33,258 bases of DNA from assembly GCA_030041985.1 (NCBI GenBank), contig JASIAM010000227.1, positions 1 through 33,258 of the forward strand, in the 5' to 3' direction. Below are positions 1 through 33,258 of this stretch, piece after piece (position 1 is the stretch's first letter; every line of letters starts with the position of its first letter). Source of the DNA: Bryobacteraceae bacterium. GTDB taxonomy: Bacteria > Acidobacteriota > Terriglobia > Bryobacterales > Bryobacteraceae. Under the pieces are notes generated by a model. The model saw only the letters and a list, made by a program, of their open reading frames with translations. It was not told the DNA's origin and ran no database searches. A program made the position numbers and the translations under genes.

Positions 1-930
1 CGCGACATTACGACGACGCTGACGGAAACGGGACAGATGTATGTCGTGGTGCCGGTTCCGGCAAGCATCAAGGCGGCGATCAAACCGACCAATCAGCCTC
101 CCAACTGGACTCTGAATGCCGGCGCACCGCCGCCGTCGACGGAGGCTGCATCCGCTGCAACCCCACGGCTACCCGACGGACATCCGGATATGACAGGGAA
201 CTGGGCTCCCCCACCTCTTGCAATTACGGGTAGCGGAACCCGCCGATGTGATCCAACGCAGGTGAAGGGTGGGGGAATCAACCCCGAAACCGGCTGCAAA
301 GACCCAATGGACAACTTCTGGGTGGATTATGAGTTTATCTCGCCCTCGCGGTTTGGGCCGAGTCGTCCCATTTACAAACCCGAGTTTTGGGACAAGATTC
401 AGGAGCTCGATCAATGGACCAATAAAGATGATCCTGTGATGACCTGCCAGCCGCTGGGCCTCCCGCGGCAGGGCACGCCCATGCGGATTATCCAAAGCGC
501 TAAAGACATCATCATGTTCTATAGGCAGTATGCCGACTACGGGGGCGGAAACACGGAATTCCGCGACATCCCCACGGACGGACGCGCGCGTATCGCGGAG
601 AAGGAGCTCGAACCGACGTACTACGGGTACAGCATCGGTAAGTGGGACGGCGATACGCTCGTCATTGACTCCACTTCATTCACCGATTCGACGTGGTTGG
701 GACGAGGAGGCCTCTTCCATTCCGCCGACATGCACATCATTGAGAGACTCACTCGTGTTGGAAATGAAATCCGCTACGACATGACGATCGAAGATCCGGA
801 TTCATTCATTGCGCCCTGGGTGATGCCGACGCGAATCCTGCGGCAAGGGGGCGGCGACGGAATTGTTCCGGAACGCGCCGATTGCCAAGTGTTCGAAACA
901 GGCAACATCAGCACTCAGCTTCGACACTGA
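1..930 (+). CDS. Secreted protein of unknown function, 3' part only
   Basis: The reading frame is open from the first base of the window, so the gene begins upstream; the first in-frame ATG (37) is probably internal. About 309 residues are visible, ending at a TGA at 928-930. The visible part has a Pro/Ala-rich linker, then a HPDMTGNW segment, a CQPLGLPRQGTP segment, and a region with YYGYSIGKWDGDTLVIDST and FHSADMHIIERLTRVGNEIRYDMTIEDP. I know this motif set from a large family of uncharacterised secreted proteins common in Acidobacteria and some Proteobacteria; a beta-rich fold is likely. No catalytic motif can be named. It converges on the NUDIX gene at 1058. Confidence 0.75.
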   Translation, partial: RDITTTLTETGQMYVVVPVPASIKAAIKPTNQPPNWTLNAGAPPPSTEAASAATPRLPDGHPDMTGNWAPPPLAITGSGTRRCDPTQVKGGGINPETGCKDPMDNFWVDYEFISPSRFGPSRPIYKPEFWDKIQELDQWTNKDDPVMTCQPLGLPRQGTPMRIIQSAKDIIMFYRQYADYGGGNTEFRDIPTDGRARIAEKELEPTYYGYSIGKWDGDTLVIDSTSFTDSTWLGRGGLFHSADMHIIERLTRVGNEIRYDMTIEDPDSFIAPWVMPTRILRQGGGDGIVPERADCQVFETGNISTQLRH

Positions 931-1043
931 CCGTTCTTTAGCAAGAAAATTTCGGGGCGGCAATGGCCGGAGAACTCGGGACCCCCTGCTGAGCGAGTCA
1001 CATCGCGAACGCGACTGTAGAAACGGCGCTGCATTGAAAACCG

Positions 1044-1059
1044 GAAACACGAGTGTTTC
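1044..1059. terminator. Short hairpin between convergent genes
   Basis: GAAACAC and GTGTTTC form a perfect 7-bp inverted repeat separated by GA. It lies between the stop of the gene ending at 930 and the stop codon (1058-1060) of the minus-strand NUDIX gene, overlapping that stop. Position between convergent genes suggests a bidirectional terminator, but the loop is tight and there is no T-tract. Confidence 0.3.
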
Positions 1060-1471
1060 AGGCTGGCGATGGCTCAATGATCCCGCGGCGCAGCAGATCG
1101 GGAAAGATGATGTCGCGCAGGCTCGGCGCGAGAAGCGCGGCATCATCCCCCGGACGGAACCACACCAGATCTTGGATCTCAGCCTGCGCGATCGGAACGC
1201 CTTGCAATTCACCTGCGAACAATTCGACCCTCACTGTCTTGCCTGGGTCTCCGGCGGCAGGACTTTCATAATCGCCGAGGTGGCGCAGATTGACGATCTC
1301 GACATCTCCCAGTTCCTCTCGGCACTCCCGCCGGAGGCATTCCTGGGCCGTCTCGCCTTCCTCCAGTTTTCCTCCCGGCAAAATCAGCAGGGAAGTTGAG
1401 TGACTCTTGCGGCAAAGCAGGACACGTCCGCCTTTCAAATGGAGCAAGCCCGCTTTGTGAATATCCGCCAT
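1058..1471 (-). CDS. NUDIX hydrolase
   Basis: This 137-residue protein hydrolyses a nucleoside-diphosphate-linked or related phosphoanhydride; the exact substrate cannot be read from sequence. The Nudix box is visible at about residues 34-56: G-x5-E-x7-RE-x-x-EE-x-G, with G34, E40, R48-E49, E52-E53 and G55; the last hydrophobic position is Asp. The ATG at 1469-1471 is chosen because it follows the stop of the upstream U32 gene (1473-1475) with one base between, which indicates translational coupling. The frame stays open upstream of this ATG, but that part overlaps the U32 gene and has no Nudix similarity. Length is typical for MutT-like single-domain proteins. Confidence 0.88.
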   Translation of the reverse strand: MADIHKAGLLHLKGGRVLLCRKSHSTSLLILPGGKLEEGETAQECLRRECREELGDVEIVNLRHLGDYESPAAGDPGKTVRVELFAGELQGVPIAQAEIQDLVWFRPGDDAALLAPSLRDIIFPDLLRRGIIEPSPA

Positions 1472-1472
1472 T

Positions 1473-3965
1473 CTACTGAAGGATGGGAAAACGATCGAAG
1501 CCCGGGGCCACGAACAAGCTGCCTTCAGTGACACCCGCGGGCGCAATCCGCAGTAGTTCGCCGCCGAGTTCTGCCGCGCTGGCCCGGTTCGAGAGGTATG
1601 CCCGGAACACGGCCGTGACCTCTTCGACCTGCCGCGCTGACTCGTGAACAAATTCCAAGCGAAAGTGTCTGATGGCAGACGCGCGCCATAAATCCAAGTG
1701 GGCGCTGGCTTGCTGCGCCTCGGCCCCGAAGACTGTGTTCCGGCAACCGACGTCGGCCACGACCGGATGGGCGCGGCCTTGCGAATCGCGCAACGCTACA
1801 CGGTGCCGTTCGCACGGGCGGCCACAGTCGCGGTGCGTCGTGCCGTTGGAGAGGAACCGGCAGAAGACGCAGTGCTCCGTATAAAACACCGGCAAATGCT
1901 GATAGGCGATCACCTCGATACGTTCGTGGCCGGCCGTTGCCGCTAGGCTGGCGATCTGCGCGGAGTTGAGATCGTGGGTAGGAGTAAACCGCGTAAGCCC
2001 CTGTTCCAAGTAAATCTCCGCAGTCAGCGTATTGGCGATATTGAGGCTGAAATCGCCGATGAGCGGCTGCGTCACTTTCTCCCGCAGCAGGGCAAGGCTG
2101 CCGGCGGCACGGACCAGAATCGGGCATTCAAGGCTCGCCAGGAAATCAAGAATGCGGATTTCGCCTGTCTTCAGAATGCGCGGGCTCGCCACGCGGACTT
2201 CCGCGCCGGCTGCTTTTACGTGCTGCACCGAAGGGCGCAATCCGAAAAGGTCCAGGTAATCGAGCGTGATGCTATCCGGCCGGGCAGCAATGGCGGCCTC
2301 GAGTTGCTCGCTGTTGCGCACGAGAACATGTAGCTGCGCGGGCGTGGGCGTTCGGGTTTGCATCTGGCGATGCAAGACCGGAACAGGGCGAATTTGCCGC
2401 GGGGTGAGGTGCGATTGGATTTCCTGGAGTTTATCGACCGCCTCACGCCGCATGCGATTCAAGAGCGATGCGGGGGCGAAAAACGAGCCGGCGAGATCGG
2501 CTTCGAGATCACCCTGTTGATACGGCGTGTTGCCGAGCCTTCCAAATTGTTCTTCGAGCGCCTCTTTTGTCAGCCCGCGTTTCTGCGCAATCGTGAGCGG
2601 TTCCGGCGATTCCACGATAACAAACTGCCCCCCTGCCAGGCTCCATCGCGCACGGAGTGGCTGGCACTCACGGGCGGTCACTTGGATTGTGACCCGCTGC
2701 TTTGCTACGGGCGCCGGAGGGTCGAGAAAGGGGCGCGCCAAGCGGTCGATCTCAGCGTCGTGGGTGCGCCAGAGCAGATCGCCGGGACGGATGCGGCGGA
2801 AGTTGACCGTGTTATTCGCGAAGCTTAGCTCCAAACAGCCGTCCAGGAGCGGCTCTACCCGGTAGACGCGGCCGCCCTCTTCCTCTTCTTCCGGGCTACG
2901 CCAATCGGCTGCGTCGAACACGACGCCATCGCCCGCTTTCAAAGGAGCAATTTCGTGAACGGCCGCCGGCTCAATGCGGACACTTCGCTCGCCAACCTCG
3001 GCAACCACACCGATCTTGACGCCACGATGGCGCGGGCTGCGTCCCTTTACGACGTTCTGGTGATTCACGCCGGAAATGAAGTAGGGTCCGAGGCCGCGCG
3101 AATAAACCTGCTCAAGCGCCAATTCCTGCCGCGGCGTGATGGAGAGCGAATGCCCCGCCCACGCATCATCGACTGCCTGCCGATAGCTTCGAGTCGTCAA
3201 GGCGACATAATCCGCATCTTTATAGCGGCCTTCGATTTTCAGAGCGCCAACTCCCGCATTAATGATTTGCGGGATGTGGTGCAGCGCGGAAAGATCCCCG
3301 GGCGAGAGGAGATAGCGCGCATCGCCGAGTGGTTTCGGCTGTCCGTCAACCAGCAGTTCATACGGCAGCCGGCAGGCCTGCGCGCACTGTCCACGATTGG
3401 CGCTCCGCCCGCCCCAGGCTTCCGATGAGAAACATTGACCGGAGTAGGCCACACACAAGGCGCCGTGTACGAAGATCTCCAACTCGGCTCCGGTCTTCTC
3501 GTAAATCACAGCGACGTCTTCGAGAGGTAGCTCGCGAGCCAGCGTGATACGATGCGCCCCTTGTTCGAGCGCGAACGCGACTCCGTCCGCACTGGCGATA
3601 CTGGTTTGCGTCGAGGCATAAAGTTCGAGATCGGGAGCGATTTCGCGGGCCAGCCGAAACACGCCCCAATCCTGCACCAGAATTGCGTCCACTCCAGCTT
3701 CGGCAATCAATCCGAGTAGGCGCGCGGCCTCCGCAAGTTCGTGTTCGAACACCAGCGTGTTGAATGTCAAATATCCCCGCACGCCCCGGCGATGGAGCGT
3801 TCGCATGACTTCGGGCAGTTCGGCGAGGTCGAAGCCGACTTTGGCGCGAGCGGTGAAGTGCTTCAGGCCGAAATAGCAAGCGTCCGCGCCGGCTTCGATG
3901 GCTGCGTGCAACTGCGGCCAATACCCGGCCGGACTCATCACTTCGGGTTTCTTGACAGGTCGCAA
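1473..3965 (-). CDS. U32 family peptidase / RlhA-like protein
   Basis: An 830-residue protein of the peptidase U32 family, whose E. coli members include RlhA (YdcP, 23S rRNA C2501 hydroxylation) and TrhP (YegQ, tRNA hydroxylation). The N-terminal TIM-barrel-like domain starts with KPEVMSPAG and has GADACYFGLKHF. The U32 signature is clear at about residues 163-178 (EIFVHGALC...GQC), followed by C194 and C198, giving a four-Cys cluster likely to bind an Fe-S centre. The rest matches the long U32/DUF3656 type; a second Cys group (CVFCRF, DCGRPC) lies near residues 690-710 of the C-terminal part. The start is TTG (3963-3965), needed to include the conserved KPE segment; the next ATG (3938) would clip it. 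The upstream ribosome-binding site is weak. The NUDIX gene is coupled downstream. Role in RNA hydroxylation is inferred from family. Confidence 0.88.
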   Translation of the reverse strand: MRPVKKPEVMSPAGYWPQLHAAIEAGADACYFGLKHFTARAKVGFDLAELPEVMRTLHRRGVRGYLTFNTLVFEHELAEAARLLGLIAEAGVDAILVQDWGVFRLAREIAPDLELYASTQTSIASADGVAFALEQGAHRITLARELPLEDVAVIYEKTGAELEIFVHGALCVAYSGQCFSSEAWGGRSANRGQCAQACRLPYELLVDGQPKPLGDARYLLSPGDLSALHHIPQIINAGVGALKIEGRYKDADYVALTTRSYRQAVDDAWAGHSLSITPRQELALEQVYSRGLGPYFISGVNHQNVVKGRSPRHRGVKIGVVAEVGERSVRIEPAAVHEIAPLKAGDGVVFDAADWRSPEEEEEGGRVYRVEPLLDGCLELSFANNTVNFRRIRPGDLLWRTHDAEIDRLARPFLDPPAPVAKQRVTIQVTARECQPLRARWSLAGGQFVIVESPEPLTIAQKRGLTKEALEEQFGRLGNTPYQQGDLEADLAGSFFAPASLLNRMRREAVDKLQEIQSHLTPRQIRPVPVLHRQMQTRTPTPAQLHVLVRNSEQLEAAIAARPDSITLDYLDLFGLRPSVQHVKAAGAEVRVASPRILKTGEIRILDFLASLECPILVRAAGSLALLREKVTQPLIGDFSLNIANTLTAEIYLEQGLTRFTPTHDLNSAQIASLAATAGHERIEVIAYQHLPVFYTEHCVFCRFLSNGTTHRDCGRPCERHRVALRDSQGRAHPVVADVGCRNTVFGAEAQQASAHLDLWRASAIRHFRLEFVHESARQVEEVTAVFRAYLSNRASAAELGGELLRIAPAGVTEGSLFVAPGFDRFPILQ

Positions 3966-4084
3966 GGTCTTAATTAAAGGGTAGCGTACGGCCAGGCTCG
4001 TGTTCCCCTACGCTGGAAAGCCGGCTTTACTGGGCGGAATCGAGCAAATCGATTCGGTAGTTGACGCGCACTGGTTCACCAAGT

Positions 4085-4134
4085 AATATGTGTTGTTGTC
4101 CTCTATACAAGACTACATATTGCATACAGGACAA
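4085..4134 (+). promoter_or_regulatory. Two interleaved inverted repeats upstream of TonB receptor
   Basis: The AT-rich leader before the TonB receptor gene holds AATATGT (4085-4091) paired with ACATATT (4115-4121), and TTGTCCT (4096-4102) paired with AGGACAA (4128-4134). Both are perfect 7-bp repeats and they interleave, as in an H-type pseudoknot or two alternative hairpins. The element sits 76-125 bases before the chosen ATG at 4210, in the divergent region shared with the U32 gene. It could be an RNA leader element or overlapping operator sites for a metal-responsive regulator. I could not match it to a cobalamin or other named riboswitch, and no Fur-box-like sequence is evident. Confidence 0.35.
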
Positions 4135-4209
4135 ACGGTCTGCGCTCAAGGTCCTCACAAGAACTTGCTGGAGAGCCGTTGGCCATTGGAGCAACAAGGA
4201 AAACATTTT

Positions 4210-6615
4210 ATGGATTTCGGCGCCACGAACTTTCGAGAGAACCAATGCAGGGAGCGAACAAAATTTTGTGGTGCCGCCCTGCTCGTGGTATTGGGGCTTT
4301 GCTGTCACCCGGCGCGAGCGCAGAGCGCGGCCTCCGTGAGCGGGATCGTGACGGATTCGCAACACGCGGCAGTTGCCGATGCGCCGGTCACGATCACCAA
4401 CCTGGTAACTAAGGAGGCCTATAACGTCCGCACCGATGCGCAGGGCAGCTACGAGGTTAACGGCTTGCCTGCTGGCGAATACCGTATCGACATCAAGGTG
4501 AGCGGCTTCAAAACCGTTCAACTCCGCGGTATCAAAGTTGGTGATTCCGGGGCGGTCACCGAAGACGTCACGCTGGAGGTGGAAAATGCCAGCCAGTCGG
4601 TCAACGTGAGGGCGTTACCGCTAGTAGACCTGAAGAGCCAGGCCGCCGCGCTAACGGGTTTGGTCGAAGGGGTGAAGAGCGAGGACATTGTCTTCACCGC
4701 GCAAGACATCGAAGCCTTGCATCCCAATACGGTCCTCGATGTTTTGCAGACCGTGCCAGGCCTGGAAGTGGATTATCAGGGGCGGCAGTATCCCAACAGT
4801 GTCACGTTGCGTGGCGGCGCGGTTATGGTGGTCGTGGACGGCGTTTATCTCACCCAGGTGGCCCGTCAGTTGGCCCTGTTCCCAGTGCAGTTCATCGAGT
4901 CGATGACCATCGTGCGCAACGCCACGGCGCTCTCGATTGGACCCCTGATGTCTTTTCAATCGAGTGTCAGTTCCACCGGCACTTCGAATGTCGGTGTCCA
5001 GGGTTTCATCATTATCAAGACCAAGCGTTCCTCGGGGCCGGAGGCTGGATTTGTTACCGGCGGTGGCGATTGGCAGACCGCTATGGGAGAAACCTATATC
5101 GGTTCGAGGAGCGGACATTGGGACTATCGCGCCGCCTACTCGTATTACACCACCCAGGGCGCCCCGAGCGCATCGTGGACCATGGGGGAGCGCGATGCCA
5201 CGCTGACCTTCCACGGCGGCTACACCAGCGACAAACTGAACTTCGAGTTCCTATACATCGGTAACCGTGGTTTTCGCGATGACGAAACGCCGGTTTACAA
5301 GGCTCCGCATTGGACCGGGACGGCATACGACTGGTCGATCGTAAACACGCCTGCCCCAGCGTCAGGCTACTTTGACCCCGATGATTTTGATCTGTATAAC
5401 CTGAACCTATCGTATCAGTGGAGTGCAAACAACCGCACCGTGCTGCAGTATGGGTTTGATAATTCCCATATTCTTTCGCCAACCTTGTCTTACGGCAGGC
5501 AAGATAGCACCGAGGAGAATATCAATCTGCAGCACACTTACTGCTTCGCGGGAAACTGCATTACCGGCGGCGGACAGGAAATCAAATTCATTGCTCCGAA
5601 TGGAATAGCACCCAGAGCCAACGCCAAGTCTGCAACCGGCATTGCCGAGGATCGTGTCGATGATGCGCTGTGGAGTTGGTACGCGCAGGATGAATTCAAA
5701 GTGCCGAGCAAGCGGCTGGTCTTCGATGCCGGCATTCGTGGCGACAAGTTGCATCACAACTGGCCACTAGGCGGGACCGAGCCGATCAATGTCTGGGTTC
5801 CAACCTTTTACACTATCACCATGGGCCTTACTTATCATGTGACTGACAGGTTCAGCCTGGCCCCGCGCTACGGCTTCGTGCAATCCTCGCCTCCAATCGG
5901 CTATGTGAGTGTTTCGGGCGCGCCGTTGCTCACTCAGGCGCAGCAGCGGTTCGAATTGGGCCTCGACTATAAGATCAACGAGCATCTCGGAGTCAATTTG
6001 ACGCCCTATGGGTACAAGACCTCCAATGCCTTCACGCAGGCTACGGGTTGCCAGGGTTTTCTTCCAGGCACTTATGTCTTAAACGATTCCCTTGGCAATC
6101 CCGTAGAGTATTGCGTCTCGCCAGCAGGTAAGAACTGGACTTACGGCATCGACACCTACCTAACCGGTCTTATCTACGGACCGCTCAAGTACAATATCGG
6201 TTACGGCTATGTTGAGGAAACTCTTGACGTCAATAACATTGGCATGAGCCACCACTTCCCACACGCCCAGTTGGATTTCCGCAAGACAGTCTATTTTGCC
6301 AACTTCAACATGATCTACGTAGGGCCCAAGTGGTACACCACGCCGTTGACTGGCAACATGCCCATACTTCCCGGATACTTCCCCTGGTACGAATTCGGCA
6401 ACTACGCCAATATCAACGCCAGTGCCGGAGTCAACTTCAAGCTATTGGGTAAGGCGATGACCTTTACTGCCGCCTGCAATAACATGGGCAACAGCCACTA
6501 TATGACAAACACCAGTGCAGGCGGTGGCTTCTCCAATGATTTCGGGGCATTTCCGAACCCCGGCCGCAATTACACGTTTCAACTGGCAGCGAAGATTCTC
6601 GAACCGAAAAAATAG
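4210..6615 (+). CDS. TonB-dependent outer-membrane receptor
   Basis: An 801-residue outer-membrane receptor that would bring a metal chelate (siderophore, cobalamin or similar) into the periplasm using TonB energy. A signal peptide spans residues 1-37 with an ARA-Q type cleavage site. Residues about 42-125 form a carboxypeptidase-regulatory-like beta domain (SGIVTDSQHAAVADAPVTI). The plug follows at about 160-273 (DVLQTVPGLEVDYQGRQ, TLRGG, VVVDGVYL), then an aromatic-rich barrel of about 520 residues. ATG 4210 is chosen over the in-frame ATG at 4090 because AAGGA lies at 4196-4200 and the shorter protein starts directly at the signal peptide. The downstream FecCD permease begins 14 bases after the stop, so this is the first gene of a five-gene uptake operon. 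Confidence 0.9.
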   Translation: MDFGATNFRENQCRERTKFCGAALLVVLGLCCHPARAQSAASVSGIVTDSQHAAVADAPVTITNLVTKEAYNVRTDAQGSYEVNGLPAGEYRIDIKVSGFKTVQLRGIKVGDSGAVTEDVTLEVENASQSVNVRALPLVDLKSQAAALTGLVEGVKSEDIVFTAQDIEALHPNTVLDVLQTVPGLEVDYQGRQYPNSVTLRGGAVMVVVDGVYLTQVARQLALFPVQFIESMTIVRNATALSIGPLMSFQSSVSSTGTSNVGVQGFIIIKTKRSSGPEAGFVTGGGDWQTAMGETYIGSRSGHWDYRAAYSYYTTQGAPSASWTMGERDATLTFHGGYTSDKLNFEFLYIGNRGFRDDETPVYKAPHWTGTAYDWSIVNTPAPASGYFDPDDFDLYNLNLSYQWSANNRTVLQYGFDNSHILSPTLSYGRQDSTEENINLQHTYCFAGNCITGGGQEIKFIAPNGIAPRANAKSATGIAEDRVDDALWSWYAQDEFKVPSKRLVFDAGIRGDKLHHNWPLGGTEPINVWVPTFYTITMGLTYHVTDRFSLAPRYGFVQSSPPIGYVSVSGAPLLTQAQQRFELGLDYKINEHLGVNLTPYGYKTSNAFTQATGCQGFLPGTYVLNDSLGNPVEYCVSPAGKNWTYGIDTYLTGLIYGPLKYNIGYGYVEETLDVNNIGMSHHFPHAQLDFRKTVYFANFNMIYVGPKWYTTPLTGNMPILPGYFPWYEFGNYANINASAGVNFKLLGKAMTFTAACNNMGNSHYMTNTSAGGGFSNDFGAFPNPGRNYTFQLAAKILEPKK

Positions 6616-6629
6616 CTTCAGATAAACCG

Positions 6630-7691
6630 GTGACGCAAGTAAACCAACTCTACTCTGAATCTCCGGCCGCGAGCCAACGCGTATCGCAGTCCCTCGATAG
6701 GGCGATGGCTATGAAGTTTGTGCTTCTCTCTCTTCTTCTGGTTGTGGTGACAGTGGCTTCCGTTGTGCTGGGACGTTATCATATCTCGATTGCCGCGTGG
6801 CGCAGATTTCTTTTGGATCCGAGAAATGGTGACGTCGCAACGGCTGTGCTGCTCAGAGTGCGTCTTCCGCGCATTCTCGGCGGGATCTTGATCGGAGCAG
6901 GTTTATCGGCTTCGGGAGCTGCCTACCAAGGTCTCTTCCGTAATCCGATGGTTTCGCCGGATCTTCTTGGGGCTTCGGCTGGTGCGGGGCTGGGCGCGTC
7001 GGTCGCCATCCTGTTGAATTGCGGCGCGGCGGCTATCCAGGGCATCTCTTTTCTTGCTGGCTTAGGGGCTGTGGGCTTAACCTGTTTTGTGGCCGGCCGG
7101 GTCCGGCGCGGCAACGATCCGGTGCTGGCCATGGTGCTCTCCGGAGTAATGGTCGCATCCATCTGCTCGGCGCTGGTTTCGTTGACTAAGACGGTGGCCG
7201 ACCCCGAGGTGAAGCTGCCCGCAATCACATTCTGGTTGATGGGCAGCCTGGCTTCGATCGACAATACCAACATAGTCTGGCTGTTGGCCCTGATTCCGGT
7301 GGGCATCCTCGTGCTGATGTTCATGCGCTGGAAGCTGAATGTTCTCTCAATGGGCGAGGAAGAGGCGGCATCGCTCGGAGTGGACACGCGCCGGGCGCGC
7401 TGGATTGTCGTTCTCAGCGCGACGGTGTTGACGACGGCCGCTGTGTCTCTATCGGGAATGATCGGCTGGGTAGGCCTGGTGATACCTCATCTGACGCGCA
7501 TGATTATCGGCCCCAACTACAAGGGACTCTTGCCGGCCTCGGTCATACTGGGAAGCGCCTATATGTTACTGGTGGACGATATCTCCCGCAGCGCCACGGC
7601 GGGCGAGATTCCGCTGGGCATTTTAACTCACCTGATCGGCGCTCCTTTCTTCCTTTATCTGCTGGTACGCACGAAGCAAGGATGGGCCTGA
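6630..7691 (+). CDS. FecCD-family ABC permease for metal chelates
   Basis: An inner-membrane permease of the FecCD/BtuC family, 353 residues with about ten hydrophobic segments; two copies would form the channel. Family motifs are clear: RLPRILGGILIGAGLSASG followed by YQGLFRNPMVSPDLLGASAGA near residues 79-120, and IGWVGLVIPHLTRMIIGPN with EIPLGILTHLIGAPFF toward the C-terminus. The start is a GTG at 6630; the true start could be a little further in, since the first 25 residues are polar and not family-typical. Its 3' end overlaps the ATPase gene. Substrate class is siderophore, heme or cobalamin; the sequence alone does not decide which. Confidence 0.92.
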   Translation: MTQVNQLYSESPAASQRVSQSLDRAMAMKFVLLSLLLVVVTVASVVLGRYHISIAAWRRFLLDPRNGDVATAVLLRVRLPRILGGILIGAGLSASGAAYQGLFRNPMVSPDLLGASAGAGLGASVAILLNCGAAAIQGISFLAGLGAVGLTCFVAGRVRRGNDPVLAMVLSGVMVASICSALVSLTKTVADPEVKLPAITFWLMGSLASIDNTNIVWLLALIPVGILVLMFMRWKLNVLSMGEEEAASLGVDTRRARWIVVLSATVLTTAAVSLSGMIGWVGLVIPHLTRMIIGPNYKGLLPASVILGSAYMLLVDDISRSATAGEIPLGILTHLIGAPFFLYLLVRTKQGWA

Positions 7692-8527
7692 TGCTCCGAT
7701 TAGAGTCGGTCGCCTGTAGTTATGGCGCTAAGGAGGTAGTGAAGGGAGTTTCATTTACGCTTGGGGTCAGGGATGTAATGTGTCTGCTCGGAGCAAACGG
7801 CTCTGGCAAGACGACTCTGTTTCGGGCGATTCTGCGCTTTCTGCCTCTGACACGGGGCGAGGTTTTTGTAGATGGAGAGTCGATCGCACAATGGCCGCGG
7901 CGCAAGTTAGCGCGCACGATCGCCTACGTGCCACAGGCGCATACTCCTCCTTTTGCGTTCAAGGTGCGCGACGTGGTGCTGATGGCACGAACAGCGCACA
8001 TGAATAGCGTGGGCGCTGCCAAGCGCCACGATTACGAAATTGTAGAGCGAGCGCTCGAATCGATGGGGATTACGGAGTTGGCGGAGACAGAATACACCCA
8101 GCTCAGCGGCGGCGAGCGGCAGATGGTGCTTGTGGCCCGCGCACTGGCTCAGGAAGCAAAGCTTCTGGTGATGGACGAGCCCGCTTCGGGTCTCGACTTC
8201 GGCAACCAGATCCGCATGCTGACGGAGGTCAGGCGGCTTTCTGAGCGCGGTGTCTCGGTGTTGATTACCACTCATTCGCCAAATCACGCATTTCTTTGTG
8301 CCTCGCGGGTAGCAGTAATGAAAGCCGGCCGGCTGCTGGCCTGTGGCGCACCCGAATCGGTCCTGACTAGCAGTTGTCTGGAAGAGGCCTACGGAGTTCC
8401 GCTGCAGGTCATTGACATCGGTAATGGCAACCATACTTGTGTTCCGGCGGCAAGTAGATTACGACCCCAGATTGGCTGGGAGGGGTCTCCTGATCTTCCC
8501 AGGAGATGGAGTGACATGAGTATATGA
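7691..8527 (+). CDS. ABC transporter ATPase for metal chelates
   Basis: The ATPase partner of the FecCD permease, 278 residues. Walker A GANGSGKT is at 34-41, the Q-loop at Q82, the signature LSGGERQ at 138-144, Walker B LLVMDE at 158-163 and the switch histidine at H195. The ATG at 7691 is preferred because it forms a TGATG overlap with the permease stop and has AAGGA eight bases upstream (7678-7682); an in-frame ATG at 7682 would add only MGL. The C-terminal extension after about residue 245 is polar. The gene ends in an ATGA overlap with the binding-protein gene, so the cluster is translated as a coupled unit. Confidence 0.93.
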   Translation: MLRLESVACSYGAKEVVKGVSFTLGVRDVMCLLGANGSGKTTLFRAILRFLPLTRGEVFVDGESIAQWPRRKLARTIAYVPQAHTPPFAFKVRDVVLMARTAHMNSVGAAKRHDYEIVERALESMGITELAETEYTQLSGGERQMVLVARALAQEAKLLVMDEPASGLDFGNQIRMLTEVRRLSERGVSVLITTHSPNHAFLCASRVAVMKAGRLLACGAPESVLTSSCLEEAYGVPLQVIDIGNGNHTCVPAASRLRPQIGWEGSPDLPRRWSDMSI

Positions 8528-9585
8528 AGAGATATCTTAGCGCCGTACTCGCGGTTCTCGCGCTTCCGGTAGTTATCTTCTGCGCTTTCGGCGCTGGCTC
8601 CAATGAGCACGAAGCCGGTGGAACGGTCACGATCACCGACATGCTGGGCCGCAAGGTGACAATGCCGAAGACGATTCACCGGGTTCTCGCGCTACACCCG
8701 ATTCCCACCGGGCTGCTGGCAATCATGGCGCCGCAGGAACAGGTGAGCGTCGACTCGTACTTCCATCGGTCGCTCGAAACCCACGAATTTGAGTACACTG
8801 CCGCCGAGTACAAACGGCTCAGCAGTTTGCCCGTGACTGGCGTCTACTTCAACGGCCTGAGCACCGAACAGATTTTGGTGCTGCACCCGGACGTGGTCAT
8901 CACGATGCGCGGTGACACCAACATCGAGAAGGAACAACAGCAGACCGGTATCCCGTTCTTCGCGGTTTCCAAAGCGCCCACATCCAGCTACGCGACCACG
9001 ATTCGTCTGGTCGGGCAGATCGTCGGCCAGCAGAAGCGAGGGGACGAGATGGCCGACTTCTGGGCCAAGACCACCCAGTCGGTGCAGGACAAGGCCGCAA
9101 AAGCCAGCCACCATCCGACGGTCCTGTACACCGGGAAGAACGGCAATATGACCGGCACACCCGGCAAGAACACCGTCTTCGGCTCGACGCTGGACACCGC
9201 CGGCGGACAAAACGTCGGTGACCAACTACCGCAAGCGTTTGCCGCGAGGGAGAGCAACACAGTCAGCATGGAGCAGGTCGCCCAGTGGAACCCGGACATA
9301 ATCATCGCCTCCGGAGCCGAGGCCAAAAACAAAATCATGACCGATCCGCAGTGGCGCATGCTCAAAGCCGTCGAAGCCAGGCGCGTCTATGTTCCACGGG
9401 CCTTCGCCGGCCTGGACGGCCTTCAGGCTGTGCTTGGCATGGTCTGGGTTCAGGGCGTCCTGCTCGAGGGAGATGACGCCGCGGCCGAGGCACACCTCAC
9501 GTCAGTAATGCAGAGTTACTACAAATTATTCTACGGCCACACGCTCACCGCCGCGCAGATCGCGCAGCCAGCGGGGGAACGATGA
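8524..9585 (+). CDS. Periplasmic metal-chelate binding protein
   Basis: A 353-residue substrate-binding protein of the Peripla_BP_2 (FepB/BtuF) type that would deliver the ligand to the FecCD permease. A signal peptide covers about residues 1-24; a Cys is present (VIFC-A), but the residue before it is Phe, so a lipobox is doubtful. The mature protein opens with VTITDMLGRKVTMPKTIHRV, typical of the family, followed by the STEQILVLHPDVVIT segment and the C-terminal lobe with QVAQWNPDIIIAS. It starts by ATGA overlap with the ATPase and ends by ATGA overlap with the flavin monooxygenase gene. It is the only binding protein in the cluster. Confidence 0.92.
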   Translation: MKRYLSAVLAVLALPVVIFCAFGAGSNEHEAGGTVTITDMLGRKVTMPKTIHRVLALHPIPTGLLAIMAPQEQVSVDSYFHRSLETHEFEYTAAEYKRLSSLPVTGVYFNGLSTEQILVLHPDVVITMRGDTNIEKEQQQTGIPFFAVSKAPTSSYATTIRLVGQIVGQQKRGDEMADFWAKTTQSVQDKAAKASHHPTVLYTGKNGNMTGTPGKNTVFGSTLDTAGGQNVGDQLPQAFAARESNTVSMEQVAQWNPDIIIASGAEAKNKIMTDPQWRMLKAVEARRVYVPRAFAGLDGLQAVLGMVWVQGVLLEGDDAAAEAHLTSVMQSYYKLFYGHTLTAAQIAQPAGER

Positions 9586-10643
9586 CTCCGGCGATGCGAT
9601 TCGGCCTTTCCGGTTCGCTGGGCGGGCTGGAGGCACACAGCTATGCCGCCACGTTGGAACGGGCGCGGGAAGTGGAGCGGCTCGGCTTCGCGGGAATGTG
9701 GTTCAACGAGGAGCACTTCGGCCGGCCCGATACGCCGCAGGAACGGCGCATCCTCTCCCCGGTCGTGCTCGCCATGGCGGTCGCGGCCGCGACGACGCGA
9801 TTGCGCGTGGGCTTCTCCGTTCTGCTGGTCCCTCTGCATCACCCGCTGCGCCTGGCCGAGGAGATCGCGACTCTTGATGTACTATCCGGGGGGCGCGTGG
9901 ATCTGGGGGTATCCCGCGCGAACAGCGGGCGCTATGGCGTCGCGTTCGGCTATGACAAGCAAACCGGCGCGACCCTCGAATACTGCCTGGACACAATGAT
10001 CGGATACTGGGCGGGCAAGCCGCTGACCATCGGCGATGTGGACTACGCCGTGTCACCTGCTCCTACCCAACAGCCGCATCCGCCGATCTACGTCGGTGCG
10101 TATAGCGAGTCTACGATTGAGTGGGCGGCGCGCCGCGGCTACGCGACCATCCAGCACGGCATCCAGTCCCCGGCATCCCTGCACCGCTGCCTGACCAGCT
10201 ACGCCGCACACGGCGGCGACCTCTCCCGAGTGCCCGTCGGGCGCTTCTGCTACGTAGGAGAATCCGATGCTCAAGCCCGCAGAGATGTCTGGCCGATCGC
10301 CGTCCGCCAAGCCGAGCGGCTGCGCGGTATCGGCATCTGGCGCCGTGGTGATCAGGTGATGACCGAAGCCGACCTCGAGCCGGAGCGCTTCTATCACGAA
10401 ACCGCGATCATCGGCGGACCGGACACAGTGGCTGGACGCATCGCCCACCTGCGCGACACCTATGGTATCCGTTACATGAACCTGCTCTCTTCCTTTTTCG
10501 GAATCATGCCCAACTACCTGCTCCGGTCCTCCCTCGAACTGTTCGCACACGAAGTCATGCCCCGCTTCGCCCGGACCCGGTTGGGCGTGCGGGCAGCGGC
10601 CGGGCAGCCGGCGCCCGCCGCACCCGAGGTCCTCAATCGGTAG
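9582..10643 (+). CDS. Luciferase-like (LLM class) flavin-dependent monooxygenase
   Basis: A 353-residue TIM-barrel oxidoreductase of the bacterial luciferase-like family, using reduced FMN or F420. Family features are MRFGLSGSLGG at the start, EVERLGFAGMWFNEEHFG, TTRLRVGFSVLLVPLHHPLRLAEEIATLDVLSGGRVDLGVSR and a C-terminal IGGPDTVAGRIAHLRDTYGI. The ATG overlaps the stop of the binding-protein gene (ATGA), so it is the last gene of the uptake operon. Chelate-attacking enzymes (EDTA and nitrilotriacetate monooxygenases) belong to this superfamily, which suggests, by inference only, a role in breaking down the imported chelate to free its metal. A hairpin follows the stop. No export signal is visible, so it acts in the cytoplasm. 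Confidence 0.9.
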   Translation: MTPAMRFGLSGSLGGLEAHSYAATLERAREVERLGFAGMWFNEEHFGRPDTPQERRILSPVVLAMAVAAATTRLRVGFSVLLVPLHHPLRLAEEIATLDVLSGGRVDLGVSRANSGRYGVAFGYDKQTGATLEYCLDTMIGYWAGKPLTIGDVDYAVSPAPTQQPHPPIYVGAYSESTIEWAARRGYATIQHGIQSPASLHRCLTSYAAHGGDLSRVPVGRFCYVGESDAQARRDVWPIAVRQAERLRGIGIWRRGDQVMTEADLEPERFYHETAIIGGPDTVAGRIAHLRDTYGIRYMNLLSSFFGIMPNYLLRSSLELFAHEVMPRFARTRLGVRAAAGQPAPAAPEVLNR

Positions 10644-10652
10644 GTCTCGCTA

Positions 10653-10684
10653 GAGATAAGCAAGGGCTGCGCCCTTGAAATCTC
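10653..10684 (+). terminator. Hairpin terminator after the uptake operon
   Basis: CAAGGGC (10661-10667) pairs with GCCCTTG (10671-10677) around a TGC loop, and GAGAT (10653-10657) with ATCTC (10680-10684) can extend the stem. It begins nine bases after the stop of the monooxygenase gene. No T-run follows, so termination without Rho is not assured. Confidence 0.5.
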
Positions 10685-10958
10685 AAGGCGAGGAAGTATG
10701 AACCACAGGCGCGGGCTGGTTGATTCCACCAGTCGCCCGGACGGATGATTTTGGTATCCAGCCAGACATCAGAAGAGGCGACCGATGAAAACCTTCGCGA
10801 AGCGAAAGGTAACCCGTCGCATTGGCTCCCACCTGTACGTCCGGGAGGCGGATGGTTGCGCCTTGCTTGAGGACACTCGCCGGAGATCCGGCCAGTGTAA
10901 CTTTCAGTCCGTCAACTAGCCACGTGATCTCCCGTGCGATCACCACCACAAGTGCCAC
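10683..10958 (-). CDS. Possible short gene or gene remnant, unrecognised
   Basis: A minus-strand frame of 91 codons from a GTG at 10956-10958. The translation contains REITWLVDGLKVTLAGSP and ATIRLPDVQVGANATGYLSL, which reads more like a beta-rich secreted domain than random sequence, but I do not recognise a family. There is no good ribosome-binding site, no signal peptide and no partner gene. It may be the tail of a decayed gene. The rest of 10685-11168 shows no convincing coding sequence; a plus-strand frame at 10934-11269 contains CNRCG and HWQCRC but lacks other support. Confidence 0.2.
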   Translation of the reverse strand: MALVVVIAREITWLVDGLKVTLAGSPASVLKQGATIRLPDVQVGANATGYLSLREGFHRSPLLMSGWIPKSSVRATGGINQPAPVVHTSSP

Positions 10959-11168
10959 CGGCTCCGCGGCAACCGGTCGAGTCTTTGCGGTATGTTCGTT
11001 TCGAGAACTTTCTGGCCGGGCATGAGGCGGCTATGCTCCGGGGGCTTTGCTCTGAGCTTGCGATGCGTACACATATGTGGTTGTTTCCAAACGGCGGTGG
11101 AGTCACCCCCTACCTTTGCAATCGGTGCGGGTTCTCTCACTGGCAATGCCGCTGCTCTCCGGATAATC

Positions 11169-11456
11169 ATGAGATTATCTCTCTTGAAGTGGAGCTTGGC
11201 TTCGCTGTTGCTGATCGGACCGGCCACTTTTTCAGCCCAAGCGCAGACTGCCTCTCAAGACGCCAATAAAGCTGGGCGAGACGCAAAAACGGCAGGCCGT
11301 AACGCCGGCAACGCGGCTAAGCATACCGGGGAAGCTACCGCGAAAACCAGCAAGCGCGCGGCGCGCAGAGTCAAACGGGGGGCGAAATCGACCGTGAATC
11401 AGGGAGCTAAGCAGACCGAAAAGGGCGCCCAAAAAGTCCAGCGGAAGACACAATAG
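11169..11456 (+). CDS. Small secreted Ala/Lys/Arg-rich cationic protein
   Basis: A 95-residue protein. A signal peptide with core LLKWSLASLLLIGPATFSAQA covers about residues 4-25 and is cut near AQA-QT. The mature part of about 70 residues is strongly basic and low in complexity, built of loosely repeated KAGRDAKTAGRNAGNAAK-like units with many Ala, Lys, Arg, Thr and Gly, and no Cys or aromatic residue. It resembles histone-H1-like or LEA-like tails in composition only; no function is known to me. The ATG at 11169 is chosen because it starts directly with the signal peptide; the frame is open further upstream without plausible protein. A metallothionein gene follows after 27 bases. Confidence 0.6.
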   Translation: MRLSLLKWSLASLLLIGPATFSAQAQTASQDANKAGRDAKTAGRNAGNAAKHTGEATAKTSKRAARRVKRGAKSTVNQGAKQTEKGAQKVQRKTQ

Positions 11457-11483
11457 CCAGCTCATACAAAGGAAACACTAACA

Positions 11484-11669
11484 ATGGCATCGCAAACGAA
11501 GAAATGCGGACATCCGGCGTGCAATTGCATGGTCGCCGAAGAAGACAGGTATTGCAGTCCGTACTGCCACGATGCAGCCGGTACAACAGAAATTTCGTGC
11601 AATTGTGGTCATGATGCATGTCTTATTACTGAAGACGAACCGCAATCCACCACAAATACTCTCCGCTAA
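11484..11669 (+). CDS. Bacterial metallothionein
   Basis: A 61-residue cytoplasmic metal-binding protein. It has eight Cys (8, 13, 15, 24, 28, 39, 41, 46) and three His (10, 29, 43) arranged as CGHPACNC, YCSPYCH and SCNCGHDAC, which is the pattern of the SmtA/BmtA-type bacterial metallothioneins binding Zn, Cd or Cu as a cluster. The SmtA protein of Synechococcus has nine Cys, so one ligand may be lost or replaced by His here. The C-terminal 15 residues are polar and lack Cys. A purine-rich AAAGGAAA lies just upstream of the ATG. It may be cotranscribed with the small cationic protein gene before it; no metal-sensing regulator is adjacent. Confidence 0.88.
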   Translation: MASQTKKCGHPACNCMVAEEDRYCSPYCHDAAGTTEISCNCGHDACLITEDEPQSTTNTLR

Positions 11670-11707
11670 TCCCAATGCGTTTCGCGCCCAGGCTTCCTGC
11701 TCGCATT

Positions 11708-11724
11708 AAAACGTGATAAAACGT
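11708..11724 (+). promoter_or_regulatory. AAAACGT direct repeat before Sel1 gene
   Basis: AAAACGT occurs at 11708-11714 and again at 11718-11724, ten bases apart and so on the same face of the helix, 35 bases before the ATG at 11759. The inner part also reads ACGT-N6-ACGT, a short dyad. It could be a regulator site, but the arms are short. Confidence 0.2.
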
Positions 11725-11758
11725 TCTCAGCCATCGCTGACTACAGAGGGAGGTGGAA

Positions 11759-12574
11759 ATGCGATATCGCGTAAAATGTAACGTGGTGCTGGGGATCGGG
11801 ATGCTTCTGGAAGGTGCGGTGATGCTGCATGCGGACATCGCCGCGGGGATGGAGGCTTTCCGCAATAAGGATTATCAGAAGGCTTTCCGCGAATACAAGG
11901 CGGCTGCGGAAGCAGGCCAGGCCGAAGCCCAATTCGATTTGGGTGTTCTGTATGCACAGGGGTTCGGCGTCCGCCGCGACCTGAATGAGGCCGCGCGTTG
12001 GTACCGGCAAGCAGCAGAACAAGGCAACGCCGAGGCTGAGTTTGCGCTCGGCCAAATGTATTCGCGCGGCTGGGGCACGCCGCGCGATGAAACGGATGCC
12101 TTGCGCTGGTTCCAAATGGCAAACGATCCGAATAGTGATGGCCCGCCAACCGATTGGGCAGTCCTCGATGGCTACGGAGTGCAACAAGATCAGAAGCAGG
12201 CTGCTTACTGGTACCAGCAGGCCGCTGAGCACGGGCATGCGGAGGCGGAATACAACCTGGGACGGCTATACGCCACCGGACAGGGCGTGCCGCGCGATCA
12301 GGAAGAGGCGATGCGCTGGATCCGCGCCGCGGCTACGCAAGGCTACGCACCGGCGCTGGCGCGCTTCGGAACCCGCTATGCCAATGGCGATGGGATCGCG
12401 CAGGACCACCGCTTGGCCTATTTCTGGCTAACGCTGGCTGTGCTCCACGGTGATAAGAGCGTCGAGAAATTGCGCTCTGCGGAGGCTGCCAAGCTGAGTT
12501 CGGATGTTGTCGCCGCCACTGAGCAGGCGGCGCAGAACTGGAAGCCCCGCATCACCCCGCGAGGCAAGTTGTAG
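11759..12574 (+). CDS. Sel1-repeat (TPR-like) protein, exported
   Basis: A 271-residue protein made almost wholly of Sel1-like repeats, the alpha-helical solenoid used for protein-protein contacts. Repeat units are visible as AQFDLGVLYAQGFGVRRDLNEAARWYRQAAEQGN, AEFALGQMYSRGWGTPRD, a divergent third unit near QMANDPNSDGPPTDW, AEYNLGRLYATGQGVPRDQEEAMRW and ALARFGTRYANGDGIAQDHRLAYFW. Residues 1-26 look like a signal peptide (LGIGMLLEGAVMLHA). ATG 11759 is chosen because GGAGG lies five bases upstream at 11749-11753; a GTG at 11753 sits inside that site. The stop TAG overlaps the GTG of the next gene, so the two are translationally coupled and probably work together in the envelope. Confidence 0.85.
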   Translation: MRYRVKCNVVLGIGMLLEGAVMLHADIAAGMEAFRNKDYQKAFREYKAAAEAGQAEAQFDLGVLYAQGFGVRRDLNEAARWYRQAAEQGNAEAEFALGQMYSRGWGTPRDETDALRWFQMANDPNSDGPPTDWAVLDGYGVQQDQKQAAYWYQQAAEHGHAEAEYNLGRLYATGQGVPRDQEEAMRWIRAAATQGYAPALARFGTRYANGDGIAQDHRLAYFWLTLAVLHGDKSVEKLRSAEAAKLSSDVVAATEQAAQNWKPRITPRGKL

Positions 12575-13845
12575 TGCGACCCTCCGGCTGGCACTCAGCA
12601 ATTCGAGCGTGCAGCCGGACCTCCGTTTTTCTCCTTTTGGCCCAGGCAGGGCTTGCTGCCAGCCCGGACGAAATCCTGCAACGGGCGCTCGCGAAACTAC
12701 AGGCCAGCTTGCAAAACCTGCCGAAGTACGCCTGTATTGAGACAGTCGAACGCCAGTATTTCCAGTCGGCGGCAAAGCTGGAAGCTATCGATCGCCTGCG
12801 GCTGGAAGTAACCGTTGCCGGAGGGCGCGAGATCTATTCCTGGCCGGGCGCGACGCGCTTTGATTCCCGCGATGTTGCAGATATTATCCGGCAAGGCCCC
12901 ATCGGGACGGGCTCGTTTGGAACCCACTTGCTCGCTATCTTTGACAGTTCGGGGGTCGAGTTTGCCTTCGTAAATCAGGAGACCAGCGGCGGCCACACCA
13001 TTTTCGAGTATCGTTTCCATATCCCGCGCGAGGCCAGCCATTACCAGGTCCGGGCGGGCGAATCCAGGCAACCGGTAGCTTATGACGGCACGTTCTCTGT
13101 AGATGCGAATTCTCTCGATCTCCAGCGGCTTTCCTTCGAGACAGCGGAAGGACCACCCGGCACTTCGATCACGGGGATCACCGGAGACCTGGAGTATCAT
13201 CGCGTTTCCACATCCGGCCTGGATATTTTGCTGCCCGGTGAAAGCGGGCTTCGCATCGCATTCCAAAACGGACGGCAGACGAACAACATTACGACTTTCT
13301 CTGACTGCCGCCTCTACCAGGCCGAATCGGCCCTGGTGTTCGATGGAGACGCAGAGGCACTAATCGACGAGAAGCCGGCGGCAAGGATTATCCGGGTGCC
13401 CATGGAACTGCCCATCGGCTTGCCGCTCACGCTGGCGCTGACTGCGCCTATCAACAGCCAGTCTGCCGCCGCCGGCGATCCAATTTCCGCCAAAGTAGTG
13501 CACCCCGTCCGCCGGGCGGGATCGGATGTTATTTTGATCCCTGAGGGCACCGCGGTGCTCGGTCGAGTGACCCGGGTCGAGCACCATCTGCTGCCTACCC
13601 CTTATTTTCTAATCGCGATTTCCTTCAATCGTCTCCGATTCGAAGGCGGTTTCGCCCCGTTCGCCGCGCATGCAGAAGAGAACGAGAGATTGGCGCGAGA
13701 ATTGGGCGTAAGCCCCGCCGGCCGGGGCGGCGGGTTGGGCTTTTGGGATGTAGGAACCTTCTTTTTTCCCAGTGGCAAAAACAGTTATGTGATCCCTGCT
13801 GGCTTCGAGTCGAAGTGGATCACGCTCTCGACCCGGTTCCGGTGA
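12574..13845 (+). CDS. Secreted protein of unknown function, coupled to Sel1 gene
   Basis: A 423-residue protein starting at a GTG that overlaps the preceding stop (TAGTG, 12572-12576). A signal peptide is likely at 1-28 (SVFLLLAQAGLAAS). The N-terminal domain contains YACIETVERQYF and resembles uncharacterised secreted proteins that I associate with Acidobacteria. A central beta-rich region (residues about 120-260) is followed by a distinct domain at about 290-375 with ALTAPINSQSAAAGDPISAKV and VILIPEGTAVLGRV, a pattern seen in beta-barrel envelope proteins of those bacteria. No catalytic motif is recognisable. Coupling to the Sel1 protein suggests an interaction. Confidence 0.7.
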   Translation: MRPSGWHSAIRACSRTSVFLLLAQAGLAASPDEILQRALAKLQASLQNLPKYACIETVERQYFQSAAKLEAIDRLRLEVTVAGGREIYSWPGATRFDSRDVADIIRQGPIGTGSFGTHLLAIFDSSGVEFAFVNQETSGGHTIFEYRFHIPREASHYQVRAGESRQPVAYDGTFSVDANSLDLQRLSFETAEGPPGTSITGITGDLEYHRVSTSGLDILLPGESGLRIAFQNGRQTNNITTFSDCRLYQAESALVFDGDAEALIDEKPAARIIRVPMELPIGLPLTLALTAPINSQSAAAGDPISAKVVHPVRRAGSDVILIPEGTAVLGRVTRVEHHLLPTPYFLIAISFNRLRFEGGFAPFAAHAEENERLARELGVSPAGRGGGLGFWDVGTFFFPSGKNSYVIPAGFESKWITLSTRFR

Positions 13846-14043
13846 CTCGATTTATTTCCTATTCACCTGTTCCGCCGATCCGGCGTCTGCAAGTCGTAGT
13901 GGTTTTCCCAGCTACGCCGTCGCAGGGACGTGGCCGCCCGTATTCCTGCGCCAAGGAGATAGCTTTAATCATCACCGCCAAAATAGTGCGCTCACCGCTA
14001 GAGCCTTGCTTCGAACGGCCGCGCAGGGACCGCCCCCACCTCA

Positions 14044-14062
14044 GTGACCTGTTTAGGGTCAC
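14044..14062 (+). promoter_or_regulatory. Palindrome just before the Crp/Fnr-family gene
   Basis: GTGACC (14044-14049) and GGTCAC (14057-14062) form a perfect 6-bp dyad around a 7-base centre, ending 11 bases before the chosen ATG at 14074. It covers an alternative in-frame GTG (14044). The TGACC halves resemble Crp/Fnr-family half-sites, although the spacing is not the classical one, so autoregulation is possible. It could also act as an mRNA hairpin. The stretch 13846-14043 before it shows no gene and no clear sigma70 promoter. Confidence 0.4.
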
Positions 14063-14073
14063 AATGGAAATCA

Positions 14074-14769
14074 ATGGACGGCGTTAACCCCAAGGTTTCC
14101 GCGATTCTCAAAGGGGCACCGCTGTTTGCAGCGCTCACGGACGCAGAAATCGAGTCCTTGGCGGCGCGAACCGTCGTGCGATCCTACGCGGCTGGAGAAT
14201 TGCTGTTTTCCGAGGGAGATCCCTGCGCTGGCTTATATCTGATCGCGTCCGGCCGCGTCCGCATCTACAAGGCATCGCCCAGTGGGAGGGAACAGGTTTT
14301 GGCCGTGGAAGGCCGCGGCGCATCGATCGCCGAACTTCCCGTATTCGACGGCGGAAACTATCCTGCTTCGGCTGCCGCGTTGGAGCCGGCGCACTTGTTC
14401 TTCATCTCTCGCCAGGACTTCCGAAACGTCTGCCTCCAACATCCGGAACTGGCGCTGAAGGTGCTGCAGGTCGTCGGCGGCCGTCTGCGGCGGCTGGTCG
14501 GCATCATCGAGGAGTTGTCGTTCACCACCGTTCGCCATCGGCTGGTTTCCTGGCTGCTGCGGCAAGCCAAAACGCAAGGCGATGGCGGATCGGTTGTCCT
14601 TTTGAGTCCGAGCCAACAGGAACTTGCTTCGCAAATCGGAACCGTGCGGGAACTCGTTTCGCGCAACCTGGCGCGACTGCAGGCGCAGGGCCTTATCAGG
14701 ATCAATGGCAGAGAAGTCACCATCCTCGACGAAGCCGGACTCGATGCGGATTTAAATTCCACGTTCTAG
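14074..14769 (+). CDS. Crp/Fnr-family transcriptional regulator
   Basis: A 231-residue regulator. Residues about 10-125 form the cyclic-nucleotide-binding-type beta roll (GELLFSEGDPCAGLYLIASGRVRIYK), a long dimerisation helix follows, and a helix-turn-helix lies near residues 175-200 (SQQELASQIGTVRELVSRNLARLQ). The N-terminal Cys cluster of oxygen-sensing FNR is absent; only two isolated Cys are present. By context, in front of ric and nnrS, it is probably a Dnr/NnrR-type nitric-oxide-responsive activator. The ATG at 14074 is chosen over GTG 14044 because the latter lies in a palindrome and would add ten residues not typical of the family. A matching operator lies between this gene and ric. 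Confidence 0.88.
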   Translation: MDGVNPKVSAILKGAPLFAALTDAEIESLAARTVVRSYAAGELLFSEGDPCAGLYLIASGRVRIYKASPSGREQVLAVEGRGASIAELPVFDGGNYPASAAALEPAHLFFISRQDFRNVCLQHPELALKVLQVVGGRLRRLVGIIEELSFTTVRHRLVSWLLRQAKTQGDGGSVVLLSPSQQELASQIGTVRELVSRNLARLQAQGLIRINGREVTILDEAGLDADLNSTF

Positions 14770-14781
14770 GCTAGTTTCGGG

Positions 14782-14800
14782 TTGTGACTTTAGTCATTGA
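14782..14800 (+). promoter_or_regulatory. Crp/Fnr-type operator upstream of ric
   Basis: The site reads TTGTGACTTTAGTCATTGA. It contains a perfect dyad TGACT-TT-AGTCA (14785-14796) and fits the Crp consensus TGTGA-N6-TCACA with a perfect left half and a 3 of 5 right half. It lies between the regulator gene and ric, 45 bases before the ric ATG, where an activator or repressor of the Crp/Fnr family would bind. Confidence 0.5.
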
Positions 14801-14844
14801 GGGTTGGTCGCACGTGCCTTAATCTCAGGGCAGGAAAAAAACCA

Positions 14845-15588
14845 ATGACATTCGACAAAAATCAGACAGTGCGGGAAATCGCGATCAATAACCCTGCGAC
14901 CGTGCGCGTTTTCGAAAAATTCGGAATCGACTACTGCTGCGGCGGAAAACGGACGCTTCATGAGGCCTGCGCCAGCATCAACACGCCGGTTGATCGGGTG
15001 ATGGAAGCGCTCGATGAATTGGAGGAGAACGGCATCGCGTCCGAAGACCCCTGGACCGGCACTTCTTTGGCGGACTTAACGGCGCATATTGTCCGGCGCC
15101 ACCATAGTTACGTGCGGGAGGAGTCTCCGAGGATTGAGGTGCTCCTTGAAAAGGTCATGAACCGCCACGGCGAAGCGCACCCTGAGCTCGGCGCCATCCA
15201 GGAGACCTTCGCCGCGCTCTCGCATGAGTTGTTCGCGCACATGATGAAGGAGGAACGCGTCCTCTTTCCGTTTGTGGAGGCGATGGAGGCCGCGGCGCGC
15301 GCCAACCAGCCGGAGCCACGTGGATGTTTCGCTTCGGTTGAGATGCCGATCGCCTGTATGCTGGCGGATCATGACGATGCCGGGGTGCTGCTCGCCAAGA
15401 TGCGGCGTCTGTCCGGCGGCTATCGCGCGCCGGAAGGAAGCTGCCCCACCTATCACGGGCTCTATCAGGCGCTCGAAGAATTTGAACGCGATCTTCATCA
15501 GCACGTTCATTTGGAAAATAACATTCTGTTTCCGCGCGCGGTGGAGATGGAGAGGTCCCTCAAGGAGACGGCTCATGTCTCCCATTAA
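14845..15588 (+). CDS. ric: RIC (YtfE/ScdA/DnrN) iron-sulfur cluster repair di-iron protein
   Basis: A 247-residue cytoplasmic protein that repairs iron-sulfur clusters damaged by nitric oxide or peroxide. The N-terminal ScdA domain carries FEKFGIDYCCGGKRTL with Cys31-Cys32. The hemerythrin-like domain follows, and all six di-iron ligands expected from E. coli YtfE can be placed: H87 (or H86), H132, E136, H176, H220 and E224, with spacings matching the E. coli protein. The ATG at 14845 has AGGAAA upstream and starts the protein at the ScdA domain; an in-frame GTG at 14797 would add 16 unrelated residues. Its stop overlaps the start of the nnrS-like gene by 14 bases. A Crp/Fnr-type palindrome precedes it, implying NO- or anaerobiosis-dependent expression. 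Confidence 0.95.
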   Translation: MTFDKNQTVREIAINNPATVRVFEKFGIDYCCGGKRTLHEACASINTPVDRVMEALDELEENGIASEDPWTGTSLADLTAHIVRRHHSYVREESPRIEVLLEKVMNRHGEAHPELGAIQETFAALSHELFAHMMKEERVLFPFVEAMEAAARANQPEPRGCFASVEMPIACMLADHDDAGVLLAKMRRLSGGYRAPEGSCPTYHGLYQALEEFERDLHQHVHLENNILFPRAVEMERSLKETAHVSH

Positions 15589-16894
15589 TATTTCGCCGCG
15601 GATCGAGGATAATGCATCGTTCATCCGGCGCGAGAGGCAGCTACAGCGGTTGGTCACGGCTTATATCGTCGCGGGCCTGCTGTTTATGCTGCTTCCGGGC
15701 ACGTTCCTGGGTGTGTGGAATTTGCTTTCGATCAGCGCCCAGCACACCGTGGACACCCTTTCGCCCGCGTGGTTGCAGGCGCACGGGCATGCGCAGATCT
15801 TCGGCTGGTTGGGAACATTCATTCTGGGCATCGGCTTCTACTCGCTTTCGAAGATGGGGAACTTGGCGCCGTTCGCGGTCTCCCGGGGGTGGCTGTCCTT
15901 TGGATTGTGGACCGCAGGAGTCTCCTTGCGGTGGATCGCAAACATTACCGGCTGGGAATGGCGGGGATTGCTGCCGCTCTCAGCGGCATTCGAACTGGCC
16001 GGCTTCCTCCTTTTCTTTGTCACCGTGATCAGGCATAAGCCGGCGTCCCTGTCCGGTCCGCCGCGGAAGAAGGACGCTTGGATGATCGTAGTCATCGGGG
16101 CGACCCTTGCCTTCCTCGCGACGCTGCTGGTGAATTTCGGCGCGACCATCTATGTTTCCAAATACGGTGACTCACCGGCCGTATCCTTCCGGTTCGACCA
16201 AAGGCTTCTCGTGCTTCCGACGTGGGGTTTTCTGGTTCCCACTGTTTGGGGTTTCAACGCCCGGTGGCTGCCGACCTTCCTTGGAATCAGGTCTCCGCTC
16301 GCAAGGCCCTTATACGCAGCGATGCTCACCGCGTGGGCCGGGATTGCGATGATGTTGAATGGTTATGTGCTGTACTCAACGATGGTTCTTTCCGTAGCCG
16401 CGATCCTGGCCATTTCCGCACTACGCATCTTCAAGCGGCCCGTGCAGCCGGCAAAGGTCAACGGCGTTCATCACAGCTTCCCGATTTTTATCCGAATCGC
16501 TTATATATGGTTACTTGCGTCGGCACTGTTGTCCGTCGCCGCGGCCCTAACCGATCGGGCGGGAGGAGTCTGGGGAGCCTCGCGGCACGCCCTGACCGTT
16601 GGTTTTCTGGCAACCATGGTGTTCTCCATCGGCCCCAGGATTCTCCCGGCGTTTTGCGGTTCGCGAATTCTCTTCAGCCCGAAGTTGATGCTCCTTTCAC
16701 TGGTCTTCCTGAACATCGGTTGCCTGTTGCGCGTTTGCTCGGAGATCATGGCCTATGAAGGTTACGCCAATCACGCCTGGTCCGTGCTACCGGTGTCGGC
16801 CGTCATTGAGCTTGCGGCCGTGACTATATTCGCACTGAACCTGGGGTGGACCTTCATGCGCCCACCGGCTCACCTCATGGAAGCGGCCCGCTGA
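15575..16894 (+). CDS. nnrS: NnrS-family membrane protein
   Basis: A 439-residue polytopic inner-membrane protein with about 12 hydrophobic segments. NnrS is a heme- and copper-containing protein that relieves nitrosative stress, often controlled by NnrR or Dnr. Here an HGHAQIFGWLGTFILGIGFY motif near residues 70-89 (H70, H72) resembles the His-rich helix of the family and of heme-copper oxidase subunit I relatives, and RHALTVGFLATMVFSIGPRILPAF in the C-terminal half matches the NnrS signature. ATG 15575 is chosen for its AAGGAG (15562-15567) and because it begins directly before the first membrane part; the frame is open upstream but overlaps ric out of frame. A heme-copper-oxidase-like relative is the alternative. 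Confidence 0.75.
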   Translation: MSPINISPRIEDNASFIRRERQLQRLVTAYIVAGLLFMLLPGTFLGVWNLLSISAQHTVDTLSPAWLQAHGHAQIFGWLGTFILGIGFYSLSKMGNLAPFAVSRGWLSFGLWTAGVSLRWIANITGWEWRGLLPLSAAFELAGFLLFFVTVIRHKPASLSGPPRKKDAWMIVVIGATLAFLATLLVNFGATIYVSKYGDSPAVSFRFDQRLLVLPTWGFLVPTVWGFNARWLPTFLGIRSPLARPLYAAMLTAWAGIAMMLNGYVLYSTMVLSVAAILAISALRIFKRPVQPAKVNGVHHSFPIFIRIAYIWLLASALLSVAAALTDRAGGVWGASRHALTVGFLATMVFSIGPRILPAFCGSRILFSPKLMLLSLVFLNIGCLLRVCSEIMAYEGYANHAWSVLPVSAVIELAAVTIFALNLGWTFMRPPAHLMEAAR

Positions 16895-16900
16895 GGACGT

Positions 16901-18568
16901 ATGATTGCTTTCGATGCAACACACAAAGCTGTTCACTATCCGCTCGACCGCCGGTTTCGTATCTGGATTCGGCCATCCATCCTGATCGGAGCCGGCATTG
17001 CGATTCTAGCTTTGATTGCCGCGGCCTGGATCCAAGTTGGCGTGATCGGCATGCCGCGGATTCCACCGGTTCCTCAGATTTATCCGAACAACTTTGCCGG
17101 GCCACATGGATTCCCGCTTTGGGTTCGGTACTGTCATTTCTTCAATTTCTTTTTCGTAATGCTTCTGATCCGCAGCGGCCTTTCGATCTTGATGGATCAT
17201 CCGCGGCTGTATTTTAATGACCATTGCACTCCCGGAAGCGAATGGGTCCGTTTTACGCCGCTCGAAGTTCCTCGCGATCGAATTTGGACCGCCAAAGACG
17301 ACGCCCGCTATATTTCTCCGGTAATCGGCACTCCTGGATACCGTCACACGATCGGCATCGCGCGGATCTGGCATTTCATCGTGGTCCACGGATTCATCAT
17401 CACGGGCGTTTTCTTCATTGCCATGCTTTTTGCGACCCAGCAGTGGAGGCGTTTGGTGCCAACGTCTCCGCTGGTGCTGGTGCAGGCATGGAATACCTGG
17501 GTGCACTACGCGACGTTTCACATGCCCGCGGAGCCGAACGGATTTTACGGCTACAACGCCTTGCAGCAGATCGCCTATTTCGTGGCGGTTTTTGTGTTCG
17601 GCGTGCTTGCCATCCTAACCGGCATCGCGATGTCACCGGCAGTGGTGAACCGGTTTCCATGGTACGCGAAGATATTTGGGGGAAGGCAGTCGGCCCGGTC
17701 CATTCACTTCCTTACCATGCTCGGCTTTCTAGCGTTCTTAGTGGTGCATGTGACTCTAATCGTGATGACCGGCTTTCGAAGGAACATGAATCACATTGTC
17801 ATGGGCGCCGATGATCAAGAGCGTCTGGGTATGCTGCTGGGCTTTGCAGGCATTGGCCTGGTGATCCTTTCGTGGATCGCGGCGCACTACCTGTCTTGGT
17901 TCCACCCCCGCCTATTGCAGCATACGCTCAAGTCCGTAACCTATCCAATGCAGCTCCTTACGCTCAATCGTTTGGCCCCGCAGCAGAAATATGCCGAGGA
18001 CGAGATCTCGCCGTACTTCTGGCCAAATGGAAAGATGCCGGTCCGCGACGACTGGAAGCGCATCGCGGAAGGCAGCTTCGAGAGCTTTCGGCTCAAGGTG
18101 GGAGGCCTGGTGGAGCGGCCGGTTGCGCTTTCCCTTGCCGATCTCGAGAAACTCGGAGAGGTCGAACATATCACCATGCATCACTGCATCCAGGGATGGA
18201 GCGGCATCGCCAAATGGGGCGGCATACCCATGAAGGCGCTCATCGATCTGGTGCGCCCAAAGCCGGAGGCCGCCGCGGTTGCCTTCTTCTCTTTCGGTGA
18301 AGCTCTCTACGGCGGACCCTATTATGACACGCAGAGCCTGGAGAATGTTTTGAAGCCACAGTGTCTGCTAGCCTCGCGGATGAACGGGCAACGGCTCCCG
18401 CTGGTATACGGGGCGCCGTTGCGGCTGCGCGTCGAGAACCAGCTTGGCTACAAAATGGTCAAGTGGATCGAACGCATTGAGTTCATACAGTCCGAGAAGC
18501 TGCTGGGAAAAGGAGAAGGCGGCAAGAACGAGGACGATGAATACTTCGATTTGCTGCCCAACATCTGA
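16901..18568 (+). CDS. Cytochrome-b membrane domain fused to sulfite-oxidase-family molybdopterin domain
   Basis: A 555-residue fusion. Residues about 20-335 form six likely membrane helices with heme-b-type histidines, including H158, H163, H269 and H283 (HFLTMLGFLAFLVVHV has the 14-residue His spacing of b561-type cytochromes). Residues about 385-530 form a sulfite-oxidase/YedY-type molybdopterin domain, with the Mo-ligand Cys429 in HHCIQGWSGIAKWGG. The protein would pass electrons between the quinone pool and the Mo centre. There is no Tat signal; with a basic N-terminus and six helices the Mo domain would lie in the cytoplasm, unlike periplasmic MsrP. It starts six bases after the nnrS-like stop and overlaps the HPP gene (TGATG). 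The substrate is unknown; nitrite, nitrate, sulfoxide or sulfite are all possible. Confidence 0.85.
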   Translation: MIAFDATHKAVHYPLDRRFRIWIRPSILIGAGIAILALIAAAWIQVGVIGMPRIPPVPQIYPNNFAGPHGFPLWVRYCHFFNFFFVMLLIRSGLSILMDHPRLYFNDHCTPGSEWVRFTPLEVPRDRIWTAKDDARYISPVIGTPGYRHTIGIARIWHFIVVHGFIITGVFFIAMLFATQQWRRLVPTSPLVLVQAWNTWVHYATFHMPAEPNGFYGYNALQQIAYFVAVFVFGVLAILTGIAMSPAVVNRFPWYAKIFGGRQSARSIHFLTMLGFLAFLVVHVTLIVMTGFRRNMNHIVMGADDQERLGMLLGFAGIGLVILSWIAAHYLSWFHPRLLQHTLKSVTYPMQLLTLNRLAPQQKYAEDEISPYFWPNGKMPVRDDWKRIAEGSFESFRLKVGGLVERPVALSLADLEKLGEVEHITMHHCIQGWSGIAKWGGIPMKALIDLVRPKPEAAAVAFFSFGEALYGGPYYDTQSLENVLKPQCLLASRMNGQRLPLVYGAPLRLRVENQLGYKMVKWIERIEFIQSEKLLGKGEGGKNEDDEYFDLLPNI

Positions 18569-19212
18569 TGGGGGATCTCGATTCGCCTGCCACTCGGGTT
18601 GCCGGCCGGGAGCGCGCCGGGCCTGATCACGTTCGCCTGTTGCTCGAACGGCTCCGTCTCAATTGGTTGCTGCAGCGCTTTCCGCCGCGGCTGGTGCGGG
18701 CGCTCTATGTATTTGTGAATAGCTTCGTTACGATCGGCGCCCTTGCACTATTGGCGCTGGTAAGCCGCAATCCGTTTGTGTTTCCGTCGCTCGGACCGAC
18801 GGCATATCTACTCTTCTTCTCTCCGCGCGCCAAAGCCTCCAGTCCGCGCAACACGATCTTGGGTCACGCGATCGGGCTCCTATGCGGCTATGGAGCGTTC
18901 GTTGTCACGGGGGCCGGTAGCTTGCCATTCGGCGGGCATACCGGCATCTTCTGGCCACGAATCCTGGCGGCGGCTCTGTCACTGGCGGCCACAGGGGCAT
19001 GCATGGTTCTTTTCGAAGTCAGCCATCCGCCAGCCGGCGCCACCACTCTGATCGTGTCACTCGGAATCATTTGGCGCCCACGCGAACTGGTCATCATCGA
19101 AATTGCGGTGCTGCTGCTCGTTATCCAGGCCCTGATAATCAATCGCCTTGCCGGCTTGTCTTACCCATTGTGGAATGCCCCTACGGACAGCCCAATCGAA
19201 GAGTGCCGGTAA
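18568..19212 (+). CDS. HPP-family membrane protein, possible nitrite carrier
   Basis: A 214-residue inner-membrane protein with four to five helices. The family motif SHPPAGATTLIVSLG is at residues 152-166 and FPSLGPTAYLLFFSP near 72-86, both typical of HPP proteins. Members from cyanobacteria and plastids transport nitrite, which fits a place after ric, nnrS and the Mo enzyme; this is inference from family and context. The ATG overlaps the stop of the fusion gene (TGATG), so the two are coupled. The N-terminal 40 residues are charged and cytoplasmic. It is the last gene of the cluster; a decayed TetR gene lies on the other strand at its 3' end, and no clear terminator hairpin was seen. Confidence 0.85.
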   Translation: MGDLDSPATRVAGRERAGPDHVRLLLERLRLNWLLQRFPPRLVRALYVFVNSFVTIGALALLALVSRNPFVFPSLGPTAYLLFFSPRAKASSPRNTILGHAIGLLCGYGAFVVTGAGSLPFGGHTGIFWPRILAAALSLAATGACMVLFEVSHPPAGATTLIVSLGIIWRPRELVIIEIAVLLLVIQALIINRLAGLSYPLWNAPTDSPIEECR

Positions 19213-19686
19213 GTACTCGGATCGAGCCGCTTTTGGGACTAGTTTTGGGGGCACCTCAGCAAGGTTCAGGGCACTCCTGCGAGCCGCCGTGCCTTCATGC
19301 GCCGGTGGACGCCCGGATTTTTCGACCGCGTACTGCTCCAAAGCGTCTCTCTGGCCGGCTTCGCGCAGTTGCCCATCGATGACTAGCATCGATATCCCGT
19401 GGACGACCGCCCAGACGAATCCTGCCATCAGCACCGGGTCGTCGCGGCGCATGAGACCGGCATTCTGCTGATCCACCAGGGAGTCGAGCAGGATTTGGAA
19501 AGCTGTTTTTTCCGGAGAGTAGATGGGGACAGGAACAGCCTCATAGGCAGCGCGATATAGGCCTTGTGTGAGATCGGGATAGTTAGTCCGTGATGTGCGC
19601 GCGCCGGCGACTCTCTCCTGATATCGGGTCTCGGAGTGACTGGCGCTCTGCGATTTCGAGCGTTGCCCGCGAGACGCGGCGCACAC
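19057..19686 (-). pseudogene. TetR-family regulator remnant, DNA-binding domain missing
   Basis: The middle of this minus-strand frame (about 19311-19581) reads as the C-terminal ligand-binding domain of a TetR regulator: YPDLTQGLYRAAYEA, then LLDSLVDQQNAGLMRRDDPVLMAGFVWAVVHGISMLVIDG. The helix-turn-helix that should precede it is absent: the first 35 residues have no such pattern, and no other frame between 19581 and 19740 supplies one. The 3' part runs antisense through the HPP gene, so the original stop is also lost. It is most likely a truncated, non-functional gene. Its position beside the promoter of the Oar-like receptor suggests that it once controlled that gene. Confidence 0.65.
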
Positions 19687-19738
19687 TAAGACTGAGGGTG
19701 ACGTGAGACGAAGGTCAGTGGCGCAACGCCGATTTTTG

Positions 19739-19767
19739 TTGAATTTTGTGTCAATCTCTTATATACT
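19739..19767 (+). promoter_or_regulatory. Sigma70-type promoter of the Oar-like receptor gene
   Basis: TTGAAT (19739-19744) and TATACT (19762-19767) are separated by 17 bases in an AT-rich patch, the best housekeeping-type promoter in the window. Transcription would start near 19774, leaving a leader of about 65 bases before the TTG start at 19840. Confidence 0.65.
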
Positions 19768-19839
19768 CTCTAGGACCTTTGGGTAGGTCTCGCGAGATCC
19801 CCAAGACTTTTTGGGCGACCGCTTTTAGGGGGGCAAATT

Positions 19840-22800
19840 TTGCGCACATTTTTCATCGCGGGGTTAGTTGTGTCTGTAGCCGCCATTGCACCGCTGGCGT
19901 GGGGCCAAGGCGGTTTGGGAACCATTACGGGGACGGTTAGCGACCCGACAGGTCTAGCTATTGCCGGTGCTTCGGTCGAAGCCACCAACAGCGAAACCGG
20001 GGTCGTGTATTCGGCGGCATCGACTAGCGCCGGTAATTACACAGTCCCGAATCTGCCGGTCGGCACCTATACGGTAACAGCGACTGCGCCGGGCTTCAAA
20101 ACCTACACTCACACCAACCTGGCTCTCACCGCGACACAAGTGTTAAGGGAAAATATCGCGCTTCAAATCGGCGCGGCCACCGAGTCAGTTACCGTCCAAG
20201 CCGAGGCTTCGCTGCTCAAGACAGAAACCGGCGAGCAGGCCCATAATGTTACTGTCGAGCAACTTGACGATACGCCTCTGTTAGGCATCGGAACCGTCAA
20301 CTCGGGCACCTCCGGTTACCGCAATCCTTACAACTCACTGATGGTCCTGCCGGGCGTCAGCAATTACTCCGTCACTAATGAATCAATAACGGTGAACGGC
20401 CTCGCCAGTAACACCAATCTCCTTGTCGAGACGATGCGCATCGATGGTATGGATGCGACCAATCGTATTTTGGGGAGTACCAGCGACTATCCGCAGATGA
20501 CTCAGCCCAATGCGGACGCGATTCAGGAAATTGCGTATCAGACCAGTAATTACGCCCCGGAATTCGGACAAGCGGGCAGCGTAGTCATCAACATGACTAT
20601 GAAATCGGGCACCAATCAGTATCACGGCACCGGCTTCGACTATTTCGTGAACGAAGACTTGAACTCGGGCTACCCTTTCAGCAGTAACGGCGAAGGAGGC
20701 AAGTACCGGCCCCGCAATCGCCGCAACGATTTTGGCGGCACCCTGGGCGGCCCCGTACGCATCCCGAAGCTCTATAACGGGAAGGATAAGACCTTCTTCT
20801 TCTGGAGCTATGAAGAGTACCTGGAGACTGACCTCTACTCCTTCACCGATACGGTGCCCACAGCGGCTTATCGGAATGGGGATTTTTCGGCGATTTCGGT
20901 GAATGGAGGTTGCAGTCTGTGCGCGGCTCAAGGGATTCCTACTGTGCCTTTAGGCGGCGCCGGCTACACGGACGCTTTAGGCCGGCCGATGTACGCCAAT
21001 GAGATTTACGATCCGGCCACGCGGGGAGTCAACCCGGCCAATAACCTGGGATACGCCAATCCGTTCCCCAATAACATGATTCCGGCCAGCCGCTTCAATT
21101 CGACCGCGCTGGCATTTGAATCACTCTTCCCCCAGCCGACGAATTCGAATCTTGTGGGCAACTATGCCGCCAGCATCTCCGGGGGACGCTACTCGGCTAT
21201 CCCGGCGTTGAAGGTCGATGAAATCATCAGTTCCAGGGACAAGGTATCGTTCTATTGGTCGAGGAACAACACCCAAAGCCAGATCGCGTATCCTCTCGGA
21301 AACGCGGATGGTCTGCCAGAGGAGATTGGCAATTACCGCGGCACCTTCATTCCCACCGATACGTACCGGCTCAACTATGACCGCACTCTGACACCGACCC
21401 TGCTGCTGCACGTGGGCGGCGGCTATTTGTGGACGAGTTTCAACGATCACGCGCCGTTCCTGAACTTTAATCCCTCGCAATTCGGTCTTTCGGGCTTTGT
21501 CATGGATCGCCAATTCCCCTACTTATTTGGAATGTGCACGAACGCGGCAGGGGTTTCCACCACCACCGTGCCCGTGTGCGCCGGTGGCTATGGCGGCATG
21601 CAAGCAATCGGGACCGCTTCCCAAGCCCAATCGCAAGATTACGAGTATAAGCCTACCTTCAACACCAATTTGACGTGGGTCAAAGGCAATCACACGTTCA
21701 AGGCCGGGGCGGAACTGATAGTAGAAGGCTTCACTACCGGAAGTTTCCCCGGAGTGCTGCTGCAGTCCGGCGTCGCCGCCACCTCGCAACCGTTCACTCC
21801 GACGGCCAGTTTCAATGGATACACCACCGGCTTCGGCTACGCCAGTTTCCTGTTAGGCGACCTCGGCACATCCGCGGCATACCCCAACGCTACGCAGCAG
21901 AACGCAGACGAGTTGTTCCGGCGCAATGGCTATCAGCAATGGGCGCTTTTCCTGCAAGATTCGTGGAAGCTGACACGCAAACTCACCGTCGATTACGGCG
22001 TGCGCTGGGATTATGCCACTGCAGAGAGAGAGGAGTACGGACGCTTGGGACAGTTGGACGGGAGTTTGCCGAATACCAGTGCCGGCGGCCGCCTGGGCGC
22101 GATTGAGTACGCCAGCACCTGCAACTGCAACTTCTATAAACCTACCTATCCGTTCGCGATCGGGCCGCGGCTGGGCGTGGCCTATCAGCTCACTCCCAAA
22201 ACGGTGTTCCGCGGCGGATGGGGATTCAATTACCAGTTCATTGGTAATAACGCCGGCGGCGTTTTTGCCACGAATGGAGTCTATCCTCTGGCCGGAATCA
22301 ACCCGTACGTAAACATCTCAACTCCGGGGTCGATTGTGACGCCGACCTGGCCGGTCACCAACCCGGACATCTATCCGGTTGCCGGCACCGTCGGAGGTCT
22401 CCCCACTGGTATTGCGCCCGACCAGAACGAAAACCGGCCGCCGCGCATCAACAATTTCAGCATCGGCTTCCAACGCCAGGTTACGCCGAATTTCATTGTG
22501 GAGGCCTCTTATGTGGGCAACCGCGCCGTCTGGACGGCCGGAGCGCTGAACGTCGGCCCTCTGGGTGAACTGAGCCAGATTTCCCCGCAAACGTTTGCGA
22601 CCTATGGCTTGTTCCCTTACCCCGGAACCGGCCCCTGCTCCTCGGGAACCGGGGTGTGCTCCAGTTCGAGCTACAACAATTACAACGATTACCTGTTGCT
22701 GTCGCAGCCGCTCAGCAGCGCGTCGGTGAAATCCGCCATGACGGCACGCGGTTTCCCCAATTTTCTGCCGTACTCCGGCTTCCCCACCTCGGACTCACTG

Positions 22801-23697
22801 CTGCAGGCGCTTTATCCGTACCCGCAGTTCGGCAATATCGCCATCACGGGATCCCCGACCGGTGATTCCAAGTATGACTCGCTGCAAATTAAGGCGAACA
22901 AGCGCCTCTCGCACGGCTTCCAGGTGAACGGCTCTTTCACCTGGGCCCAAGGCTTCTATCGCCCCCCGCGCCAGGACTTCTTTAATCCCGCCAGTGCCGT
23001 GTGGGAATTACAGCAGATCCCGCCGCGCGACCTGAACTTCAGTGCCATTTACACGGTGCCGAAAGCCAGTTTCCTGCCGCGTTATGCCAACGTGGTTACC
23101 AAGGATTGGCAAATCGCATTTTCTGCGAATTACCAGAGCGGCGCATTTTTAGCGCCTCCGACCAGCCCCACCCTGAATTACCTGCCGAGTGAGGATATCC
23201 GCGTTGCGGGCGCGCCGCTGTATACGTCAGGTGTGAACATCAATAATCTGAGCACCTACAACCCGTACTACACTCAGGTGCTGAATCCCAACGCTTGGGA
23301 GGCCTGCCCCGTCAACGCCACGTGCGCGGCGGCGTCTCAGGGCACTTCAAGCCTCACGGCGACGGTATACTACAAGGATTTCCGTGGACCCCGCGAGCCG
23401 TTGGAGAACGCCAGCATAGGCCGCCATTTCAGAGTTGGTAAGGAGGGCAAATACGACTTTTTCGTTCGCGCCGAATTCGTCAACATCTTCAACCGGACTA
23501 TCATGCCGGCCCCGACTACCACGAACCCGCAGAACGCGCCCGTGAAGGGCGCAGGCAACGGGACCATCTACACCAGCGGGTTCGGCATCATCAACGCCTA
23601 CCTGGCGCCGCTGACCGCATACGGGGCAACCACGACCCAAGGCACGGCCGCTCTACAGGGCCGCACGGGCACGCTGATCGCGCGTTTCCAGTTCTAA
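19840..23697 (+). CDS. Oar-like TonB-dependent receptor with carboxypeptidase-regulatory domain
   Basis: A 1285-residue outer-membrane protein of the large Oar/TonB-receptor type that is highly expanded in Acidobacteria and usually thought to import oligosaccharides, peptides or other polymers. A signal peptide covers residues 1-23 (FFIAGLVVSVAAIAPLAWGQ). Residues about 27-108 form the carboxypeptidase-regulatory beta domain (GTITGTVSDPTGLAIAGASV). A plug-like region follows with NSLMVLPGVSNY and the QEIAYQTSNYAPEFGQAGS segment, then a barrel of some 1000 residues ending in aromatic RFQF. The start is a TTG at 19840 with a GGGGGG ribosome-binding stretch at 19827-19832; no ATG or GTG lies before the signal peptide. 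No transporter genes accompany it, so its substrate cannot be inferred. Confidence 0.9.
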   Translation: MRTFFIAGLVVSVAAIAPLAWGQGGLGTITGTVSDPTGLAIAGASVEATNSETGVVYSAASTSAGNYTVPNLPVGTYTVTATAPGFKTYTHTNLALTATQVLRENIALQIGAATESVTVQAEASLLKTETGEQAHNVTVEQLDDTPLLGIGTVNSGTSGYRNPYNSLMVLPGVSNYSVTNESITVNGLASNTNLLVETMRIDGMDATNRILGSTSDYPQMTQPNADAIQEIAYQTSNYAPEFGQAGSVVINMTMKSGTNQYHGTGFDYFVNEDLNSGYPFSSNGEGGKYRPRNRRNDFGGTLGGPVRIPKLYNGKDKTFFFWSYEEYLETDLYSFTDTVPTAAYRNGDFSAISVNGGCSLCAAQGIPTVPLGGAGYTDALGRPMYANEIYDPATRGVNPANNLGYANPFPNNMIPASRFNSTALAFESLFPQPTNSNLVGNYAASISGGRYSAIPALKVDEIISSRDKVSFYWSRNNTQSQIAYPLGNADGLPEEIGNYRGTFIPTDTYRLNYDRTLTPTLLLHVGGGYLWTSFNDHAPFLNFNPSQFGLSGFVMDRQFPYLFGMCTNAAGVSTTTVPVCAGGYGGMQAIGTASQAQSQDYEYKPTFNTNLTWVKGNHTFKAGAELIVEGFTTGSFPGVLLQSGVAATSQPFTPTASFNGYTTGFGYASFLLGDLGTSAAYPNATQQNADELFRRNGYQQWALFLQDSWKLTRKLTVDYGVRWDYATAEREEYGRLGQLDGSLPNTSAGGRLGAIEYASTCNCNFYKPTYPFAIGPRLGVAYQLTPKTVFRGGWGFNYQFIGNNAGGVFATNGVYPLAGINPYVNISTPGSIVTPTWPVTNPDIYPVAGTVGGLPTGIAPDQNENRPPRINNFSIGFQRQVTPNFIVEASYVGNRAVWTAGALNVGPLGELSQISPQTFATYGLFPYPGTGPCSSGTGVCSSSSYNNYNDYLLLSQPLSSASVKSAMTARGFPNFLPYSGFPTSDSLLQALYPYPQFGNIAITGSPTGDSKYDSLQIKANKRLSHGFQVNGSFTWAQGFYRPPRQDFFNPASAVWELQQIPPRDLNFSAIYTVPKASFLPRYANVVTKDWQIAFSANYQSGAFLAPPTSPTLNYLPSEDIRVAGAPLYTSGVNINNLSTYNPYYTQVLNPNAWEACPVNATCAAASQGTSSLTATVYYKDFRGPREPLENASIGRHFRVGKEGKYDFFVRAEFVNIFNRTIMPAPTTTNPQNAPVKGAGNGTIYTSGFGIINAYLAPLTAYGATTTQGTAALQGRTGTLIARFQF

Positions 23698-23800
23698 ACC
23701 ACCTACCATTCGCGCAGCGGGCGGCTGATGGCTGAGGCCCAAGGCTTGCTCGCTCTGCAACCGGAGGGAGCTACAGGGCAGTTTTATTCCGGAACGGACG

Positions 23801-23899
23801 GTCGCTCCAACCGGCGGATGCTTGGATTCGATGCCGTTTATGGAAATGGATGGAGCGACACCGACTTGGTTCGTTTATCTTCCGGGCAGCATCGAATCC
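23801..23899. repeat. Two interleaved long inverted repeats in a convergent gap
   Basis: GTCGCTCCA (23801-23809) is a perfect inverted match to TGGAGCGAC (23851-23859), and GGATTCGATGC (23824-23834) to GCATCGAATCC (23889-23899). The second left arm lies inside the first loop and its right arm outside, so an RNA could fold as a pseudoknot. The element fills the 225-base gap between the receptor stop (23697) and the MFS stop (23923). No other gene is seen in that gap. It may be a termination or stability element for one or both converging transcripts, or a small mobile or intergenic repeat; no T-run follows. Confidence 0.5.
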
Positions 23900-23922
23900 G
23901 CTAACAAGAGACAACGGGCCGC

Positions 23923-25250
23923 TTAAATCTCGCCGCCGCCCGTTTTTCTTCTCTTGGCTCCTGACCGCACTAGCAGCACCACTATGCCTGAGACAAACAG
24001 GGATCCCGCCACAGCCCACAGGCCGCCTGCGTAGCTGCCCATTTTGTCACTCAACCACCCGATCGTGTACGGCCCGAAGAAACCACCGAGGTTGCCGAAA
24101 GAGTTAATCAGCCCGATACTGGCCGCAGCGGCGCTTGCGCCCAGAAGACTGCTCGGGATTGCCCAGAGCGATGGGTAAGCCGCAACCACTCCCGCAAAAG
24201 CAACTGAAAACAGAACCAACGCCGTAGGCAGATTCACGTTTAAAATAGCTATTCCGGTAATCGCCGCGGCTCCTGCAAAGCGCGGAATCGCGGTATGCCA
24301 CTCTCGCTCCCCAGTGCGGTCCGAGTGCCAGCCGCAGGCCAGCATGACGGGAACCGCAACGAGCGCTGGGATTGCGGTGTACCAGGACGTCTGAACCGCA
24401 TTCAGATGTCCAATTCGCTGCAGCATCTTCGGCATCCACAGGCCCAAACCATAGGTTCCGGTTGTGCCCCCGAAATATACGAAACAGAGAAGAAGCACGT
24501 TACGGTTGCCGAGCGCACGGTGCCAGGGCATTCGGCCTGCCGGCGCCTTCCTCACGTTTTCCCGCTGGAGTTCGCCGGTGAGCCATTCCTGCTCGTCCCG
24601 GGGAAGCCACTTTGCCTGGCGTGGCCAGTCCGTCAGATAGAACCCACAAATGATGCCACCCACAACCGCCGGAGCGCCTTCTAAAATCAGCAACCAGCGC
24701 CAACCCGACATACCCAGCCAATGGACTCGCAGCAACAGTGCCGATATGGGAGCGGCGATCACCTGCGACATGGGAATCGCCGCCATGAACATGGCAACGG
24801 CCTTCGCCCGGTCTCTAAGACAATACCAATGGGTGAGATAAGTGATCATCCCTGAAAAAAACCGGCTTCCGTCACTCCGAGCGCAAATCGCATGATGTAG
24901 AATTCCGGCCTGCCATGGATGAGTCCGGTCGCCGCCGCCACGCAACCCCACACGATCATCAGCGCAGCCATGGCTCGGCGCGCGCTCCACTTCTCGACGA
25001 CGATAGCCCCCGGAATGCCGAGCACCACGTACCCGACAAAAAAGATACCGGAGCCGAAGCCAAAAACCGCGTTGGAAAAACCCAGTTCACCGGTCATCTG
25101 TAGGCCCGCAAAGCCGATGTTGATCCGGTCGATGTAGGAGACAACATACAGGAAGAACAGGAACGGCATCAGGTGTCGACTAACGTGACGCCGGGTGCGT
25201 TCGGCTAGACCAGGATCGATCGTAGCCGGATGAGCCATCCGGAGAAGCAT
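23923..25250 (-). pseudogene. MFS transporter (anion:cation symporter type), frameshifted at T7
   Basis: Two frames together encode one MFS carrier of about 442 residues. The first (25250 to 24846) has RHLMPFLFFLYVVSYIDRINIGFAG and ends MRFALGVTEAGFFQG-stop; the second resumes with SGMITYLTHWYCLRDRAKAVAMF and runs to 23923. Joining them at the run of seven T (plus-strand A at 24855-24861) restores the family motif GVTEAGFFxGMITYL. The two parts carry the normal twelve-helix set of the anion:cation symporter family, which moves organic acids and sugar acids. The gene follows the 2-hydroxyacid dehydrogenase after 30 bases on the same strand. The break may be a real mutation, a sequence error in a homopolymer, or a slippage site; a -1 shift at U-UUU-UUU would give the intact protein. 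The start could be the ATG at 25250 or 25238. Confidence 0.8.
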
Positions 25251-25280
25251 ATCACGCGCTTACCAGAGCCGCGACCCTTC

Positions 25281-26273
25281 CTAGCGAGAAATCAGATGTG
25301 ACAACACTTCCGGGTTGCTTACGCGCAACGGCTTTCCATCCAGAAAGGCAAGCGCGTTTTCCACGCTCTGGCCGTAGAACGCCGTCCAGACCTCCCGCAC
25401 ACCGTAGCCGAGATGCGGGGTCATCACCGTATTCGGCGCGCCCCTCAGCGGATGGTTTGGCGGCAAAGGCTCCCGGTCGAAAACATCAAGGGCCGCCACG
25501 ATGCGGCCCGATTGTACGGCTTCGATCAATGGGGCCTCGTCCACAATCGGGCCGCGGGAAGTGTTGACCAGGATTGCACCCGGCTTCATCCGTGCAAGCT
25601 CGGCGGCGCCAATCAGCCCGCGCGTGCGGTCCGAGAGAACCAGATGGATGCTGATCGCATCGGAATGGGACAGCAACTCCTCCTTGGAAACCAGAGTGGC
25701 GCCCACTGCTTCCGCCTTCTCCGCGGTCAAATTCCGGCTCCAGGCCACCACCTGCATGTTTAGAGCGCGGCAGTAGCGGGCCATGCTGGACCCGAGGCGT
25801 CCGAGGCCGAGAATCCCAATTGTTTTCCCTGCCAGACTAATTCCGGCTGGCAAGCCCTCCTGAAAACGGCCTGACCGCATGTTGGCATCGGCGGCAGGAA
25901 TGGCTCTTGCGGCAGCTAATAGTAGACCCAGGGCCAGTTCTGCGGTGGCTGCTGCACTGTCACCTCCTCCCACCGTATGGCACACCACGATTCCCCGGGA
26001 AGTGCATGCTTCGGTGTCCAGGGACCGGTTCTGCACGCCGGTGATGCCGAGCATCCGCAGCTTAGGCAAGCGGTGGATTAGGGAAGCCGGAAGCGGTGTG
26101 CGCTCCCGCATTGACAGTACGATCTCGAAGCCGGCCAGTTTCTGCACAGCATCCTCTTCATCCAGGAAGGCCTGTTCAAAGAAAACAACTTTGGCCCGCT
26201 TCATCAACGGGGACCAGTCTGTGCTGCTTCTCGCCACCCGCTGCCAATCGTCTAAGACGGCCACTTTGGTCAT
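25281..26273 (-). CDS. D-2-hydroxyacid dehydrogenase family protein
   Basis: A 330-residue NAD(P)-dependent oxidoreductase interconverting a 2-hydroxy acid and a 2-keto acid. The Rossmann motif GLGRLG is at 156-161, and the catalytic triad Arg240 (NTSRGPIVDE), Glu268 (FDREPLPP) and His287 (TPHLGYG) is complete. The N-terminal MTKVAVLDDWQRVA is typical of a subgroup of the family with unassigned substrates; the usual Trp after the catalytic His region is not evident. The ATG at 26271-26273 is preceded by AAGGAG at a suitable distance. An organic-acid carrier of the MFS family follows on the same strand, so the pair probably imported and oxidised a hydroxy acid such as a tartrate-like or sugar-derived acid; this is inferred from context. 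Confidence 0.9.
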   Translation of the reverse strand: MTKVAVLDDWQRVARSSTDWSPLMKRAKVVFFEQAFLDEEDAVQKLAGFEIVLSMRERTPLPASLIHRLPKLRMLGITGVQNRSLDTEACTSRGIVVCHTVGGGDSAAATAELALGLLLAAARAIPAADANMRSGRFQEGLPAGISLAGKTIGILGLGRLGSSMARYCRALNMQVVAWSRNLTAEKAEAVGATLVSKEELLSHSDAISIHLVLSDRTRGLIGAAELARMKPGAILVNTSRGPIVDEAPLIEAVQSGRIVAALDVFDREPLPPNHPLRGAPNTVMTPHLGYGVREVWTAFYGQSVENALAFLDGKPLRVSNPEVLSHLISR

Positions 26274-26493
26274 GCTTCTCCTTGGTTTCGGGAACCGGTA
26301 CCGATGCTTAGTTTAGCTATGTTGACTGGCGCCGCGCCGGCACGCCCGGATGGCCGGTGTTGCCGGAAACCATTGAGCGGCGTGGCCGCGGCCGCGTTGT
26401 TCCTCGAGTGCCTTCCGAAATCGATCGGAGGTGGCCATGATCCGCCTCCTCCTTGCCGTGTTTGTTAGAATCGCACCGAGGAGAAGAGCCACG

Positions 26494-26871
26494 ATGAAGG
26501 CCTTGTGCGTTCCAGCATTTGTTATTTTTACGCTGGCGTCTGCGGCAGTGCCGCTGTCGGCGCATCACTCATGGCCGGTGAACATGGACCGGCTCGTGAC
26601 CGTGAAAGGCACCGTAATCGAGTTCATGTGGGCCAATCCGCACCCAATGATAACTCTCGAGGTTCATGCCAACAATGGCCAGACCGAGAAATGGATGGCA
26701 GGCGGTCCCGCCATCGTCCGAATGACGGCCAACGGCTGGACCAAGAGCACGGTGAAGCCCGGCGACATGATCACTGGAATCGGCTATCAGTACACCGACG
26801 GCCAGAAGATCATCAGACTCGAGCGCGTTGTATTGGCCGACGGCAAGGGACTGCGCGTTTACGCCCGCTAG
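26494..26871 (+). CDS. Small secreted DUF6152-like protein
   Basis: A 125-residue protein with a signal peptide (residues 1-24, ALCVPAFVIFTLASAAVPLSA) followed by HHSWPVNMDRLVTVKGTVIEFMWANPHPMITLEV and a C-terminal MITGIGYQYTDGQKIIRLERVVLADGK. The HHS start, the KGTV-x-EFxWxNPH motif and the length match a family of small periplasmic proteins (DUF6152) with an OB-like beta fold; His residues could bind metal, but no function is known. ATG 26494 is chosen for its GAGGAG upstream and direct signal peptide; an ATG at 26437 and a GTG at 26431 are open but add a basic stretch. The gap 26274-26493 shows no gene; it contains a hairpin at 26427-26449. The gene converges on the molybdenum hydroxylase with 29 bases between stops. 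Confidence 0.75.
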   Translation: MKALCVPAFVIFTLASAAVPLSAHHSWPVNMDRLVTVKGTVIEFMWANPHPMITLEVHANNGQTEKWMAGGPAIVRMTANGWTKSTVKPGDMITGIGYQYTDGQKIIRLERVVLADGKGLRVYAR

Positions 26872-26900
26872 GCCAGTCAGCAGAGAAACAGCCGCAGCGC

Positions 26901-29231
26901 TCAGGCACGCAAGAGAGTTTGCACGTATTCCGCTTTGAGCGGCAGACGGCGCGCGATCTTGCCCGTGGCGTCGTGCAGCGCCGCGGCGATGGCGGGCGCG
27001 GCCAGCGCGTTCGCCGCTTCCGATCCGCCGCCGTAAGCGCCCACCTTCGGGTTGTTTAGGAGCACCACTTTGATTTCCGGAATCTCCGACATTTTGAGAA
27101 TCGGGTATGTGCGCCAATCGTGCACCGTGATGCCGCTCTCATCGAATCGGGCTTCCTCGAGCAGCGCATGGCTGATGCCCATAACGGCGCCGCCTTCCAC
27201 CTGCCGCTTTAATTGCAGGGGGTTGACGACGATACCGGGGTCCACCGCGATGGTATATTTCTCTACCCGAATCACGCCGCTCGCGGGAGTGACCGCGACC
27301 TCACACACGCACGCCCAGTAGCTTCCCGAGCGGAGCATGAGGGAAACACCGCGGCCGCGCAGCGTATCGCCGGAGCGGTTGCCGGCGGGCGAGGGCCGCG
27401 GCTGCCAGCCCGAAGCATCGCGCACGGCTTTGAGCACGGCAATGGCGCGATCTTCCGTGGCATGATCGATCCGGAACTGGAGGGCATCGGCGCCCGCCAG
27501 AGCGGCAGCTTCGCTGATGGCCAGCTCGCGCGGAAAATTCTGCTGGAACTGGCCGGGTGTGCGCATACTGTGATCGCGCAGGCCAATGGCAAGCGGCGAT
27601 GCTTTCTCGCCCACCTGGTAAGTGCCATGGCCGCGCTCCATCAGTACGGAGACGCCGTCGTAAAGCCATGGGTCCTGCAAAGAGTTCACCGTGGAACTGA
27701 TGAAGTCGCCTTTGGGGTTGGGAGTCGCCATGGTGGGCAGGCCTGCCAGGACCGCCCCAATAGGCCGGTCGTCCTGCATGGCGGGCATGTAGTGGTCCAC
27801 CTCGTAGGCAGTGATTCTGCCTTTGGCATCGAGCGCGATTTCCACGTCCGCAAAAGCGGCCGGCGATTGGGTCGACCATTGAAAGTCCTCGTCGCGCATC
27901 CACTGCACGCGGACGGGCTTGCCCACAGCCTTTGACAGGATCACCGCCTCGTCTTCCGCGCCCGCGTTGCCGCCGTTCGAGCGGCCGTAGTGGCCGGGCC
28001 CGGCGAAGACACGTACGATCACCTGATCGGCCGGCACAGCCAGCATCTTGGCGATTTCGCCGCGCAGTGCCTGCGGGTTCTGGTTGTGCGTATAGATATG
28101 AACCGTGCCATCCGGCTGCACGTCGGCTGCTGCCATCGTTGGACCAAGCGGCGCGTGTTTCATGTAGGGCATCTGGTAGGTCGCTTTGAGCGTTTTGGGG
28201 GCGCCGGCCAGAGCGGGCGCAGGATCGCCGTGGCTCTTGTCGCTCTTGGCCACTGGAGTACTTTTCCAGTCTGCTTCGTTCCGGAAATATTCGAACAGCT
28301 TCGCATCGCCGGGCAGGCCTTTCCATTCACTCCACCTGGTTCCACTGGCCACCTGTTGCGCGGCCTGGATCGCTTCCCACTCGGTGGGCGCCACTACCCC
28401 AACCAGGTTGCCACTTACCACGACCTGCGCATTGGGGAAGCGAGTCTTATCGAGACTACCCGCGGAGACGAGCTTGGACCCGAGTGCCTTTGGGTGGACC
28501 ATGCGCGCGTGCAGCATGCCCGGCAGGCGCACATCGGTGGCCCATTGCTCCTTGGCAGTTACTTTGGAAGCAATCACCGAGTTCCGGAACGGCTTGCCGA
28601 TGATGGTGTATTCGCTCACGGGCTTCATGGGTGGATTGCCAGTGACCGTCAATCCCATGGGACTTGTGAGATCTCCGGTGACGGGGATGGTCAGTTTCAA
28701 CTGCCGGCCCTTCACCAGTTCGCCGTATGAGATTTTCTTACCACCCCCGGAAACGACGCCATCTTTAACAGAGAGCTGATCCTTTGGGCTGCGCAGGCTC
28801 TCAGACGCAAGGTCCAGCAATGCCTGGTAGGTGTACGCTGCTGCCTTGCGGATGTTGGGTGTGCCGCGGCCGAGGAAGTCGAAGGCACCGCTGCCATCGG
28901 GAGTACGGTCGGTGTCGCCCATCACCACAGTGGTAATGGCTTCGAAAGGCGCGCTCAGTTCTTCGGCAACGATTTGCCGGTAGGCAGTAAATGTGGTGCT
29001 TTGGCCGAAATCGCTTTTGCCCGTACGAATCAGGATGGTGTTATCCGGGTGGATTTCGATCCAGGAGGTGGGCAGTGTGGGGTCGAGGGTATTGCCAGGG
29101 ACCGTGGCTTTGGCCGGTTGGGATCCCACAAGACCGAAGCTCACCAGTAGCGCCCCGCCCGTTCCCAGCAATTCGCGGCGGGTCAAGGTGGCGCCAAAAA
29201 CATTTTGCGAATCTTTGTTTGCGATAGCCAT
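26901..29231 (-). CDS. Molybdenum hydroxylase large subunit, Tat-exported
   Basis: A 776-residue molybdopterin-binding subunit of the xanthine dehydrogenase family, in the isoquinoline 1-oxidoreductase/aldehyde dehydrogenase group. A Tat signal is visible at residues 16-40, with TRRELLG (Arg18-Arg19) and a hydrophobic core, so it acts in the periplasm. Family segments include YMPYMKHAPLGPTMAAADV, GPGHYGRSNGGNAGAEDEAVILSKAVGKPVRVQWMRDEDF and the C-terminal GGGSEAANALAAPAIAAAL, where the Glu corresponds to the expected catalytic base. ATG 29229-29231 follows GGGGAG and begins right before the Tat signal; the frame is open 26 codons upstream, into the small-subunit gene. It starts two bases after the small-subunit stop. 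A FAD subunit gene is absent, so electrons likely pass to a cytochrome. The substrate, an aldehyde or N-heterocycle, is undetermined. Confidence 0.92.
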   Translation of the reverse strand: MAIANKDSQNVFGATLTRRELLGTGGALLVSFGLVGSQPAKATVPGNTLDPTLPTSWIEIHPDNTILIRTGKSDFGQSTTFTAYRQIVAEELSAPFEAITTVVMGDTDRTPDGSGAFDFLGRGTPNIRKAAAYTYQALLDLASESLRSPKDQLSVKDGVVSGGGKKISYGELVKGRQLKLTIPVTGDLTSPMGLTVTGNPPMKPVSEYTIIGKPFRNSVIASKVTAKEQWATDVRLPGMLHARMVHPKALGSKLVSAGSLDKTRFPNAQVVVSGNLVGVVAPTEWEAIQAAQQVASGTRWSEWKGLPGDAKLFEYFRNEADWKSTPVAKSDKSHGDPAPALAGAPKTLKATYQMPYMKHAPLGPTMAAADVQPDGTVHIYTHNQNPQALRGEIAKMLAVPADQVIVRVFAGPGHYGRSNGGNAGAEDEAVILSKAVGKPVRVQWMRDEDFQWSTQSPAAFADVEIALDAKGRITAYEVDHYMPAMQDDRPIGAVLAGLPTMATPNPKGDFISSTVNSLQDPWLYDGVSVLMERGHGTYQVGEKASPLAIGLRDHSMRTPGQFQQNFPRELAISEAAALAGADALQFRIDHATEDRAIAVLKAVRDASGWQPRPSPAGNRSGDTLRGRGVSLMLRSGSYWACVCEVAVTPASGVIRVEKYTIAVDPGIVVNPLQLKRQVEGGAVMGISHALLEEARFDESGITVHDWRTYPILKMSEIPEIKVVLLNNPKVGAYGGGSEAANALAAPAIAAALHDATGKIARRLPLKAEYVQTLLRA

Positions 29232-29233
29232 GT

Positions 29234-29755
29234 CTATCTCCCCCTCGCCATAACGGCCGCCGCACGCTGGACGGCTTGGATGATTGCGGTATAGCTGCCG
29301 CAGCGGCACAGATGCGGCGATGGACCGGAAGTGGTAAATGCTTCCTTAATTTGCGCTAGAGTTGGGTTCGCGGTCTGTTCTAACAGCTCGGTGGCCTTGA
29401 TCATCATGCCGTTCTGGCAGAAACCGCAGAGCGGGGTTTGTTCCTCAATCCACGCTTGCTGCACTGGATGGAGAGTTTTCCCGGCATCGGCTTTGGAAAG
29501 GCCTTTCTGTTGGGCCCAGCGCGCCGGCAGGCCTTCGAGCGTGGTGACCTCCTTCGTGCCAGCTGCGGAGAGCGGCGTAATGCACGAACGAATTTCTTTG
29601 CCATCGAGCAGTACCGAGCAGGCGCCGCACTGGGCGAGCCCACAGCCGAATTGCGGGCCGCTCAGTTCGAGTTCGTTTCGCAGCACATAGAGCAAGGGAG
29701 TATCGGCGGGCGACTGCACATCGCGCCGCACTCCGTTCACGGTAAGGGTTGCCAT
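29234..29755 (-). CDS. 2Fe-2S small subunit of molybdenum hydroxylase
   Basis: A 173-residue electron-transfer subunit. The plant-ferredoxin-type cluster ligands are Cys38, Cys43, Cys46 and Cys58 (CGLAQCGACSVLLDG), and the second, Mo-proximal cluster uses Cys110, Cys113, Cys150 and Cys152 (CGFCQNGM, CRCGSY). All eight ligands are present. It has no signal peptide and would be carried through the Tat system with the folded large subunit. The gene is the first of a two-gene unit; the large subunit begins two bases later. It is divergent from the PQQ dehydrogenase at 29944, with the shared region 29756-29943 between them. Confidence 0.94.
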   Translation of the reverse strand: MATLTVNGVRRDVQSPADTPLLYVLRNELELSGPQFGCGLAQCGACSVLLDGKEIRSCITPLSAAGTKEVTTLEGLPARWAQQKGLSKADAGKTLHPVQQAWIEEQTPLCGFCQNGMMIKATELLEQTANPTLAQIKEAFTTSGPSPHLCRCGSYTAIIQAVQRAAAVMARGR

Positions 29756-29897
29756 TAAAACTCCTCCCGGCCCGTGCGGGCCAGCTTGAAGCTATCGTAT
29801 CAGGAACGATCCGCGTGAGAGCGATGTGCCGGTAGACGCGGCCAGCACAAGGCCGTGGCCCAGGCTTTGTAGCCGGCACGCGTCCAGGCCTACGGGC

Positions 29898-29906
29898 TGC
29901 TATACT
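29898..29906 (+). promoter_or_regulatory. Extended -10 promoter before the PQQ dehydrogenase gene
   Basis: TGCTATACT contains TATACT with a TGN extension at the correct place; no good -35 element lies 17 bases upstream. Transcription would start near 29913, about 30 bases before the ATG at 29944. Confidence 0.5.
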
Positions 29907-29943
29907 CTACGCAAATTGTTACTAAGTCCTCTGGGAGGCATGG

Positions 29944-31929
29944 ATGTTCAGAAATCTCAGAATTATACTGCCCGGAATCACCTTAATGGTGGCGTTTCTC
30001 GCACCGCTCGGACTCACCCAACAAACCCCTCCGAAGGCGCCTGCGAAAACAGCCGCAACCACAGCAAAGGAAGTCGATTCCAATAGGTCTACAATGGCGG
30101 TCCCGCCGGGGGACTGGCCGATGTATAGCCGCGACCTGACTAGTTCGCGTTACTCTCCACTTACGCAGATCAACAGGGCAAACGTGAGCAAACTGGTAAA
30201 AGTGTGGAGCTATCGCCCCCCTTCCCAAGCCGGGGACGAGGAGAAGGGCGGCGGAAGAGGCAGAGGTAGAGGAGCCACGTCTGGCGTGGTTGCGGAGGCG
30301 ACCCCCATCGTGGTCAACGGCGTCATGTACCTCCCCGCTGGAAATCAAGTTGTGGCGCTCGATGCCGACACGGGCAAGGAAATCTGGTCGCATCGGACCG
30401 AGGGCGGACGCGTCCAAATGCGCGCCGTTGGCTACTGGCCGGGTGATCGCACAAACTCCGCCCGGGTGCTCTACACGGTTGGGACCAAGATGTTCGCGCT
30501 GAACGCTGCGACCGGCAACACCGATCCAGGCTTTGGCAAGGAGGGCGTGGTCGATATCGAAATCGGCTGGGGCGGCGCGCCCTATGTCTACAAGAACCTC
30601 ATCATTATGGGCAATAACAACGGCGAGCGCAGCGATGGCCCCGCTGGCGACACCAAGGTCTATGATGCCCGCACCGGCGCCGAGTTGTGGCGATTCAAGA
30701 CGATGGTGCAGCCGGGTGATAAGAACTACCCGGGATCCTGGCTGGACAATTCAGACAAGCACTCCCGTGCCGGTCTCAACGTTTGGGGCTGGTACTTTAC
30801 GGTGGACGAACAGCGCGATCTTATCTACATGCCCGTGGGCAGCGCTGCGGGCAATTATTATGGAGGCGACCGTCCAGGCAACAACCTGTACGGGAATTCA
30901 ATCGTCGCTGTCAACGCCACCACGGGCAAATACGTGTGGCATTTCCAACTCGTGCACCACGACCTCTGGGACACCGATGTACCGGCCGCGCCCAGCCTGT
31001 TTGACGTGAAGAAGGACGGCAAGACCATTCCCGCTCTCGCCGTCATCAGCAAGAATGCTCTGATGTTTATTCTGAACCGTGAGACTGGAGAACCCATCTT
31101 CGGCGTCGAGGAGCGTCCCGTGCCCAAGGGCGACGTCCCTGGCGAATGGTATTCTCCCACGCAACCTTTCCCCGTGAAGCCGGCACCCCTGGTGCGCATG
31201 AGCTTCAACAAAGCGGAAGACTTCGTCCGCGCGTCGGACACCACGCCGGAGCACGTAAAGGCCTGCGAAGAGTATTGGAACCGCGCGGGCGGCTTCATCA
31301 ACCAGGGCCCGTTCACCCCGTTCGGATTCCACGAAGCGGGCGCACCGCCTAAGAGCTACGTGCAGTTTCCCGGTGTCGGCAGCCCCAACTGGGGCGGCAC
31401 CGCAGCCGACCCCACCACTGGCTACATCTACGTAGGCACCTCTGACACCGCGCTGACGGGTTGGATCGAAAAGAAGGTCCCTGGGGGCAACTACGGCGCG
31501 CTGACGGATGGCTCGCCACTGCCGATGGATCGCGGTTCGGTCAACGGCCCCGGACCATACAATCAATTCAGCGCTGGGGGCATGCCCTGCCAGCGTCCAC
31601 CGTGGGGGCGCGTCTACGCCATTAACGCCAACACCGGCGACATTGCGTGGAAAGTAACGCTCGGCATCAACGAACGGTTGCCGAAAGAAAAGCAGAACGT
31701 CGGTTCCATCGGCGGCGCCGGATCAACAGTCACGGCGGGAGGTTTGCTGTTTGTCCCGACCAACGACACGTATTTTCACGCACTCGATTCGAAAACGGGT
31801 AACGAACTCTGGTCCGTGAAACTGGACGCGAGCATGAATGCGAACCCGATGACGTACACTGGAAAATCCGGAAAGCAGTATGTGGCCGGAGTCTCTGGCG
31901 GCGCAGTGGTCGCCTTTGCGTTGCCGTAG
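29944..31929 (+). CDS. PQQ-dependent dehydrogenase, glucose dehydrogenase-like
   Basis: A 661-residue periplasmic quinoprotein with an eight-bladed propeller fold, probably oxidising a sugar or alcohol. A signal peptide spans about residues 1-25 (TLMVAFLAPLGLTQ). The N-terminal blade has PMYSRDLTSSRYSPLTQIN, and the catalytic segment is VWHFQLVHHDLWDTDVPAAPSL, with Asp343 matching the active-site Asp of E. coli membrane glucose dehydrogenase (HHDLWDMDVP in that protein). There are no membrane helices beyond the signal and no CxxCH heme motif, so it is a soluble, heme-free form. Residues 101-110 are GGGRGRG-like, a low-complexity Gly/Arg insert. ATG 29944 has GGGAGG five bases upstream. A second PQQ enzyme follows after 11 bases. 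Confidence 0.88.
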   Translation: MFRNLRIILPGITLMVAFLAPLGLTQQTPPKAPAKTAATTAKEVDSNRSTMAVPPGDWPMYSRDLTSSRYSPLTQINRANVSKLVKVWSYRPPSQAGDEEKGGGRGRGRGATSGVVAEATPIVVNGVMYLPAGNQVVALDADTGKEIWSHRTEGGRVQMRAVGYWPGDRTNSARVLYTVGTKMFALNAATGNTDPGFGKEGVVDIEIGWGGAPYVYKNLIIMGNNNGERSDGPAGDTKVYDARTGAELWRFKTMVQPGDKNYPGSWLDNSDKHSRAGLNVWGWYFTVDEQRDLIYMPVGSAAGNYYGGDRPGNNLYGNSIVAVNATTGKYVWHFQLVHHDLWDTDVPAAPSLFDVKKDGKTIPALAVISKNALMFILNRETGEPIFGVEERPVPKGDVPGEWYSPTQPFPVKPAPLVRMSFNKAEDFVRASDTTPEHVKACEEYWNRAGGFINQGPFTPFGFHEAGAPPKSYVQFPGVGSPNWGGTAADPTTGYIYVGTSDTALTGWIEKKVPGGNYGALTDGSPLPMDRGSVNGPGPYNQFSAGGMPCQRPPWGRVYAINANTGDIAWKVTLGINERLPKEKQNVGSIGGAGSTVTAGGLLFVPTNDTYFHALDSKTGNELWSVKLDASMNANPMTYTGKSGKQYVAGVSGGAVVAFALP

Positions 31930-31940
31930 GGTGGGTGCAA

Positions 31941-33258
31941 ATGAACACCGGCCGCTTCACAACTTGGAAATTAATGGCGGGAGTCTTTCTGTGGGCGCCG
32001 CTATTGCCGGCTCAGCCGCCCCAACGGATTGACGATGCCGCGCTGCGCAACATAGGCAAGACAGGAGAGGAGTGGCTGAGCTATGGACTCACTCCCGGGG
32101 AAACGCGATACAGCCCGCTAAAGCAGATCGACGCCAGTAACGTCAGTCGCTTGGGGTTGGCCTGGTCGTATGAAGCCGGAGCGGGCGGGGGCAACCAGGA
32201 AGGCACTCCCCTGATGTGGAATGGCACGCTCTACAACATCACCAATTGGAGCATCGTCTACGCGGTGGATGCTCGGACGGGTAGAGAAAAATGGCGCTGG
32301 GACCCGGAAGTGAACCGTACTGCCGTGCTGCCCAAGATATGCTGCGGTGTTGTGAATCGCGGCGTGGCGATCTACGATGGCAACATTATCGCCCCCGCAA
32401 TTGACGGGCGGCTGATCGCGCTCAATGCCGAAACGGGCAAGCCGGTATGGGAAACGCGCGTTGCCTATACGGCGGATAATTACACCATCACTATGGCGCC
32501 GCGGATCGCCAAGGGCAAGGTGATAATCGGTGTCGCGGGCGCGGACTTCCCGGCACGCGGCTTCTTCGAAGCGCACGATGCCCGGACGGGGCAATTCGTC
32601 TGGCGTTTTTATACGGTCCCGGGCGACCCCTCGAAGCCATTTGAGAACCAGGATATGCGCAAAGCGGCTGCTACGTGGAGTGCAGAAGGTTTGAAGATGG
32701 GTGGCGGTGGCTCGGTTTGGGATGGTATGTCCTACGATCCGGAAGCGGACTTGCTCTATGCCGGCACTGGCAACGCCGGCCCCTGGTCCGTGGCTGCGCG
32801 AAAACAGACGAAAGATCAAGATAACCTGTACGCCTGCTCGATTGTCGCCGTGCGGCCGGATACGGGCAAGCTTGTCTGGTTTTTCCAGATGGTCCCTGGC
32901 GATGACTGGGATTTCGATAGCGTGCAGCAATTGATGCTCGCGAACGTCACGATCCACGGACAGCAGCGTAAAGTGATCATGCAGGCCAATAAGAACGGCT
33001 TCTATTATGTGATTGACCGCATCACCGGAAAGTTCATTTCCGGCCAGCCGTTCGCGCGGGTCACCTGGGCGCGTGGTCTGAATGAGGAAACCGGAAGGCC
33101 GGTTGTAAATCCGGAGGCCCACTACGGCGCGCAGCCCATCACGGTCGCGCCCGGTCCGGCAGGTGCGCACAACTGGGCTCCGATGTCGTTCCATCCCGCC
33201 ACGGGTCTGGTGTACGTGCCGGCATCGATAGCCACCACCCGCAACTACTCCTACAATC
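31941..33258 (+). CDS. PQQ-dependent alcohol dehydrogenase, 5' part
   Basis: An open frame from ATG 31941 to the end of the window, 439 codons, truncated. The signal peptide is at residues 1-24 (LMAGVFLWAPLLPAQ). Family features are YSPLKQIDASNVSRLGLAWSY, adjacent Cys134-Cys135 in KICCGVVNRG (the vicinal disulfide of PQQ alcohol dehydrogenases), LLYAGTGNAGPW, and GDDWDFDSVQQLMLANVTIHG. In that last motif Asp324 fits the catalytic Asp, and Asp326 is the +2 Asp found in lanthanide-dependent enzymes, whereas calcium enzymes usually have Ala, Ser or Thr. The C-terminal heme domain, if any, lies outside the window. It follows the glucose-dehydrogenase-like gene by 11 bases and is probably cotranscribed. 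Confidence 0.9.
   Translation, partial: MNTGRFTTWKLMAGVFLWAPLLPAQPPQRIDDAALRNIGKTGEEWLSYGLTPGETRYSPLKQIDASNVSRLGLAWSYEAGAGGGNQEGTPLMWNGTLYNITNWSIVYAVDARTGREKWRWDPEVNRTAVLPKICCGVVNRGVAIYDGNIIAPAIDGRLIALNAETGKPVWETRVAYTADNYTITMAPRIAKGKVIIGVAGADFPARGFFEAHDARTGQFVWRFYTVPGDPSKPFENQDMRKAAATWSAEGLKMGGGGSVWDGMSYDPEADLLYAGTGNAGPWSVAARKQTKDQDNLYACSIVAVRPDTGKLVWFFQMVPGDDWDFDSVQQLMLANVTIHGQQRKVIMQANKNGFYYVIDRITGKFISGQPFARVTWARGLNEETGRPVVNPEAHYGAQPITVAPGPAGAHNWAPMSFHPATGLVYVPASIATTRNYSYN

Follow-up and report, generated by a model that had tools for sequence, protein, structure and literature searches.

Why is a membrane-bound fusion of cytochrome b with a molybdenum (Mo) domain encoded between genes of nitric oxide (NO) response families and a gene of the nitrite-carrier family, and which side of the membrane does it serve? 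The gene cluster that raises this question lies in a window of 33,258 nucleotides, the whole stretch of DNA that was analysed. The host is a soil Acidobacteria-type genome. An earlier note had described five tightly packed genes, and our checks of ORFs, domains and spacing bore this out. All five lie on the forward strand:

14074..14769, forward strand: crp, Crp/Fnr-family regulator of 231 aa (PF00027, cNMP_binding, 1.7e-25; PF13545, HTH_Crp_2, 1.2e-17)
14845..15588, forward strand: ric (ytfE, dnrN), di-iron repair of iron centres protein (RIC; TIGR03652, 228.7 bits, cut-off 204.7)
15575..16894, forward strand: NnrS-like membrane protein with a predicted heme-copper-oxidase fold (from a relative above the PF05940 cut-off and a structure model)
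16901..18568, forward strand: fusion of a diheme cytochrome b with a sulfite-oxidase-family Mo domain, 555 aa (PF01292 and PF00174)
18568..19212, forward strand: HPP-family transmembrane protein, nitrite-carrier family (PF04982, 88.9 bits versus 27.2)

A 75-nt spacer containing an operator separates crp from ric, ric and the nnrS-like gene overlap by 14 nt, a gap of 6 nt precedes the fusion gene, and the latter overlaps the HPP gene by 1 nt. The operator and a -10-like element 5' of ric, with no wide gap after ric, support a single unit from ric onward. The nitrosative context proposed earlier is also supported, as dnrN (ric) and nnrS are described as core members of NO regulons, under Crp/Fnr-type regulators in some genomes, in PMC1274295. 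The regulons treated there (NsrR, DNR, NnrR, NorR and HcpR) have dnrN/ric and nnrS in common with the present cluster, whose operator is different; the main text of that paper contains none of the terms molybd, COG2041 or HPP. We consider that the cluster probably serves in coping with NO.

Two elements upstream of ric may bear on its control:

14783..14798, forward strand: putative Crp-type operator TGTGACTTTAGTCATT (YGAC-N4-GTCR), centred 41.5 bp before the predicted transcription start
14820..14825, forward strand: -10-like element TAATCT, at a fixed distance from the operator, with a start predicted near 14832

The pattern YGAC-N4-GTCR precedes ric at 13 of 15 loci, versus 0.24 of 15 in shuffled sequences. 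Its eight pattern-free positions carry on average 1.18 bits each, compared with 0.23 and 0.43 in the flanks; the mean over all site positions is 1.53 bits per base, partly by construction because the pattern itself fixes positions. Across 13 ric upstream regions, the -10-like element has A in second place and T in sixth place in 12 cases each (phased xAxxxT), with T in first place in only five. A consensus promoter scan did not report the TAATCT element and yielded nothing clear relative to shuffles (3 versus 2.2), and a terminator scan gave a similar outcome (7 versus 7.0). Relative to the presumed start, the operator would occupy the -41.5 position of a class II activator. The Crp-family protein of the cluster may itself bind there and drive an NO- or low-oxygen-type stress operon, with NO as the candidate inducing signal in view of the conserved operator sequence and the gene content.

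The regulator harbours two Cys residues only, and it therefore lacks an FNR-type four-Cys cluster. An FNR-type operator, TTGAT-N4-ATCAA, was not supported (7 of 134 upstream regions versus 7.55 in shuffles); the CRP-type pattern is present in 32 of the 134, versus 8.55 in shuffles. When AGTGACTTTAGTCACT was searched for in the same genome, the operator was the sole match with up to two mismatches. With up to three, it had 14 matches versus 35 for the control and was thus no commoner, and these counts do not support a large regulon in this genome. Only 7 of 81 fusion upstream regions contain YGAC-N4-GTCR (many of the 81 have another gene in front), indicating that free-standing fusions are mostly under other control.

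RIC, which harbours ScdA_N and Hemerythrin domains, is predicted from its family to repair iron centres. The NnrS label of the next protein required closer examination: a relative at another locus, 53-54% identical to it, scores 41 bits versus the NnrS (PF05940) cut-off of 28, but the window protein itself does not match PF05940 at E 0.1, and no match was found in its genome. It has a sub-threshold COX1 match (17.9 bits versus 34.8). Its model (pLDDT 85.8, pTM 0.87) best matches cbb3 CcoN in the PDB (TM 0.71, E 2.6e-7), with cNOR at TM 0.60, and the protein is predicted to adopt a fold of the heme-copper oxidase/NO reductase type. Two His residues are invariant in 13 aligned sequences, and the full metal-site His set is not apparent. 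Since the other His columns at 12/13 (71, 153 and 298) lie outside model helices 6-7, where the second metal site would be, an active NO reductase is doubtful. In our reading, the protein would bind heme in the membrane and belong to the NO-response family.

Cyanobacterial and plastid members of the HPP family transport nitrite. HPP-type nitrite transport is reportedly the subject of Maeda et al. 2014. The genes of the cluster recur at other loci, so the unit is not unique to this genome. The order crp-ric-nnrS-fusion-HPP is also found at L032 and at L052, where nnrS and the fusion stand about 500 nt further apart; at L032, a cupin-like ORF is located in this gap and nnrS is split over two frames. 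Among 80 fusion loci, crp, ric and nnrS-like genes are all present at 7 and two or more of them at 14, and 53 have no visible crp, ric or nnrS, many loci being short contigs. At loci from more than one family, genes for RIC and/or NnrS adjoin the fusion, and they do so in several arrangements. As the same genes recur in different orders elsewhere, the grouping is beyond chance.

A strict version of the five-gene unit first proposed is nevertheless rejected, because the stable pair is fusion plus HPP, strong by itself, with looser links to ric and nnrS-like genes. In a co-occurrence sample of 250 genomes of the class (20 with the fusion, 230 without), HPP is present in 19 of the 20 versus 12 of the 230, and it adjoins the fusion in 18. 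Genes for NnrS-like proteins are found in 15/20 fusion genomes versus 69/230 others (p 1e-4). The association is weak for ric (12/20 versus 81/230, Fisher p 0.051), whose presence was defined by a match at E 1e-20, which 8 of the 20 fusion genomes lack. HPP is directly 3' of the fusion in only 33 of the 66 loci with room for it, suggesting that the fusion can work without HPP. The pair might thus have an unrelated job and have joined a crp-ric-nnrS operon in some lineages only. The many loci with fusion and HPP but without ric, nnrS or crp favour this explanation, as do the eight genomes without a ric match; the adjacency of ric and/or nnrS in several orders and families and the co-occurrence of nnrS-like genes argue against it, and we hold it to be quite unlikely.

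Other recurring neighbours of the fusion include Cu-oxidase-domain proteins (CuNIR-like in our reading), further NnrS proteins, cupin-like proteins and DUF488. A Cu nitrite reductase match was obtained in 2 of 20 fusion genomes, one of them above the cut-off. The genome under study contains PF00384 and NIR_SIR matches 3 kb apart on one contig, likely an assimilatory pair. Nitrate/nitrite reduction is therefore not lacking there, and the idea that the fusion is the only nitrate/nitrite enzyme of the genome is not supported. Fusion and HPP are encoded side by side in Acidobacteriaceae bacterium KBS 96 and KBS 146 and in Silvibacterium bohemicum S15, and, judging by record titles, many metagenome-assembled genomes from soil and peat carry them too.

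The fusion protein consists of the following parts:

16973..17044, forward strand: extra N-terminal helix TM1 (residues 25-48), from the model helices, absent from the split relatives inspected
17117..17770, forward strand: cytochrome b core (residues 73-290), with H79, H158, H269 and H283 invariant in 56/56 fusions
17825..17902, forward strand: TM6 (residues 309-334), hydrophobic, lacking a Tat motif and positioned where split relatives carry their Tat signal
18077..18496, forward strand: Mo domain (residues 393-532; PF00174, 8.2e-31), with C429 at 18185-18187

The four invariant His residues are probable ligands of two b hemes, and C429, the candidate Mo ligand, is likewise invariant in 56/56 fusions. 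The model (pLDDT 79.9, pTM 0.79) has six long membrane helices, and split cytochromes start near the equivalent of TM2. PDB matches of the model are SorA and MsrP for the Mo part and FdnI and HyaC for the membrane part. Residues 67-308 align with FdnI at Z 10.4 and HyaC at Z 9.3, under the caution line of the tool for helical folds (about 13). The claim that the cytochrome b is of a quinone-linked type is supported.

Two rival functions were weighed. The fusion might be an inward-facing counterpart of MsrPQ, using quinol to repair methionine sulfoxide or other S-oxides generated in the cytosol by oxidative and nitrosative stress, with HPP carrying something else. Its best NCBIfam match is MsrP (69.5 bits, under the cut-off of 207), its best PDB sequence match is 1xdq/1xdy, which we take to be the YedY/MsrP structure, and no Mo-co dimer domain (PF03404) match was found in it at E 0.1. 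MsrP is not known to have this domain either. The neighbours are stress genes, in keeping with this function. However, the cytochrome part is PF01292, from which MsrQ-type proteins differ, the cytoplasm is normally served by thiol-based MsrA/B, and the tight pairing with HPP is left unexplained; we hold S-oxide repair to be unlikely. Alternatively, the Mo site might oxidize a cytosolic substrate such as sulfite and pass the electrons to quinone, its place in the NO operon being a regulatory convenience. In structure comparison, the nearest match of the Mo domain model is SorA, a sulfite dehydrogenase (Z 20.7, rmsd 2.5-2.8 over 179-180 aligned residues; Foldseek 8e-11), and electron transfer from sulfite to quinone is energetically easy. 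Against such a dehydrogenase, the dimer domain of sulfite oxidases is lacking, a flipped cytochrome would place quinone reduction outside at a cost in proton-motive force, and the recurring neighbours are NO-related rather than sulfur-related. It has the smallest share of our credence.

The orientation of the Mo site was addressed by comparison with split and solo relatives. A strict Tat-like motif is present in 15 of 18 split or solo Mo proteins, and the other three are near misses (TSRRKWL, TRRNWL and KRRKFL). No such motif precedes the last helix in 55/56 fusions, the window protein having no match; the sole exception, from S. bohemicum S15 (L061), has TRRGMI in the linker before TM6. In another fusion (L082), a Tat-like SRRALM is located near the N-terminus. 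The mean peak hydropathy of the last helix is 2.27 in the 56 fusions, compared with 0.92-1.68 in 17 split or solo Mo proteins (L005 set aside), over scanned stretches that differ in length. The K+R contents in split (n=19) versus fused (n=56) proteins are 2.47 versus 6.21 in loop 2, 5.32 versus 1.86 in loop 3, 0.16 versus 2.00 in loop 4 and 3.68 versus 1.80 in loop 5 (each p <1e-6, uncorrected for kinship). The 19 split rows include L110, a truncated fusion of 55% identity, which stays in the loop means and p values and is left out of the following counts: a charge index of the four homologous loops is negative in 18/18 split cytochromes and positive in 56/56 fusions.

In a tree of Mo domains, the fusions cluster together (98/97) and neighbour a second type of fusion that lacks TM1 (94/86). 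Opposite them stand the split proteins along with L005, a Tat-type fusion (98/89), and Tat-type solo proteins fall outside. The root is unsure, as long branches come together where the solo outgroup joins the remaining sequences.

Together, the charge swap and the additional N-terminal helix would place the Mo site in the cytoplasm. We thus consider that, on the basis of charge and helix count, it probably faces the cytoplasm, opposite to that of Sco3746 (see below). The protein might instead have kept the Sco3746-like orientation and have its Mo domain outside through an unrecognized export route. TM2-TM6 and the Mo domain are indeed homologous to Tat-exported relatives, and the Tat-like sequences of L061 and L082 are consistent with such export. 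In contrast, the hydrophobic last helix without a Tat motif in 55/56 fusions, the consistency of the charge swap in 56/56 and the presence of TM1 argue against it. Furthermore, Sec export is unlikely, since a Mo domain has to be folded, cofactor included, before it is exported. We regard an outward-facing Mo domain as improbable.

The fusion is viewed as most likely a quinol-fed, cytosol-facing reductase of an N-oxide, with its orientation predicted and its substrate presumed. In the mechanism that we propose, a diheme cytochrome b of the FdnI/HyaC fold would feed electrons to the sulfite-oxidase-family Mo domain. The added N-terminal helix and the switch in loop charges would have flipped the assembly across the membrane relative to the split, Tat-exported relatives, a Sec-type helix having replaced the former Tat signal. 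As a consequence of this flip, the Mo site would be toward the cytoplasm and quinol would be oxidized at the outer face, an arrangement by which a reductase would build proton-motive force in the manner of NarGHI. In the cytoplasm, the enzyme may reduce a small N-oxide, first of all nitrite or a similar product of NO stress, and HPP would move nitrite across the membrane; we infer both the direction of electron flow and the HPP cargo. To the whole proposal, namely a Crp-driven operon of the NO/low-oxygen type with a flipped, quinol-linked fusion reducing a small N-oxide in the cytoplasm and HPP moving nitrite, we assign a probability of roughly 0.38. A bolder and more tentative version, somewhat unlikely in our estimation, is that of a respiratory Mo enzyme turned inside-out: a Tat-exported heme-Mo pair would have been fused, lost its export signal, gained TM1 and swapped its loop charges, yielding a quinol reductase of the sulfite-oxidase family that faces the cytosol, conserves energy and operates alongside an HPP nitrite carrier in an NO-stress operon, a NarGHI-like machine built from unrelated parts.

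Known heme-Mo fusions are examples of Sec-Tat co-operation with an exported Mo domain. If the proposal is true, a whole clade of opposite orientation would show how a complex respiratory enzyme can flip and would predict changed energetics, and an orphan Mo enzyme and an HPP carrier would gain a testable place in nitrogen-oxide chemistry. The presence of fusion and HPP in named strains means that testing in culture may be possible. In our literature search, neither this unit nor a heme-Mo fusion of a non-Tat kind was described in any title or abstract opening.

Several known systems share parts of this architecture. FdnI and HyaC, of formate dehydrogenase-N and hydrogenase 1, have in common with the fusion a PF01292-type match and the model alignments (Z 10.4 and 9.3, under the caution line); they are oriented the opposite way, and the catalytic subunits that they serve are separate periplasmic proteins. 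With NarGHI, the fusion would share its bioenergetics, with quinol oxidized outside and the Mo site inside. The Mo subunit of NarGHI belongs to the DMSO-reductase family and harbours Fe-S clusters, unlike the sulfite-oxidase-family Mo domain of the fusion, which is part of a single chain. In sulfite oxidase and eukaryotic nitrate reductase, the Mo domain is characteristically followed by the PF03404 dimer domain, whereas the fusion has PF00174 only. MsrPQ (YedYZ) similarly combines a sulfite-oxidase-family Mo domain with a membrane heme partner linked to the respiratory chain, but this partner belongs to another family than the cytochrome of the fusion. MsrP differs in being a separate, Tat-targeted periplasmic protein, and the authors of PMC5449189 name MsrP/MsrQ as distant separate homologues of the Sco3746 family. 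According to that paper, Sco3746 of Streptomyces coelicolor is a heme b-Moco fusion with five helices and its N-terminus inside, reporters fused behind its helices are exported by Tat, and low hydrophobicity of its last helix is needed for handover to Tat (PMC5449189). This family shares with the window protein the heme-His cytochrome b helices and a C-terminal Moco domain in one chain; Sco3746, however, has a conserved twin-arginine motif ahead of its last helix and carries the Moco domain outside, whereas for the window fusion six helices are predicted, the last of them hydrophobic and without this motif, along with swapped loop charges and a probable inside Mo site.

ORF and domain checks bore out the positions and families that the earlier note had given for the five genes of the unit (crp, ric, nnrS-like, cytochrome-b/Mo fusion and HPP). 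The following starts were refined.

Refined gene starts (window positions)
14845, + strand: ATG start of ric
15575, + strand: ATG start of the nnrS-like gene
16901, + strand: ATG start of the fusion gene
18568, + strand: ATG start of the HPP gene

The close packing described earlier also holds, as neighbouring genes downstream of ric overlap or are 6 nt apart; co-regulation of the unit after ric is highly probable. The nnrS-like label stands only at the family level, through a relative at locus L049 and the predicted fold: the window protein itself gave no match to PF05940, but the L049 protein, 53-54% identical to it, passes the cut-off. The predicted structure is of the heme-copper-oxidase type (pLDDT 85.8, pTM 0.87), and two His columns, H69 and H337 (numbered from the second codon), are invariant among 13 aligned sequences. 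A TetR_C_33-type regulator ORF (19057-19686, - strand) is convergent with HPP and overlaps its 3' end. Farther upstream (4090-9585) lies an iron-siderophore-type or cobalamin-type uptake locus, with a TonB-type receptor, a FecCD-type ABC permease and a periplasmic binding protein.

The motif YGAC-N4-GTCR, which fixes 8 positions, 2 of them as two-letter choices, was found in 13/15 ric upstream regions, including that of the window, and in 0.24/15 shuffled upstreams. The 8 free positions of the site keep a mean of 1.18 bits versus 0.23 and 0.43 for the flanks, indicating that the site is conserved while the background has diverged. It is directly followed by G in 12/13 ric upstreams, and a -10-like hexamer at a fixed distance has A at place 2 and T at place 6 in 12/13 cases each, with T at the first place in only 5/13. 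If this hexamer is taken as the -10 element, the site is centred at -41.5 relative to the inferred transcription start, the position of class II activators in the Crp/Fnr family. In three cases (L048, L089, L101), ric is oriented divergently from crp and the two genes share the site. Elsewhere, the motif occurs in 6/15 crp, 4/9 nnrS-like, 7/81 fusion and 0/14 HPP upstreams. The window site is the sole match with up to two mismatches in its own genome, where the pattern was not enriched when three were allowed (14 matches vs 35 for the control); the regulon thus looks narrow. The regulator sequence is devoid of the four-Cys FNR cluster, and its target genes suggest that it may sense NO. An inverted repeat, GTGAC-N9-GTCAC (14044-14062), lies shortly before the crp start; its half sites resemble the ric operator, with a spacing of 9 instead of 4.

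A scan of genome contigs yielded 199 fusion-related stretches, the best 80 of which were used for locus counts. Going by record titles, these 80 are mostly from Acidobacteriota, with 11 from Verrucomicrobiota, 2 from Gemmatimonadota and 2 from Eremiobacterota. HPP lies directly 3' of the fusion in 33 of the 66 that have at least 900 bp downstream. One or more of crp, ric and nnrS-like are present at at least 27/80 loci, two or more at at least 14/80 and all three at at least 7/80, these being lower bounds because many contigs are short; where both flanks are long (35 loci), the counts are only 3 for crp, 5 for ric and 7 for nnrS-like. The order crp-ric-nnrS-fusion-HPP recurs in L032 and L052, with ~500 nt more ahead of the fusion. 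Other orders are ric-fusion-HPP-nnrS (L036, L051, L100) and nnrS-fusion-HPP (L046, L054, L063). Varied orders of the same partners are as expected of a functional link, and their presence at a minority of fusion loci indicates that this link is loose.

Several other proteins are encoded near the fusions. Locus L043 (8130-9764, - strand) encodes an NnrS protein that passes the PF05940 cut-off and shows a weak DUF1858/ScdA_N-like match at its N-terminus; the adjacent gene is for a multicopper-type protein resembling Cu nitrite reductase. Two Verrucomicrobiota loci harbour, a few kb from the fusion, members of a copper-protein cluster with a long membrane N-terminus (L068, 2863-4446; L109, 10701-12266), the latter with Cu-oxidase domains and CuNIR-like by reading. 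A small protein that matches cupin weakly (cluster c3) is encoded beside 16 fusion loci, including L051 (2458-2862).

In a sample of 250 genomes of the class, including the window's own, reading of the match tables gave full-length fusions in 20 (in G238 covering residues 55-555), partial or broken copies in three (G142, G230, G110), and a type without TM1, the additional N-terminal helix of the fusion model, in two (G169, G269). The G110 copy (L147) is frameshifted, one frame encoding residues 1-325 and another residues 322-553. HPP is present in 31/250 genomes, i.e. 19/20 with the fusion and 12/230 others, and adjoins the fusion in 18/20 (exceptions, G001 and G251). Proportions for ric (E 1e-20) are 12/20 versus 81/230 (Fisher p 0.051), and for nnrS-like (E 1e-25) 15/20 versus 69/230 (p 1e-4), both uncorrected for relatedness. 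The ric, nnrS-like, fusion and HPP genes are clustered in 6/250 genomes (G000, G214, G189, G282, G267, G183). Of 61 related genomes, four contained full fusions, most other matches being adjacent but separate genes for a cytochrome b and a Mo protein.

The fusion combines a PF01292 cytochrome b and a PF00174 Mo domain in one chain; a domain profile search found no Mo-co dimer domain in it. H79, H158, H269, H283 and C429 are invariant in 56/56 aligned fusions (the window's own and those from 55 of the 80 loci), the four His being those expected for two hemes. In the model (pLDDT 79.9, pTM 0.79), the Mo part matches SorA, fungal nitrate reductase and MsrP (Z 17-21). The membrane part matches FdnI (Z 10.4) and HyaC (Z 9.3), values below the ~13 under which helical folds may reflect a common arrangement; the PF01292 match agrees with them.

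We propose, with a probability of about 0.8, that the fusion is flipped in the membrane, with its Mo domain inside. For comparison, 18 Mo proteins that do not belong to the clade were taken: 14 members of split pairs, 3 solo proteins and the independent fusion L005. Of these, 15 have a strict Tat-like motif and the other 3 a near miss. Only single fusions out of 56 carry one before the last helix (L061) or near the N-terminus (L082). The helix at the place of the Tat signal has a mean hydropathy of 2.27 (range 1.58-2.64) in fusions and lower values, 0.92-1.68, in 17 outside proteins, with the scanned stretches differing in length and L005 excepted, as its peak fell on a cytochrome helix. A further difference is the additional helix, TM1, at the N-terminus of the fusion model. 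The K+R counts of four homologous loops are swapped: subtracting those of loop3+loop5 from those of loop2+loop4 gives a charge index below zero in 18/18 split cytochromes and above zero in 56/56 fusions, leaving out L110, a misplaced fusion fragment. The N-terminus and C-linker of the fusions are also positive and loop1 is nearly uncharged, in agreement with an inside location of both the N-terminus and the Mo domain. In split and fused forms alike, helix counts put the Mo domain on the same side as loop2, so that the entire assembly would be inverted.

In a Mo-domain tree of 52 rows, including every second of the 56 fusions, the fusions form one branch (98/97) beside the type without TM1 (94/86). 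The split proteins lie opposite, and L005, which retains a Tat motif, groups among them. From this tree, Tat is probably the older state, although the root depends on a distant outgroup. L005 (488-2260; genome G003, same genus) has the internal motif SRRKLV and can serve as a natural control for the fusions that lack one. The second non-Tat type, without TM1, is represented by L148 and L149. L148 has a fusion-like charge pattern (7, 2, 2, 2), indicating that TM1 is not the sole route to it; such an orientation would require an outside N-terminus in this type.

In the flipped arrangement, quinol would be oxidised at the outer face with the Mo site inside, and reduction would build proton-motive force, whereas oxidation would not. 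Together with the HPP pairing and the company of ric and nnrS-like, this argument makes an N-oxide reductase our first, if tentative, choice among roles for the fusion. Two observations count against it. PF00384 and NIR_SIR matches ~3 kb apart elsewhere in the same genome (contig C139) are likely an assimilatory nitrate/nitrite pair, and Cu nitrite reductase matches occur in only 2/20 fusion genomes.

Judged by title or abstract start, none of the papers returned by the literature searches described a fusion clade of opposite orientation. Among the closest known systems is Sco3746, for which excerpts of one study report a predicted heme-Moco fusion with five helices and N inside, and Tat export of reporter proteins fused behind the helices (Tooke et al. 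2017, PMC5449189). According to the same excerpts, the homologues found in that study have a twin arginine ahead of the last helix, whose low hydrophobicity is required for handover to Tat (PMC5449189). Compared with the system as described there, the present clade differs in both the twin-arginine motif and the predicted topology, and hence we do not file it as a Sco3746-type member; it is a variant with the opposite predicted orientation.
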